Below, piece by piece: positions 1 through 64,000 of a stretch of 64,000 bases of DNA. A model generated the notes under the pieces. That model had not been told where the DNA came from. It was given only the letters and a program-made list of their open reading frames with translations, and did not search any database. Each line of letters starts with the position of its first letter. Within the stretch, counting starts at the first letter, position 1. Both the position numbers and the translations under genes were made by a program. The stretch lies in assembly GCF_008364625.2 (NCBI RefSeq), contig NZ_CP126604.1, positions 1,302,001 to 1,366,000 of the forward strand. Direction: 5' to 3'. This DNA is from Enterobacter dykesii (lineage in GTDB: Bacteria; Pseudomonadota; Gammaproteobacteria; Enterobacterales; Enterobacteriaceae).

Positions 1-372
1 ATTGCCCAGGTGACCGCGGCGGCGCTGGCGAGCGAGAACAAAGCCCTGTCGCACCCGCACAGCGTGGACAGCCTGCCAACGTCAGCGAACCAGGAAGATC
101 ACGTTTCGATGGCACCGGCTGCCGGGCGTCGTCTCTGGGAAATGGCCTCCAATACCCGCGGCGTGCTGGCGGTGGAATGGCTGGCGGCAAGTCAGGGTAT
201 CGATCTGCGTGAAGGGCTAAAATCGAGCCCGCTGCTGGAGCAGGCGCGTCATGTACTGCGCGAGCACGTATCGCACTACGATGACGACCGCTTCTTTGCG
301 CCGGATATTGATAAGGCGATGCAGCTTCTGGAAGAGGGGCGGCTGGTGGGGTTGTTGCCGCCGGTGCTGTGA
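1..372 (+). CDS. hutH: histidine ammonia-lyase, C-terminal part
   Basis: The window opens inside this gene. About 123 C-terminal residues are present, and the frame is open from base 1, so the GTG at base 10 is not a real start. The segment with QEDHVSM and the following AAGRRLWEM, and the ending GLLPPVL, are typical of the C-terminal helical domain of HutH, which deaminates L-histidine to urocanate in the first step of histidine use. The catalytic MIO loop (Ala-Ser-Gly) lies outside the window. In several enterics the hut genes lie beside ybhB-bioA, which agrees with the neighbours here. The family is about 500 residues long, so roughly three quarters is missing. The alternative is another aromatic amino acid lyase, which I think unlikely. 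Confidence 0.9.
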
Positions 373-386
373 TTTTTTTGCCCAAA

Positions 387-420
387 CCCTCTCCCTGTGG
401 GAGAGGGCATTAGCCCGCAC
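387..420. repeat. convergent-junction hairpin repeat, copy 1
   Basis: CCCTCTCCC and GGGAGAGGG form a 9-bp stem with a 3-nt loop, followed by a tail that ends CCGCAC. It fills the gap between hutH and ybhB, which converge, and could act as a two-way terminator. Related copies occur at 9422, 14219, 46090 and 61768. Confidence 0.8.
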
Positions 421-422
421 TA

Positions 423-899
423 TTATGAATACATCGCCGTAATCGACGCGCTGCCCAGCGAATGGAAATGCACGTTAAACCCCACCATCGCGCCGCTCGC
501 CCCTTCATCGACCTCAATCTTCTCCACATCCAGCGCGTGCACCGTGAAGATATAGCGGTGGGTTTCCCCTTTTGGCGGCGCCGCGCCGCCGTAGCCCGCT
601 TTACCAAAATCGGTGCGCGTCTGAACAGCGCCTTCAGGCAGGGCAACCAGGTCTGAACCGGAACCCTGCGGCAGGACGCGCGTGTCGGCAGGCAGGTTCG
701 CCACAATCCAGTGCCACCAGCCGGAGCCGGTAGGCGCATCCGGGTCGTAGCAGGTCACGACAAAGCTTTTGGTTCCGGCCGGAACCTCGTCCCACGCCAG
801 GTGCGGGGAGATATTGTCTCCCTGATACCCCATGCCGTTGAATACGTGGCGTTCCGGCAGTTTTTCACCGTCGCGCAGATCTTTACTGATGATTTTCAT
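423..899 (-). CDS. ybhB: YbhB, PEBP/Raf-kinase-inhibitor-like protein
   Basis: 158 residues from the ATG at 899 (MKIISKDL), equal to the length of E. coli YbhB; an in-frame ATG 11 codons upstream would add an atypical leader. It carries the phosphatidylethanolamine-binding-protein fold signatures: DPDAPTGSGWWHW near residues 55-67 and a later HRYIFTVHALD stretch. There is no signal peptide, so it should be cytosolic. The E. coli structure shows a small anion-binding pocket but the physiological ligand is not settled. It stands alone, converging with hutH and running in the same direction as bioA, from which it is separated by about 50 bp. The family assignment is firm and the role is unknown. 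Confidence 0.92.
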   Translation of the reverse strand: MKIISKDLRDGEKLPERHVFNGMGYQGDNISPHLAWDEVPAGTKSFVVTCYDPDAPTGSGWWHWIVANLPADTRVLPQGSGSDLVALPEGAVQTRTDFGKAGYGGAAPPKGETHRYIFTVHALDVEKIEVDEGASGAMVGFNVHFHSLGSASITAMYS

Positions 900-947
900 A
901 CGGTTTACCCTCGTTGATCGCTCGTTCAGCAAGTGTAATGCATAGGG

Positions 948-2237
948 TTATATCGTGAAATGCGCGGGAATGTTAACGGCTGTTACAACCGCGTCGGTTA
1001 ATTTACGCAGCTGCTCCTGCGTAATGCTGTACGGCGGCATCAGGTAGATAAGCTTGCCGAAAGGCCGCACCCAGACGCCCTGCTCAACGAAGAAGCGCTG
1101 CAGGGCCGCCATATTCACCGGATGGGTGGTTTCAATCACCCCGATGGCGCCCAGCACGCGCACGTCTGCCACGAAATTCGCGCCCGAGGCGGCGCTCAGC
1201 TCGTCTTTCAGCTGCGCCTCAATCGCCGCCACCTGCATCTGCCACTCGCCGCTCTCCAGAATGGCGAGGCTTTCGCTTGCGACGGCGCAGGCGAGAGGAT
1301 TACCCATAAACGTCGGGCCGTGCATAAAGCAGCCCGCCTCGCCGTCGCTGATGGTGTCGGCCACCTGGCGGGTCGTGAGCGTGGCGGAGAGCGTCATGGT
1401 GCCGCCGGTCAGCGCTTTACCCAGACACAGAATATCCGGCGCAATGCCCGCATGCTCGCAGGCAAACAGCTTGCCGGTGCGGCCAAAGCCGGTGGCGATC
1501 TCATCGGCAATCAGCAAAATGCCCTCGCGGTCGCACATCTTGCGAATACGCCTCAGCCATTCCGGATGGTACATCCTCATTCCGCCTGCGCCCTGCACAA
1601 CCGGCTCCAGGATCACGGCGGCGATTTCATGGCGATGCGCCGCCATCAGCCGGGCGAAACCGACCATGTCCATCTCGTTCCACTCGCCGTCGAAGCGGCT
1701 CTGCGGGGCCGGAGCGAACAGGTTTTCCGGCAGATAGCCCTTCCACAGGCTGTGCATGGAGTTGTCCGGATCGCACACCGACATCGCCCCGAAGGTATCC
1801 CCGTGATAGCCGTTGCGGAAGGTGAGGAACCGCTGGCGCGTTTCGCCCTTCGCGTGCCAGTACTGCAGCGCCATTTTCATCGCCACTTCCACCGCCACGG
1901 AGCCGGAATCGGCCAGGAACACGCGCTCCAGCGAGTCAGGCGTCATCGCCACCAGACGGCGGCATAAATCCACCGCGGGCCGATGGGTGATTCCGCCAAA
2001 CATCACGTGCGACATCTGGTCAATCTGGGCCTTCATCGCCGCATTCAGGCGCGGGTGGTTGTACCCGTGAATGGCCGCCCACCACGAAGACATCCCATCA
2101 ACCAGCCGTTCGCCGCTGGCGAGGTGCAGCTCGCAGCCGTGGGCGGAGGCCACCGGATAGACGGGAAGAGGGCGGGTGGTGGAGGTGTAAGGGTGCCAGA
2201 TATGCTGCTTGTCGAAGGCGAGATCGTCCTGGGTCAT
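948..2237 (-). CDS. bioA: adenosylmethionine-8-amino-7-oxononanoate aminotransferase
   Basis: 429 residues from the ATG at 2237, the same length as E. coli BioA. The upstream in-frame ATG at 2255 falls inside the bio operator, so it is rejected. The enzyme uses PLP and S-adenosylmethionine as amino donor to convert KAPA to DAPA in biotin synthesis. Visible signatures are IWHPYTS near the N-terminus, the [13 protein letters not shown] block, [16 protein letters not shown], the class III aminotransferase stretch [16 protein letters not shown], and the PLP-lysine region CLGKALTGG near residue 274. It is transcribed divergently from bioBFCD across a shared BirA operator, so both arms should be repressed when biotin is plentiful. 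Confidence 0.97.
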
Positions 2238-2244
2238 AATCGAC

Positions 2245-2278
2245 TTGTAAACCATTTTGAAAAGTTTTAGGTTTACGA
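2245..2278. promoter_or_regulatory. bio operator (BirA site) between bioA and bioB
   Basis: TTGTAAACC at 2245-2253 and GGTTTACGA at 2270-2278 are separated by 16 bp, the arrangement of the E. coli BirA-biotinyl-AMP operator; only one base breaks the symmetry. It lies between the divergent bioA and bioB starts and overlaps the space where both promoters must be. Confidence 0.93.
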
Positions 2279-2323
2279 GTATAAACCGAACCGAAAATTA
2301 ACAAAACCCTTTGGAGAAGCCCC

Positions 2324-3364
2324 ATGGCTCACCACGCACGCTGGACGATGTCGCAAGTCACTGAATTATTCAACAAACCTTTCCTTGAGCTGATGTTCGA
2401 AGCCCAACAGGTGCATCGTCAGCACTTCGATCCGCGCCACGTTCAGGTCAGCACGCTGCTGTCGATCAAAACCGGTGCCTGTCCTGAAGACTGCAAATAT
2501 TGCCCGCAGAGCGCGCGCTACAAAACCGGCCTGGAATCCGAACGGCTGATGGAGGTGGAGCAGGTGCTCGACTCGGCGCGCAAGGCGAAAAACGCCGGCT
2601 CGACCCGCTTCTGCATGGGCGCGGCGTGGAAGAACCCGCACGATCGCGACATGCCGTATCTGGAGCAGATGGTGAAGGGCGTGAAGGAGATGGGCCTCGA
2701 AGCCTGTATGACGCTCGGCACGCTCAACGACGAGCAGGCGCAGCGCCTCTCCGCGGCGGGGCTGGACTACTACAACCACAACCTCGACACCTCGCCGGAG
2801 TTTTACGGCAACATCATCACCACGCGGACCTATCAGGAGCGTCTGGACACGCTGGATAAAGTGCGCGATGCGGGGATCAAGGTCTGCTCGGGCGGTATTG
2901 TCGGTTTAGGCGAAACGGTGAAAGACCGCGCGGGCCTGCTGCTGCAGCTGGCGAACCTGCCGACTCCGCCGGAAAGCGTACCGATCAACATGCTGGTGAA
3001 GGTTAAAGGGACGCCGCTGGCGGATAACGAGGACGTGGATGCGTTTGATTTTATTCGCACCATTGCGGTGGCGCGCATCATGATGCCGACCTCTTTCGTG
3101 CGCCTCTCTGCCGGTCGCGAGCAGATGAACGAGCAGACCCAGGCGATGTGCTTTATGGCCGGAGCCAACTCCATCTTCTACGGCTGCAAGCTGCTGACCA
3201 CGCCGAACCCGGAAGAGGACAAAGACGTTCAGCTGTTCCGCAAGCTGGGGCTTAACCCGCATCAGACCGAAGTGCTGACGGGCGATAACGAGCAACAGCA
3301 GCAGCTGGAGCAGCAGATTTTCAACGCCGACACCGATCAGTTCTACAACGCGGCAGCCGTATGA
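2324..3364 (+). CDS. bioB: biotin synthase
   Basis: 346 residues, identical in length to E. coli BioB. This radical-SAM enzyme inserts sulfur into dethiobiotin to make biotin. The radical-SAM cluster motif CPEDCKYC gives cysteines near 53, 57 and 60. Conserved [13 protein letters not shown] and GLGETVKDR stretches follow, and the C-terminus YNAAAV matches the family ending. It is first in the rightward biotin operon. The stop overlaps the bioF start (ATGA), implying translational coupling. The Shine-Dalgarno GGAG precedes the ATG at 2324. Confidence 0.98.
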
Positions 3365-4518
3365 CCTGGCAGGCACGCATTAATACCGCGCTGGACGAAC
3401 GCCGGGCGGCAGAGGCGTTTCGCGTTCGCAGGGTGGTGGAAAACGGCGCGGGCCGTTTTCTTACCCGCGAGGGGCGGCAGTTTTGTAATTTCTCCAGCAA
3501 CGACTATCTCGGGCTGAGCCAGCATCCGGCCATCATCCGCGCCTGGCAGCAGGGTGCGGAGCGGTTTGGCGTGGGCAGCGGCGGCTCGGGACACGTCAGC
3601 GGATACACCACCGCGCATCAGGCGCTGGAAGAGGCGCTTGCCGACTGGCTCGGCTACCCGCGCGCGCTGCTGTTCATCTCCGGCTTTGCCGCCAATCAGG
3701 CGGTTATTACCGCCTTGATGGGAAAAGAGGACCGCATTGTCGCCGACCGCCTGAGCCACGCCTCACTGCTGGAGGCGGCAAATTTAAGCCCGGCGCAGCT
3801 GCGCCGCTTTGCCCATAACGATGCGGGGCAGCTCGCCGCGCTGCTGGATAAACCCTGCGACGGACAGCAGCTGGCGGTCACGGAAGGGGTATTCAGCATG
3901 GACGGCGACAGCGCGCCGCTTGCCGCGCTGCACGAGGCCGCAAAACGGCAAAACGCCTGGCTGCTGGTCGACGATGCCCACGGCACTGGCGTAATGGGCG
4001 ACGAAGGTCGCGGCAGCGCGCATCAGCAAAACGTAAAGCCCGAGCTGCTGATTGTCACCTTCGGTAAGGGCTTTGGCGCCAGCGGCGCCGCCGTGCTGTG
4101 CAGCGAGTCCGTCGCCGACTATCTGCTGCAGTTTGCCCGACATTTGATCTACAGCACCAGCATGCCCCCGGCGCAGGCCGTGGCGCTGTCTGCGTCGCTG
4201 GCGGTAATACGCAGCGCGGAAGGGGATGAACGTCGCCAGCGGCTGGCAGAGCATATTGCCCGCTTCCGTCAGGGATTAGCGGCGCTGCCCTTCCACAGTC
4301 CCGATTCGCAGAGCGCTATCCAGCCGGTGATTGTCGGCGAAAACGGCCGCGCGCTGGCGCTGGCACAGGCGCTGCGCGAGCGCGGCATGTGGGTCACCGC
4401 CATCCGCCCGCCAACGGTCCCGCCAGGTACCGCGCGGCTGCGTTTAACTCTGACGGCGGCGCATGAGGCGCGGGATATCCAGACGCTGCTGGAGGCGCTC
4501 CATGACGCCGGTGAATAA
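3361..4518 (+). CDS. bioF: 8-amino-7-oxononanoate synthase
   Basis: 385 residues, close to the 384 of E. coli BioF. This PLP enzyme condenses pimeloyl-ACP with L-alanine to give KAPA. The motifs present are [11 protein letters not shown] near residue 42, [10 protein letters not shown], the DDAHGTG aspartate region, and [14 protein letters not shown], where the lysine near 236 holds PLP. It overlaps bioB by 4 nt at the start and bioC by 17 nt at the end, so the arm bioBFCD is tightly packed. Confidence 0.97.
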
Positions 4519-5257
4519 GCAGGCCGTTGCGGCGGCATTCGGTCGCGCCGCGCAGAGCTATTCGCAGCACGATGAGCTGCAGCGTTTGAGCGCGCAGGGG
4601 CTTCTGGCCGCCCTTGGCGAGAACCGCTTCCCGCAGGTGCTGGACGCCGGCTGTGGTCCCGGCAGCAACAGCCGCTACTGGCGCGGGGCGGGAAGCCAGG
4701 TTACGGCTATCGACCTCTCGGACCAGATGCTCGACGAGGCGCGTCAGCGGCAGGCAGCGGATCGCTATCTGCTGGCTGATATCGAGGCGATCCCGCTGGC
4801 GGATGCGCAGTTCGATCTGGTCTGGAGCCATCTGGCGGTTCAGTGGTGCAGCAGCCTGCCGCAGGCCCTGCGCGAGCTTTATCGCGTCGCGCGACCGGGC
4901 GGGATGGTGGCCTTTACCACCCTGCTGGAAAGTTCGCTGCCGGAGCTAAATCAGGCGTGGAAAGCGGTGGATGAGCAGCCGCACGCTAACCGTTTTTTAT
5001 CGCATGAGCAGGTGACGCAGGCGCTGGCAGGCTGGCGCTACCGCAGCGTGGTGCAGACCATCACGCTTAATTTTAGCGATGCGTTCAGTGCCATGCGTTC
5101 GCTGAAGGGCATCGGGGCCACGCACCTGCATACCGGACGCGAGAAAAAACCGCTCACCCGCGGTCAGCTGCAGCGTCTGGAGCTGGCCTGGCCGCAGCAG
5201 CGGGGACATTTCCCGCTCTCTTATCAACTTTTTCATGGGATTATCGAACGTGACTGA
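4502..5257 (+). CDS. bioC: malonyl-ACP O-methyltransferase
   Basis: 251 residues from the ATG at 4502, the exact length of E. coli BioC. The ATG at 4463 would put 13 arginine-rich residues in front and lies inside bioF, so it is rejected. BioC methylates malonyl-ACP so that fatty-acid synthesis can build the pimeloyl chain. SAM-binding motif I is [12 protein letters not shown] near residues 45-56, followed by ITAIDLS-like and [16 protein letters not shown] motifs. It overlaps bioF upstream and the bioD start downstream. The BioH esterase partner is not in the window. Confidence 0.95.
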
Positions 5258-5951
5258 ACGTTATTTTGTCACCGGAACGGATACGGAAGTGGGCAAAACG
5301 GTGGCCAGCTCGGCGCTGCTGCAGGCGGCGCGAAAGCTCGGAAAAAACACCGCCGGGTATAAGCCGGTTGCTTCCGGCAGCGAGATGACGGCGGAAGGAT
5401 TACGCAACACCGACGCGCTGGCGCTCCAGCGTAACAGCACGCGTGAGCTTGCCTATTCCGCGGTGAATCCGTACACCTTTGCCGAGCCGACCTCGCCGCA
5501 CATCATCAGCGCTGACGAAGGTCGTCCGATTGATTTCACCGTGCTGTCAGCCGGGTTACGGACGCTGGAAAGCCAGGCCGACTGGGTGCTGGTGGAAGGC
5601 GCAGGCGGCTGGTTTACGCCGCTTTCGGACGTGCAGACGTTTGCTGACTGGGTGCAGGCCGAGCAGCTTCCGGTCATTCTGGTCGTCGGCATCAGGCTGG
5701 GCTGCATCAATCACGCCATGTTGACCGCGCAGGCCGTACAGCAGGCCGGGCTGACGCTGGCGGGCTGGATAGCCAACGACGTGGTTGCGCCGGGGAAACG
5801 ACACCAGGAGTATCTGGCGACGCTCAGGCGCGTACTTCCCGCCCCGTGCCTCGGGGAAATTCCCTGGCTTGCTGACGGCGCGGAAAATGCCGACACCGGG
5901 CGTTATCTCGATCTCAGCGTCTTGCTTCCCGCGACATCCAGTGCGCGATAA
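5250..5951 (+). CDS. bioD: dethiobiotin synthetase
   Basis: 233 residues from the GTG at 5250, which overlaps the bioC stop by 8 nt. The upstream ATG at 5235 would add five residues not seen in the family. BioD closes the ureido ring of DAPA with CO2 and ATP. The P-loop [10 protein letters not shown] is at residues 8-17; the VLVEGAGGW and [17 protein letters not shown] motifs are family-specific. It is about eight residues longer at the C-terminus than the 225-residue E. coli BioD1, and its last 38 bp overlap the opposing ATPase gene, suggesting that junction was rearranged. Confidence 0.95.
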
Positions 5952-6636
5952 GCTCGTCATCCAGCTCGTTAACGTGGCCCTGCGCCACGTTACGCCCGCG
6001 ATAGAGCATGCAGAAACGGTCCGCCACCCGGCGGATAAACGACAGCTGCTGCTCCGCTAACAGCACCGTCATACCTAACTCCCGGTTTAAGCGCACCAGC
6101 AGCTGCCCCAGCTTCTGGGCGAAGCTGTGTCCTGCGCCGTGCAGGGGCTCATCGAGGATCAGCAGGTGCGGGCGGTTCACCAGCGCATTAGCCAGCGCCA
6201 GCTGATACTGATCGTCCGGAGAGAGCGTATTGGCGCGGGCCTGTCGCAATGCGTAGAGCGCCGGAAACAGGTCGTAAACGTCACTTTTCGCCTCCGGGTT
6301 GGGTTTCCCCATCGCCCGCATGGCGATATGCAGATTCTCCTCAATTGTTAACTGGGAGAAGATCCGCCTGTCCTGCGGGACATAGCCTATCCCCGGTCCT
6401 GAGCGCTGTTCTGGCGGCAGGTTAAGCAAGTCGCGCGGCGGTGCGCCCGCCTCGTGCCAGATGATGCTGCCGCTTTCAACGGGCACTCTCCCGGCGATGC
6501 AATTCATGAGGGTCGTTTTCCCCATCCCCGGCAGGCCAACGACGCCTGTACACATCCCTTGCGGAAAATCCAAATTCACGTTCCATAGCGTATGTTGACT
6601 TCCGTAAAACTGATTCACAGCACGCAGACTCAACAT
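5914..6636 (-). CDS. orphan UrtE/LivF-like ABC ATPase with degenerate signature
   Basis: 240 residues from the ATG at 6636, which has AAGGAGAG a few bases upstream; the upstream ATG at 6717 lies before the predicted promoter. It resembles UrtE/LivF ATPases of branched-chain amide or urea transporters: Walker A GLPGMGKTT at 34-42, Q-loop IGYVPQDRRIF, Walker B LLILDEP, and the family tail EQQLSFIRRVADRFCMLYRGR. The ABC signature expected as LSGGQ reads LSPDDQ, and the base after Walker B is LHGAGHS instead of TEGIQP. No permease or binding-protein gene is nearby. E. coli K-12 has no gene at this spot between bioD and uvrB. A sigma-54-type promoter and NtrC-like site precede it. Whether it hydrolyses ATP is doubtful; it may be decaying or may have a regulatory role. 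Confidence 0.8.
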   Translation of the reverse strand: MLSLRAVNQFYGSQHTLWNVNLDFPQGMCTGVVGLPGMGKTTLMNCIAGRVPVESGSIIWHEAGAPPRDLLNLPPEQRSGPGIGYVPQDRRIFSQLTIEENLHIAMRAMGKPNPEAKSDVYDLFPALYALRQARANTLSPDDQYQLALANALVNRPHLLILDEPLHGAGHSFAQKLGQLLVRLNRELGMTVLLAEQQLSFIRRVADRFCMLYRGRNVAQGHVNELDDELIAHWMSREARR

Positions 6637-6682
6637 CTTTCTCTCCTTAAAAATGTGTGTAGGTGAGGCTCGGGTTTGAATC

Positions 6683-6699
6683 TGCAAAACCCCTGCCAG
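6683..6699 (-). promoter_or_regulatory. predicted sigma-54 (-24/-12) promoter of the orphan ATPase
   Basis: Read on the minus strand: TGGCAGGGGTTTTGCA, i.e. TGGCA, then TTGCA, with exactly 10 nt between the GG of -24 and the GC of -12. The predicted start falls near 6672, about 35 nt before the ATG at 6636. Only the cytosine of TGGCAC is replaced. Confidence 0.7.
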
Positions 6700-6772
6700 A
6701 AACCGAAAAGTGTTCAAAAAAAAGGCTTTTTTAGGAATAAATCACCGGAAAGTGGTCTATTAAAAACCGGAT

Positions 6773-6789
6773 TGCACATCGACGGTGCT
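6773..6789. promoter_or_regulatory. NtrC-like enhancer site upstream of the orphan ATPase
   Basis: TGCACA-TCGAC-GGTGCT matches TGCACC-N5-GGTGCA at 10 of 12 positions, with a perfect GCAC...GTGC core. Its centre is about 109 bp upstream of the predicted sigma-54 start, a spacing typical of NtrC enhancers. A further GGTGCA half-site lies at 6806-6811. Confidence 0.6.
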
Positions 6790-6968
6790 GGCGGTGGTGA
6801 GTTGTGGTGCAGAACACAAAATGATGAAAATGTGAGCAAGATCTCGTCGATTGGTTATGAATGACGCAACTGTTAATCAGCAAAAAATAGCTATAAAAAT
6901 TTTTTCCCGCCGTCTCGTGGGAAAATCCGGGAATTTGCCGAGCGCCAGTCTGCATGGGCTGGAAGCAG

Positions 6969-6991
6969 TTATCCACTATTCCTGTGGATAA
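6969..6991. promoter_or_regulatory. opposed pair of DnaA-like boxes
   Basis: TTATCCACT at 6969-6977 (8 of 9 to the TTATCCACA consensus) faces TGTGGATAA at 6983-6991 (a perfect box on the minus strand), with five bases between. DnaA has been linked to the upstream region of E. coli uvrB, so this may be a uvrB control element about 400 bp from the start codon. Confidence 0.65.
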
Positions 6992-7293
6992 CCATGTGCA
7001 TTAGAGTTAGAAAACACGCGATAAGCGAGAGAGGACGCGGCTTACGCCCAAATTGGCGCGAAACGCGGCTTTAGAAAATATCGTTTATTATTTAATTGCT
7101 TAGATAAAAGCAATTCCCGTCATGAAAGTGTCACCCGTTGCCACAAAACTATCATTACCTGGCTTGACAAATGTTAAAAAAGAAAAAGTTCTGGGGATAA
7201 CCTGACCTGACTGGTGTTTTATATTGTCTCAGTCTAAATTTTGGCCGTTATCCCACTCATCATTCAGGCGCTATGCTAAATATCCTGACATGC

Positions 7294-7313
7294 CACTGGT
7301 TTTTCATCCAGTG
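7294..7313. promoter_or_regulatory. LexA box of uvrB
   Basis: CACTGGTTTTTCATCCAGTG fits CTG-N10-CAG and resembles the E. coli uvrB SOS box. It lies 76-95 bp before the uvrB ATG, so uvrB should be induced by DNA damage. Confidence 0.88.
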
Positions 7314-7388
7314 TTTTTTACTGGCATTCCTGGCAACAACGAGTAAAATTACTCACCTGCCGCTTATAACGTCATCAGGTCGTCGCCC

Positions 7389-9404
<2,016 letters not shown>

Positions 9405-9421
9405 GTAAAGCGTTGTTTTCT

Positions 9422-9455
9422 CCCTCTCCCTATGGGAGAGGGCATCAGGCCGCAC
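9422..9455. repeat. convergent-junction hairpin repeat, copy 2
   Basis: CCCTCTCCC / GGGAGAGGG with loop TAT, then CATCAGGCCGCAC. It sits between the convergent uvrB and ybhK and shares stem and tail with the other copies. Confidence 0.8.
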
Positions 9456-9464
9456 AAAACGAAC

Positions 9465-10373
9465 CTAACCCAGCGCCTGAATCGCCTTCTCCAGCGCCTC
9501 GCGCAGCAGGTGACGGTCATGGCGATATTTAATATCACTCGCTTCCAGCGGCTCCTGCACCACCACGCGGTCGCCAATACCCGACACATCCACCTTCGGC
9601 CCCACCACGACACCGTCGATAATTTTTTTACCGACGTACTGCTCCATTAATTCAAGTTTGTCTGCCAGCGACAGGCTTGCTGCCGCCGGGCTCAGCTCAC
9701 GTCCCAGGTTACCGATGTAAACCATTGGGGCAGGAGTGCGGCGCAGCGCCTGCGCCAGCTCTTTCACCAGCAGAATCGGCATCAGGCTGGTGTAAAAACT
9801 GCCCGGACCGATCAGGATAAGATCCGCTTCCCCAATGGCCTCCACCGCTTCTCGCGTGGCGGGTACGCTCGGGTAGGTCATTAACTCCGCTGGCGGCAGG
9901 AGGAGCTGATCAATATTCACCTCGCCGTAAACTTCATGCCCTTCGGCATCGATTGCCATCAGGTCAACCGGTTGTTCAGACATGGGGATCAGGAATGCGT
10001 CCACTTTGAGCAGGTTACGGATTAAGTTAATGGCTTCCAGAGGCCGTACGCTCAGGTGATCCAATGCCTTTAACATAAGGTTTCCGAGGTTATGCCCGGA
10101 AAGTTCGCCATTGCCGCCAAAACGGTACTCAAACATCGCCGACGCGACGCTTGGCTCGGTAATTAACTGGTTCAGACAGTTGCGCATGTCTCCCCAGGCA
10201 ATGCCGCCTTCGGCACGACGAATACGCCCGGTTGAGCCGCCGTTATCGGTGGTGGTCACTATCCCTGTCAGCCTTGAGCCGAGTGACGATAAAGAGGACA
10301 TAACCCGGCCTAAGCCGTGTCCTCCGCCAAGAGCGACCACTCGGTCAAGATCCGCAAAAGTGCGATTGCGCAT
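9465..10373 (-). CDS. ybhK: YbhK, YvcK/CofD-like gluconeogenesis factor
   Basis: 302 residues, the same as E. coli YbhK. The N-terminal glycine motif [10 protein letters not shown] (about residues 14-23), GDMRNCL and [15 protein letters not shown] are characteristic of the YvcK branch of the CofD-like fold. YvcK of Bacillus is needed for growth on gluconeogenic carbon sources and for cell shape, and binds UDP-sugars; the role in enterics is less clear. It is divergent from moaA across a 346-bp control region. No catalytic role should be assumed from the CofD resemblance. Confidence 0.93.
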
Positions 10374-10513
10374 ACGTATTCCTTATCACGTTCGATCGCG
10401 TAACAGTAACCTAACTACCCCTAAAAGACGATGCCTCACCCGATGCAAAATGACGTATATCAATGTGAAAATGCGGTTTTTAGGTATTCTGTAGCGAAAA
10501 TGCAGGATCGATT

Positions 10514-10537
10514 CGCTATATAGATAATTATATAGCG
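10514..10537. promoter_or_regulatory. ModE-type palindrome upstream of moaA
   Basis: CGCTATATA at 10514-10522 and TATATAGCG at 10529-10537 are perfect reverse complements around GATAAT. This has the form of ModE-molybdate sites. E. coli moaA is activated by ModE, so activation of the operon when molybdate is present is the likely meaning. Confidence 0.85.
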
Positions 10538-10609
10538 TGAAGCGATAATGGCGTCGTCAGAATTTCCGCGCTACTATCGCCCTAACCACGTTTTCAAAAT
10601 TGAAAACAT

Positions 10610-10719
10610 ACACTCTAGCCCTTGTGCCTGTGTCGAAAGATATGGCGCTCTGGCCGTGGCGAATTTGCCACCAGGGTACAGAAAGAAATGACTGTGCCTC
10701 CCGATCTGGAAAGGTGTAC
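10610..10719 (+). ncRNA. Moco RNA (molybdenum cofactor riboswitch) in the moaA leader
   Basis: The moaA leader closely follows the E. coli moaA leader that defined the Moco RNA motif. It includes the hairpin GTGGC-N6-GCCAC at 10656-10671, the AAAGATATGGCGCTCTGG block before it, and the ACTGTGCCTCCCGATCTGG block near the ribosome site. Binding of molybdenum cofactor is expected to lower moaA expression. Ends are approximate. Confidence 0.85.
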
Positions 10720-11709
10720 ATGGCTTCACAACTTACTGATGCTTTCGCGCGTAAGTTTTATTACTTACGTCTGTCGATTACCGATGTGTGCAACTTCCGT
10801 TGCACCTACTGCCTGCCCGATGGCTACAAACCGGGCAGCGTCACCAATAACGGCTTTCTCTCCGTGGATGAAGTGCGCCGCGTCACGCGCGCCTTCTCTG
10901 AGCTCGGCACCGAAAAAGTGCGTCTGACCGGCGGCGAACCCTCCCTACGCCGCGATTTTCCCGACATCATTGCCGCCGTGCGTGAAAATGAACGTATCCG
11001 CCAGATTGCCGTGACCACCAACGGTTACCGCATGGCGCGTGACGTGGCGAACTGGCGCGATGCGGGGCTGACGGCGATCAACGTCAGCGTCGATAGCCTG
11101 GACGCCCGTCAGTTCCACGCCATTACCGGCCAGGATAAATTTCAGCAGGTCATGGACGGCATCGACGCGGCATTTGCGGCCGGGTTCGAGAAGGTCAAAG
11201 TCAACACGGTACTGATGCGTGATGTGAACCATCACCAACTGGACACCTTCCTGGCCTGGATCCAATCCCGCCCCATTCAGCTGCGTTTTATCGAGCTGAT
11301 GGAAACTGGCGAGGGCAGCGAACTGTTCCGTCGCCATCACATCTCCGGCATGGTGCTGCGCGACGAACTGCTGAAACGCGGCTGGATCCACCAAATCCGC
11401 CAGCGCAGCGACGGCCCGGCGCAGGTCTTCTGTCACCCGGATTATGAGGGTGAGATTGGGCTTATCATGCCCTATGAGAAAGACTTCTGCGCCAGCTGCA
11501 ACCGCCTGCGCGTCTCCTCCGTTGGCAAGCTCCACCTTTGCCTGTTCGGCGACGGCGGCGTGGATCTTCGCGATCTGCTGGAAGACGATGCGCAGCAGGC
11601 CGCGCTTGAAGCACGCATTTCTGACGCGCTGACGCATAAAAAACAGACCCACTTCCTGCATCAGGGCAATACCGGTATTACTCAGAACCTGTCCTACATC
11701 GGCGGGTAA
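10720..11709 (+). CDS. moaA: GTP 3',8-cyclase (molybdopterin biosynthesis)
   Basis: 329 residues from the ATG at 10720, the E. coli length; the open frame runs back to 10600 but that region is the riboswitch. This radical-SAM enzyme converts GTP to 3',8-cyclo-GTP, the first step of molybdenum cofactor synthesis. The N-terminal cluster is C24-N-F-R-C28-T-Y-C31; the C-terminal cluster cysteines are in [12 protein letters not shown] and the later LCLFG; the protein ends in the essential Gly-Gly (YIGG). moaB follows after 24 bp, so moaABCDE is one operon. Confidence 0.97.
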
Positions 11710-11733
11710 TCAGGCTTAAGAAGGAATCAGAAG

Positions 11734-12246
11734 ATGAGTCAGGTAAGCGCAGAATTTATCCCGACACGTATTGCTATCCTTACCGTTTCCGACCGCCGTG
11801 GCGAAGAGGATGATACCTCTGGTCACTGGCTGCGCGAGGCGGCCCATGACGCGGGGCATCACATCGTCGATAAAGCGATCGTGAAGGAGAACCGCTACGC
11901 CATTCGCGCTCAGGTTTCGCAGTGGATTGCCAGCGATGAGGTGCAGGTGGTGCTAATCACCGGCGGCACTGGTTTTACCGCGGGCGATCAGGCCCCTGAA
12001 GCGCTGATCCCGCTGTTCGACCGCGAGGTAGAAGGCTTCGGCGAAGTGTTCCGCATGCTCTCCTTTGAAGAGATTGGTACCTCCACGCTGCAGTCGCGCG
12101 CCGTTGCCGGGGTGGCTAACAAAACCCTGATTTTCGCTATGCCGGGCTCGACCAAAGCCTGCCGCACCGCGTGGGAAAACATCATTGCCCCGCAGCTGGA
12201 CGCCCGTACCCGTCCGTGTAATTTCCATCCCCATTTAAAGAAATAA
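11734..12246 (+). CDS. moaB: MoaB, molybdopterin biosynthesis family protein
   Basis: 170 residues, the E. coli length. It belongs to the MoaB/MogA fold that binds molybdopterin: VLITGGTGFTAGDQAPEAL carries the GGTG loop and the acidic residue region, and FAMPGSTKA is the second conserved loop. Adenylylation of molybdopterin in E. coli is done by MogA, so MoaB's own role is not settled. The start codon is preceded by AAGGAA, and moaC begins 3 nt after the stop. Confidence 0.95.
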   Translation: MSQVSAEFIPTRIAILTVSDRRGEEDDTSGHWLREAAHDAGHHIVDKAIVKENRYAIRAQVSQWIASDEVQVVLITGGTGFTAGDQAPEALIPLFDREVEGFGEVFRMLSFEEIGTSTLQSRAVAGVANKTLIFAMPGSTKACRTAWENIIAPQLDARTRPCNFHPHLKK

Positions 12247-12249
12247 GCT

Positions 12250-12735
12250 ATGTCACAACTGACCCACATCAACGCCGCCGGCGAAGCGCATATGGTGGAC
12301 GTCTCCGCCAAAGCGGAAACGGTGCGCGAGGCGCGCGCGGAAGCGTTCGTCACCATGCTGCCGGAGACGCTGGCGATGATTATCGACGGCAGCCACCACA
12401 AGGGCGACGTCTTTGCCACCGCCCGCATCGCCGGTATTCAGGCTGCCAAGCGGACCTGGGAACTCATTCCGCTGTGTCATCCACTGATGCTGAGCAAGGT
12501 GGAAGTGAACCTGCAGGCGCAGCCGGAGCATAATCGCGTGCGAATTGAGTCACTCTGCCGCTTAACCGGCAAAACCGGCGTGGAGATGGAGGCGCTGACG
12601 GCGGCCTCAGTCGCCGCGCTGACCATCTACGACATGTGCAAAGCGGTGCAGAAAGATATGGTGATTGGCCCGGTTCGCCTGCTGGCAAAAAGCGGCGGCA
12701 AATCCGGTGATTTTAAGGTGGACAGCCATGATTAA
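12250..12735 (+). CDS. moaC: cyclic pyranopterin monophosphate synthase
   Basis: 161 residues, the E. coli length. MoaC rearranges the MoaA product to cyclic pyranopterin monophosphate. The active-site stretch [10 protein letters not shown] (His near 77) is intact, as are the [13 protein letters not shown] helix and the lysine-rich VQKDMVIG region near 131. The gene overlaps moaD by 8 nt, which suggests coupled translation. Confidence 0.97.
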
Positions 12736-12973
12736 GGTGCTCTTTTTTGCGCAGGTGCGCGAGCTGGTGAATACCGACAGCCTGACGCTGGATGCGTCCT
12801 TCGAAAACGTCGCCGCCCTGCGCGCGCATCTCGCGGCACAAAGCGACCGCTGGGCGCTGGCGCTCGACGAAGGCAAGCTGTTGGCCGCCGTTAACCAGAC
12901 CCTGGTGGAATTCACCCATCCGCTGAACGCAGGGGATGAGGTGGCCTTCTTCCCGCCGGTTACGGGGGGCTAA
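12728..12973 (+). CDS. moaD: molybdopterin synthase sulfur carrier subunit
   Basis: 81 residues from the ATG at 12728, equal to E. coli MoaD; an upstream ATG at 12665 lies inside moaC and is rejected. It is a ubiquitin-like carrier: [10 protein letters not shown] opens the beta-grasp fold and the C-terminus ends FFPPVTGG, whose terminal Gly-Gly is charged with thiocarboxylate by MoeB. It pairs with MoaE, encoded 1 nt downstream. Confidence 0.97.
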
Positions 12974-12974
12974 G

Positions 12975-13427
12975 ATGGCTGAAACCCGAATTCTGGTGAG
13001 TCCCGAGCGTTTTAACGTAGGGACAGAGTACAGCTGGCTGGCGGAGCGTGATGAAGACGGCGCGGTCGTGACCTTCACCGGCAAGGTGCGCAACCACAAC
13101 CTCGGCGACAGCGTGAAGGCGCTGACGCTGGAGCACTATCCGGGGATGACCGAGAAATCGCTGACGGAGATTGTTGACGAGGCGCGAGGCCGCTGGCCGC
13201 TCGGGCGCGTCACGGTGATTCACCGCATCGGCGAGATGTGGCCCGGCGAGGAGATTGTCTTCGTCGGGGTGACCAGCGCGCACCGCAGCAGCGCGTTTGC
13301 GGCAGGGGAGTTCATTATGGATTACCTCAAAACCAAAGCGCCGTTCTGGAAGCGCGAGGCCACGCCGGAAGGTGAGCGCTGGGTGGAATCTCGCGACAGC
13401 GATAAACAAGCCGCCAGCCGTTGGTAG
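12975..13427 (+). CDS. moaE: molybdopterin synthase catalytic subunit
   Basis: 150 residues from the ATG at 12975, the E. coli length; the ATG at 12936 is inside moaD. MoaE transfers two sulfurs from MoaD to precursor Z to form molybdopterin. The family blocks FTGKVRNHN, LTLEHYPGM and YLKTKAPFWKRE are present, the last holding the two catalytic lysines near 119 and 126. It is the last gene of the moa operon. Confidence 0.97.
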   Translation: MAETRILVSPERFNVGTEYSWLAERDEDGAVVTFTGKVRNHNLGDSVKALTLEHYPGMTEKSLTEIVDEARGRWPLGRVTVIHRIGEMWPGEEIVFVGVTSAHRSSAFAAGEFIMDYLKTKAPFWKREATPEGERWVESRDSDKQAASRW

Positions 13428-13491
13428 TCGGTTTACGTGGATGTGTTAATCTTAACGTGTGTGTCTACTTAAACTTAATCAGGAGTGAATC

Positions 13492-14199
13492 ATGGACCGA
13501 TTTCCGCGTTCCGATTCAATAGTACAGCAGACCCGTAGCGGCCTGCAGACGTATATGGCTCAGGTGTACGGCTGGATGACGGTTGGCCTGCTGCTTACCG
13601 CGTTTATCGCGTGGTATGCGGCGAACACGCCTGAACTGATGATGTTTATCTTCTCGAGCAAAATCACCTTCTTTGGGCTGATTATTGCGCAGCTGGCGCT
13701 GGTGTTTGTGCTGTCCGGTCTGGTGCAAAAGCTGAGTGCCGGAATGGCGACCACGCTGTTTATGCTCTATTCGGCGCTAACCGGGCTGACGCTTTCCAGC
13801 ATTTTCATCGTTTACACCTACTCCTCCATCGCCAGCACCTTCGTGGTCACCGGCGGGATGTTCGGTGCGATGAGCCTGTACGGTTACACCACGAAGCGCG
13901 ATCTGAGTGGCTTCGGCAGCATGCTGTTTATGGGGCTGATTGGGATTGTGCTGGCGTCGCTGGTGAACCTGTGGCTGAAGAGCGAAGCGCTGATGTGGGC
14001 CGTGACCTACATCGGGGTGGTGATCTTCGTTGGGTTGACGGCGTATGACACCCAGAAGCTGAAAAACATCGGCGAGCAGATCGACGTACGCGACAGTTCA
14101 AACCTGCGCAAATACGCGATTCTGGGCGCGCTAACGCTATATCTGGACTTCATAAACCTGTTCCTGATGCTGCTGCGTATTTTCGGCAACCGTCGTTAA
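13492..14199 (+). CDS. ybhL: YbhL, Bax-inhibitor-1 family inner membrane protein
   Basis: 235 residues with seven hydrophobic segments, as in BI-1/YccA proteins. The N-terminal TYMAQVYGWMTVGLLLTAFIAWYA and the late VGLTAYDTQKLKNIGEQ are the family marks; the aspartates of the last helices fit the pH-gated cation leak described for bacterial BI-1 homologues. E. coli YbhL is 234 residues. Its physiological role is uncertain. It follows moaE after a 64-bp gap with its own ribosome site AGGAG and ends at a hairpin repeat. Confidence 0.93.
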   Translation: MDRFPRSDSIVQQTRSGLQTYMAQVYGWMTVGLLLTAFIAWYAANTPELMMFIFSSKITFFGLIIAQLALVFVLSGLVQKLSAGMATTLFMLYSALTGLTLSSIFIVYTYSSIASTFVVTGGMFGAMSLYGYTTKRDLSGFGSMLFMGLIGIVLASLVNLWLKSEALMWAVTYIGVVIFVGLTAYDTQKLKNIGEQIDVRDSSNLRKYAILGALTLYLDFINLFLMLLRIFGNRR

Positions 14200-14218
14200 A
14201 TACCGACCCTCAACCTGA

Positions 14219-14238
14219 CCCTCTCCCACGGGAGAGGG
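14219..14238. repeat. convergent-junction hairpin repeat, copy 3
   Basis: CCCTCTCCC / GGGAGAGGG with a two-base loop, between the convergent ybhL and ybhN. It lacks the CATCAGGCCGCAC tail seen in copies 2 and 5. Confidence 0.75.
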
Positions 14239-14278
14239 AACAAACACTAAAAACAGCAACAAGGTTGCCGTTTTGCTT

Positions 14279-15241
14279 TTATTTCGCCAACGCCTTCTCG
14301 TTCTTCGCCCTCAGCTTCTTCGCCCGACTCTCCAGCACCAGATAACAGACCGTTGCCAGCGCCAGCGGCAGGAAGTAATAAAGCATCCTGTACGCCAGCA
14401 GGGCCGCGATAATCGTTCCCTGAGAGACATGCTCCCCGGCCAGCAGGGCGATAAATACCGCCTCCAGCACGCCGATCCCCGCCGGAATATGCACAATGAC
14501 GCCCGCAATACTGCTCACCAGCAGCACGCCCAGCACGAAGAAGTAGTTCACGTCCTCGCCAATCAGCAGCCAGATAATGGCCCCCATCGCCATCCAGTTG
14601 GCGCTGGAGACCGCCATCTGCAGCACTGCAAACTTCCATGAGGGCAATACCAGCTTTTGCCCTTTGATGGTCATATGGCGGCGTTTAGCAAAGGCGCAGG
14701 CCCATAGATACACGGCGATGATGAGCAGCAGCACGATGCCCAGAATGCGCAGCGTGGCCTCATCGATATACCAGTGCGCGGGTAGCTGCACCACGCCGAT
14801 AGTGAAGATCACGCCGCCGAGCAGAATATAGCCCAGCCAGTTGGTGGTGATGCTTAACGAGAAAATGCGCGTGATGGTCCCGCCCGGCAGGCCGAGCCGC
14901 GAATAAAGGCGATAGCGCATGCCAATGCCGCCGACCCAGGTGCTCAGCGTCAGGTTAAAGGCGTAGCAGATAAACGACACCAGCATTACCTGACGTTTGG
15001 CCAGCTTGTGGCCGCAGTATGCGCGGCCCAGCAGGTCATAGCAGCCGTACATCAGGTAGCTGACAATAACCAGCCCCACAGCGCCCAGCAGCACCATCCG
15101 GTTATAGTTGCGGATGACCTTCCACACCTCTTCCCAGTCTACTTTCTGCGCGTAGACCACCAGCAGAACCGCGACCGCAATAAAAAACAGCCAGGTGAGG
15201 ATTTTTTTTGCCAGCCGCCAGCGCGGATGCGATTTCGACAT
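14279..15241 (-). CDS. ybhN: YbhN, lysylphosphatidylglycerol-flippase-like membrane protein
   Basis: 320 residues (318 in E. coli) of the UPF0104 family, related to the flippase domain of MprF. About eight hydrophobic segments are visible, and STWVGGIGMRYRLYSRLGLP and HIPAGIGVLEAVF are conserved loop motifs. The start codon overlaps the clsB stop (TGATG), so the two are translated together. The position behind a cardiolipin synthase suggests a part in phospholipid handling, which is inference. Confidence 0.93.
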   Translation of the reverse strand: MSKSHPRWRLAKKILTWLFFIAVAVLLVVYAQKVDWEEVWKVIRNYNRMVLLGAVGLVIVSYLMYGCYDLLGRAYCGHKLAKRQVMLVSFICYAFNLTLSTWVGGIGMRYRLYSRLGLPGGTITRIFSLSITTNWLGYILLGGVIFTIGVVQLPAHWYIDEATLRILGIVLLLIIAVYLWACAFAKRRHMTIKGQKLVLPSWKFAVLQMAVSSANWMAMGAIIWLLIGEDVNYFFVLGVLLVSSIAGVIVHIPAGIGVLEAVFIALLAGEHVSQGTIIAALLAYRMLYYFLPLALATVCYLVLESRAKKLRAKNEKALAK

Positions 15242-16479
15242 CAGGGTTTGCCTCCATCTTCCGCTTCAACGCGGTCCTGGGTTTCCATTTCGGGTTGTAC
15301 CGGCGGATCCACCTGCGCCAGCTTTGGCGTATGCGCCGGCAGCCAGCCGACCATCGCCGGGAAGTGGCGCAGGAAGTGGAACACCACCACGCCGATGCCA
15401 ACGTTCCACCAGCTGCGTTTCGGCACCATGGATTCATCGACACGCACGCAGTCTTTGTCGATAAGCCCCTGAAGGTTATCGCGCAGGGTCTGATTAAACT
15501 GACGATCGTGGATGATCAGGTTCGCTTCCAGATTAAGCGATAAGCTCAGCGGATCGAGGTTACTGGAACCGACGGTTGCCCAGTGGTCATCCATTACAGC
15601 GACTTTGCCGTGCAGCGGACGGCGGCGATATTCATATATCTGCACGCCGCTTTTAACCAGATAGCGATAGAGTAAACGCGCGCCAACCTTCACAATCGGC
15701 ATATCCGGCTCGCCCTGCACAATCAGCTTCACGCGAACCCCGCGTCGGGCCGCATTGCGCATGGCGTGCAGCAGACGATAGCCCGGGAAAAAGTAGGCGT
15801 TAGCAATAATCACTTCGCGCTTCGCGTTGGCGAGCATCTTGAGATAATGACGTTCAATGTCGTCCCGGTGCTCGCCGTTATCCCGCCAGACGAAAAGGGC
15901 CTGCGCTTCGCCAGGCTTGCGGTTCTCTTCCGGACGATGGCGGCGTTTCCACCAGCGGCGAACGGCCTCTTTACCCGGCAGGTTCTCCAGCTCAAATAGC
16001 AGGATGTCCTGCACCACGGGGCCTTCAATACGGATCGCGTAATCCTGCTTTGCTTCCGGACCGTAGTCGGACATATGCTCAGCGGAGTAGTTAATGCCGC
16101 CGACAAACGCCACCGTCTCATCCACCACCACAATTTTGCGGTGCATCCGACGGAAAAGGTTGGTGCGCATACCGAACAGGCGAGGGCCGGGATCGTAGTA
16201 ACGGAACACCACGCCTGCGGAGGTCAGTTCATTGACGAACGCATCGCTGAGGTCCGGCGAGCCATAGCCATCAAGCAATACTTCAATTTTGACGCCGCGC
16301 CGGGCAGCGCGCAGCAGCACGCTGTGCAGCTGTTTGCCGACGTTATCTTCGAACCAGATAAAGGTTTCAAGGATCACCTTCTGCTGAGCGTTATCAATCG
16401 CCTTAAACACGGCCGGGTAATACTCGTCCCCGTTGACCAGCAGCGTGATCCGGTTGCCTTCCTGCCAGGAACATTTCAT
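15241..16479 (-). CDS. clsB: cardiolipin synthase B
   Basis: 412 residues (413 in E. coli ClsB/YbhO). It has two phospholipase-D HKD motifs: [17 protein letters not shown] near residue 112 and [19 protein letters not shown] near residue 292. ClsB makes cardiolipin and can also form phosphatidylglycerol. Unlike ClsA it has no N-terminal membrane helices. It overlaps ybhP by 4 nt and ybhN by 1 nt, forming a ybhP-clsB-ybhN unit. Confidence 0.96.
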
Positions 16480-17237
16480 AGGTGGATCTCCGCGCTGAGC
16501 GGGGCGTGGTCGGAAAGATGTCGCCAGTTAAGGAGCGCCAGGGCGGTTGGGCTGCTGGCGTGGGCATTTTTCACGTAGATGCGGTCAAGCCGAAGCAGCG
16601 GGAAACGGACCGGGAAGGTGCGCGCAGGCCTGCCGTTGGCGCGCGTAAAAATCTCCTCCAGCCCGGCATCTACCTTCAGCGGATGGTTTGCCCGCTGTCG
16701 CCAGTCGTTGAAATCGCCCGCCACCACTACCGGTTCACCTTCGGGAAGCGCGTTGGCCCATTCGGCCAGCATTTTCAGCTGCGCCTGACGATGGGCTTCG
16801 CGAAGGCCCAGATGAACGCAGCCGACATGGACAGGTCGCTCGAGGTCGGGCGGCGTAATGCGGCAGTAAAGCAGGCCGCGTTTTTCGCTTTCCCCGACGG
16901 AAACGTCGCGGTTTTCGTAATGTTCAATGGGATAACGGGACAGCACCGCGTTTCCGTGATGCCCTTCCGGGTAGACCGCGTTGCGGCCGTAGGCGTAATC
17001 ACTCCACATGGTGTCGGCCAGAAATTCATAGTGCGGCGTGTCGGGCCAGTTCTCAAAGTGGAGCGGATGCACTTCGTGTGCGCCCATCACCTCCTGCAGG
17101 CAGACAATATCCGCGCTGACGGTGCGAACCGCGTCGCGCAGCTCCGGTAAAATGAAGCGGCGATTAAATGCTGTGAAGCCCTTATGAATGTTTATCGTCA
17201 GCACCTTAAGCGAGAAATGCTGCATTTTTTGAGTCAT
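16476..17237 (-). CDS. ybhP: YbhP, endonuclease/exonuclease/phosphatase family protein
   Basis: 253 residues, the E. coli length. The fold is recognised from [33 protein letters not shown] and [11 protein letters not shown], which supply the metal-binding and catalytic Asn, Glu, Asp and His of the EEP superfamily. The substrate is unknown; lipid head groups or nucleic acids are both possible. It heads the unit that ends in ybhN, and its 3' end overlaps clsB by 4 nt. Confidence 0.92.
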
Positions 17238-17370
17238 AAGCTCCTTCCTGAGTGACTATCCCAATGAAAATAAAGTGTAGTCGGCGTCACAAAAAGATGC
17301 GGCGTTACGGAATTTTCCGTAAAGTGCGGTAGTCTGATTAAGCAGAGAAAAATCCTTCAGGAGAGAAGCC

Positions 17371-17781
17371 ATGAAGTGGCAACAACGTGTTCGTGTCGCA
17401 ACTGGCCTGAGTTGCTGGCAGATAATGTTGCATTTACTGGTCGTGGCCGTACTGGTGATGGGCTGGATGAGCGGCACGCTGGTGCGTGTTGGCCTGGGGC
17501 TATGCGTCCTTTATGGCGTCACCGTGCTGTCGATGCTGTTCTTACAGCGCCACCATGAAGCGCGCTGGCGCGAGGTGGGTGATGTGCTCGAAGAGCTCAC
17601 CACCACCTGGTATTTTGGCGCGGCGATGATTGTGCTTTGGCTGCTGTCGCGCGTGCTGCAAAACAACCTGCTGCTGGCCCTGGCGGGTCTGGCTATCCTC
17701 GCAGGGCCTGCGGTGGTCTCGCTGCTGACCAAAGAGAAAAAGCTACGCAATGTTGCGTCTAAACATCGCGTACGCCACTGA
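17371..17781 (+). CDS. ybhQ: YbhQ, inner membrane protein of unknown function
   Basis: 136 residues, as in E. coli. Four hydrophobic segments are visible with short basic loops ([15 protein letters not shown]). It is a stand-alone gene with AGGAGAG upstream, divergent from ybhP. Its last 39 bp overlap the opposing ybhR. No catalytic motif is seen and I do not know its function. Confidence 0.9.
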
Positions 17782-18849
17782 GCCCGTCGTGGCCGCTATG
17801 ACCAGTAGCGGCCACAAACTTCCCCAGACAATATCCAGACTCGCATCTTTCAGATAGATTTGCTTGGTGATGTCCGTAAAGTGCCGAATCGGGTTTACCC
17901 ACGTCAGATCCTGTAGCCATACCGGCATATTCTCGACGGGCGAAACATAACCCGAGAGCAAAATTGCGGGCATCATAAAGACGAACACCCCGATAAACGC
18001 CTGCTGCTGCGTCGAGCAGAGCGCCGAGATCAGCAGCCCAAACCCCACCAGCGACAGCCCGTAAATCACCATCGTGAAGTAAAACAGCGCCAGCGAACCG
18101 GCAAACGGGATCTGATAGGCCCAAATCCCCACTCCCAGCACGATGGTGGCCTGGAACGTCGCGACGATCAGCGCCGGTACCGCTTTGCCGACGAAAATTT
18201 GCCAGGTGGCGAGAGGGGAGACCAGCAGCTGATCCAGCGTGCCCTGTTCACGCTCGCGGGCGACGGACAGGGAAGTCACGATCATCACTCCGATAGTGGT
18301 GATCATGGCGATCAGCGACGGCACCACGAACCATTTGTAGTCCAGATTCGGGTTGTACCAGTTACGCACCACCAGCTCGCTGTTGTTGGGCTTCGGTTTG
18401 CCCGCCATCAGCTCCTGCTGGTAATCCTTCACCACCTGCTGCAGGTAGTTGGCGGCTATCTGGGCGCTGTTGGAGTTACGCCCGTCGAGGATCAGCTGCA
18501 TCGGCGCGGTCTGGAAGGTATCCAGATTGCGGGAGAAATCCGCCGGGAAGCGCACCAGCAGCAGCGCTTTTTGCGTGTCGATAGTGGGCTTAATCTCCTG
18601 CGGGCTTTTCAGCAGCAGGATGTGGGTAAAGGCTTTCGCTCGGGCAAAGCGCTGCGTCAGCTCGACGGAATGTTTGCCGTTGTCTTCGTTGTATATGGCA
18701 ATGGTAGCGTTGGTCACCTCGAGCGTAGCGGCAAACGGGAACAGTAAAACCTGGATCAGCACCGGCAGCACCAGAATGGCGCGGGTTTGCGGCTCGCGCA
18801 GCAGGGATTGCAGCTCTTTGCGGATCAACGTCCATAATCGGTGAAACAT
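17743..18849 (-). CDS. ybhR: YbhR, ABC-2 type efflux permease
   Basis: 368 residues, the E. coli length. ABC-2 permease layout: one N-terminal membrane helix ([17 protein letters not shown]), a large periplasmic loop, then five helices with the [17 protein letters not shown] coupling motif. It works with YbhS and the double ATPase YbhF; the E. coli YbhFSR system has been linked to drug and cation efflux. It is last in the cecR-ybhGFSR run, 9 nt after ybhS. Confidence 0.95.
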
Positions 18850-18858
18850 GTTCGCTCC

Positions 18859-19998
18859 TTAATCCAGTCGCCGTTTGGTTTTCATCCACGTCAACCCAAT
18901 AAACATCAATGCTGATGCCATTAAAAACAGCGTGTTGACGATCAGCACCACCGGAATATTCCCCGCCAGGAACAGGCTTTGCAGCGTGCTCACAAAGTAG
19001 CGCGCAGGAATGACATAGGTCACGGCGCGGATCACCGCAGGCATACTGTCTATCTGGAAGATAAACCCGGACAGCATAATCGACGGTAAAAAGGCGGCGT
19101 TGAGGGCCACCTGCGCGGCGTTGAACTGGTTGCGGGTGATGGTGGAAATGAGCAGCCCCATGCCCAGCGTGCTGAGTAAAAACAGGCTGGTGATAAAAAA
19201 CAGCACCACCAGCGAGCCGCGATACGGCACGCCGAGGATAAAGACTGACACCAGCATACAGAGCAGCATCGCCAGCATGCCGAGGAAGTAGTAGGGAATA
19301 AGCTTGCACAGCAGCAGCTCGACGCGCGTCACTTCGGTAGAAAGCAGCGCCTCCATGGTGCCGCGCTCCCACTCGCGGGCGATAACCAGCGAGGTCAGGA
19401 TCGCGCCGATTACCGTCATGATAATCGTCACCGCGCCCGGAATGATAAAGTGCTGGCTGATGGCTGCGGGGTTAAACCAGTAGCGTGTCTGCACGTCGAT
19501 CAGCGGTTCAAACTCCTCACCCCGGTCTTCCGCGCGCTGCATCTGCCAGAGCTGCCAGATCCCCTCCGCGTAGCCCTGCACGAAGTTGGCGGTGTTCGGC
19601 TCGCTGCCGTCGGTAATCACCTGGATCGGCGCATCGGTTTCAGCGCGCGCCATATTGGCGGCAAAATCCACCGGAATGACGATCAGACCGCGAATTTTCC
19701 CGGCCTGCATTTTCTGGATCAATTCCTGCCGGTTGTCGCTGATGGTGGCGTCAATGTAGGGCGATCCGGTCATGGCGTGAGTGAAGTCCAGCGCCTCTTC
19801 GCTCTGCTGCTCCAGCAAAATCCCGACCCGCAGCTTGCTGGAGTCCAGGTTAATGCCGTAGCCAAAGATAAACAGCAGCAGCAGGGGGATGACTACCGCA
19901 ATCAGCCAGCTGCTGGGGTCACGCACGATCTGCCGCGTCTCTTTAATGCACAGCGCGCGCACCCTGCGCCAGGAAATGGCGTTACTGCGCATGGTCAT
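18859..19998 (-). CDS. ybhS: YbhS, ABC-2 type efflux permease
   Basis: 379 residues from the ATG at 19998 (377 in E. coli); the ATG at 19992 is equally possible. It is the sister of YbhR, with [20 protein letters not shown] as the first helix, a periplasmic domain of about 150 residues, and [19 protein letters not shown] as the coupling motif. It overlaps ybhF by 17 nt. It should form the YbhR-YbhS membrane dimer driven by YbhF and joined to the outer membrane through YbhG and TolC. Confidence 0.95.
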
Positions 19999-21721
19999 TC
20001 TCCTTATCCCAGTCGTGGATGAGGGTGATAAACGCCTGCTCCATGGTCGGATCCGGAACCTCAGCGTCGGCGGCCTGGTTTTTCAGGTCGTCCGGGGTAC
20101 CGTGGGCAATCAGCTTGCCGCGATACACCAGCCCGATGCGGTCGCAGTACTCCGCCTCGTCCATGAAGTGGGTGGTCACCATCACGGTCACCCCTTTTTC
20201 CACCATGCTGTTGATATGCAGCCAGAACTCGCGGCGAGTGAGGGGATCAACGCCGGAAGTGGGTTCATCCAGAAACAGAATATCCGGCTCGTGCATCAGC
20301 GAGCAGGCCAGGGCCAGCCGCTGCTTAAAGCCGAGCGGCAGCTCGTCGGTGGCGTGGGAGGCAATATTCGTTAACCCGAAGGCGTCACTCATACGGCGGA
20401 TTTTCTCGTTTTGCGCCCGCCCGCGCAGGCCGTACACGCCGGAGAAAAAGCGCAGATTCTGCTCGACCGTCAGGTTGCCATACAGGGAGAATTTCTGTGC
20501 CATATAGCCCAGATGCTGGCGCGCCTTGCCGGAGCTGACCTTCAGGTCCATATCCAGCACCAGAGCCTTGCCGGACGTCGGCACCAGCAGGCCGCACATC
20601 ATCTTAAAGGTGGTCGATTTTCCCGCGCCGTTAGGCCCGAGCAGGCCAAAAATCTCCCCGCGCTTCACCGCGAAATTGACGTTATCGGTGGCGGCGAAAT
20701 CCCCGAACTTTTTGGTGAGGGATTTGGCTTCGATCACCGTTTCGCCCGGCGTGCCTTCCACCGTATGCAAAATGGCGGCAAGCGGCGACTCTGAGGTACC
20801 CGCGCCGCCCAGCAGGTCGATAAACGCGTCCTCAAAGCGCGGGGCGGTCTCTTCCATCTCGATCTCAGGCATGCCGGGCGCCCGGCGAATATCGTCGACG
20901 GTGGCCTCTTTTTTGAGGATCACCCGCACCGAGCGGCCCTGGATCATCCCGTCGCTGACCTGCGGCAGCCTGAGCACCCGCTGGAGCAGCCTGCGGTTGG
21001 ACTCCTGCGGGCTGTGCAGCAGGAAGCTGCGCCCGGCCATGCTCTGCGTCAGCGTCGTCGGCTCGCCCTGATACAGCAGTTCGCCTTCGTTCATCAGCAG
21101 CACGTCCCGGCACTGTTCCGCTTCGTCGAGGTAGGAGGTGCTCCAGAGGATCAGCATGCCGTCGCCCGCCAGCTCGTGCACCATCTGCCACAGCTCGCGG
21201 CGCGAAATCGGGTCAACGCCGACGCCGGGCTCGTCCAGCAGCAGCACCTTTGGCTCGCCGACCAGCGTGCAGGCCAGCCCCAGCTTCTGCTTCATCCCGC
21301 CGGAGAGCTTGCCCGCCAGCCGGTCGGTAAACGGGCCGAGGGAGGTAAACTCCAGCAATCGGGCGAAGGTTTTCTCCCGGGTTTCACCGGTGACGCTGCG
21401 CAGGTCGGCGTACAGGTTCAGGTTTTCCATCACCGTCAGATCTTCATACAGGCCAAACTTCTGCGGCATATAGCCGAGCATGGCGTGAAGGGCTCCGTCA
21501 TCCCCGATCGGGTCAAGGCCGAGCACGCGGGCGTTGCCTTCATCCGGCTTCAGCAGCCCCGCCAGCATCCGCATCAGCGTGGTTTTCCCGGCGCCGTCCG
21601 GGCCGACCAGCCCGGTCACATAGCCTTTCCGGATGGTGCAGTTCAGCGGAGCAACCGCGAGCTTATCCATCCCCTTAAAGCGTTTAACCAGATTGTTGAG
21701 CTGAATAACCGCGTCATTCAT
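19982..21721 (-). CDS. ybhF: YbhF, duplicated ABC efflux ATPase
   Basis: 579 residues with two ATPase halves. The first has [22 protein letters not shown] and [13 protein letters not shown]; the second has [21 protein letters not shown] (a less usual signature) and [14 protein letters not shown] linker of about 60 residues joins them. It is the energy unit of the YbhFSR exporter. It overlaps ybhG by 8 nt and ybhS by 17 nt. The length matches E. coli YbhF (578). Confidence 0.96.
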
Positions 21722-22709
21722 GTCGTTCCCCGTTGTTCACTTTTACGGTGACGGGCATGCCCTGACGCAGCGCGTCGTCCGCATCGGTCACGATGATGCG
21801 CAGGCGATACACGAGGTCGGTGCGCAGGTCCGGTGTTTCAACGGTTTTCGGCGTGAATTCGGCAGTAGGGGAGACAAAGCCCACCTTGCCGTGATACGGC
21901 TTGTCCGGGCGGCCGTCGGTATAGAGCAGCAGCTCGCGGCCCGGCTGCATCTGGCCGAGGTTCGGCTCGTCAACGTAGGCGCGCACCCACACCGGGCGGG
22001 TCAGGGAGAGCGTTAAGACGGTGCTGCCGGCGCTGAGCATGCTTCCCGGCTCCACGGCGCGGGTCATCAGCATGCCGTCAGACGGCGCGATCAAGGTGGT
22101 GTCGTGCAGATCCAGCTCTGCCTGAGCCAGCTGCGCCTGCGCCTGTTCAAGGCTGGCCTTCGCCTGGGCGATATCCTGCGGGCGGTTACCGGTGTGGTAC
22201 TGGCTTAATTTATCCTGCGCGGACTTCAGCGTGGCCTGCGCCTGGTCGCGGGACGAGCGCGCATTTTCCAGATCGTTGGCGGAAATGGTGCGGCTTTTCC
22301 ACAGCCCCTGCTGGCGCGCGTAGAAGTTCTGCGCGTAGTCAAAGGCGGCTTGCGCCTGCTTAACGGCGGCGGCGGCCTGGGCGATCTCTTCGTCGCGATA
22401 GCCCGCCAGCATCAGGTCATACTGCGCCTGGGCGACGGACACGCCCGCTTTGGCCTGCAGCAGCGCATTTTCATAGGGCGCTTTATCCAGCATCCCCAGC
22501 GTCTGCCCGGTTTTAATGGCATCGCCTTCGTCCACGCTCAGCGAGGCGAGACGTCCGCCCACGCGGAAGCTCATGTTCACCGTGCGAATATCCACGTTAC
22601 CGTACAGCGTCAGGCCTTTATCCTGATGGCTCTGATACCACAGCCATCCACCGACTCCGGCGGCAAGCAAAACAACAACCACCAGAATGATGGCGACAGG
22701 TTTTTTCAT
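21714..22709 (-). CDS. ybhG: YbhG, HlyD-type membrane fusion protein
   Basis: 331 residues. An N-terminal signal anchor ([21 protein letters not shown]) is followed by a lipoyl half-motif, a long alanine- and glutamine-rich coiled coil (residues about 80-200) and the closing half [20 protein letters not shown]. It is the periplasmic adaptor linking YbhFSR to an outer-membrane channel, presumably TolC. It overlaps cecR by 4 nt, so the regulator and exporter genes share a transcript. Confidence 0.95.
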
Positions 22710-23383
22710 GACTTCAGGCTCCTTTGCGTTAAGCCTTGCAGGATCAGATCGACGTGACAGGCGATGACCTTGCTAATCTGCGCGGCTTTATCCTCATCAA
22801 ATTGTGTCCAGCCGGTGCGTAACAGGATGGTTTCCCTGCCCAGACGGAAGGCAAGAATTTCACCCAGCAGGGCGTGGGTATGCAAAATTGTCTCGGTATC
22901 ACTGGCGTCCCGCCCGGTATAGGCGGCGATCAGCCGGGTCAGATGGGTATGCATCGGGGCAATCACCCGATCGTGTACCCGCTGGTAGGCGACGGTCGGG
23001 GAGAGCTGCTCGCGGGAGATAAACTTGCTCAGGTTGAGCGTATCGTCGTGCGTCAGCAGGCGGATCATGTTGTGGCAGGCATTGAGAATAAGCTGGCGAA
23101 CGGCGGCGCGATCGGGCGACGGCTGGCCGAGCAGCGCGGTGGCTTCCTCAACGTGCGGGTGAAACTGCGTGCCGATAAAATCGGCGATCCACTCGGCGCA
23201 GGCGAGGTACAAATCCTCTTTTGAGCCAAAATAGTAGGTAATCGCCGCAATGTTCTGCCCGGCCAGCGCGGCAATATCGCGCGTGGTCGCATGCAGCCCG
23301 TACTCACCAAACTGCGCCAGCGCGGCGGCGATAAGCTGATTTTTGGCCTGTTCACCTTTGGTTGTTGTGGGTGTCGTATTCAT
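22706..23383 (-). CDS. cecR: CecR, TetR-family regulator of the ybhGFSR and rhlE genes
   Basis: 225 residues (223 in E. coli CecR/YbiH). The TetR helix-turn-helix spans residues about 10-55, with [29 protein letters not shown]. coli CecR represses its own operon and the divergent rhlE and affects cefoperazone and chloramphenicol sensitivity. Here a perfect 20-bp palindrome lies 15 bp before its start codon, between it and rhlE, so the same circuit is likely conserved. Confidence 0.95.
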
Positions 23384-23397
23384 GGCGGCATTAAGAA

Positions 23398-23417
23398 TTA
23401 ATCAATCGATTGATTAA
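23398..23417. promoter_or_regulatory. CecR operator candidate
   Basis: TTAATCAATCGATTGATTAA is a perfect palindrome between the divergent cecR and rhlE. Its position, symmetry and length fit a TetR-family operator that controls both directions. Confidence 0.85.
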
Positions 23418-23590
23418 GATTATGCCTGATTCACGCTAACGTCGAGGGAACGCGGAGGGATATTTTATGCGCTACGTCACAAAAGCTGCTACACTCCGCC
23501 CCTTCGCGACATTGTGGTTTTTGTCCTCCCCTATTCGTTATATCTCCCTGAAAACTACACCTGTGATGGTCGGGGCGGTTCGGAGTTTTT

Positions 23591-24970
23591 ATGTCTTTTG
23601 ATTCCCTTGGCCTGAACCCGGAAATTCTGCGCGCGATCGCAGAGCAGGGCTACGTTGAGCCAACCCCAATCCAGCAGCAGGCGATCCCCGCCGTTCTTCA
23701 GGGCCGTGACCTGATGGCGAGCGCCCAGACCGGTACCGGCAAAACCGCGGGCTTTACCTTGCCGCTGCTGGAACTGCTGGTAAAAAACCAGCCGCATGCC
23801 AAAGGCCGTCGTCCTGTCCGTGCGCTGATCCTCACCCCAACCCGCGAGCTGGCGGCGCAGATTGGCGAGAACGTGCGTGACTATAGCCGCTATCTCAACA
23901 TTCGCTCTCTGGTGGTTTTCGGCGGGGTAAGCATCAACCCGCAGATGATGAAGCTGCGCGGCGGCGTGGACGTGCTGATAGCAACGCCGGGCCGTCTGCT
24001 GGATCTGGAACACCAGAACGCGGTGAAGCTTGATAGCATCGAAATTCTGGTGCTGGACGAAGCCGACCGCATGCTCGACATGGGCTTTATTCACGACATT
24101 CGTCGCGTGCTGGCCAAGCTGCCTGCGCGTCGTCAAAACCTGCTCTTCTCCGCGACCTTCTCCGACGAAATCAAGGCGCTGGCGGAAAAGCTGCTGCATA
24201 ACCCGCTGGAAGTGGAAGTGGCTCGCCGCAACACCGCCTCCGAACAGGTGACGCAGCACGTTCACTTTGTGGATAAAAAGCGCAAGCGGGAACTGCTCTC
24301 CCAGATGATCGGCCAGGGTAACTGGCAGCAGGTGCTGGTCTTTACCCGCACCAAGCACGGCGCGAACCACCTGGCGGAACAGCTGAATAAAGACGGCATC
24401 CGCAGCGCCGCCATTCACGGTAACAAGAGCCAGGGCGCGCGTACCCGTGCGCTGGCGGACTTCAAATCCGGCGACATCCGCGTGCTGGTGGCGACCGACA
24501 TCGCCGCCCGTGGCCTCGACATTGAAGAGCTGCCGCACGTGGTGAACTACGAGCTGCCAAACGTGCCGGAAGATTACGTGCACCGTATCGGTCGTACCGG
24601 CCGCGCGGCGGCAACCGGTGAAGCGCTTTCTCTGGTCTGCGTGGACGAGCACAAGCTGCTGCGCGACATCGAGCGCCTGCTGAAGAAAGAGATCCCGCGC
24701 ATCGAAACCCCGGGCTACGAAGTGGACCCGTCTATCAAAGCCGAGCCGATTCAGAACGGTCGTCAGGGCGGTCGCGGTCAGGGCGGCGGCGGTCGCGGTC
24801 AGCAGCCGCGTCGTAGCGAAGGTGGCGCGCCGAAATCATCCGGCAAACCGCCGCGTCGTAACAACGACAGCAAACCAGCGGGTGAAAACCCGTGGCGCAG
24901 CGGCGAAGGGAAACCGGCAGGAGAAGGGCAGCGTCGACGCCGCCCGCGCAAGCCTGCTAACCCGCAGTAA
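23591..24970 (+). CDS. rhlE: ATP-dependent RNA helicase RhlE
   Basis: 459 residues (454 in E. coli). DEAD-box motifs in order are the Q motif [42 protein letters not shown], and HRIGRTGR. The C-terminal 75 residues are rich in glycine, arginine and proline, a flexible RNA-binding tail. RhlE acts in ribosome maturation and RNA turnover. Divergent from cecR and probably under its control; an intrinsic terminator follows. Confidence 0.97.
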
Positions 24971-24976
24971 TCTGGA

Positions 24977-25006
24977 AGCCCGGTCGTAAAGCCGGGCTTT
25001 TCTTTT
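24977..25006 (+). terminator. rhlE intrinsic terminator
   Basis: AGCCCGG / CCGGGCT stem with an 8-nt loop followed by TTTCTTTTT, 7 bp after the rhlE stop. Confidence 0.88.
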
Positions 25007-25033
25007 TGCGGCAGCGATAAGAAAGTGCCACAA

Positions 25034-25053
25034 TAGTGGCTGTTTATACAGTA
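25034..25053. promoter_or_regulatory. LexA box of dinG
   Basis: TAGTGGCTGTTTATACAGTA differs from the E. coli dinG SOS box by one base in the left half (GTG in place of TTG), keeping N10 and CAG. It lies 15 bp before the dinG ATG. Confidence 0.75.
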
Positions 25054-25067
25054 TTTCAGGTTTTCCG

Positions 25068-27245
25068 ATGGCTTTAACCGCTGCGCTCAAGGCGCAAATT
25101 GGCGCATGGTATAAGGCGCTACAACAGCAGATCCCCGATTTTATCCCCCGAGCGCCGCAGCGGCAGATGATTGCTGACGTGGCAAAAACGCTCGCCGGGG
25201 ACGACGGGCGACATCTGGCGATTGAAGCCCCGACCGGCGTCGGGAAAACCTTGTCGTATCTCATTCCCGGCATCGCGATTGCGCGGGAAGAGGACAAAAC
25301 GCTGGTGGTCAGCACCGCCAACGTGGCCTTGCAGGACCAGATTTTCAGCAAAGATTTGCCCCTGCTGCGCAAAATCATCCCCGACCTGCGGTTTACGGCC
25401 GCCTTTGGTCGCGGGCGTTACGTGTGCCCGCGTAACCTGGCGGCGCTGGCCAGCAGCGAGACGAATCAGCAGGATCTGCTTGCGTTTCTGGACGACGAGC
25501 TGACGCCAAACAATAAGGCCGAGCAGGAGCAGTGTGCAAAACTCAAAGCCGAGCTCGACGGCTATAAGTGGGACGGCCTGCGGGATCACACCAGCCAGGC
25601 CATCAGCGACGACCTGTGGCGCAGGCTCAGCACCGACAAAGCCAGCTGCCTGAACCGCAACTGTCACTACTACCGCGAATGCCCGTTCTTTGTCGCCCGG
25701 CGTGAGATCCAGGAGGCGGAGGTAGTGGTCGCGAATCACGCGCTGGTGATGGCGGCGCTGGAGAGCGAAGCGGTGCTGCCGGAGCCTAAAAACCTGCTGC
25801 TGGTGCTCGACGAAGGACACCATCTGCCGGACGTGGCGCGGGACGCGCTGGAGATGAGCGCCGAAATAACCGCTCCGTGGTTCCGCCTGCAGCTGGATCT
25901 CTTCTGCAAGCTGGTGGCGACCTGCATGGAGCAATTCCGTCCGAAAACCACGCCGCCGCTGGCGGTGCCGGAGCGGCTGAGCGACCACTGTGAAGAGATC
26001 TATAGCCTCATTTCATCGCTGAACAACATCCTGAATCTTTATCTTCCGGCAACCCAGGAAGCTGAGCACCGCTTTGCGATGGGTGAGCTACCGGAAGAGG
26101 TGATGGAGATCTGCCAGCAGCTGGCGAAGCATCTGGAAAAGCTGCGCGGGCTGGCGGAGATGTTCTTAAACGATCTCAGCGAGAAAACGGGCTCGCATGA
26201 CGTGGTGCGTCTGCACCGCGTTCTGCTGCAGATGAACCGCGCGCTGGGCATGTTCGAAGCCCAGAGCAAGCTCTGGCGGCTGGCCTCGATGGCGCAGGCG
26301 TCCGGCGCACCGGTCACCAAATGGGCCACCCGCGAAGTGCGGGACGGGCAGGTCCATCTCTTTTTCCACTGCGTGGGCATCCGCGTGGCCGATCAGCTGG
26401 AAAAGCTGATCTGGCGCAGCGTGCCGCACGTGGTTGTCACCTCTGCCACGCTGCGCTCCCTGAACAGTTTTTCTCGTTTGCAGGAGATGAGCGGGCTAAA
26501 AGAGAAAGCGGGGGACCGTTTCGTGGCGCTGGACTCGCCGTTTAACCACTGCGAGCAGGGCAAGCTGGTCATTCCGCGCATGAAATTCGAGCCGCTTATC
26601 GACAACGAAGAGCAGCACATTGCGGAGATGGCGGCCTACTTCCGCGAGCAGGTCGAGAGTAAAAAGTACCCCGGTATGCTGGTGCTGTTTGCCAGCGGGC
26701 GGGCGATGCAGCGCTTCCTGGAACACGTCACCGATTTGCGTTTACTCCTGCTGGTGCAGGGGGATCAGCCGCGCTACCGGCTGGTGGAAAACCACCGTAA
26801 ACGCATTGATAGCGGCGAGCGCAGCGTGCTGGTGGGACTACAGTCCTTTGCTGAAGGTCTGGATCTGAAAGGGGACTACCTGACGCAGGTGCATATCCAT
26901 AAAATCGCCTTCCCGCCCATCGACAGCCCGGTGGTGATCACCGAAGGCGAATGGCTCAAAAGCCTCAACCGCTATCCGTTTGAGGTGCAGAGTTTACCTG
27001 CGGCGTCGTTTAACCTGATTCAGCAGGTCGGGCGTCTGATTCGTAGCCACGGCTGCTGGGGGGAGGTGGTGATTTATGACAAACGTCTGCTCACCAAAAA
27101 TTACGGCCAACGGCTCCTGAACGCGCTGCCGATCTTCCCGATCGAACAGCCGGAGGTGCCTGAGGTAAAAAAACAGCCGGTCAAACTCACCGCCGTGCGT
27201 AAGAAAAGCGTCCGTGCTAAGGGGCGCAGACCTACTGATAAATAA
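25068..27245 (+). CDS. dinG: ATP-dependent DNA helicase DinG
   Basis: 725 residues, nine more than E. coli DinG. It is an XPD-like 5'-3' iron-sulfur helicase that unwinds R-loops and forks. Walker A is APTGVGKT near residue 50; the cluster cysteines are in GRYVCPRN (about 120) and in SCLNRNCHYYRECPF (about 194, 199, 205); the DEGH box is LVLDEGHHLPD; motif VI is QQVGRLIRS. The last 14 bp overlap the opposing minor pilin gene, so the C-terminus (KGRRPTDK) may have been altered when the fimbrial operon arrived. SOS control is predicted. Confidence 0.97.
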   Translation: MALTAALKAQIGAWYKALQQQIPDFIPRAPQRQMIADVAKTLAGDDGRHLAIEAPTGVGKTLSYLIPGIAIAREEDKTLVVSTANVALQDQIFSKDLPLLRKIIPDLRFTAAFGRGRYVCPRNLAALASSETNQQDLLAFLDDELTPNNKAEQEQCAKLKAELDGYKWDGLRDHTSQAISDDLWRRLSTDKASCLNRNCHYYRECPFFVARREIQEAEVVVANHALVMAALESEAVLPEPKNLLLVLDEGHHLPDVARDALEMSAEITAPWFRLQLDLFCKLVATCMEQFRPKTTPPLAVPERLSDHCEEIYSLISSLNNILNLYLPATQEAEHRFAMGELPEEVMEICQQLAKHLEKLRGLAEMFLNDLSEKTGSHDVVRLHRVLLQMNRALGMFEAQSKLWRLASMAQASGAPVTKWATREVRDGQVHLFFHCVGIRVADQLEKLIWRSVPHVVVTSATLRSLNSFSRLQEMSGLKEKAGDRFVALDSPFNHCEQGKLVIPRMKFEPLIDNEEQHIAEMAAYFREQVESKKYPGMLVLFASGRAMQRFLEHVTDLRLLLLVQGDQPRYRLVENHRKRIDSGERSVLVGLQSFAEGLDLKGDYLTQVHIHKIAFPPIDSPVVITEGEWLKSLNRYPFEVQSLPAASFNLIQQVGRLIRSHGCWGEVVIYDKRLLTKNYGQRLLNALPIFPIEQPEVPEVKKQPVKLTAVRKKSVRAKGRRPTDK

Positions 27246-27735
27246 AAGTCACCTGCACCACGCTGCTGAAGGTTCCTGCCGTGACCGGCAATGAGGTAGC
27301 GTAATAGCGGGCGGCCAGCGGGAAATCCGCCGTATGATCGTTCTGGTTGATCAATACGCTGAAGCTGGCGTCCGGGGCAAGCGAGATCTGATCCTGCGGG
27401 TCGGCAAGCTCCAGCGCCAGTCCTTTCGCGGTTCCGCTGCTGGCGAATTTAGTCGGATGAATGCTGTCTGGCTGACCGTGAAAGGTGGCCGTGGCCAGCA
27501 CGGCAGTGGTTGGGCATTTCGACAGGGTTAAGTCGAATGATCTCCATTGTCCGGTATCGCCCACGTCCTTAAAATCGCCGGTATTCGCTTTGCCCAGATT
27601 GACCGTCAGGTTCTGGCTGGCGCTGTCCACCTGGCAGGCGTTGGCGTAAATGTTTCCGCGAATATCGAGTTGAATCTCCTCCGCCAGGCTCTGGCTGGCT
27701 ACTCCAAGCAGTAAAAGGGCTAATAAGGTTTTCAT
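27232..27735 (-). CDS. minor fimbrial subunit
   Basis: 167 residues with signal peptide MKTLLALLLLGVASQSLAEE. FimA-like pilin domain: the disulfide cysteines are in NACQVDS and LSKCPTT, and the C-terminal beta strand VVQVTFIYQ ends in the penultimate aromatic typical of subunits handled by a chaperone. It resembles FimG/SfmF-type linker pilins. It is last in the operon and starts 4 nt inside the end of the adhesin gene. The receptor or place in the fibre cannot be read from sequence. Confidence 0.85.
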   Translation of the reverse strand: MKTLLALLLLGVASQSLAEEIQLDIRGNIYANACQVDSASQNLTVNLGKANTGDFKDVGDTGQWRSFDLTLSKCPTTAVLATATFHGQPDSIHPTKFASSGTAKGLALELADPQDQISLAPDASFSVLINQNDHTADFPLAARYYATSLPVTAGTFSSVVQVTFIYQ

Positions 27736-28724
27736 TTGTAGGCCACCGTAATGGTTGCGACGGCATTCGCCGTTCCGGGGGTCACCTCCGCGCTGGTTTG
27801 TTCGTAAGAGACGCTGAAGGGATATTGCGACTGGATATTGGCGTAGGTGGTAAAGGTATTCATATATTGCCCGAAAGCAGGTATCTGACCGTTAAAGAGC
27901 ATTTTCACCCCGACGCCGGTCGCCACGCCGCTTTCCGGCGTTAATTTGATCACGCCGGGAAAATTCGTTTCATAGCCATTGGCGCTGGCGATCATCATTT
28001 CCGGCTGAACATCCCGATCGCAGAGCATGCCGATATTGAATACCGACTGGGAGACCACGGTTCCTGCCCCGGTAAAACGGCTCACCGGAAAATCACCCAG
28101 TATGATAGTCAGGGATTTGGGTGACACAGTGCAGGTCACAGCTTTTACCTGGACATTGCCTGAGTAAGAGATGGTGTTAGGGTCACCCAGGGCCTCAATG
28201 CGTGCAACAGCAAGGTTGAATTGCGTATTGCTCATCGTCAGTGCGCCCGAAGCCACGGTTTCGCTGGTTTTTACCAGTTCCAGCGTCACGTCAAAGCTAA
28301 AGGGGATGGTAGAGTCGCTGTTTATCGTACCGGAGACCTGGCCTACGGGCATGTTCGCCGAACAAACCTGGTCCGCCGCGCCGGTCACGCGCTGTCCTTT
28401 ATCATTTCTTAGCGAGATGCCGACACCAGCAACGCCTGTTTCATAGACGCCGGGGATCCCGGGTATCTCTTTGCCGAAGCCGTTGTAGCACGCGATGATT
28501 GGCTGACCCGCATCCGGCGCGGAGTAACAGTTTCCCGCTATGTGGACACTGCGTTCAGTTCCCGGAATGGTCGACCCCACGGGCAGGCTGGTGGGCACTG
28601 AAATAGACGCTAACGATAGCAGCGCGGGCAGGCTCGGCGATTGGCAAGAAGCCTTCGCGTGCGGCATAAAAAGTGCTGCCGTCGTCAGAACGACAAGTAA
28701 GAAAAACGATTTTGCTATCTGCAT
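27732..28724 (-). CDS. fimbrial tip adhesin
   Basis: 330 residues from the ATG at 28724 (MQIAKSFFLL), which starts a normal signal peptide; an alternative ATG at 28754 would overlap the usher and give a long leader. Two domains are suggested: an N-terminal half of about 160 residues unlike pilins, with cysteines at NCYSAPDAGQPIIACYNG, then a C-terminal pilin domain (TCTVSPKSLTI ... NIGMLCD ... ATITVAYK). This is the FimH-like plan. Binding specificity is unknown. It lies directly after the usher gene. Confidence 0.82.
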   Translation of the reverse strand: MQIAKSFFLLVVLTTAALFMPHAKASCQSPSLPALLSLASISVPTSLPVGSTIPGTERSVHIAGNCYSAPDAGQPIIACYNGFGKEIPGIPGVYETGVAGVGISLRNDKGQRVTGAADQVCSANMPVGQVSGTINSDSTIPFSFDVTLELVKTSETVASGALTMSNTQFNLAVARIEALGDPNTISYSGNVQVKAVTCTVSPKSLTIILGDFPVSRFTGAGTVVSQSVFNIGMLCDRDVQPEMMIASANGYETNFPGVIKLTPESGVATGVGVKMLFNGQIPAFGQYMNTFTTYANIQSQYPFSVSYEQTSAEVTPGTANAVATITVAYK

Positions 28725-28744
28725 TATGATCGGTCCGGTGTTAA

Positions 28745-31288
28745 TCAGTGGCACTGCGCGGCAGCGTTAATAATGTTGGTGTCATCCTTCTCCTGCATCA
28801 GGGCGTAATCGGCGACGCAATGCTCGCTCGCCTCCTTGCCCCAGGAAACGAAAAGGCGTCCGTGCTGCGGCAGGCCGGTGAGATACACCAGGCCGTCGTT
28901 GCCGACGATAAATTCACTGCTCTTATCTTCCGTGGTGACCGTTGCGCCGAAGGGCAGCGGTTTGTCTTTCCAGGCCAGCGTCATTAAGACGCGTTTACCC
29001 ACGCGGGTATCAAAGCTGGCGCGAACTATCGCGCCGCGTGACGGTGTTACCGTCTGCGAGGCGTGCGTGACGTCGGCATCTTCTGGCAGTGTCTCCGTGT
29101 CCAGTGAAATGGGGTTGTGACGCCACGGCGTGACAAACGGCACCAGCGTATAGCCGCGAGAGTCCGTTTCCACGCCCGTCTGGTTGGCAACGTGCGTGCC
29201 ATGTGTGCCCGGCGCTTTAATCAGCACCACGGTTTCGCCCAGGGTCTGGCCGAAGGTGACGCCGTCAGAGTGGGCGACGATGCCGCCCTGGATCCCGGCG
29301 TTCACAGTGTGCTGATGGCTGTCCTGGCTTACGCCGCCGCGCACTTCACCGTAGGTGCCTTTGTAATCTGCATTCATACTGGTGGAAGTGTTGTTATTGG
29401 CGCTGTCCAGCCCCTGCTGAACGTTCCAGCTCAGCTTGTCCCCCTCCAGCGCGGTACCATTCAGGCCCAGGTTATGGGTGGTGCCGTCTTTACTGTTGTT
29501 CAGGCTGTAGTTTGCCCAGGTATTAGGCAGCCAGCGGTCGAGCGGAACCGACACGTTGAGGCCGATTTGTCGGTCATAGCTGATGGATTTACCGTCCTCA
29601 TCCGTGTCATCGCTGTTTTTATTGACGCTGTAGCTCAGGCTATAGCTCACGCCGTGCCAGCTGTTGTTGTAGTTAACGCTCAGGGAGGTCATATCCTGAC
29701 TCTGGCTCCAGTAACTCTCTTTCACCAGGCTTAGCGTCACCGAACCCCACTTATCGCCCAGCGTCTGGTCGATGGTGGCCTCCGCCCGCGCGCGGCGCTG
29801 CTGTGGAGCGGACCAGTCGTTTGCACGGGTCCAGGACTCCATAGTGTCCTGCAGGGTGTAAAAGCCTTTGCTGTTATAGCGATAACCCGCCAGCGAGAAG
29901 CTAGTGCCGGTCGCGGTAAAATTTTTGCTGTAGCGCAGACGAAGGGATTGCCCTTTGCTGGTTTTGCGCTTTTTCAGTAACGCTTTGGCGCGGGTAACGT
30001 CTACGGAGAACGCACCGAGGTCACCAAAGTTTTTCCCCGCCCCGAGCGCGGTGGAGTGGTAATGCGAACTCTGCTGTGTACCGCCATAAACGGTGACGCC
30101 ATGTGACAGGCCATAGATGGCGCTGCCCTGGGCGAAAGGGGTCTTCTCAACCTCTTTATCGTATGAACGGTAGCGCCCTGCCGCGACGCTGTACTTCAGG
30201 TGCTTTTCCCGCTGCAGAACCGGCACGGAGGCAAACGGCACCACGAAATGACTCTCGCTGCCGTCGGTCTCTTTTACCGTGACGTTCAGATCGCCGCTGC
30301 TGCCGGTGGGGTAGAGATCGTTAATCTCAAACGCACCGGGGGCCACGGTGTTTTGATAGATAACGTAGCCATTCTGGCGAACCACCACCTGGGCGTTACT
30401 GTGCGCCGTGCCGCGAACCACCGGGGCATACCCGCGCTCGCTGTCCGGCAGCATGTCGCTTTCGGTAGCCAGCTGTGCCCCAGTGTAAGAGACGCTGTCG
30501 AAAACGTCGGCCTGGGTGCTGCTCTGACCCACGGTCATCTCGCTCTTCAGCCCCACGATATCGCGCTGGGCATAGGTATAGACCGGGGTCAGCTTGCCGT
30601 CGTCCTGACCGCCGTCCGAATTGTGGTTCCAGGTGCTGTAATTACGCACGCGCCAGGCACCGGTGTTAAAGCCGGGGCGCAGGTTAATAAACTGGCTGCT
30701 TTTGTCCGCTTCCCCTTGCTGGCGGGCGTGGCTTTGGCTGGCGTTAACGCTATAGTTCAGGATGCCCGCGGTGATCCCTTCGTCATACTCTTTCGGATCG
30801 ATATAGCCGCGAGGCACCTGGCCCAGCGCCGACTGGGGAATACTCAGCAATAGCTGCTGGTTTTTGATGCGGAAAGTCGCCGAGGCCGAAGGGATAGCGC
30901 TCAGATCCGCGCATTCCCCTTTTGCCGCCAGCTTTGGATAATCTTTGGTTTTGATACCCAGATGCGTTAATTCATCCAGGCTCAGGCAAGGCTGCAGAGA
31001 ATTATCTCCCTGCGCATCTTTTTGTAATGTAAAAAGGACGTCACGTGTGTCGATTTTATTGTTATTGACGAACATCGTGACCTGATATTTACCCGGCGCC
31101 TGACCGGGACCGTTTTCATAAACAGAGAGATCGGTTTTTGCCTGCTCTGGATTATCAATATCCAGCAGGGCAGGGTTAAAATAATCATCAGCATGGGCCT
31201 GCAGCGCGCAGCATGTCACCGCTATCCCACAAAAAGTGGGCAGCATTTCACTCAGTCGACGGAATAGCGGCTTAGTTGTGCTGTACAT
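28745..31288 (-). CDS. fimbrial outer-membrane usher
   Basis: 847 residues, normal for FimD/PapC ushers. Signal peptide, then the N-terminal chaperone-binding domain starting DDYFNPALLDID; the large 24-strand pore region with the plug; RGYAPVVRGTAHSNAQVVVRQNGYVIYQ; PGAFEINDLYPTGSSGDLNVTVKETDGS; and two C-terminal domains with the paired cysteines (EHCVADYALM ... AAQCH). It assembles and secretes the pilus. The start at 31288 gives a slightly long leader, MYSTTKPLFRRLSEMLP, before the hydrophobic core; a later start is possible. Confidence 0.93.
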   Translation of the reverse strand: MYSTTKPLFRRLSEMLPTFCGIAVTCCALQAHADDYFNPALLDIDNPEQAKTDLSVYENGPGQAPGKYQVTMFVNNNKIDTRDVLFTLQKDAQGDNSLQPCLSLDELTHLGIKTKDYPKLAAKGECADLSAIPSASATFRIKNQQLLLSIPQSALGQVPRGYIDPKEYDEGITAGILNYSVNASQSHARQQGEADKSSQFINLRPGFNTGAWRVRNYSTWNHNSDGGQDDGKLTPVYTYAQRDIVGLKSEMTVGQSSTQADVFDSVSYTGAQLATESDMLPDSERGYAPVVRGTAHSNAQVVVRQNGYVIYQNTVAPGAFEINDLYPTGSSGDLNVTVKETDGSESHFVVPFASVPVLQREKHLKYSVAAGRYRSYDKEVEKTPFAQGSAIYGLSHGVTVYGGTQQSSHYHSTALGAGKNFGDLGAFSVDVTRAKALLKKRKTSKGQSLRLRYSKNFTATGTSFSLAGYRYNSKGFYTLQDTMESWTRANDWSAPQQRRARAEATIDQTLGDKWGSVTLSLVKESYWSQSQDMTSLSVNYNNSWHGVSYSLSYSVNKNSDDTDEDGKSISYDRQIGLNVSVPLDRWLPNTWANYSLNNSKDGTTHNLGLNGTALEGDKLSWNVQQGLDSANNNTSTSMNADYKGTYGEVRGGVSQDSHQHTVNAGIQGGIVAHSDGVTFGQTLGETVVLIKAPGTHGTHVANQTGVETDSRGYTLVPFVTPWRHNPISLDTETLPEDADVTHASQTVTPSRGAIVRASFDTRVGKRVLMTLAWKDKPLPFGATVTTEDKSSEFIVGNDGLVYLTGLPQHGRLFVSWGKEASEHCVADYALMQEKDDTNIINAAAQCH

Positions 31289-31313
31289 GATTATCCAGGC
31301 GTCAAATAGAGTA

Positions 31314-31988
31314 TTAACGAACGGATGCAGACCAGGTTTTACTGATGCTTCCGTAATCGTTAATGACCGACCAGTTTACGGTGTTACCGTTCATATTTGC
31401 CGGAAGGGCAAAGCGGGTAGAGGTATCAGGCACAGCCCAGGTCGCTTTTGCCACTTTTTGGCCGTTCAGCGTTACGCTCTGGAAATTCATATAGAAAGGC
31501 GTGGGGTTGTTTACCACCAGATCGTTGCCTTCGCGGTGCCATTCCAGTTTATCTGCCACTTCTTCGGGTTTGCCTTTAATCGATGCAGGGCGATACAGCA
31601 ATTTAATACGGGTATTGATGGCTATTTGTAATGTATTAACGCCCTGTTCATGGCTTGAAGAAGGAATGGCTTTAATATTTAACCAGTATAACGACTCGCG
31701 ATCTTCTGGCATATTTCCGCCGGTACGCACCACGCGCAGCACGTTATCTTCTTTAGCGTTCAGACGGAACAGAGGCGGGGTAATCAGAAACGGTGCTTTA
31801 CCGTCTTTTTTCAAACCGGTATCCACCCAGGACTGTACCAGATAGTTAATATCATCCGGATTGGAAATCCCAATCGAAGACTCTTTTTTCTCTCCCTGAT
31901 AAACCAGTCGGGTGCCATTAATTATTACACCTGCATGGGCTGTTACTGCGGTCAGTAAAAGTGCGCTTAATAAATAACTGTGTCGCAT
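31314..31988 (-). CDS. periplasmic fimbrial chaperone
   Basis: 224 residues with signal peptide MRHSYLLSALLLTAVTAHA. FimC/PapD family: INGTRLVYQGEKKES holds the N-terminal arginine and G1-strand neighbourhood; LYWLNIKAIPSS is the family signature; NTRIKLLYRP holds the second invariant basic residue that anchors the subunit C-terminus. It caps pilin subunits by donor-strand complementation before the usher. It is separated from the major pilin by a strong hairpin. Confidence 0.93.
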   Translation of the reverse strand: MRHSYLLSALLLTAVTAHAGVIINGTRLVYQGEKKESSIGISNPDDINYLVQSWVDTGLKKDGKAPFLITPPLFRLNAKEDNVLRVVRTGGNMPEDRESLYWLNIKAIPSSSHEQGVNTLQIAINTRIKLLYRPASIKGKPEEVADKLEWHREGNDLVVNNPTPFYMNFQSVTLNGQKVAKATWAVPDTSTRFALPANMNGNTVNWSVINDYGSISKTWSASVR

Positions 31989-32007
31989 AAATCTGTCTCA
32001 AAGAAAG

Positions 32008-32045
32008 AGGAGATATTCACCTTCGCGTGAAGGTGAATATCTCCT
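32008..32045. promoter_or_regulatory. 17-bp perfect hairpin between pilin and chaperone genes
   Basis: Arms 32008-32024 and 32029-32045 are perfectly complementary with a GCGT loop. It has no adjoining T-run on the minus strand, so it looks more like a transcript-stabilising or attenuating hairpin that raises pilin output over downstream genes than a full stop. Confidence 0.8.
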
Positions 32046-32056
32046 TATTGATCGTA

Positions 32057-32593
32057 TCAGTTATAAATAACGGTAAAAGTAGACGCTGAGTTAGCCTGCC
32101 CGGCAGTGATCGATGCCTGAGTCTGAATATAACGTGCGCCAAACTCCAGATTATTTACCGTCGTGCCAGCAGCTAAAGGATACTGCTTCGAAGGCGTATA
32201 TAAACTGACGGGCTGTTCGGAAGAATCAACCAGCTGAATCGCCACGCCGGTTGCCGTCGTCGCACCCGGGGTCAAGGCCAGCGTGGTATTATTATCCGCG
32301 TCGGGCGTACCACCGAAATTGATGGCTGCAGACGTGACCGTTTCCGGGCAGTCTTTTAACTGAATATCAAATTTCGTTAAGGTGCTGGTAGAGCCTGCGC
32401 CGGTAAATGTTGTTTTGGAGACTTTGCCCAGCGCAACATTCAGCGGACTGCTTAAGCCGTTAACCACCTGACAGGCGGAATCGATAATTTCACCTGTGAA
32501 GTTAATTTGCCCTTCACCGGTGGATGCTGCGAAAGAAGATGCAGAGCATCCCAAAGCGGCAGCAATGAATAAACCTAAAGTCACTTTTTTCAT
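32057..32593 (-). CDS. major fimbrial subunit (FimA-like)
   Basis: 178 residues with signal peptide MKKVTLGLFIAAALGCSASSFA. Mature pilin features are INFTGEIIDSACQVV, the second cysteine in LKDCPETV, and the C-terminal strand ASTFTVIYN with the penultimate tyrosine. It is first in the operon, followed by the hairpin, so it should be the most abundant product. No phase-variation recombinase gene or obvious invertible segment is next to it. Confidence 0.92.
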   Translation of the reverse strand: MKKVTLGLFIAAALGCSASSFAASTGEGQINFTGEIIDSACQVVNGLSSPLNVALGKVSKTTFTGAGSTSTLTKFDIQLKDCPETVTSAAINFGGTPDADNNTTLALTPGATTATGVAIQLVDSSEQPVSLYTPSKQYPLAAGTTVNNLEFGARYIQTQASITAGQANSASTFTVIYN

Positions 32594-32862
32594 ATTTAAA
32601 CCTGTATGTTTCTCCTTTCGACCTCTGCATCCCGCATTATTCGAAGTTATGTCTCAACTACTCACCGCTGAGTATTTAATCAGAAAATTCAGGCCGGGAA
32701 AGGTCCCGCGCGGCTTCCAAATAATTCAATTAATTCTTGCAAAATAATTTTTCTTAATAAAACAATTGATTATAAAAAACCACAGGGTGGGCAAAAAAAC
32801 TAACAGCGGCGACATCATCAGGGCTATATTGTTAACAAGATAAGGCTGTCAGGAGGAATGTC
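32594..32862. other. AT-rich fimbrial promoter region
   Basis: 269 bp between the divergent pilin gene and ybiB. Around 32720-32780 it is strongly AT-rich, as expected for an H-NS-bound fimbrial promoter (inference). A small inverted repeat TACTCA-N4-TGAGTA is at 32659-32674. No long inverted repeats of a fim-type switch are visible. Confidence 0.55.
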
Positions 32863-33825
32863 GTGGATTATCGCAAAATTATCAAAGAGGTAGGGCGCGG
32901 GAAAAACCATGCCCGCGACCTGGACCATGAAACCGCGCGTGCGCTTTATACCCGCATGCTTAACGGCGAGGTACCTGAGCTGGAGCTGGGCGGTATCCTT
33001 ATTGCGCTGCGTATTAAAGGCGAAGGTGAAGCGGAGATGCGCGGCTTCTATGATGCCATGCAGGCGCAAACGCTGCGCTTAACGCCGCCGGTGGCTAAAC
33101 CGATGCCAATCGTCATCCCGAGCTACAACGGCGCGCGCAAGCAGGCAAATTTAACCCCGCTGCTCGCTATCTTATTACACAAGCTGGGGTTCCCGGTGGT
33201 GGTGCACGGCGTCAGCGAAGATCCCACTCGCGTGCTGACGGAGACCATTTTTGGGATGCTGGGCGTTGAGCCCACGCGTCATGCAGGTCAGGCGCAGGCG
33301 AAGCTGGATGGCCATCAGCCTGTTTATATCCCGGTCGGCACACTCTGCCCGCCGCTGGAAAAGCAGCTCGATATGCGCTGGCGCATGGGCGTGCGCAACA
33401 GCGCGCACACGCTGGCGAAACTGGCCACGCCGTTTGGCGAAGATGCCGCTCTGCGTCTTTCCAGCGTCTCGCACCCGGAATACGTGGCGCGCGTGGGGCA
33501 GTTCTTTGAGGCAATTGGCGGAAGAGCGTTGCTGATGCACGGCACGGAAGGCGAGGTTTATGCCAACCCGCAGCGCTGCCCGCAGGTGATGCTGATTGAT
33601 TCTGCAGGTACGCGCGCCATTCTGGAACGCGGGGAAGAGAATACCGGTGTGATACTGCCTGAGGCAAAAGATCCCCATACTACAGCCCACTGGATTGAGC
33701 AGTGTCTTGCCGGAAATGTTCCTGTTCCGCATTCAATCAAGCTGCAGATGGCCTGCTGTTTGCTGGCAACCGGAGAAGTGGAATCCATTCAGGCCGGGCT
33801 TGAACGCGTGGCGCAGGCGTTTTAG
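32863..33825 (+). CDS. ybiB: YbiB, TrpD2-like nucleic-acid-binding protein
   Basis: 320 residues from a GTG with AGGAGG upstream, the same length as E. coli YbiB. It has the anthranilate phosphoribosyltransferase fold (glycosyl transferase family 3) with SYNGARKQANLTPLLA and GVSEDPTRVL, but lacks the usual catalytic glycine loop. The E. coli protein binds nucleic acid non-specifically rather than making tryptophan precursors, and has been tied to the SOS response. It normally follows dinG; here the fimbrial operon separates them. Confidence 0.93.
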   Translation: MDYRKIIKEVGRGKNHARDLDHETARALYTRMLNGEVPELELGGILIALRIKGEGEAEMRGFYDAMQAQTLRLTPPVAKPMPIVIPSYNGARKQANLTPLLAILLHKLGFPVVVHGVSEDPTRVLTETIFGMLGVEPTRHAGQAQAKLDGHQPVYIPVGTLCPPLEKQLDMRWRMGVRNSAHTLAKLATPFGEDAALRLSSVSHPEYVARVGQFFEAIGGRALLMHGTEGEVYANPQRCPQVMLIDSAGTRAILERGEENTGVILPEAKDPHTTAHWIEQCLAGNVPVPHSIKLQMACCLLATGEVESIQAGLERVAQAF

Positions 33826-33857
33826 ACAAAAAAAAGCCCGTCCAGTGGCGGACGGGC
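33826..33857 (-). terminator. ybiJ-side intrinsic terminator
   Basis: GCCCGTCC / GGACGGGC stem; on the minus strand it is followed by a run of eight T. It stops leftward transcription from ybiJ and may also serve ybiB. Confidence 0.85.
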
Positions 33858-33943
33858 AAGCAAGGGTAACAAACAACAGGGTCAATGAGGGTTGGAGCAG
33901 CTCACCAGAGGGTTTGGCGAGGGAACAGCATTCGTTCAGGCGA

Positions 33944-34204
33944 TTATTTGTAGATAACCGCGGTACCGCTCAGCTTGTTATTGCCGTTAGCGGAAGTAAT
34001 GGTGTATCCGCTTGCACCGGCAGCAGCGGCTTTCTCAGCCAGTTTGGCTTCCAGACCGTCCAGCGTGGTGGCGCCATCAGCACTCACCACACCAACTTTG
34101 TTCATGTTCTGTGCCTGAGTAGAAGAGACAGGCTCTACGGCAAAAGCGCCGAAAGACAGAGCGGACAGGGCAACAGCAGCTACAGCATATTTGATGGTTT
34201 TCAT
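33944..34204 (-). CDS. ybiJ: YbiJ, YhcN/BhsA (DUF1471) family periplasmic protein
   Basis: 86 residues from the ATG at 34204 with signal peptide MKTIKYAVAAVALSALSFGAFA; the longer frame to 34315 adds an unlikely leader. The DUF1471 core is visible: NKVGVVSADGATTLDGLEAKLAEKAAAAGASGYTITSA split around the helix, ending GTAVIYK. Family members respond to stress and biofilm conditions; the exact role is unknown. A paralogue, mcbA, lies 700 bp away. Confidence 0.93.
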   Translation of the reverse strand: MKTIKYAVAAVALSALSFGAFAVEPVSSTQAQNMNKVGVVSADGATTLDGLEAKLAEKAAAAGASGYTITSANGNNKLSGTAVIYK

Positions 34205-34369
34205 AATTAATCTCTCGCAGGTGTTTCTGTTAAGGGGACGATGTTCCGTCGATGTGATAAGTATCACGGTTTTTTGCGAGTGATAAAATCGAAGAGAATT
34301 GACGTGGTTACTCAAAAAAATTGAATGACAAATAACTTATTGAATATTAATAAATTCAAAGCACCCCTT

Positions 34370-34489
34370 TACACTTCTTGCGGTGGCGCTTTACAGAAGC
34401 GCTACGAAGGGCACGTTTTGCTACGCGTCTGGCTAAAAACCGTGAGCGTAAAGGAACGCGTGCGCTCGGTTAGCTTCGGTAAAGCAAAG
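34370..34489. other. GC-rich block with small hairpins, function unknown
   Basis: In an AT-rich gap between ybiI and ybiJ, this block is clearly richer in G and C. GCGCTT-TACAG-AAGCGC and GCTT-N5-AAGC inverted repeats are seen. A basic 32-codon frame (from TTG at 34378, ending TAG at 34471) is open on the plus strand but has no ribosome site. Confidence 0.35.
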
Positions 34490-34756
34490 TCAACGTAACT
34501 GGCTGTCTTTCGAACCTCTGCGATTATATCCCGAGTGTGATGCGTTTTTTGAATCTTTATGCTGCTGGCAGGCAATGCAAAGCCGTACGCCGGGAATGGC
34601 TTTTCGGCGAGCCTCCGGAATGGGGTCTCCGCATTCTTCGCATTCCGTTAAGCTTTCGCCGCGCGGAATTTCACCGCGGGCACGTGCAACCGCATCTTCA
34701 ATTGTACTGTTGATCTGTTCGTTAACAGCGTCGTCATTTGCCCAGCCGGAAGCCAT
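34490..34756 (-). CDS. ybiI: YbiI, DksA/TraR-type zinc finger protein
   Basis: 88 residues, equal to E. coli YbiI. A four-cysteine zinc finger is formed by CEECGDP and CIACQQ near residues 38-41 and 59-62, in the C4 DksA/TraR arrangement. The N-terminal part MASGWANDDAVNEQINSTIEDAVARARG is short, so it lacks the long DksA coiled coil. It may contact RNA polymerase but this is not shown. GGAGG precedes the ATG. Confidence 0.94.
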   Translation of the reverse strand: MASGWANDDAVNEQINSTIEDAVARARGEIPRGESLTECEECGDPIPEARRKAIPGVRLCIACQQHKDSKNASHSGYNRRGSKDSQLR

Positions 34757-34882
34757 AGCGTCCTCCTGAAATCGGTTTAGCCATACGTTTACTATGGGGT
34801 TAAAAATTGAACAATCAAGGCGAAGGGAGAAGAGAACTGCATCCGTTGGGCAGATGCAGTCTTATATTATAGAAGAGGCCGG

Positions 34883-35149
34883 TTATTTATAAATGGTCGC
34901 AGTGCCGTACATATGGTTATCTCCGCCAGCGGAGTTTACCACGAATCCTTTTGCGCCTTCCTGACGGGCTTTTTCGGCGAGCTTAGCCTGTAGATCGTCA
35001 AGGTTACTGGCACGGCTTACCGAAACGGTGCCTGCTGGACGCAGCTGGCTGGTATCGTTACTCTCGGTCAGCGACTGAACGGACATGGCAGAAAATGAAG
35101 CGGTCGCCAGAACGCCGGCGATAACAGCAAGGGTCAGGTACTTTTTCAT
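34883..35149 (-). CDS. mcbA: McbA-like DUF1471 periplasmic protein
   Basis: 88 residues from the ATG at 35149 with signal peptide MKKYLTLAVIAGVLATASFSA. The DUF1471 core reads LRPAGTVSVSRASNLDDLQAKLAEKA and ends MYGTATIYK, close to E. coli McbA, a colanic-acid and biofilm-related protein. In E. coli, ybiX and fiu separate ybiI from mcbA; here they are absent. The assignment to mcbA rather than another paralogue rests on sequence and position. Confidence 0.88.
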   Translation of the reverse strand: MKKYLTLAVIAGVLATASFSAMSVQSLTESNDTSQLRPAGTVSVSRASNLDDLQAKLAEKARQEGAKGFVVNSAGGDNHMYGTATIYK

Positions 35150-35392
35150 AATCACATCCTCATGAGGAAACAACAGGTGATTCCCTTTAAGTTTAGAAGC
35201 CTGACGAGTGTGACTTAGCGCAAATATTTGATGATGATCTGCTTATTTTTTGAACGATATAAATTGACAATTCGCTGACGAATCATAGACATAAAGGTGT
35301 TTGATTTGTGGCGAGTTTTTGAGCGCCGCAGAGAAAGATTTACCGTTGGGCCAGCAAAGGGTATCTTACGCCGCTGTTTAAAGGAGAATGCC

Positions 35393-36304
35393 ATGACTGC
35401 CCAAAAGCCGGGATTGCACCCGCGAAATCGCCACCGCAGCCGCTACGACATGAACGCGTTATGCCTGAGCTGCCCGCCGCTGCAGGACTACCTGGTTCAG
35501 ACCCCAGCGGGTGAGCCCTCGGTCAACTTTGCTGACCCGCAGGCGGTTAAAATGCTGAACAAAGCCCTGCTGGCGCATTTCTATGGTGCGGCTCACTGGG
35601 ATATTCCGGAAGGCTTTCTCTGTCCCCCTGTGCCGGGCCGCGCGGATTACGTTCATCACCTTGCCGACCTTCTTGCCGAAGGCAATGAGGGTGTTGTTCC
35701 GCCGCAGGCCACCATTCTGGATATTGGCACCGGGGCGAATCTGATTTACCCGCTGATCGGGGCGCATGAATATCAGTGGCGCTTTACCGGAAGCGAAATC
35801 GGTGACGAGGCCTTTGCCAGCGCCCAGGCGATTATCAGCGCTAACCCGGGAATGAGCCGCGCCATTCGCCTGCGTCGTCAGAAAGATGCAGGGTCGATCT
35901 TCAACGGCATTATTCACAAAAACGAAAGCTATGACGCCACGATGTGCAACCCGCCGTTCCATGATTCGGCGGCATCGGCCCGTGCGGGCAGCGAGCGCAA
36001 GCGCCGTAACCTGGGTCAGGCTGAAGATGCTGCGCTGAACTTCGGTGGTCAGCAGCAGGAGCTCTGGTGTGAAGGGGGCGAAGTGGCGTTTATCCTTCGC
36101 ATGATTGCGGAAAGCAAACAGTTTGGCCGTCAGGTGAAGTGGTTTACTACGCTGGTTTCCCGCGGTGATAACCTGCCGCCGCTCTACCGCGCGCTGACCG
36201 AAGCGGGCGCCGTAAAAGTGGTGAAAAAAGAGATGGCGCAGGGCCAGAAACAGAGCCGCTTTATTGCCTGGACGTTTATGGACAATAACAAACGTCGCAA
36301 ATAG
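35393..36304 (+). CDS. rlmF: 23S rRNA (adenine1618-N6)-methyltransferase
   Basis: 303 residues from the ATG at 35393, which has AAGGAGA upstream; the frame is open back to 35297 but the extra part is arginine-rich and unlike the family. SAM motif I is [16 protein letters not shown]; the catalytic motif is MCNPPFH, typical of N6-adenine methyltransferases. It modifies A1618 of 23S rRNA. It faces ybiO with a REP element between. Confidence 0.95.
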
Positions 36305-36312
36305 CACTCCGT

Positions 36313-36346
36313 CGTAGGCCGGGTAAGGCGAAGCCGCCACCCGGCT
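36313..36346. repeat. REP element, copy 1
   Basis: A 34-bp GC-rich imperfect palindrome of the enteric REP type (GCCGGGTGGCGGC...CCGGC). It is identical, in reverse orientation, to the copy at 61727-61760. It lies between the convergent rlmF and ybiO. Confidence 0.88.
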
Positions 36347-36349
36347 CGG

Positions 36350-38563
36350 TTACAGCGTCGGCTCCTGCGGCGGGAGCGGCGATGCGGGTGGCGGCAATAC
36401 CTGATAAGTCTGTACTGGCATCCGCACGTTCGCCAGATCGAAGTGTTTCTTCACCATGCTGTCGAGCGCAAAGCGTACCGTCCACTGCTTCAGCGGCTGG
36501 GTAGTGAACGACACGCGCAGGGTAAAGGCCGTGTTCGTCAGCCCGACGATGCCGGCAAATGACGGCTCTCCGATCACCAGCCCGCGAATATCTTCCATCA
36601 GCATCAGTTCTTCTACCGCATCGCGCAGCGCCTGCTTCGCTTTGTCCGCATCCTCGTGGCGATCCACATCGTAGTTCGCCACAACGGAACCAATCCCGCG
36701 CACAAAGTTGGCGAAGGTGGTGATCGAAGACCAGGGGATGATGTGGTAGGCCCCGGTGTCCTGACGCACGCCAACCGAACGGATGGACATCCTCTCCACG
36801 GTGCCGGTTAACGGTCCGATGGTCACCAGATCGCCCGTGTTCATCCCGTTCTCAAACTGGATAAAGATGCCGGTAATAATATCCTTCACCAGCGTTTGCG
36901 ACCCGAAGGAGATCGCCAGCCCAAGGGCACCGGCACCCGCCAGCAGTGGGGCGATATTCACACCAATTTCCGACAGCACAATCATGATGGTGATGGTGCT
37001 GATAATCACCGCCAGCGCGTTGCGGAACAGGGTTAACAGCGTTCTTGCCCGGGCGCTGGGCAGCGGCCTGCCGTGAATATCCGATACCAAACGGTTCTCA
37101 ATAAGGCTCGCCAGCAGCGTCCAGCCGACGGCGGAAAAGAACAAAATCAGCGCGATGCGAATCAGGATATCAACCGTTTTTTCACCCGCACCGTTGTGCA
37201 GCCAGTTCCAGAAATCAAACAGGCTCCACGCATTCAGAAGCAGCATAATCGCCACGCAGACGGTGAGAATGCGCGCCACTTTGAGCGATACCGACATCCA
37301 GCCGTTTACCCGCTTTTGCAGTTCCGGGTAATTACGCTGGACCTGCGGCGACAGGGTGATGGTTTTCGAGATCCAGCGCGACAGCAGCCCCGACACAAAC
37401 GCCGCGATGCCGATAATGGCCAGGCTTTTGAACGTCGCCCCCATCATAAATTTCAGGCTATTGCCCGGGTCGAACAGCGAGAAGAAGCACAGCACGATGA
37501 AGTAAGCGCTTGCCAGCCAGTGCCACACCAGGGCGAACGCGCGAATAAAGAGGCTAAAGAACGAGAGGGAGCGATCGGCCAGATTCAGCAGGCTTTGGGT
37601 AATGGTTTTTTTATTGTGGAAGATCAGATACAGCGACCAGACGGTAATGCAGATCATGATTAGGACGTTTGCCAGCGCGCCAAACTGGACGTTCACCTGG
37701 TTGGAGATGATAGGCACGGCAACCAGCAGGCCGTAGCCAATCAGCCCGCTGAGCACGCTCAGACGCAGCGCCCAGTACTTCGCGCTCGCATCCCGAATGG
37801 AGAAAGGCCGCAGCTCCGGCACGTGTGGACAAAAGAGTAACCGCAGCAGCGCCTTGAAGAATTCAATCAGGGCAAAGGCATTCAGGAAAAGCGACTGCTG
37901 AAAGGCGATGGTTTTGTTGCCTGCATTCAGCCTGTCGGCAAGCATCTGGCCTAAAAACAGCGTCAGGGCCAGCAGCAGTAAATCGATGATAAACGCTGAG
38001 GCTATCATCAACGGCAGGTGCAGCCAGCTGCTTTTATGCTGATTTTTCCTGCGTCCCCATTGCCCCATTTTGCGGTACAGCGGCCACGCGCACAGGCGCA
38101 CCAGCCAGTAAAAAAGAAATACCGCACCCGCCAGCATCAGGAACTGCGTGGCGGCGGCGGTAAACGTTTGCGGGTTAAACGGCTTGTGCGGTGAGCCAAT
38201 CAGGTTGCGGTAAAGCTGAGCGAAGCGCGAGGAGAGCGCTTCCCCATAGTGGCGGCTCACGTCGGTGACGTTTTCCAGCACCGTTTTTTGCTCCTCAACC
38301 TGCGGAGGAGCGAGGGTTGGCACCGACTCCTGCGGCGGCGTGGCGGCGGCTTTGCGCAGCTGGCCAATGAGCTCCTGCCGGGAGGTGTCGTTTTCAAGGA
38401 CGTCGGCAAGCGCACCGTAGGCGGCTTTTTTCTGTTCAACATCGGGTTCCGGAGGTGGCGTACTTTGCTGGGCAGCAGGGGCGCCGGTGGTCACTCCGGG
38501 GATCGCGACGGCGAACGATGGCGCACTAAACAGGCTAATCAACAGCAACAGGATCCACGGCAC
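36350..38563 (-). CDS. ybiO: YbiO, mechanosensitive channel of the MscS family
   Basis: 737 residues from a GTG at 38563 with GGAGGA 5-10 bp upstream; the frame is open to 38740 but that part is upstream of the ribosome site. Signal peptide PWILLLLISLFSAPSFAVA, a coiled periplasmic region, about eight to eleven membrane segments, then the MscS pore helix GVNIAPLLAGAGALGLAISFGSQTLVKDIITG and beta domain ending about residue 715. E. coli YbiO (741) gives a small osmotic-shock conductance. It stands alone, upstream of the glnHPQ terminator. Confidence 0.94.
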   Translation of the reverse strand: MPWILLLLISLFSAPSFAVAIPGVTTGAPAAQQSTPPPEPDVEQKKAAYGALADVLENDTSRQELIGQLRKAAATPPQESVPTLAPPQVEEQKTVLENVTDVSRHYGEALSSRFAQLYRNLIGSPHKPFNPQTFTAAATQFLMLAGAVFLFYWLVRLCAWPLYRKMGQWGRRKNQHKSSWLHLPLMIASAFIIDLLLLALTLFLGQMLADRLNAGNKTIAFQQSLFLNAFALIEFFKALLRLLFCPHVPELRPFSIRDASAKYWALRLSVLSGLIGYGLLVAVPIISNQVNVQFGALANVLIMICITVWSLYLIFHNKKTITQSLLNLADRSLSFFSLFIRAFALVWHWLASAYFIVLCFFSLFDPGNSLKFMMGATFKSLAIIGIAAFVSGLLSRWISKTITLSPQVQRNYPELQKRVNGWMSVSLKVARILTVCVAIMLLLNAWSLFDFWNWLHNGAGEKTVDILIRIALILFFSAVGWTLLASLIENRLVSDIHGRPLPSARARTLLTLFRNALAVIISTITIMIVLSEIGVNIAPLLAGAGALGLAISFGSQTLVKDIITGIFIQFENGMNTGDLVTIGPLTGTVERMSIRSVGVRQDTGAYHIIPWSSITTFANFVRGIGSVVANYDVDRHEDADKAKQALRDAVEELMLMEDIRGLVIGEPSFAGIVGLTNTAFTLRVSFTTQPLKQWTVRFALDSMVKKHFDLANVRMPVQTYQVLPPPASPLPPQEPTL

Positions 38564-38647
38564 GGCGTCCTCCGGTGAAAATGTCGAACAAAATGATAAG
38601 TATAGAAGTCGGGGCGAGGAGTGGGATTTTTGGGAACAATCTGGCGT

Positions 38648-38672
38648 AAAAAAGCCGGGCAAGCCCGGCTTA
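38648..38672 (-). terminator. glnHPQ intrinsic terminator
   Basis: AAGCCGGGC / GCCCGGCTT stem with a very short loop; on the minus strand it is followed by TTTTTT. It lies 16 bp after the glnQ stop. Confidence 0.88.
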
Positions 38673-38687
38673 GCGTAAAGCGATGGA

Positions 38688-39410
38688 TCAGGAGACGTGC
38701 TGCAGGAACTCCTGCAAACGCTGGCTCGGCGGGTTCGCAATCAATTCCTGCGGGTTACCGTCTTCCGCGATACGGCCTTTATCAATAAAGATCAGGCGGG
38801 ACGCCACTTTTTCAGCAAAGCCGATTTCGTGGGTTACGATCACCATCGTCATCCCTTCTTCCGCCAGATCCTGCATGACTTTCAGCACCTCGTGGCGCAG
38901 CTCCGGGTCAAGCGCAGAGGTTGGCTCATCAAACAGCATCATTTTCGGTTTGACCGCCAGGGCGCGGGCAATCGCCACACGCTGCTGTTGACCGCCAGAC
39001 AGCTCGGAAGGGTAGTGGTGCGCACGTTCTGCCAGGCCGACTTTCGCCAGCAGGTCTTTTGCCAGCGCTTCCGCTGCCGCTTTGCTGGCACCGCGCACGC
39101 GCAGCGGGCCAAACATAACGTTTTCCAGCGCCGTCAGGTGCGGGAACAGGTAGAACTGCTGGAACACCATGCCCGCTTCCTGACGAATCAGACGATCGTC
39201 CACTTTCGGGTCGTTTACCTTCAGGCCGTCGACGATCAGATCGCCGCTGGTGATCTCTTCCAGCTTGTTGATGCAGCGCAGCAGGGTGGATTTACCGGAG
39301 CCGGATGGCCCGATAATCACCACTACTTCACCCTGCTTGATGTTCAGATCGATATTGTGCAGCACCTGGGTTGGGCCAAAGTGCTTGGAAACGTTTTTAA
39401 ATTCAATCAC
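38688..39410 (-). CDS. glnQ: glutamine ABC transporter ATPase
   Basis: 240 residues, the E. coli length. Walker [10 protein letters not shown] (about 34-42), Q-loop [12 protein letters not shown], signature [12 protein letters not shown], Walker [13 protein letters not shown] and switch histidine VTHE are all canonical. It powers GlnP. It overlaps glnP by 4 nt and ends the operon at an intrinsic terminator. Confidence 0.98.
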
Positions 39411-40066
39411 AGGATTTTCATCCTTCTTTCAAGACGACGCAGAACGAAGCTCAGAACCAGAGTAATGATCAGGTAGACAACGGCTACCGCACTCCAGATT
39501 TCCAGCGCGCGGAAGTTGCCAGCAATGATCTCCTGTCCCTGACGGGTCAGCTCGGCCACGCCGATAACAATGAACAGCGACGTATCTTTAATGCTGATGA
39601 TCCACTGGTTACCGAGCGGCGGCAGCATGCGACGCAACGCCAGCGGCAGAATAACGTGGCGGATCGTTTCGCGACGAGAAAGACCTAGCGCCAGACCGGC
39701 TTCACTGAAACCTTTATGAATCGACAGCACCGCACCGCGGGTGATTTCCGCAATGTAGGCGCCTGAGTTGATCATAATGGTGACGACGGCTGCACTGAAC
39801 GGGTCGATGCGCAGGTCGGTGAACGCCATAGGCAGGGCGAAGTAGATGAACATGACCTGCACGACAATAGGCGTGCCGCGGATCACTTCGATGAAAACCA
39901 GTGCGATGTGGTTTGCGATCCAGCCGCCGTAGGTGCGGGCGAAACCGGCGACAAGACCGATAATCAACCCACCAACCAGACCCAGGACCGAAATCCACAG
40001 GGTCATTTTAGCGCCTTCAAGCAAGATAGGAATGGCAGGCCAGATGGCGCTCCAGTCAAACTGCAT
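39407..40066 (-). CDS. glnP: glutamine ABC transporter permease
   Basis: 219 residues, the E. coli length. It has about five membrane helices and the HisM-type coupling loop [29 protein letters not shown]. It forms the homodimeric channel for glutamine with GlnQ on the cytosolic side. It sits 84 bp after glnH and overlaps glnQ by 4 nt. Confidence 0.98.
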
Positions 40067-40150
40067 GATAATTTCCTGTTACTGTTACCGTGTTTCAAAA
40101 ATAGCAGGGGCGAAAGGTCGCCCCCGAGTGAACGTCATTTTTACGTCTTA

Positions 40151-40966
<816 letters not shown>

Positions 40967-41036
40967 TTACAAGCTATTGTTTTGCAAAGGGGATGATGTC
41001 ATGCATTGCACAATAAATGGGGCAATGAGGCTTTAT

Positions 41037-41066
41037 TGCACCAAAGTGGAGCACCGTTTTGGTGCG
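41037..41066. promoter_or_regulatory. two overlapping NtrC sites upstream of glnHp2
   Basis: TGCACC-AAAGT-GGAGCA at 41037-41053 and AGCACC-GTTTT-GGTGCG at 41050-41066 overlap by 4 bp; each fits TGCACC-N5-GGTGCA with one or two mismatches. They are about 100-120 bp upstream of the promoter start, as in E. coli. Confidence 0.85.
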
Positions 41067-41194
41067 CTTCGTTTGGCTCAACTGACGGGGAGATATTTAG
41101 CGTAAATTCTGACGAAAAAACAATCTTCCGTTAACGGTTGTGTGAGGTGATTATTACATTTCGTTCACTTTTGCAGGTGTGCAGACAAAAACTG

Positions 41195-41211
41195 TGCACC
41201 ATAGATGTGCA
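41195..41211. promoter_or_regulatory. third NtrC-like site, far upstream of glnH
   Basis: TGCACC-ATAGA-TGTGCA matches 11 of 12 consensus bases. It lies about 150 bp beyond the overlapping pair and could be an additional enhancer or serve a different transcript. Confidence 0.6.
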
Positions 41212-41344
41212 AAACCCTCACCAATGGCACAGGTCACAGGCAGCTGAAACTGAAAGTGTCAAAACAGGCACGGAAAGAGAAATCTTCACTGCCAGAGTAC
41301 TGATATGTCCGAGGAATATCTTGTGAGGTGCACGGCGTGAGGCA

Positions 41345-41407
41345 AAAAACGCCCCCGACCAGCAAGGTCGAGGGCGATTAAGATAGCAAAAACCGTTCTC
41401 CGGTGAA
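41345..41407 (-). terminator. terminator of the PH-SHOCT gene; left copy of a duplicated segment
   Basis: CGCCCCCGACC / GGTCGAGGGCG forms the stem; on the minus strand T-rich sequence follows. About 60 bp here (terminator plus the TTAAGATA.CAAAAACC stretch) is repeated with roughly 80-85% identity at 43333-43396 after dps. Confidence 0.8.
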
Positions 41408-41456
41408 TTGGCTGCGGAATCCAATAATTTCCCCTGTTAACCCGGAGGAAGGAACG

Positions 41457-41957
41457 TTAAATCAGCTCCATTAATTTGCTTTTTTTGGCCTGGAATTCTT
41501 CTTCCGAAATGATCCCGCTCTCTTTGAGTTCGGAAAGCTTTTTGAGCTGCTCATAGGGATCCTGATGGGTCATAGCCGGTTCGGCTATTGGTGTTTCCGT
41601 CTTCACTCGGCGGCCAGCTTCAATCGCCTCAATCAGGGCGAGTTCTGCATCCTTGCTGAACATCTTAAATTCCAGATCGTCGTGGGAAGTATGGATCCGA
41701 ATGACCCGGTGACCCAGCGTGGACTTGCGTTCAATCGACGTAATGGATTTTAACGGGATAGTCTCAATCACCTCGCCGAGAAAACCTTTACGGTAGAATG
41801 CCACTCGCTGGCCCGTAACGATCAGTACACCGTTGTGCTGTTTGTCCTTACCCTGTCCCATCACTTTGCCGATATAGCCTTCTCCCCACTGCAGAACGGC
41901 TTCACCAGGATTGAGATGGTTTGCTTCGAATTTGCTGACGTGCTTATTTTCTTTCAT
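41457..41957 (-). CDS. PH-domain and SHOCT-domain protein, unknown function
   Basis: 166 residues from the ATG at 41957, with GGGAG upstream; the frame to 42083 runs through a leader hairpin. Residues about 20-110 look like a bacterial PH domain (VLIVTGQRVAFYRKGFLGEVIETIPLKSITSIE, cut here for length, then FSKDAELALIEAIEAGRR). Residues 130-166 form a SHOCT helix pair, DPYEQLKKLSELKESGIISEEEFQAKK. Such SHOCT segments are short C-terminal oligomerisation or targeting modules. No E. coli equivalent lies between glnH and dps. Divergent from the membrane protein at 42284, with which it may act. The function is not known. Confidence 0.85.
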   Translation of the reverse strand: MKENKHVSKFEANHLNPGEAVLQWGEGYIGKVMGQGKDKQHNGVLIVTGQRVAFYRKGFLGEVIETIPLKSITSIERKSTLGHRVIRIHTSHDDLEFKMFSKDAELALIEAIEAGRRVKTETPIAEPAMTHQDPYEQLKKLSELKESGIISEEEFQAKKSKLMELI

Positions 41958-42283
41958 CAAAAAACTCCCTTTAAGAAGACCGATGCATTTGGCCTGCATC
42001 GGATTGAAGTCACTGCAAAATGAATCATCTATCATATTGCATACCCGGGATAACTGCACTTCTTGAAAGGCGATTGTGTACACGGTATTTACCGGATGAT
42101 CTGCTTCAGACGCGGAGAGGTCAGCGAGCGGATGCTAAGAAAGAATCCTGCCGGCAGAATAAAGACGACCGCCACGTCTCTTCCGATGCTGGCGCATGAG
42201 AGTGAATTACTCCCTAATTAGATCTTATTTTCTGATAATATGACATTGTTTTTTAATGGATATATACAGTCAAAAGGATAACG
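41958..42283. other. divergent islet control region with a possible gene remnant
   Basis: 326 bp between the two islet genes. Besides the leader hairpin it contains a minus-strand frame, about 42089-42208, that has no start codon but reads like a membrane-protein C-terminus (GRDVAVVFILPAGFF then SIRSLTSPRLKQIIR). It may be a decayed gene or chance. AT-rich sequence near 42225-42275 probably holds the promoter of the 42284 gene. Confidence 0.4.
41980..42002. promoter_or_regulatory. leader hairpin of the PH-SHOCT gene
   Basis: CCGATGCA / TGCATCGG, a perfect 8-bp stem with a 7-nt loop, ends 23 bp before the ATG at 41957. It could be an mRNA leader element or a protein-binding palindrome. Confidence 0.55.
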
Positions 42284-43015
42284 ATGAGCACTTTTCTTTC
42301 TTTAATCGCATTTATTCTGTTTGTGGCCTTTTTTATTGGCCTGATTAAACCCTCGCTGGTCAAAATGCCCGGTCGTAAGCAAGCCAGTGCCGTTTATCTG
42401 GGCGGTTTTCTGGGCCTCTGCGTAATCAATGCCATCCTGCTACCGGCCGACCGCAGTCCGGCCGTTGTGAAAAAACAGGATCAGCCGCAGAATGCGGATG
42501 TCTCCCCGCCGCCTTTCAAATATGCCGATAAAACCCTTACCGAGTATCGTAGGGAGCGTAAGGATACGCGACACAAGATTGTGGCTGCTTATATGGCATA
42601 TCGTCAGGTGCCCGTCGCGTCAGAAGAGGGGTTTTATGCCTGCGTGAGCCAGAACAGCTACACCACGCAGGGTGACACACCGTTTGGCGTGATAGCAAAC
42701 TGGTGTGTCACTGAATACCGTTCCAGTCCTGAGATGCTGGCAAAACGCATCAACTTCGATACATTCCAGGATAATTTTAGCGGTTGGAACGGGGCTTATC
42801 GTCCATTAGAGGCCATGATCAAAGCCGACATGCATGATGATTCTTCCTACAAACACCTCTCCACACGGTATCATCTGGTTCTGACCGACGATCCGCATGC
42901 CACGATAGATACCACATTCCGTGGCACCAACGCCTTTGGTGGCATAGTCAAAGAGACTGTCTCTGCGCGGGTAGATCTGCGAACCGGGAATGTTATTTCG
43001 ATCGTTGAACAGTAA
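42284..43015 (+). CDS. hypothetical membrane-anchored protein
   Basis: 243 residues; I do not recognise a named family. Two N-terminal hydrophobic segments (about 4-24 and 35-53) surround the motif GLIKPSLVKMPGRKQASAVYLG, a lead-in often seen in small bacterial membrane proteins. The rest (from residue 70) is hydrophilic, with two cysteines in FYACVSQNSY and ANWCVTEYR that could pair if outside the membrane. Ribosome site AAGGA lies before the ATG. Divergent from the PH-SHOCT gene. No homologue sits here in E. coli K-12. Confidence 0.75.
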   Translation: MSTFLSLIAFILFVAFFIGLIKPSLVKMPGRKQASAVYLGGFLGLCVINAILLPADRSPAVVKKQDQPQNADVSPPPFKYADKTLTEYRRERKDTRHKIVAAYMAYRQVPVASEEGFYACVSQNSYTTQGDTPFGVIANWCVTEYRSSPEMLAKRINFDTFQDNFSGWNGAYRPLEAMIKADMHDDSSYKHLSTRYHLVLTDDPHATIDTTFRGTNAFGGIVKETVSARVDLRTGNVISIVEQ

Positions 43016-43017
43016 GG

Positions 43018-43076
43018 GCAGCAAGCTTCCTCGTCTGTTCGGGCGCGTGAAGGGCCAAGAGCGAGGCTGCTTTTTT
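43018..43076 (+). terminator. terminator-like element after the hypothetical gene
   Basis: GCAGC at 43018 pairs with GCTGC at 43066, inside which CCTCG pairs with CGAGG; TTTTTT follows. The stem is long and uneven, so efficiency is uncertain. Confidence 0.5.
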
Positions 43077-43153
43077 AACATTCATTGAAAATATGATTTT
43101 TATCATATGTCTTGCTCTCTTTTTTCGCCGAAAAATTAAGCATTAGCGTTTGG

Positions 43154-43186
43154 CGGCAGAGCGATTATGCGCTCTGCCGTTTTTTT
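43154..43186 (+). terminator. strong intrinsic terminator, transcript unclear
   Basis: CGGCAGAGCG / CGCTCTGCCG, a perfect 10-bp stem with a 6-nt loop and a run of T. It is 140 bp beyond the hypothetical gene and after another terminator, so it may end a short unannotated transcript or be a backup. Confidence 0.75.
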
Positions 43187-43332
43187 ATCCTCGACCCGAC
43201 GTTAACACCTTGCTCAAGATCGCGTACTTGCTTATAGCGACGGACAGGCTAGTGCTGGAAATAGAGCGTCACCAGGAACCATCTCGAAAAAGCTGGAACA
43301 TCTGCGTGGAAATCTGGAAGCGTTGTTCATAA

Positions 43333-43396
43333 TAAAACGCCCCCGACCATGAAGGCCGCGGGCGGTTAAGATATCAAAAACCCTTTATTCAGTGAA
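43333..43396 (-). terminator. dps-side terminator; right copy of the duplicated segment
   Basis: CGCCCCCGACC with GGCCGCGGGCGG forms an imperfect stem followed on the minus strand by a T-rich run. It closely matches the 41345-41407 copy, so the islet is bounded by direct repeats. Confidence 0.75.
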
Positions 43397-43466
43397 ACAC
43401 AGTGCCGCTCCGCTTATGTGAACGGCATCGCGTCATGGCGAGGGTTTAATAGAGCAATTATATGAA

Positions 43467-44269
<803 letters not shown>

Positions 44270-45157
44270 TTAGCTAATATCCACTTTCTCAACTTTCGGT
44301 TCCGGGCGCATGGTGAGCGTCGAGCCCATTGATGCCGCGATAATCGAGCAAAGCGCCAGCGTCTGGGTCAATGTCAGAGTTTCGCCGAGAAACACCATCC
44401 CGGAAATGGCGGCTAGCGCAGGCTCCATGCTCATCAGCGTGCCAAATATGCGCGTCGGCAGACGCGTAAGGGCAATCATCTCCAGAGAGTAGGGAAGTGC
44501 GGTAGACAGAATCGCGACCGCCAGCCCGATGGGCATGACGGACCATTGCCAGATAGATTCGGTCGCCTGCGCCATGCCGATGGGCACAAAGACGATGGCA
44601 GCGATCAGGGACCCCAGCGCGACGGTCGCCGGACCGTGCTCTTCTCCTGCACGCTGGCCCGTAAGTATATAGACGGCCCAGCAGGCGCCAGCTCCCAGCG
44701 CCAGGGCTGCGCCCGTCAGATCGATCTCAGCGACGCTCTGGCCCAGCGGCAGCAGGAACCATAAGCCCAGAACGGCTAACACGACCCAGATAAAATCGAC
44801 CGGACGTCGCGAGGAGAAAAGCGCCACCGCCAGCGGGCCGGTAAACTCCAGCGCGACGGCGATCCCCAGCGGTATTGTCTGAATAGAGAGGTAGAACAGA
44901 TAGTTCATTGCCCCGAGGGAAAGTCCATAAAACAGCAGGGGTAAACGCTGCTCCTTTTTGAAGCGTAGACGCCAGGGTTTGAAAATGACCACCAGTATCG
45001 CCGTGCCCAGCACGATACGCAGGGCTGTCACCCCTGGTGCACCGACCAGCGGGAAAAGTGATTTTGCCAGCGAAGCACCGCTTTGAATGGACAACATGGC
45101 AATGAGTATGACTGCGACCGGCAACCAGACCGACGACGTGCGGGATAACCCAGGCAT
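44270..45157 (-). CDS. rhtA: threonine/homoserine exporter RhtA
   Basis: 295 residues, the E. coli length. Ten predicted membrane helices in two EamA repeats, e.g. SGASLAKSLFPLVGAPGVTALR in the first and ALPYSLEMIALTRLPTRIFG in the second. RhtA exports threonine, homoserine and some toxic analogues. It is a single gene divergent from ompX, with ribosome site AGGAGA before the ATG. Confidence 0.96.
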   Translation of the reverse strand: MPGLSRTSSVWLPVAVILIAMLSIQSGASLAKSLFPLVGAPGVTALRIVLGTAILVVIFKPWRLRFKKEQRLPLLFYGLSLGAMNYLFYLSIQTIPLGIAVALEFTGPLAVALFSSRRPVDFIWVVLAVLGLWFLLPLGQSVAEIDLTGAALALGAGACWAVYILTGQRAGEEHGPATVALGSLIAAIVFVPIGMAQATESIWQWSVMPIGLAVAILSTALPYSLEMIALTRLPTRIFGTLMSMEPALAAISGMVFLGETLTLTQTLALCSIIAASMGSTLTMRPEPKVEKVDIS

Positions 45158-45511
45158 CCTTTCTCCTGTCAGCTTATGTCAAATGAGGTAAAGGTTGCAG
45201 TGTAAAGGAAATAAGCGGCAACGGTTGAGGCGCTGTTGAAAAAAAACCGTGTCAAATCCGTAAAATGGTTAAGCGCTGGTGGATTTATCGCCTGATAGAT
45301 TAGGAATAATCTGGATGAATGTAACGGCGCGTGCGCGCAATATGCGCATTTAGTAGTGAAAATTGCATGTGATTTGAAAGAGATAGCTGAGGCTGGAAAC
45401 GTTCTGTTACAGGAAAGGTTTCATTAGACATCACGAATCACAAAGAGTTTCGCAAATTTTTTTGATATATTTAAAACTTACGGACTTACTTGAAGCACAT
45501 TTGAGGTGGTT
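45158..45511. other. rhtA-ompX divergent control region
   Basis: 354 bp with no gene. It should hold both promoters; a GCGCGTGCGCGC stretch lies near 45328 and an AT-rich block (AAATTTTTTTGATATATTTAA) near 45455-45475. The ompX leader is probably long, as usual for porin genes controlled by small RNAs (inference). Confidence 0.6.
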
Positions 45512-46030
45512 ATGAAAAAAATTGCATGTCTTTCAGCACTGGCCGCTGTACTGGCTGTTTCCGCAGGTACCGCTGTAGCTGCTACTTCTACTGTTACTGG
45601 TGGTTACGCTCAGAGCGACTATCAGGGCGTGATGAACAAAGCTAACGGTTTCAACCTGAAGTATCGCTACGAACAGGATAACAATCCACTGGGCGTGATC
45701 GGTTCTTTCACCTACACCGAGAAAGATCGTTCTGAAAACGGCGCATACAACAAAGGCCAGTACTACGGCATCACCGCTGGTCCAGCTTACCGTCTGAATG
45801 ACTGGGCGAGCATCTACGGTGTTGTAGGTGTTGGCTACGGTAAATTCCAGCAGACTGAAAACCAGAGCGAAAGCCGCACTGCAAGCAACAGCGACTATGG
45901 CTTCTCCTATGGCGCAGGCCTGCAGTTCAACCCAATCCAGGACGTTGCTCTGGACTTCTCCTATGAGCAGAGCCGTATCCGCAACGTTGACGTTGGCACC
46001 TGGATCGCGGGCGTAGGTTACCGCTTCTAA
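45512..46030 (+). CDS. ompX: outer membrane protein OmpX
   Basis: 172 residues from the ATG at 45512 (GAGGTGG upstream); the GTG two codons earlier is part of the ribosome site. Signal peptide MKKIACLSALAAVLAVSAGTAVA. Eight-stranded Ail/OmpX barrel: NGFNLKYRYEQDNNPLGVIGSFTYTE, YYGITAGPAYRLNDWASIYG (shortened) and the closing GTWIAGVGYRF with terminal Phe for BamA recognition. Codon use is strongly biased to common codons, suggesting high expression. A terminator follows. Confidence 0.97.
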   Translation: MKKIACLSALAAVLAVSAGTAVAATSTVTGGYAQSDYQGVMNKANGFNLKYRYEQDNNPLGVIGSFTYTEKDRSENGAYNKGQYYGITAGPAYRLNDWASIYGVVGVGYGKFQQTENQSESRTASNSDYGFSYGAGLQFNPIQDVALDFSYEQSRIRNVDVGTWIAGVGYRF

Positions 46031-46050
46031 TCACTTCGGTGATTAAATAA

Positions 46051-46081
46051 AAAATCCGCCCAATGTGGCGGATTTTTTTTT
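46051..46081 (+). terminator. ompX intrinsic terminator
   Basis: AAAATCCGCC / GGCGGATTTT stem with a 6-nt loop and a long run of T, 20 bp after the ompX stop. Confidence 0.92.
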
Positions 46082-46089
46082 GTCTTTTT

Positions 46090-46118
46090 CCCTCTCCCCG
46101 TGGGGTGAGGGCATCAGA
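46090..46118. repeat. convergent-junction hairpin repeat, copy 4
   Basis: CCCTCTCCCC and GGGGTGAGGG, a variant stem, followed by CATCAGAT. It lies between the convergent ompX and opgE. Confidence 0.75.
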
Positions 46119-46121
46119 TCG

Positions 46122-47705
46122 CTACTTACTCTTAATATCAAAAATATCCGTACCCAGATGGTTGTAGTCAACTTTCTGTAACTTGAAGTTGGTAACGTAC
46201 ACTGGGGGAGCTTTCTTGTTAGAGACAAACGGGTAAGCCGTTTTTATCTGCTCGGCTGTAATTCCCGTCCACTGCGAGAAGAACTGCAGGAAATCATTTG
46301 CCGAACGGCGCGCTTTAATCACGCGATGCGTTTTATCGTCGCTCGACAGCACCATAAACGGCACCTGGAAGTTCTGCTGGAACTTGTCATCGTGCGCCAG
46401 ATACTGCACCTCTTTACCACGCTCTTTAAACGCCAGCCCGTGATCCGAGAAATAGACCATCGAGAAGCTGTCGCCCGTATTGCGTAGCTGATCGTACAGT
46501 TTGCTCAGCAGGTCGTCGGTTTGCGTCATGGTGTAGAGATAGCAAGAGGTCTCTTTGGACTGCACGAATTCAGCGTACTTCCCGCCAGTCCGATCGCAGG
46601 CCTGCGGGTGCGACCCCATCAGGTGCAGGACGATCAGCTGAGGCTGGGTGCGCGGCGTGGCGAAGACCTGTGCCGTCATTTTCAACAGCGCTTCGTCTTT
46701 GGTGTTTTTGTCGGCTTCGAAGTCGCCATTTTTCAGGAACTGCACTTCGTCAGCGCGTTTGGCGATACTGGCGATGGCCGTATCGTATTCGCCAATTTGC
46801 CCCTGATTAGAGAACCACCACGTCTGAAAACCCGCGCGGTTTGCCAGGGTGACAAAATTATCCTGATACTGGGGTTTGCCGTCGACGACACGGTTTAGGG
46901 TCAGGCCGAGCGATTTCTGCGTCGAGCCGCTGGCCGCGACGTAATCGGTAAACAACGTGCCTTTGACCGAACTGGCAAACGGTGTGTTATCCCAGTGTCC
47001 GCCGAAGGCTCCCATTGCATCGCGACGGGCACTTTCGCCAATCACCACCACATAGGTGTGATATTTCGGCTTAACGGCCAGCACGTTCCAGGTGTCTTTC
47101 ATATTGGAAAGCTCAGCCATGCGCGCCTGCTCGTCGAGAACCTCTTTATTATTGACAACGACGTCCTTCACGAAGCGGAAAACCGGATAGCCGATATTGC
47201 TGAGCCTTAGCTTACCGTCCCAGGGAATATTCTGGATGGGGGCGACAAACGCCACGGCAACGCTGAACACCAGACAGAGTATTTCGATCTTACCCCAGGA
47301 TTTTTTCTCGCCCGACTGACGGCGGATGGCGATAACGCCCAACGCGAAGATAAAGAGCCCGACCACGTAGCTGTACCAAGGGAAGATCGTCAGGATCTCC
47401 GTCGACTCTTCCATATTGGTCGAGTGCAGCGCCAGCAGGGTATTAAAGTTTGGCGCGCCGTAAGCCTGACCAAACGGGAAATAGAGTGCAGCGACCAGCG
47501 AACAGATCCCGATTAACGCTTTTTGCACGCGCGGTGCGGCTCGCCACAGCAAATGCAGAACGCAGGTGAAAGCCACCGCGTAGAGCAGACTAAAGGGATA
47601 ACCCAGCGCAAAGTTAATCAGTAATGACTGCAAAAAGTAAAAACCCGTCCACGGGTTTAAGGCCCGGCTGCGGGTCACAACGGTATCTATCAGGGTAACA
47701 TTCAT
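46122..47705 (-). CDS. opgE: OpgE, phosphoethanolamine transferase for osmoregulated glucans
   Basis: 527 residues, the E. coli OpgE (YbiP) length. Five N-terminal membrane helices (to about residue 165) precede a periplasmic sulfatase-fold domain: VVIGESARRDAMGAFGG carries the metal-binding Glu, ASGSTQKSLGLTLNRV the nucleophile Thr region, LHLMGSHPQ and YFSDHGLAF the metal ligands. It adds phosphoethanolamine to periplasmic glucans. Family members with similar motifs modify lipid A; position beside mntS-mntR supports opgE. Confidence 0.94.
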   Translation of the reverse strand: MNVTLIDTVVTRSRALNPWTGFYFLQSLLINFALGYPFSLLYAVAFTCVLHLLWRAAPRVQKALIGICSLVAALYFPFGQAYGAPNFNTLLALHSTNMEESTEILTIFPWYSYVVGLFIFALGVIAIRRQSGEKKSWGKIEILCLVFSVAVAFVAPIQNIPWDGKLRLSNIGYPVFRFVKDVVVNNKEVLDEQARMAELSNMKDTWNVLAVKPKYHTYVVVIGESARRDAMGAFGGHWDNTPFASSVKGTLFTDYVAASGSTQKSLGLTLNRVVDGKPQYQDNFVTLANRAGFQTWWFSNQGQIGEYDTAIASIAKRADEVQFLKNGDFEADKNTKDEALLKMTAQVFATPRTQPQLIVLHLMGSHPQACDRTGGKYAEFVQSKETSCYLYTMTQTDDLLSKLYDQLRNTGDSFSMVYFSDHGLAFKERGKEVQYLAHDDKFQQNFQVPFMVLSSDDKTHRVIKARRSANDFLQFFSQWTGITAEQIKTAYPFVSNKKAPPVYVTNFKLQKVDYNHLGTDIFDIKSK

Positions 47706-47966
47706 AGGTCACTATCATGGATGAAAACGCCATGTGCTCACCCTGGCGTCAAGGGTCATAACCTGCCTGACAGTGCGTGGAGAGGGAATGAGGGTCCGCT
47801 TCAGCGAGCCGCAAATTGTGCAGGGCTGCAAGAAGATAGTGCGAGCGCTAAATAATATCAACAGTTGCTAAGCAGATGTTTTGCGAAGGGGATTGCAAAT
47901 CCGTAAAAAAGATCGGGAATAAGGCGGCTGGAAGCCAGTTTAGAGCGAGATTGTGACGGGAAAATG

Positions 47967-47990
47967 AAGCGGCGTACCGCAACGCCGCTT
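47967..47990 (-). terminator. mntS downstream hairpin
   Basis: AAGCGGCG / CGCCGCTT stem with an 8-nt loop begins at the mntS stop; CATTTTC follows on the minus strand. A weak terminator is plausible. Confidence 0.55.
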
Positions 47991-48117
47991 AGTGGGAAGG
48001 TTTGTCGTCCTGATGCGGTTTGTTGTTAAACATATCGCACAGCATGTTCAACAGCATTAAGCGCACTTTAAAGGGAGAGTGGGTAAACACGGTCATGCAC
48101 CTCTTGAATTCGTTCAT
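47989..48117 (-). CDS. mntS: small protein MntS (manganese chaperone/exporter inhibitor)
   Basis: 42 residues from the ATG at 48117 (AGGAGG just upstream), the same length as E. coli MntS. MNEFKRCM, HSPFKVRLMLL and MLCDM are the recognisable core. In E. coli MntS is made when manganese is scarce and raises free intracellular manganese, probably by hindering the MntP exporter. The RNA was earlier called RybA. It is divergent from mntR with two MntR boxes between. Confidence 0.93.
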   Translation of the reverse strand: MNEFKRCMTVFTHSPFKVRLMLLNMLCDMFNNKPHQDDKPSH

Positions 48118-48176
48118 AAGACCTCCTGAGTTTTGATCCCTTCGATCCGTGAAGGGTGACTGCATTACATACAGAT

Positions 48177-48209
48177 ATAGCACAGGCTATATTGTATAGC
48201 TATGGCTAT
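48177..48209. promoter_or_regulatory. two tandem MntR boxes between mntS and mntR
   Basis: ATAGCACAGGCTAT at 48177-48190 (13 of 14 to ATAGCAAAGGCTAT) and ATAGCTATGGCTAT at 48196-48209 (12 of 14), centres 19 bp apart. They lie 60 bp before mntS and overlap the likely promoter, so MntR-Mn should repress mntS. Confidence 0.85.
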
Positions 48210-48300
48210 TTCGTTAATTTTTTGTGCTTGCGGAGCTATGGTTTACAATGTGCGCTCTCGAAACCGGGCGCTGGAAGCGTCACCCCACTGAGGAAGTACA

Positions 48301-48774
48301 ATGAACCGTCGCGCAGGTCATCCGACAATCAGGAAAACGACGCAACTGGTGAATGTTGAAGAACATGTCGAAGGTTTTCGCCAGGTCCGTGAAGCGCACC
48401 GGCGTGAACTGATTGATGACTATGTTGAACTCATTTCCGATCTGATTCGTGAGGTTGGTGAAGCGCGCCAGGTCGATATGGCCGCCAGGCTGGGGGTTTC
48501 ACAGCCAACTGTCGCTAAAATGTTAAAACGCCTGGCCTCCGTGGGCTTAATTGAAATGATCCCCTGGCGCGGTGTTTTTCTGACGCCGGAAGGGGAGAAG
48601 CTCGCGCAGGAGAGCCGCGAGCGCCACCAGCTTGTCGAGAATTTTTTACTGGTGCTGGGCGTCAGCCCGGAGATTGCCCGCCGGGATGCGGAAGGAATGG
48701 AACACCACGTGAGCGAAGAGACGCTGGTGAAGTTTCGCGAATTTACCCTTAAATATGGTCCCTCCGCTGAATGA
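48301..48774 (+). CDS. mntR: manganese-responsive regulator MntR
   Basis: 157 residues (155 in E. coli). DtxR/MntR family: winged helix with [30 protein letters not shown], then the metal site region with [33 protein letters not shown] holding His and Glu ligands. It represses mntH and mntS and activates mntP with Mn(II) in E. coli. The stop overlaps the ybiR start by 4 nt, so they are co-translated. Confidence 0.97.
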
Positions 48775-49880
48775 AAATCCCTGGACTGCAGGCCCTGGCA
48801 CGCGATCGTTTCTTCCATCTCTTATTACTCATTGGCGCAGGGTTAAGCCTCTTTGTGCCGTTTGCGCCACACGCCTGGCCCGCCGCAATTGACTGGCGAA
48901 CCATCATTACCCTGAGTGGCCTGATGATGCTCACCAAAGGGGTCGAGCTGAGCGGCTATTTTGACGTTCTGGGCCGTAAAATGGTGCGCCGCTTTGCCAC
49001 CGAGCGCAGGCTGTCCCTGTTTATGGTGTTCTCCGCCGCGGTGCTGTCGACGTTTCTGACTAACGATGTGGCGCTGTTTATCATCGTGCCCCTCACGCTC
49101 ACGCTGCGTAAGCTGTGCGAGATCCCGGTCAGCCGGCTGATCATCTTTGAAGCGCTGGCCGTCAATGCGGGCTCGCTTCTGACGCCAATCGGCAACCCGC
49201 AAAATATCCTTCTCTGGGGACGGTCCGGTCTGTCGTTTGCCGCCTTTACCTGGCAGATGGCCCCTCTGGCGCTGGTGATGATGCTGTCGCTGATGGCGGT
49301 GTGCTGGTTCGCGTTTCCGGATAAAAAGCTGCAGTACCACAGCGGCACAACCGGCCCGCAGTGGCAGCCGCGCCTGGTGTGGAGCTGTCTCGGGTTATAC
49401 ATCGTCTTCTTGTTCGCGCTGGAGATGAAGTATGAGCTGGCGGGCGTCCTGCTTGTTGCCGCAGGCTTTGTCGTCCTGGCGCGTCGCGTGCTGGTGAGCG
49501 TGGACTGGACGCTGCTGCTGGTCTTTATGGCGATGTTTATTGATGTGCATCTCCTTATCCAGCTTCCGGTGCTGCAGAACGTTCTGCACAGCGTCAGCAC
49601 GCTGTCTCAGCCGGGACTGTGGCTGACGGCGATTGGCCTGTCGCAGTTTATCAGCAACGTGCCGTCCACCATTCTGCTGCTCAACTATGTTCCGCCCGAT
49701 ACGCTCCTGGCCTGGGCGGTGAACATCGGCGGGTTTGGGCTGCTGCCCGGCTCGCTGGCAAACCTGATTGCGCTGCGTATGGCCAATGACCGTCGTATCT
49801 GGTGGCGTTTCCACGTCTGGTCGATTCCGATGCTGGTTTGGGCCGCGGCGATCGGTTTCGGAATATTCCTTCTCATATAG
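48771..49880 (+). CDS. ybiR: YbiR, putative anion transporter of the ArsB/NhaD superfamily
   Basis: 369 residues (372 in E. coli). About ten membrane segments. [25 protein letters not shown] and [16 protein letters not shown] are the ion-transporter-superfamily signatures (the TND and GNPQN motifs). The substrate is unknown. Being coupled to mntR suggests, but does not prove, a tie to metal or oxidative-stress physiology. The efflux operon follows after 101 bp in the same direction. Confidence 0.92.
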
Positions 49881-49914
49881 TGCGCAATTTGTCAGTTTTT
49901 CCTGGCAAACGTAT

Positions 49915-49976
49915 AGCAACGTCCTAGCTTTAGTGAACGGCATAGTGTGATGCCGCTCACTGACAGGACCGTTGCT
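49915..49976 (+). promoter_or_regulatory. nested inverted repeat in the efflux operon leader
   Basis: Outer arms AGCAACGTCCT (49915-49925) and AGGACCGTTGCT (49965-49976) pair with one bulged base; inner arms AGTGAACGGCAT (49932-49943) and ATGCCGCTCACT (49950-49961) pair with one mismatch. The only Shine-Dalgarno-like AGGA before the ATG at 49982 lies in the outer arm. It could be an RNA switch or a nested operator. Confidence 0.75.
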
Positions 49977-49981
49977 GAACT

Positions 49982-51076
49982 ATGGCTGAAGATCAAAACC
50001 CGCCTGCTGACGAGCAGGACAAAAACAATAATGAGCGTAAGCGCCCGGGCAAGAAACCGTTAATTATCCTCGGCGTTGTCGTGGTGGTGATGGTCGTCGT
50101 TGCGCTGGTCTGGTGGTTTTTAACCCGTAACGAAGAGACGACCGACGACGCCTTTACCGACGGCGACGTGGTGACGATTGCCCCCAAAACGGCGGGCTAC
50201 GTTACCGAGCTGCGCGTGCGCGACAACCAGCGCGTGAAAAAGGGCGATCTGCTGGTGGTTATCGATCCGCGTGACACCACCGCGCAGCGCGATCAGGCTC
50301 AGGCCCAGCTTGGGCTGGCTATCGCGCAGCTGCATCAGGCCCAGGCGCAGCTGGCGCTTTCAAAAGTCCAGTATCCCGCCCAGCGTGACGAAGCTAAAGC
50401 GCAGGTGCTGAAAGCGCAGGCCGATCTGGCGAACGCGCAGGCAGAGTACCGCCGTCAGCGCGGCGTTGACCCGCGTGCGACCACCCAGCAAAGTATCGAT
50501 TCCGCGAACGCTCAACTGCGCAGCGCACAGGCGGGGCTGGCCAGCGCTCAGGCGCAGCTGGAAGTGGCAGAGCAGGTCCAGCTGCAAATCCGCCAGCAGG
50601 AAACCAACGTTGAAGCGCGCGAGCGTCAGGTCGATCAGGCGAAAGCGCAGCTGGAAACGGCCAATCTGAACCTCTCTTACACCGAAGTCCGCGCCCCGTT
50701 CGACGGGTTTGTCACCAAACGCAACGTGCAGCCCGGCACGCTGGTGCAGGCGGGAACGGCGCTGTTCTCGCTGGTTTCCCCGAACGTGTGGGTGGTGGCG
50801 AACTTTAAAGAGTCGCAGCTTGAGCGCATGAAGCCGGGTGATAAGGTCACCGTGTCCGTCGACGCGTGGCCGGATATGGCGCTCGAGGGCCACGTTGACA
50901 GCATCCAGCAGGGCAGCGGCTCGCGCTTCTCCGCCTTCCCGGCAGAAAACGCCACCGGCAACTTCGTCAAGATTGTGCAGCGCGTGCCGGTTAAAATCGT
51001 GATTGATAAGGGCCTCGATCCGAACAAACCGCTGCCGCTGGGGCTGTCGGTCGCACCGAAGGTGACGGTGGAATGA
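49982..51076 (+). CDS. HlyD/EmrA-type membrane fusion protein
   Basis: 364 residues. Cytosolic charged head (DQNPPADEQDKNNNERKRPG), one membrane helix (about 28-52), lipoyl half GYVTELRVRDNQRVKKGDLLVVID, a long coiled coil rich in Ala, Gln and Arg (about 95-220), then VRAPFDGFVTKRNVQPGTLVQAG and a beta-barrel domain. This is the EmrA plan for an MFS-driven tripartite pump. It overlaps the EmrB-like gene by 4 nt. A nested hairpin precedes it. Substrates are unknown. Confidence 0.93.
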   Translation: MAEDQNPPADEQDKNNNERKRPGKKPLIILGVVVVVMVVVALVWWFLTRNEETTDDAFTDGDVVTIAPKTAGYVTELRVRDNQRVKKGDLLVVIDPRDTTAQRDQAQAQLGLAIAQLHQAQAQLALSKVQYPAQRDEAKAQVLKAQADLANAQAEYRRQRGVDPRATTQQSIDSANAQLRSAQAGLASAQAQLEVAEQVQLQIRQQETNVEARERQVDQAKAQLETANLNLSYTEVRAPFDGFVTKRNVQPGTLVQAGTALFSLVSPNVWVVANFKESQLERMKPGDKVTVSVDAWPDMALEGHVDSIQQGSGSRFSAFPAENATGNFVKIVQRVPVKIVIDKGLDPNKPLPLGLSVAPKVTVE

Positions 51077-52644
51077 CGGATCACAGCCACGACAGCTGGA
51101 AGCCCGCCAGCAATCCGTGGGCGGTGGCGATTGTCGTTACCCTGGCGGTATTCATGGAGATTCTGGATACCACCATTGTTAACGTGGCGCTCCCCCACGT
51201 GGCAGGCTCGCTCTCGTCCAGCTATGACGAATCCACCTGGGTGTTAACCAGCTATCTGGTGGCGAACGGCATCGTGCTGCCCATCTCGGCGTTTCTGAGC
51301 CGGGTGTTTGGCCGCAAGCAGTTCTTCCTGATTTGCATCGTGATGTTCACCGTCTGCTCGTTCCTGTGCGGGATTGCCACCGAACTGTGGCAGATCATCC
51401 TGTTCCGCGTGATGCAGGGCTTTTTTGGCGGCGGGCTGCAGCCCACGCAGCAGTCGGTGCTGCTCGACTACTTCAAACCCGAAGACCGGGGCAAAGCGTT
51501 TGGTCTGTCCTCCATTGCGATTATCGTTGCGCCGGTGCTGGGCCCGACGCTGGGCGGCTGGATCACCGATAACTACTCCTGGCGCTGGGTGTTCTTTATC
51601 AATATTCCGGTGGGCATTGTCACGGTGCTGGCGATCTACCAGCTGCTGGAAGATCCGCCGTGGGAGAGCAAGTCAAAAGAGAAGCTGACTATCGACTGGA
51701 CGGGGATCGGCCTGATCGCGCTGGGGCTGGGCTGTCTGCAGGTGATGCTCGACCGGGGAGAAGATGAGGACTGGTTCTACTCGAACTTTATCCGCACCTT
51801 CGGCGTGTTGACGCTTGTCGGCATTATCGGCGCCATCTACTGGCTGGTATATGCCAGAAAGCCGGTGGTGGATCTGCACTGCATGAAGGACCGTAACTTT
51901 GCCATCTCCAGCCTGCTGATGGCGGGGATGGCGATGATTTTGTACGGCAGCTCGGTGGTGATCCCGCAGCTGGCGCAGCAGGATTTGGGCTACACCGCTA
52001 CCTGGTCGGGGCTGGTGCTGTCGCCCGGGGCGGTGCTGATTGTGTTAACCATTCCGCTGGTGCTGAAGCTGATGCCGGTGGTGCAGACGCGCTGGATTAT
52101 CGCCTTTGGCTTTACCTGTCTGGCGGTGTCGTTCTTCTGGTCGCGCACGCTGACGCCGGATATCGACTTCGAAACCCTGGTGCTGTTCCGCAGCGCCCAG
52201 TCGATTGGGCTGGGGTTCCTGTTTGTGCCGCTCACGACTATTGCGTTTATCTCGATACCGAGGCGGCTGAATGCCGATGCGGCGGCGCTGTTTACCATGT
52301 TCCGCAACGTCGCGGGTTCGGTTGGGATATCGCTTTCGACGGCGGCCATTACCGAACGCGCCCAGGCGCACAGCGCGCATCTGGCGTATCACGCCTCGCC
52401 GCTTAACGAGCAGTTCCAGCAGGCGATACGCGAAAGCGCCCAGGCGATCCAGAACTTCACCACCCAGGTGGGCGACCCCACCGGCATCGCCACCGGACGC
52501 ATGTACCAGACCATGATTGAGCAGTCGCGCTTCCTTGCCTACATCGACGTCTTCACCATTCTGAGCGCGGTGGCCTTGTTACTGATTCCGTTTTGTTTGT
52601 TGCTCTCGCCGGTTAAGAGCGAGGGGAGTGCAGGAGCACATTGA
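51073..52644 (+). CDS. DHA2-family (EmrB-like) MFS drug exporter
   Basis: 523 residues with about 14 membrane helices. Typical DHA2 motifs: LDTTIVNVALPHVAGSLSSS in helix 1, FGRKQFFLICIVMF after helix 2, MQGFFGGGLQPTQQSVL in helix 4, and GPTLGGWITDNYSWRWVFFIN (shortened: GPTLGGWITD, WRWVFFIN) in helix 5. A proton-driven exporter that works with the preceding adaptor and the outer-membrane protein after it. Overlaps both by 4 nt. Confidence 0.94.
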   Translation: MTDHSHDSWKPASNPWAVAIVVTLAVFMEILDTTIVNVALPHVAGSLSSSYDESTWVLTSYLVANGIVLPISAFLSRVFGRKQFFLICIVMFTVCSFLCGIATELWQIILFRVMQGFFGGGLQPTQQSVLLDYFKPEDRGKAFGLSSIAIIVAPVLGPTLGGWITDNYSWRWVFFINIPVGIVTVLAIYQLLEDPPWESKSKEKLTIDWTGIGLIALGLGCLQVMLDRGEDEDWFYSNFIRTFGVLTLVGIIGAIYWLVYARKPVVDLHCMKDRNFAISSLLMAGMAMILYGSSVVIPQLAQQDLGYTATWSGLVLSPGAVLIVLTIPLVLKLMPVVQTRWIIAFGFTCLAVSFFWSRTLTPDIDFETLVLFRSAQSIGLGFLFVPLTTIAFISIPRRLNADAAALFTMFRNVAGSVGISLSTAAITERAQAHSAHLAYHASPLNEQFQQAIRESAQAIQNFTTQVGDPTGIATGRMYQTMIEQSRFLAYIDVFTILSAVALLLIPFCLLLSPVKSEGSAGAH

Positions 52645-54167
52645 TGATACACAGACGTTTACACCCCCTGATGATAATGATGCTGCTGGCGGGCTGCGCC
52701 GTCGGGCCGGATTACCAGCAGCCTGCGCCGCCCGCCGTTACGCACTGGAACGATAAGGGCGACAGCGCGGTGAAGTCGCAAACTACCTCAGCCGCGACCA
52801 ATCCGCGCTGGTGGAAGACCTTCGGCTCGCCGCAGCTCGACAGCCTGGTTGAGCGCGCCATTGCCGGAAACCTGACGCTGCAGCAGACGGTGCTGCGCAT
52901 TGCCGGGGCCCGCGAGCAGATTAACCAGGCGGGCGGGGCGTTTTATCCGTCGGTGAACGGTAATCTGCAGGCAACGCGCCAGCAGCTTGGCCTGGAAGGA
53001 GAGCTGAAATCCCACGGCGTGTATGACCAGCTTGATAATGTCGATCCTGAACTGCGGGGCGCGTTAGGGCCGCTGACGCAGCCGATTAATCTCTACCAGG
53101 GCAGCTTCGACGCCCAGTGGGAAATCGACCTGTGGGGCAAGGTGCGTCGTCAGGTGGAAGCCGCCGAAGCGCAGCAGAAAGTCGCCATTGAGCAGCGTAA
53201 CGATGCGCTGGTGTCGCTGGAAGCCGAAGTGGCGCGCGCGTGGCTTCAGCTGCGCGGGGCGCAGAGCATTATCGCCACGCTGAACACCCAGATTAAAAGC
53301 GCGCAGCAGACGCTGGATCTCACCGAAAGCCGCCAGCGTGGCGGGCTGTCGCCGCAGATGGACGTGGAAAACGCCCGGGCGCAGTTAGGCAACCTTGAGG
53401 CACAGCTTCCGCAATATCAGGCGCAGGAGCGGCAGGCGATGAACGGCCTGGCGATCCTGCTCGGCAAGCCGCCGGGGGCGCTGGATGCGGAATTGCAAAG
53501 CGTGCAGCCGATGCCTGCCTTGCCGGATATTGTGCAAACGGGCATTCCGTCCACGCTGGCGCGCCGTCGGCCGGACGTGCGCGAAGCGGAGGCGAACCTC
53601 CACGCCGCCACGGCGCAAATCGGCGTCTCGGTGGCGGAGCTGTTCCCGAGCTTTACGCTCTCCGGCCAGTTTGGCCTGCGCAACAGTGAAACCAACTGGC
53701 TGACCGACTGGAGCAGCCATTTCTACAGCTTCGGCCCGCAGGTCTCTATTCCTATCTTCCAGGGCGGTCGACTGGTCTCCAGCGTCAAGGTGGCGCGCGC
53801 GCAGCAGGGAGCGGCGGTGCTGGACTATCGCCAGACGGTGCTGACCGCGCTCGGGGATGTGGAAAACGCGCTGGTGAGCTATCGCACCGACCAGCAGCGT
53901 GAAGCGGGACTCGCAAAAACGATCGACGCCCTGCAAAACGCCTTTGATTTAGCGAGCGACAGCTACCGGCAGGGGATCGCCAGCTTTATCGACGTGCTGG
54001 ACGCTCAGCGTCAGCTGGCGCAGGCCCAGCAGCAGCGCGCACAGGCGCAGGTGCAGAGCGCGCTCGATCTGGTGGCGCTCTACAAGGCCCTCGGCGGCGG
54101 GTGGGAGCCGTATCAGCAGGTGCAGTTACCGGACTACAGCGTCTTTGGCGACGCCCCGCGCGGATAA
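52641..54167 (+). CDS. NodT-family outer-membrane efflux lipoprotein
   Basis: 508 residues. Lipoprotein signal with lipobox LLAGCAVGPDYQQP (Cys about 19), a hallmark of NodT/OprM-like channels. Two OEP repeats follow: ERAIAGNLTLQQTVLRIAGAREQI ... EIDLWGKVRRQVEAAEA and ARRRPDVREAEANLHAATAQIGVSVAELFPSF (cut into shorter pieces), ending GGGWEP. It completes a dedicated tripartite pump, so this operon need not rely on TolC. Confidence 0.94.
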   Translation: MMIHRRLHPLMIMMLLAGCAVGPDYQQPAPPAVTHWNDKGDSAVKSQTTSAATNPRWWKTFGSPQLDSLVERAIAGNLTLQQTVLRIAGAREQINQAGGAFYPSVNGNLQATRQQLGLEGELKSHGVYDQLDNVDPELRGALGPLTQPINLYQGSFDAQWEIDLWGKVRRQVEAAEAQQKVAIEQRNDALVSLEAEVARAWLQLRGAQSIIATLNTQIKSAQQTLDLTESRQRGGLSPQMDVENARAQLGNLEAQLPQYQAQERQAMNGLAILLGKPPGALDAELQSVQPMPALPDIVQTGIPSTLARRRPDVREAEANLHAATAQIGVSVAELFPSFTLSGQFGLRNSETNWLTDWSSHFYSFGPQVSIPIFQGGRLVSSVKVARAQQGAAVLDYRQTVLTALGDVENALVSYRTDQQREAGLAKTIDALQNAFDLASDSYRQGIASFIDVLDAQRQLAQAQQQRAQAQVQSALDLVALYKALGGGWEPYQQVQLPDYSVFGDAPRG

Positions 54168-54269
54168 ATTCAGAGGATTGGGCAAGAAACGGACAGGAAC
54201 ACCACATTCGCGATGGCTGAGGGGCGGGTATAACTATCGGGTACCCAATCGACATGCGAGGAATAACTT

Positions 54270-55310
54270 ATGCGTTATCAAAAACTGGGCAACACCGGTC
54301 TGTTTGTTTCTGAACTGTGCCTCGGCACCATGACCTTCGGCGGCGAGGGCGGCATGTGGGGCAAGATTGGCCAGCTCCAGCAAAGTGAAGCCGAGCAGCT
54401 GGTCGGCCGCGCGCTGGATGCCGGGATCAACTTTATCGACACCGCGGACGTTTACTCGGAAGGACGCTCGGAGGAGATCACCGGTCAGGCGCTGAAAAAC
54501 CTGAAGATCCCGCGCGAGAACGTGGTGGTCGCCACCAAAGTGTTCGGCGAAACGGGAACGGCAGGGGTGAACTCGCGCGGCAGCTCGCGCTATCACATCG
54601 TCAGCAGCGTGAAGGAGAGCCTGCGCCGCCTGCAGCTCGATCATATCGATCTCTACCAGCTTCACGGCTTCGACCCCGCAACGCCGATTGAAGAGATGCT
54701 CTATGCGCTGGATAACCTGGTGCAGCACGGCCACGTCCGCTACATCGGCGTCTCGAACTGGGCGGCGTGGCAGATTGCCAAAGCGCTCGGTATTTCTGAA
54801 CGTCTTGGGCTGGCGCGTTTCGCGTCGCTGCAGGCGTATTACACCATTGCCGGGCGCGATCTGGAGCGCGAGCTGGTGCCGATGATGCAGAGCGAAGGCG
54901 TTGGGCTGATGGTCTGGAGCCCGCTGGCAGGCGGTCTGCTGAGCGGAAAATATGGCCGCGACGGGCAGAGCGAAGCCGGTGGTCGCCGTCTGGAGTTCGA
55001 CTTCCCGCCGGTGAACAAAGATCGCGCCTTCGACTGCGTGGACGTGATGCGCGCTATCGCCGAAAGCAAGGGCGTCTCCGTCGCGCAAATCGCGCTGGCG
55101 TGGCTGCTGCACCAGAAAGCGGTGACCAGCGTCATCATTGGCGCGAAACGCGTTGAACAGCTGGACGACAATATCGCCGCGACCGGGATCCGCTTAAGCG
55201 AAGATGAGCTCAAGCAGCTTGATGCGGTGAGCGCGCTGCCGCGCGAATACCCGGGCTGGATGCTGGAGCGGCAGGGGGAATATCGCCGCAATCAGCTCGC
55301 GCAACAATAA
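54270..55310 (+). CDS. aldo/keto reductase
   Basis: 346 residues, TIM-barrel AKR of the YajO/YghZ-like branch. The catalytic tetrad is visible: Asp in INFIDTADVYSEG, Tyr in the same motif, Lys in VVATKVFGE and His in LYQLHGFDPAT. The NADPH-binding end VTSVIIGAKRVEQLDDNI is complete. Its physiological substrate is unknown. It has its own ribosome site AGGAATA and a strong terminator, so it is probably transcribed alone. Confidence 0.92.
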   Translation: MRYQKLGNTGLFVSELCLGTMTFGGEGGMWGKIGQLQQSEAEQLVGRALDAGINFIDTADVYSEGRSEEITGQALKNLKIPRENVVVATKVFGETGTAGVNSRGSSRYHIVSSVKESLRRLQLDHIDLYQLHGFDPATPIEEMLYALDNLVQHGHVRYIGVSNWAAWQIAKALGISERLGLARFASLQAYYTIAGRDLERELVPMMQSEGVGLMVWSPLAGGLLSGKYGRDGQSEAGGRRLEFDFPPVNKDRAFDCVDVMRAIAESKGVSVAQIALAWLLHQKAVTSVIIGAKRVEQLDDNIAATGIRLSEDELKQLDAVSALPREYPGWMLERQGEYRRNQLAQQ

Positions 55311-55317
55311 CCTTCCT

Positions 55318-55353
55318 CGCCCCGGCAGTGCATCGCTTACCGGGGCTTTTTTT
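55318..55353 (+). terminator. aldo/keto reductase intrinsic terminator
   Basis: GCCCCGG / CCGGGGC stem with a 14-nt loop followed by TTTTTTT, 8 bp after the stop. Confidence 0.88.
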
Positions 55354-55410
55354 CCCGCATTGCTCACAAAAAACGATCCTCCTCTTTGATCCCCTTTTCA
55401 TCTTCGCCTA

Positions 55411-55445
55411 TATGACTAGTCATAATATTTTAAATGACTAGTCAT
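55411..55445. promoter_or_regulatory. twin operators of the beta-glucoside locus
   Basis: Two perfect palindromes ATGACTAGTCAT at 55412-55423 and 55434-55445, centres 22 bp apart, just before the GH1 gene. The second ends 13 bp before the ATG. They are the likely targets of the GntR-family regulator at 58225. Confidence 0.88.
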
Positions 55446-55458
55446 ATAGGGAGAGGCC

Positions 55459-56835
55459 ATGAACAATCAGCTGCCAGCAAACTTTTTATGGGGCAACTCG
55501 GTATCCAGCATGCAGACGGAAGGTGCATGGAACGAGGGTGGGAAGGGGATGTCGGTGTACGACATTCGCGAAGCTGGGGAGAACGTCTCCGACTGGAAAG
55601 TGGCCACCGACTCCTATCACCGCTATCGGGAAGATTTCGACCTGATGCAGGATCTGGGCATGAACTGCTACCGCTTTCAAATCTCGTGGAGCCGCGTCTG
55701 CCCGCAGGGCGACGGCGCGTTCAACGACGAAGGCATCGCGTTTTACGACCGCTTTATTGACGATCTGATCGCCCGCGGCATCGAGCCGATGGTTTGTCTG
55801 TATCACTTCGATATGCCGCTGGCGCTGGCGCAGGAGTACAACGGCTTCAACGACCGCCGCGTGATGGAGGCCTTTATCCGCTACGGCAAAAAGATGATCG
55901 ACTGCTATGGCGACCGCGTGAAGTACTGGCTGACCTTCAACGAGCAGAACATCTTCCATATGCCGGAAGCCTTCCGCATTTCAGGCTATATGCAAGGCGA
56001 TAAAACCCTGCGCGAGCTGTACGAGCTGCAGCACCATACGATGGTGGCGCACATGGCGCTGACCGAGTATCTGCATCAGACCAGACCCGGCCAGCTGATG
56101 GGCGGCATGCTGGCGCACCAGCTGATCTACCCGGCCACCTGCAAACCGCGCGATATCTTCTGCGCCCAGCAGTACGACGAGTTCCTCAACCAGAACCTGC
56201 TGCGCGTCTTCGCAGGGCAGGGCTACAGCCCGGCGGTGATGGCGGTGGTGGAGCAGGAAGGCTTTGGTGATATCTACCGCGCCGAGGATTTAGCGCTGCT
56301 GGCGCGCACCAGAAACGACTATATGGCCTTCAGCTACTACGCCAGCAAAACGCTGGACAGCGATGCGATCCCGGAAGGCACGCCGGTGAACTATTACCTG
56401 CTGCACGGCGAGAAAAACAACCCGTACCTGAAGGCCACCGAGTGGAACTGGCAGATCGATCCGCTGGGCTTTCGCACCATCATCAACCGCTACGCCAACG
56501 ACTGGCGGATGCCGGTCTTCCCGATCGAAAACGGCATCGGGGTGATTGAGTCCTGGGACGGCGTCAATCCGATCGAGGACACCTACCGCATCGACTACCA
56601 CCGGGCGCATATCAATGCCATGAAGGAGGCGATGTTCGAGGACGGGGCAGAGGTGATCGGCTACCTCGGCTGGGGGTTAATCGACATTCTCAGCTCCCAG
56701 GGCGACATGCGTAAGCGCTACGGCGTGGTCTATGTCAACCGGGAAAACCACGACCTGAAAGACCTGAAGCGCGTGCCGAAGAAGAGCTACGCGTGGTTAA
56801 AACAGGTTATCCATACCAACGGACGCGAGATGTAA
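55459..56835 (+). CDS. GH1 6-phospho-beta-glucosidase
   Basis: 458 residues. GH1 marks: FLWGNSVSSMQTEGAWNEGGKG near the N-terminus, acid/base Glu in LTFNEQNIF, nucleophile Glu in FPIENGIGV, and WGLIDILSSQGDMRKRYG, whose Ser-Lys-Tyr set is typical of phosphate recognition in 6-phospho-glycosidases. It should cleave a phosphorylated beta-glucoside brought in by the PTS permease encoded 51 bp downstream. The exact sugar is unknown. GGAGAG precedes the ATG. Confidence 0.94.
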   Translation: MNNQLPANFLWGNSVSSMQTEGAWNEGGKGMSVYDIREAGENVSDWKVATDSYHRYREDFDLMQDLGMNCYRFQISWSRVCPQGDGAFNDEGIAFYDRFIDDLIARGIEPMVCLYHFDMPLALAQEYNGFNDRRVMEAFIRYGKKMIDCYGDRVKYWLTFNEQNIFHMPEAFRISGYMQGDKTLRELYELQHHTMVAHMALTEYLHQTRPGQLMGGMLAHQLIYPATCKPRDIFCAQQYDEFLNQNLLRVFAGQGYSPAVMAVVEQEGFGDIYRAEDLALLARTRNDYMAFSYYASKTLDSDAIPEGTPVNYYLLHGEKNNPYLKATEWNWQIDPLGFRTIINRYANDWRMPVFPIENGIGVIESWDGVNPIEDTYRIDYHRAHINAMKEAMFEDGAEVIGYLGWGLIDILSSQGDMRKRYGVVYVNRENHDLKDLKRVPKKSYAWLKQVIHTNGREM

Positions 56836-56886
56836 GCCGTACGCTGCCGGGCCGTTTTTGTGACTGATTGATGGGAACACTCCGCT

Positions 56887-58209
56887 ATGTCTGAAACAAA
56901 AATAACACCGCACATGCAGTCTTTTGTCGATAAGTTTGTTGAGTTCTCGGCGCGCCTGGCTAATCAGGTGCACCTGCGCTCCCTGCGCGACGCCTTCGCC
57001 ACGGTGATGCCCATTTTCATCCTCGCCGGCCTGGCGGTGCTGGTGAACAACGTGGTATTTCCGTGGATTTTTCACGGCGACACGCTCGCGCAGTTTAAGG
57101 TGTGGGGCGAGGCGATTATCAACGGCACGCTGAACATCGCCGCGCTGCTGCTGGCCCCGATGATTGCCTGGTCGCTGGCGCGCAACAAAGATTTCGACAA
57201 TCCGGTCTCGGCAGTGGTTATCGCCGTCAGCAGCTTCATCATCATGATGCCGATGCGTCTGCAGATTACGCCCGTCGGCAGCGATGCCGCGGTGAACGTC
57301 ACCCAGGTGCTAACGTTCGCCAATATTGGCTCAACCGGGATTTTCGCCGGGGTGCTGATCGGGCTGATCTCAACGGAAGTGTTTATCGCTATTTCGCGCC
57401 TGAAGGCGCTGCACATTTCCCTCGGGGAAAATGTGCCTCCGGCGGTGAGCAAATCCTTTACCGCGCTGATCCCGACGATCTTCACGCTCTCCCTGTTCGC
57501 GGTGCTGGCGGCGATACTGGCAAACGTGCTGCACACGGACCTGATCCATCTCATTACGACCTTTATCCAGCAGCCGCTGCGGCTGATCAACACCAGCCTG
57601 CCGGGGACGATTTTTATCTACAGCTTCGGTAACTTCCTGTTCACGCTCGGCATTCATCAGTCAGTCGTTAACAGCGTGGTGCTGGAGCCGTTCCTGCTGA
57701 TCAACACCAACGAGAACATGCTGGCCTTCGCCAACGGCCAGCCCATTCCGCACATCATCAATAACATATTCGTGCCGACCTTTGGCATGGTGGGCGGCAC
57801 GGGCAGCACGATCTCGCTGCTGATCGCCATCTTTATCTTCTCCCGTCAAAAGTCGGCGAAGCAGGTGGCGCGTCTGTCGCTGGCGCCCGGTCTGTTCAAC
57901 ATCAACGAGCCGGTGATTTTTGGCCTGCCGATCGTTTTTAACCTGCCGCTGATGATCCCGTTCGTGCTGCTGCCCGCCATCGGTATTTACTTCGCCTGGC
58001 TCTGTACCACGCTGGGGTTAATGTCGCGCTGCGTGGTGATGATCCCGTGGACCACGCCGCCCATTCTCAGCGCCTGGCTGGCCACGGCGGGAGACTGGCG
58101 GGCGGTGGTGGTGCAGTTGGCAATCATCGTATTTGGTGTATTCTTCTACCTGCCTTTCCTCAAGATTGCCGAGAGAGTGGCGTTGAAAAACAGCGGGATA
58201 GAAAACTAA
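56887..58209 (+). CDS. PTS EIIC permease, cellobiose/lactose (Lac) family
   Basis: 440 residues with about ten membrane segments. N-terminal SFVDKFVEFSARLANQVHLR and the conserved NEPVIFGLPIVFNLPLMIPFVL (NEPVIFG core) are family signatures of ChbC/CelB-like EIIC. No EIIA or EIIB gene is in this operon or window, so phosphate must come from partners elsewhere, for example a Chb system. It lies between GH1 and the regulator; 15 bp separate it from the latter. Confidence 0.92.
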   Translation: MSETKITPHMQSFVDKFVEFSARLANQVHLRSLRDAFATVMPIFILAGLAVLVNNVVFPWIFHGDTLAQFKVWGEAIINGTLNIAALLLAPMIAWSLARNKDFDNPVSAVVIAVSSFIIMMPMRLQITPVGSDAAVNVTQVLTFANIGSTGIFAGVLIGLISTEVFIAISRLKALHISLGENVPPAVSKSFTALIPTIFTLSLFAVLAAILANVLHTDLIHLITTFIQQPLRLINTSLPGTIFIYSFGNFLFTLGIHQSVVNSVVLEPFLLINTNENMLAFANGQPIPHIINNIFVPTFGMVGGTGSTISLLIAIFIFSRQKSAKQVARLSLAPGLFNINEPVIFGLPIVFNLPLMIPFVLLPAIGIYFAWLCTTLGLMSRCVVMIPWTTPPILSAWLATAGDWRAVVVQLAIIVFGVFFYLPFLKIAERVALKNSGIEN

Positions 58210-58224
58210 CTGAAAGGAAGGACG

Positions 58225-58941
58225 ATGGCGGCGAAGTACATCACCATAGCGCGGGAAATTAAGAAACGCATTATCAGCCAGCAGTACGCCGCCAATGAAC
58301 CCCTGCCGGACCAGTTTGCGCTGGCGGCGGAGTTCAACTCCAGCCGGATGACCATTCAGCAGGCGATGCGCCAGCTCATCGTCGAAGGTCTGGTCTATAC
58401 CCGCCAGGGCCAGGGCACGTTCATCCGCAAAAACTTCCTCCAGCTTTCGCAGTGGGATCTCTCCGGCAGCGACTACTTTGGCGCGACCAAAACCTGGGAG
58501 CATCTGGGCACGGTGACCAGCCGGGTAGTGCATTTCGAGCTGCGCTTTCCGAACGAGAAAGAGCAGGCGTCGCTGATGATTAACGCCGATGCGCCGATCT
58601 ATGACTTCATTCGCCTGCGTTTGCTGAACAGTGAACCTATGTCGCTGGATTCCACGGTGATGCCGATGAATCTGGTACCGGGCCTGACGAGAAACCATCT
58701 TGAAGGTTCAGTGTTTCAGTACGTGCAGGAGACGCTGGGGCTGAAAATTATGGGGTCGTACCGGGTGGTGCGGGCGCTTAAGCCCAACGCGCTGGACAGG
58801 GAGCATCTGGTCTGCGAGGAAACCGATCCGGTGCTGGAAGTGGAGCAGGTGATTTATCTGGAGGACGGCACGCCGCTGGAGTATGCCCACTGCCACTATC
58901 GGTACGACCACGGCGGGATCGTGATCGTGAATAACGGATAA
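58225..58941 (+). CDS. GntR-family (HutC-type) regulator of the locus
   Basis: 238 residues. N-terminal winged helix (about 5-70): YITIAREIKKRIISQQYAANEPLPDQFALAAEF (shown in part) and NSSRMTIQQAMRQLIVEGLVYTRQGQGTFIRK as recognition helix and wing. The C-terminal UTRA domain with YDFIRLRLLNSEPM and LEVEQVIYLEDGTPLEYA binds an effector, probably a phosphorylated sugar. It is last in the operon and likely acts on the twin ATGACTAGTCAT operators. Ribosome site AAGGAAGG. Confidence 0.93.
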   Translation: MAAKYITIAREIKKRIISQQYAANEPLPDQFALAAEFNSSRMTIQQAMRQLIVEGLVYTRQGQGTFIRKNFLQLSQWDLSGSDYFGATKTWEHLGTVTSRVVHFELRFPNEKEQASLMINADAPIYDFIRLRLLNSEPMSLDSTVMPMNLVPGLTRNHLEGSVFQYVQETLGLKIMGSYRVVRALKPNALDREHLVCEETDPVLEVEQVIYLEDGTPLEYAHCHYRYDHGGIVIVNNG

Positions 58942-58971
58942 AAAAAAGCGGGCAACGAGGCCCGCTTTTTT
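58942..58971. terminator. bidirectional terminator between the GntR gene and ldtB
   Basis: AAAAAAGCGGGC / GCCCGCTTTTTT with a 6-nt loop; it has T-runs on both strands and lies between convergent genes. Confidence 0.92.
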
Positions 58972-58983
58972 AATGCTTCTCTG

Positions 58984-59904
58984 TCAGTTCAAACGCACCG
59001 GCATACCGGAGCGGTTCTGCACGGCCTGGTCAACAATCGCCGTTTCGACGTCTGGCTGAGAAGTCACCGCCTGTACCGCGCTGTTCAGCGTAACAGGGAC
59101 GACTTCGTTGTTGTTGATCTGGTCTTCGCTGGTGGACAGCGGGTTGTGCACTTCGATGTAGCGGCTGCCGTCTGGCTCAGAGGTCGCCTTCACCGGTTCG
59201 TTGATGAACTGCACGCGCGTACCGACCGGCACGTTTTCGAACAGGAACTTGATGTCGTCGTTACGCAGACGCACGCAGCCGTGGCTTACGCGCAGGCCGA
59301 TACCGAAGTTGGCGTTGGTACCGTGGATAGCGTACAGGCGGCCAATGTACAGCGCGTACAGACCCATTGGGTTATCCGGGCCTGCCGGTACAACGGCTGG
59401 CAGCGGTTCGCCCGCAGCGATGTATTCCGCGTGCATTTTGGCAGTCGGCGTCCAGGTTGGGCCCGCTTTCTTACGCTCAACTTTGGTGGTCCAGTTCATT
59501 GGGGTGTCTTTACCCAGCTGGCCGATACCGATTGGCAGCACGATAACGGTGTTGGTGCCTTTCGGGTAGTAATACAGACGCATTTCGGCGCTGTTAATCA
59601 CGATACCTTCATGAACGGTATCCGGCAGGATCAGCTGCTGAGGAATATTCAGCACGGTACCCGCTTTCGGCAGATACGGGTCAACGCCCGGGTTCGCTTC
59701 CAGCATGTTAGACAGGCCCAGCTGGTACTGCGCAGCGAAATACTCCAGTGGCTGAGAGTTACCTTCTGGTACCGTCACAACCTGGTTCTGGCCTACCAGA
59801 CGGCTACCGTCTGTTGGCAGGGGATACGTCACCGCAGACGCGGTCTTACAAAAACCTACTACGGCTAACGCCGCCGCTAAAAGCGTTGTTAATTTCATGT
59901 TCAT
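58984..59904 (-). CDS. ldtB: L,D-transpeptidase LdtB
   Basis: 306 residues, the E. coli LdtB (YbiS) length. Signal peptide, a LysM-like segment ([29 protein letters not shown], cut for length), then the YkuD catalytic domain with [12 protein letters not shown] and [11 protein letters not shown] (catalytic Cys and His). It ties Braun's lipoprotein to peptidoglycan. Divergent from ybiT. Confidence 0.97.
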
Positions 59905-60126
59905 GTTGTGCGAGGTATCTAAGCCATTCTGGCGATGAGTTGATAAGTCTGAATCTGTGATGGGAGCGCATTATATGTGCATTCCCGCTCACAGGGAATT
60001 CAGATGTGTACGAAATCACATTTTTTTCGATTTTGTTAAAGTTTAGTGGATTGCCGCAACACGGGATCTCAATTCGGAATTGTGGCATAATGCCGTGTTT
60101 ATCACACTTTTCGCAGGAATCTCCCC

Positions 60127-61722
60127 GTGTTAGTTACCAGCAACGTCACTATGCAGTTTGGCAGTAAGCCGCTGTTCGAAAACATTTCCGTCAAATTTGG
60201 CGGCGGCAACCGTTACGGCCTGATTGGTGCCAACGGTAGCGGAAAATCCACCTTTATGAAGATCCTCGGCGGTGACCTGGAGCCGACGCTCGGCAATGTA
60301 TCGCTCGACCCTAACGAGCGTATCGGTAAGCTGCGTCAGGATCAGTTCGCCTTCGAAGAGTTCACCGTGCTCGACACCGTGATCATGGGGCATGGGGAAC
60401 TGTGGGAAGTGAAGCAGGAACGCGATCGCATCTACGCGCTTGCCGAAATGAGCGAAGAAGACGGCTATAAAGTGGCCGATCTGGAAACGCAGTACGGCGA
60501 GATGGACGGCTACTCTGCGGAAGCGCGCGCGGGCGAGCTGCTGCTGGGCGTCGGCATTCCGGTAGAACAACATTACGGCCCGATGAGCGAAGTGGCGCCG
60601 GGCTGGAAGCTGCGCGTGCTGCTGGCACAGGCGCTGTTCTCTAACCCGGACATCCTGCTGCTCGACGAACCGACGAACAACCTGGACATCGACACCATCC
60701 GCTGGCTGGAGCAGACGCTGAACGATCGCGACAGCACCATGATCATCATCTCGCACGACCGTCACTTCCTGAACATGGTCTGTACGCACATGGCGGATCT
60801 GGACTACGGCGAGCTGCGCGTTTACCCGGGCAACTACGACGAGTACATGACGGCGGCCACCCAGGCGCGTGAACGTCTGCTGGCGGATAACGCCAAGAAG
60901 AAAGCGCAGATTGCTGACCTGCAGTCCTTCGTCAGCCGCTTTAGCGCCAACGCCTCTAAGTCGCGTCAGGCGACCTCGCGTGCCCGTCAGATCGACAAAA
61001 TCAAGCTGGACGAAGTCAAAGCCTCCAGCCGTCAGAACCCGTTCATCCGCTTCGAGCAGGACAAGAAGCTGTTCCGTAACGCGCTGGAAGTGGAAGCCCT
61101 GGCAAAAGGCTTTGAGAACGGTCCGCTGTTTAAAAAGTTCAACCTGCTGCTGGAAGTGGGCGAGAAGATTGCCATCCTCGGCGCCAACGGCGTGGGTAAA
61201 TCCACCATGCTGAAAACGCTGGTCGGCGAACTGCAGCCGGACAACGGCACCGTGAAGTGGTCTGAAAACGCGCAGATTGGCTACTACGCGCAGGATCATG
61301 AGTACGAGTTCGAAAACGACCTCACCGTCTTCGACTGGATGAGCCAGTGGAAGCAGGAAGGCGACGACGAGCAGGCGGTGCGCAGCATCCTGGGTCGTCT
61401 GCTGTTCAGCCAGGACGACATCAAAAAGCCGGCTAAGGTGCTCTCCGGTGGTGAGAAGGGACGCATGCTGTTCGGCAAGCTGATGATGGAAAAACCAAAC
61501 ATCCTGGTGATGGACGAACCGACTAACCACCTGGATATGGAATCTATCGAATCCCTGAACATGGCGCTGGAGATGTATCAGGGTACCCTGATCTTCGTTT
61601 CTCACGACCGCGAGTTCGTCAGCTCGCTGGCGACCCGCGTGATCGAAATTACGCCAGAGCGCGTGGTGGACTTCACCGGTAACTACGAAGATTACCTGCG
61701 CAGTAAAGGTATTGACGGCTAA
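60127..61722 (+). CDS. ybiT: ABC-F protein YbiT
   Basis: 531 residues from a GTG (530 in E. coli). Two ATPase modules: Walker [10 protein letters not shown] (about 36-44) and GANGVGKST (about 357-365); signature motifs [14 protein letters not shown] and [14 protein letters not shown]; Walker [13 protein letters not shown] and [13 protein letters not shown] charged linker sits between. ABC-F proteins act on the ribosome E site and lack membrane parts. Start is consistent with the family opening [11 protein letters not shown]. Confidence 0.96.
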
Positions 61723-61726
61723 AAAA

Positions 61727-61760
61727 AGCCGGGTGGCGGCTTCGCCTTACCCGGCCTACG
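61727..61760. repeat. REP element, copy 2
   Basis: A 34-bp REP palindrome identical in inverted orientation to 36313-36346, directly after the ybiT stop. Confidence 0.88.
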
Positions 61761-61767
61761 TTCTGTT

Positions 61768-61813
61768 CCCTCTCCCAGTGGGAGAGGGTTAGGGTGAGGG
61801 CATCAGGCCGCAC
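61768..61813. repeat. convergent-junction hairpin repeat, copy 5 (longest)
   Basis: CCCTCTCCC / GGGAGAGGG with loop AGT, then TTAGGGTGAGGG and CATCAGGCCGCAC. It lies between the convergent ybiT and the GH31 gene, next to the REP element. Confidence 0.82.
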
Positions 61814-64000
61814 TAGATCACCCACTCGCTCCCTTCAGCCCCGTTCACCAGCAGTTTGCGTTTCTCCCCCGCTGGTAATGACACCTTCAGTACTTTCCAA
61901 GCCGGACGATAATCCCCGCGCGCGTTGACCTTCAGGTTGATGGTTGCGCCGTCGCACACCATTTCCCATTCTACCCACAGCGCATTGCCGTTCTGGTAGC
62001 CCCAGCTTTCGCCGTCGTCTTCAAACAGCATTCCGGTGGTCGTGCCGACGCCCTTCACCGGGAAGAGCTTCAGCTCGCGGGTGTTGTCTTTTTCAGCGGA
62101 CACGTGGGTAATGCGTTCGCTCAGCGGCAGAGCGGCACCGGCGCGCACCAGCAGCGGCAGTTTTTCCAGCGGCGCGTCGAGGACGATCGACTGGCCGCCA
62201 GCAAACCACGCGTGGGTGTAAAAATCATACCAGCCGGTGTCGTTATCCGGCAGCCAGACGCGGCGCTCGCGCTGCCCGGCTTCGACGACGCTGGCCACCA
62301 GCAGGTCGCGGCCCAGCAGGAAGTCATCGCACTCCTCAAACGTCTGCGCATCGTGCTCGTGATCGAGGAAGGTCGGGCGCAGCATCGGCTCGTCGTCGGC
62401 GTGCGCCTGCCAGAGCAGGGTATAGAGGTACGGCAGCAGGCGGTAGCGCAGCTCAACCGCGCCGCGAATGGCTGGCGTGACGCCCGGGTACATCCACGGC
62501 TCGTTCACGGTGTGGTCATCGTTCCACGAGTGAATGGTAAAGCGCGGGTGCATCACGCCGTTCTGCACCCAGCGTACGAACAGCTCGGCGTCCGGCTTGT
62601 CGCCGGAGAAACCGCCGACGTCGTGACCGACGTTGAACAGGCCGGACAGGCTCATGCCCAGTCCCATGCGGATGTTATAGCGCAGGGTGTCCCAGTTGGT
62701 GCGGTTGTCGCCGCTCCAGGTCTGAACGTAGCGCTGCATCCCGGCGCAGCCGGAGCGGGAGATGAGATACGGACGTTTTTCCGGCGCGAAACGCTGCTGC
62801 GCTTCCAGCGAGGCGCGCATCATCAGCAGCGGCATCACCGGGCGAATGTGCTTGATGGCGATCTCCTTGCCGAAGCCAAAGCAGCGCGCTTCTCCGTCCC
62901 ACACTTCATATTCGTTGTTGTCGTTCCAGGTAGAGTCGATGCCCATCTCCAGCAGCTGCGTGGTCACGCCGTTCTGCCACCACTGCACCGTCTGCGGGTT
63001 GGTAAAGTCGAGGTGCGAGCCTTCGTCATCCCAGAAGCTGGAGCGTTCCGGTGCATCGGTTTCTGAATCGCGAATGAACAGGCCGCTCTCCGCCACTTCG
63101 TTATAGCGCGGATGATCCTGCAGCAGGCACGGCTTGATGTTGGCCGCCAGCTTCAGCCCCGCGTCGTGAAAGGCCTGGCTCATCACCTTCGGCTGCGGCA
63201 CCTTGTCATAGTTCCAGTTAAAGACGTAGCGCTTGCCGTTGATGGAGGTATAGCCGGAGGAGAGCTGGAACGAGTCGCACGGAATGGCGTGCTCTTCGCA
63301 CAGGCGGATGAAGTTCATCAGCTGGTTCTGGGCGTCCGGCGCGTCGGTGTAGTGCATGGTAGAGCCGCTGTAGCCCAGGCTCCATTTCGGTCCGAACAGC
63401 GTTTTCCCGGTCAGGCGCACGAAGGATTTGGTGACGTCCAGCACGCGCTTGCCGGTAAAGATGTAGTAATCGATATCGCCCGCTTCCGCCTGCCAGCGGC
63501 GATAGGCGGTGTGGTAGTTGTCGATCTCGTTGCCCAGATCCAGCCAGCAGCTGCTCAGGTTATCGTAGAACAGTCCGTAGCTGACGTCGTCGCGGCGGGC
63601 GATTGTGAACGGGATGTGCTTGTAGAGCGGGTCGGTGCTGGCCGCGTTGTACCCCATTGCGTCGAGGTTGCGCATCTCATAGCGTTTACCGTTGCGCTGC
63701 AGATCGCCCGCTTTCTCGCCCAGACCGTAGAAGCGCTCGTCCTTGCGGCGGCTCAGGTAGTGCGCCACTCCGTCGCCGTGGGCGTTCAGCAGGTAGGCGC
63801 TGGTTGGACGGTCGTTGACCAGCGGCTGCCACTCGCCCGCCTCATTGCGGTAGTGCCACTCCAGCCACAGCGGCTGGTGGATCGTCACGCGCAGCTGTTC
63901 GGTTGCCACCGTGAGCGTCTCATCCTGCTGCGTCAGGGTCCAGGCCGGGCAGGAGAAACCGCTTATATCGTCACGACGGCGGCCTTCCCAGGGCACGTCT
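61813..64000 (-). CDS. GH31 alpha-glycosidase, N-terminus outside the window
   Basis: At least 728 residues; the reading frame is still open at the right edge, so the true start is beyond base 64000 (family members are often near 790). GH31 marks: FYGLGEKAGDLQRNGKRYEM, IDSTWNDNNEYEVWDG with the likely nucleophile Asp, TWSGDNRTNWDTLR with the acid/base Asp, and NVGHDVGGFSG. It should hydrolyse alpha-glucosides or alpha-xylosides; specificity cannot be told. E. coli K-12 has no such gene next to ybiT. Neighbouring genes past the edge would help to show its pathway. Confidence 0.92.
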   Translation of the reverse strand, partial: DVPWEGRRRDDISGFSCPAWTLTQQDETLTVATEQLRVTIHQPLWLEWHYRNEAGEWQPLVNDRPTSAYLLNAHGDGVAHYLSRRKDERFYGLGEKAGDLQRNGKRYEMRNLDAMGYNAASTDPLYKHIPFTIARRDDVSYGLFYDNLSSCWLDLGNEIDNYHTAYRRWQAEAGDIDYYIFTGKRVLDVTKSFVRLTGKTLFGPKWSLGYSGSTMHYTDAPDAQNQLMNFIRLCEEHAIPCDSFQLSSGYTSINGKRYVFNWNYDKVPQPKVMSQAFHDAGLKLAANIKPCLLQDHPRYNEVAESGLFIRDSETDAPERSSFWDDEGSHLDFTNPQTVQWWQNGVTTQLLEMGIDSTWNDNNEYEVWDGEARCFGFGKEIAIKHIRPVMPLLMMRASLEAQQRFAPEKRPYLISRSGCAGMQRYVQTWSGDNRTNWDTLRYNIRMGLGMSLSGLFNVGHDVGGFSGDKPDAELFVRWVQNGVMHPRFTIHSWNDDHTVNEPWMYPGVTPAIRGAVELRYRLLPYLYTLLWQAHADDEPMLRPTFLDHEHDAQTFEECDDFLLGRDLLVASVVEAGQRERRVWLPDNDTGWYDFYTHAWFAGGQSIVLDAPLEKLPLLVRAGAALPLSERITHVSAEKDNTRELKLFPVKGVGTTTGMLFEDDGESWGYQNGNALWVEWEMVCDGATINLKVNARGDYRPAWKVLKVSLPAGEKRKLLVNGAEGSEWVI

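Follow-up and report, generated by a model that had tools for sequence, protein, structure and literature searches.

The gene between bioD and uvrB

The window analysed here, a stretch of 64,000 nucleotides from the single-contig, 4.55 Mb genome of Enterobacter dykesii, holds a lone and apparently UrtE-derived ATP-binding coding sequence of the ABC type, placed by open reading frame and family scans on the minus strand at 5914..6636 (240 aa, ATG at 6636). It is the only gene between bioD (5235-5951, plus strand) and uvrB (plus strand, from 7389), both named by reading their translations; it is convergent with bioD, whose 3' end it overlaps by 38 bp, and a Shine-Dalgarno-like AAGGAG (6643..6648, minus strand) can be read before its ATG. 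We refer to it as the orphan gene. It stands alone, with no urtABCD genes beside it between bioD and uvrB, and its nearest named relative is the copy of Enterobacter asburiae TN152 (99% protein identity). No Rfam family reaches its gathering score within 5800-7500. The intergenic stretch between the orphan gene and uvrB has two further features of note. The first, GTTATCCACTATTCCTGTGGATAAC at 6968-6992, is an inverted pair of DnaA-box-like sequences, and its core TCCACAG[GT]AAT[AG]GTGGA occurs in all 90 loci described below and in E. coli K-12. The second, ACTGGTTTTTCATCCAGT at 7295-7312, about 77 bp before the uvrB start, is a LexA-like box.

For comparison we used 90 of 95 retrieved loci, the window's own included; they are related to one another, and some form near-identical pairs. 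Four were dropped because they had been refetched with longer flanks (L062, L063, L065 and L066, now L111, L112, L114 and L115), and L075 because it is a frameshifted Klebsiella copy. The neighbourhood is conserved, with bioD convergent in 94 of the 95 loci and uvrB divergent in 94 (duplicates counted), or 89/90 each in the reduced set; on the stretch compared, L104 shows no bioD and L119 no uvrB. Six loci (L053-L055, L093, L094 and L107) have about 1 kb more DNA between the orphan gene and bioD. The preliminary description of this DNA had left it undecided whether the ATPase gene had been placed or retained here, and a neighbourhood that holds in nearly all loci fits retention better.

Among 119 genomes of the family, one per genus and many of them very small, 42 carry the orphan gene, whose holders include many bacteria of the gut and of plants. 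E. coli does not: none of 20,395 records matches in a DNA comparison with 987 bases, and in K-12 the bioD-uvrB gap is 578 bp long, lacks the gene, and contains one weak sigma-54-like site (8/12) and no palindrome of at least 9/12. Loss of the gene in the E. coli line would be the simple reading. A search of the whole order at E 1e-60 found relatives in 42 of 394 genomes, 22 in the same family and 20 outside it (44-48% identity). The seven of the 20 that were read, along with both Vibrionaceae plasmid records, have an LSGGQ signature and are true UrtE; one Vibrio relative sits in an operon whose reading frames can be read as urtABCD and urease. A complete ancestral transporter operon adjoining the gene was not seen in the enteric loci. 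Of 72,556 plasmid records, 50 hold a relative at E 1e-40, and the best four have bioD under the match, which suggests that these four are probably chromosomal pieces.

A probable sigma-54 and NtrC-type control region

Upstream of the orphan gene, on the minus strand, lies a -24/-12 element of the sigma-54 type (TGGCAGGGGTTTTGCA, 6698-6683) with GG-N10-GC spacing; of the 12 positions scored in TGGCACGN4TTGCA it matches 11, and its -12 GC is 48 bp before the A of the ATG. Further upstream, at 6773-6789, is a palindrome of the NtrC type (TGCACATCGACGGTGCT on the plus strand, AGCACCGTCGATGTGCA on the minus strand) that agrees at 9 of 10 palindrome positions. It is 91 bp from the -24 element, and its centre is about 109 bp upstream of the predicted start, which is placed 12 bp below the -12 GC (about 6672). 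A distal half-site of the NtrC type, TGCACCA (CAACTCACCA, 6795..6811, minus strand), follows at 22 bp from the proximal site, its left half preserved in many relatives. The preliminary description had picked out the paired TGGCA and TTGCA before the ATG at 6636, the palindrome and a GGTGCA half-site, and all three are confirmed, the last at 6806-6811. Consensus sequences for sigma-54 and NtrC sites are given in PMC8743547; against the latter (TGCACCAnnnTGGTGCA), the proximal palindrome deviates by eye at 4 of 14 positions, three of them inner.

Taken singly, each of these elements could be due to chance, because their counts in the window are near chance: a loose sigma-54 pattern matches twice against 0.52 expected, the second match being inside an open reading frame, and the palindrome with at most one mismatch matches four times against 3.53 expected. 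The same patterns nonetheless find two palindromes (41037 and 41195) and a -24/-12-like site (40948-40963) before three open reading frames that we read as glnHPQ. As glnHPQ is a known NtrC target, the recovery of its control region serves as a positive control.

Conservation gives a clearer answer. We required a sigma-54 element to agree at 9 or more of 12 positions, GG and GC being fixed, and a palindrome at 8/10 or better, counted both as a pair when 40-200 bp apart, and derived expectations from sequences that a Markov chain generated anew out of the dinucleotide transitions of each region, which does not amount to exact shuffling. The sigma-54 element occurs in 89 of 90 loci against 10.0 expected (62 score 11, 20 score 10 and seven score 9), and suitably spaced pairs in 86 of 90 against 0.66, which supports the NtrC/sigma-54 reading of the preliminary description. 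A palindrome somewhere upstream occurs in 90/90 (27.7 expected), a figure inflated by a separate element, TCCACAGGAATAGTGGA with its variants, that scores 8 and is present in all 90. On the opposite strand the sigma-54 element is found in 2/90 loci; on the bioD side it is found in 25/90 and both elements in 1/90.

The pair is missing from four loci, L025, L026, L104 and L107. The last, the sole locus below the sigma-54 threshold, has on reading an 8/12 version, TGGCCTAAGAGTTGCT; the two Lelliottia loci L025 and L026 keep the promoter and have no palindrome within 200 bp, and none within that distance is found in L104 either. The preliminary description had set its reading against a loss of the -24/-12 and enhancer bases in orthologous regions, and this is not what the relatives display. 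The -24/-12 bases are preserved, at 11/12 positions, in 34 of 34 relatives on genome contigs, among them Enterobacter, Lelliottia, Huaxiibacter, Kosakonia, Phytobacter, Mangrovibacter and other Enterobacteriaceae; Klebsiella pneumoniae also keeps them, and both elements are found in most further genera, including relatives at about 50% protein identity. The retrieved loci include none named Citrobacter. In a 22-row alignment of the region, 11 of the 14 invariant columns fall within the -24/-12 element. Three loci from as many genomes of one genus (L053, L054 and L055) have a second sigma-54-like site, TGGCACTTTTATTGCA (11/12), about 559 bp upstream of the orphan ATG.

The two elements also keep a common phase. 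In 85 of 90 loci a palindrome of at least 8/10 lies between 60 and 199 bp upstream of the best promoter element; there, enhancer and promoter are 82, 91-93, 101-105, 109-114, 122-125, 133-135 and 145 bp apart, clusters that step by about one helical turn. The resultant length, computed for 40 representatives that share less than 80% protein identity, is 0.82 at 10.7 bp, the best of periods from 10.0 to 11.5, and is matched by none of 5000 uniform draws treated alike, a count that is no true probability as the representatives share ancestry. L119, with a spacing of 57 bp, is off phase and outside the measured range. Looping by an activator would require that changes in length persist mainly in whole turns, as they do here.

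It could be argued that the resemblance is fortuitous and that an ordinary sigma-70 promoter gives expression, as the near-chance frequency of each single motif in the window would allow. Conservation at the levels given above removes this reading, conservation and phasing together extending over 85-90 loci, and we give it next to no weight. A second alternative would retain the sigma-54 promoter and assign it to an enhancer-binding protein other than NtrC. The inner palindrome positions that differ from the NtrC consensus would agree with this, as would the three of 90 loci that have the promoter and no palindrome within 200 bp. Yet the GCAC-N7-GTGCA arms and the second TGCACCA half-site make up the NtrC pattern (consensus in PMC8743547), and the glnHPQ sites are recovered with these patterns too, so that another activator seems improbable. 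The control region thus has the appearance of a phased NtrC/sigma-54 promoter that has been inherited together with a gene retained between bioD and uvrB, and we regard NtrC as its activator with high confidence.

The leader was also searched for an operon partner of the orphan gene, which was discarded: by eye, no small open reading frame is common to 16 loci (15 with the promoter at threshold; leaders of at most 472 bp). A 70-aa open reading frame annotated in Klebsiella covers the enhancer and was taken as spurious.

The protein and its possible partners

The orphan protein belongs to PF00005 (ABC_tran), with 80.5 bits against a gathering score of 25. Its best curated family is UrtE (TIGR03410), where 206.3-206.9 bits fall about 79 short of the 285.8-bit cut-off. 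Besides the true UrtE encoded elsewhere in the same genome (351.3 bits), two LivF-like paralogues (226.3 and 219.3 bits) also score above the orphan on the UrtE model, so it is the tree that carries its tie to UrtE. In that tree the orphans, represented by 46 of their 90 rows, form one clade with 99/99 support, next to nine UrtE rows among which are those of Vibrio and Photobacterium; as judged from it, the orphan gene is a monophyletic offshoot of UrtE. The label "UrtE-like ATPase" of the preliminary description is accordingly apt as a statement of relationship, and not of identity, given 206.9 against 285.8 bits, a lost signature, and a proper UrtE along with a UrtA over its cut-off elsewhere in the genome.

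The loss of the signature is a feature of the whole lineage. Among 90 orphan proteins (89 relatives and the window's own), the Walker A motif, here GLPGMGKT (6514..6537, minus strand), conforms to GxxGxGK[ST] in 90/90, and Walker B, here LLILDEP (6145..6165, minus strand), has its D in 90/90 and its E in 89/90; the Q-loop region is largely kept, and most rows have E-Q at the switch position. The ABC signature position reads LSPDDQ in the window (6208..6225, minus strand), and LSGGQ is found in 0/90, the commonest forms at the five positions being LSPDD (14 of 90) and LSEDN (12). In contrast, true UrtE proteins over the cut-off have LSGGQ in 20/20. These 20 come from a UrtE-model set of 21 loci in 20 family genomes, the remaining locus (L168) being the orphan of genome G465; at 272.4 bits it is near the 285.8-bit cut-off, yet its signature already reads LCDGE. 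The predicted structure is an ordinary nucleotide-binding domain (NBD) fold (mean pLDDT 83.4), and the Thermotoga maritima ABC ATPase 1ji0 is the nearest solved protein in both sequence (E 1e-45) and fold (TM 0.86, rmsd 2.1).

The overlap with the 3' end of bioD raises the possibility that what is conserved is a transcript, NtrC driving an antisense RNA that runs into the biotin operon convergent with it, the ATPase gene being a passenger in decay. Decay is not what the coding sequence suggests. The dN/dS of the orphan (NG86) is 0.012-0.141 in 20 of 21 pairs, one being not computable and several having dS above 1, and among the 18 pairs that also gave a value for bioD it is the lower of the two in 15. 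The gene appears to be under purifying selection like that on bioD and does not look like one in decay, which speaks against the passenger role, as does the roughly 1 kb that separates the two genes in the six loci named above; we consider an antisense function very improbable.

A weightier alternative is that the protein still works as a motor, taking the place of UrtE or LivF in an importer of the Urt/Liv type under nitrogen limitation and pairing with UrtD or LivG, in which case the only active site would be that formed by its own Walker A/B and the partner's signature. UrtE is both its best family match and its tree neighbour, little has changed in Walker A/B or the Q-loop region, and importers with "multitask" NBDs exist (PMC7658222, PMC5730181). 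The loss of LSGGQ in 90/90 argues against it. Its partners offer evidence on both sides. UrtA exceeds its cut-off in 35 of 119 genomes, 30 of which have the orphan, whereas by our tally only 12 of the 84 without UrtA do; the Fisher p is 1.4e-13 over all 119 genomes and 7.4e-5 when restricted to the 65 that have any UrtA-model match, both values ignoring kinship. That the orphan is commoner where UrtA is present fits a transporter partner. LivG is over its cut-off in 59/119 genomes. A link to urease was rejected, as urease occurs in 22/119 genomes, 15 with the orphan, and 27 of 42 orphan genomes are without it.

UrtA over the cut-off is nevertheless missing from 12 of the 42 orphan genomes, and these, along with the window's own genome, were searched for partner permeases. 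In eleven of the 12, the UrtB model finds matches of Liv grade, at 155-169 bits. The other, G476, shows no Urt/Liv system: there is no UrtA-model match, the best UrtB- and UrtC-model matches (53.8 and 32.2 bits) reveal no permease of Liv/Urt grade, and no LivG exceeds its cut-off, the best match having 145.3 bits against 362. This level of about 145 bits is also that of a non-LivG ATPase in other genomes, which we infer to be LptB. The G476 orphan (L102) is intact at 236 aa, with a promoter of 10/12 and a palindrome of 9/10. G476 is one genome in about 40 contigs, listed as 100% complete, so that a stretch may have been missed and the evidence is thin. On these data the orphan does not track urea transport strictly, the two being partially uncoupled.

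An Urt partner was also sought through co-regulation, and rejected. Upstream stretches of urtA were compared in 21 genomes, our own and 20 of the other 34 with UrtA, three of them without the orphan; the sigma-54/NtrC pair is present in only 3/21 and absent from 18/21, and a longer upstream stretch showed no further pair by eye. The orphan and urtA are hence not generally co-regulated by these sites, which counts against the motor role. The urtA gene of the window's own genome (L120) has a sigma-54-like TGGCATCCTTTTTGCT and an NtrC-like TGCATTATAAAAGTGCA about 95 and 183 bp upstream. For K. oxytoca, PMC8381380 reports strong upregulation of urtABCDE during diazotrophy and suggests, without showing the data, that NtrC and sigma-54 sites are present. 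On balance, we think it unlikely that the orphan is an alternative motor.

Proposed mechanism and known counterparts

We suggest the following sequence of events. Phosphorylated NtrC would bind to the palindrome (6773-6789), with help from the half-site (6795-6811), and loop over some 90-100 bp to open E-sigma54 at 6698-6683, so that nitrogen limitation would yield a single-gene transcript with a leader of about 36 nt. The protein it encodes would be an old, vertically inherited descendant of UrtE. With Walker A and B kept, ATP binding most likely remains; with LSGGQ lost throughout, the signature half of a partner's ATP site could not be supplied. Because the ATP-binding motifs are kept and the signature is lost, we propose that the protein would most likely be an ATP-dependent regulatory or "pseudo" NBD, docking on an NBD of the Liv/Urt type or on a soluble partner, and not a transport motor.

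Set beside the conservation, phasing, synteny, purifying selection and motif loss reported above, this explanation as a whole, an enteric member of the Ntr regulon in which an NtrC-activated sigma-54 promoter drives a UrtE-derived and probably regulatory pseudo-NBD, has in our estimation a probability of about 60%. Its parts differ in strength. ATP binding without signature function is likely on the motif evidence; for a regulatory role, which draws on the motif loss and on G476 as the one genome without a visible partner transporter, the balance tips only slightly in favour. A bolder version, in which the pseudo-NBD is induced by nitrogen starvation, acts independently of every Liv/Urt transporter, perhaps as an energy-sensing regulator or a decoy, and has been lost by E. 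coli, is one that we offer tentatively, with the odds somewhat against it.

The new findings are that the control region is so broadly conserved and keeps its phase, that the protein has lost its signature, and that the gene is partly uncoupled from urea transport. Most of what is known of the enteric nitrogen response comes from E. coli, where the gene has no match, and hence a member of that response present in 42 of 119 sampled genera could have been missed. The orphan gene is not mentioned in the titles, abstract openings and paper passages searched, those of PMC8381380, PMC11101070, PMC12959161, PMC5343134 and PMC8743547 included; it may be listed elsewhere, for instance in supplements, subscription journals or regulon databases. 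A signature lost across a lineage in which the ATP-binding motifs persist offers a clean example from nature of an ABC motor that has become something different. If the bolder version above is true, a transport motor would have been converted into a regulator within the response to nitrogen stress.

The closest parallels are as follows. NtrC/sigma-54 promoters of enteric bacteria include glnAp2. With such promoters, represented in the window by the glnHPQ site (40948-41211), the control region shares the -24/-12 element, the upstream palindrome with a second site and the spacing of about 100 bp; it differs in that its target is a lone pseudo-NBD and that inner palindrome bases deviate. With UrtE (TIGR03410), the protein has in common the Walker A/B motifs, the Q-loop, E-Q at the switch in most rows and a neighbouring clade, but the orphan is a stand-alone gene, has lost LSGGQ, and is kept in genomes without UrtA over the cut-off. 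The T. maritima ATPase 1ji0 is alike in fold (TM 0.86), at an identity of 31%. Stand-alone multitask importer ATPases such as MsmX of Bacillus have an intact signature. They are likewise NBDs that work for importers while belonging to none of them as its own fixed subunit, and they differ from the orphan in that they energise sugar importers.
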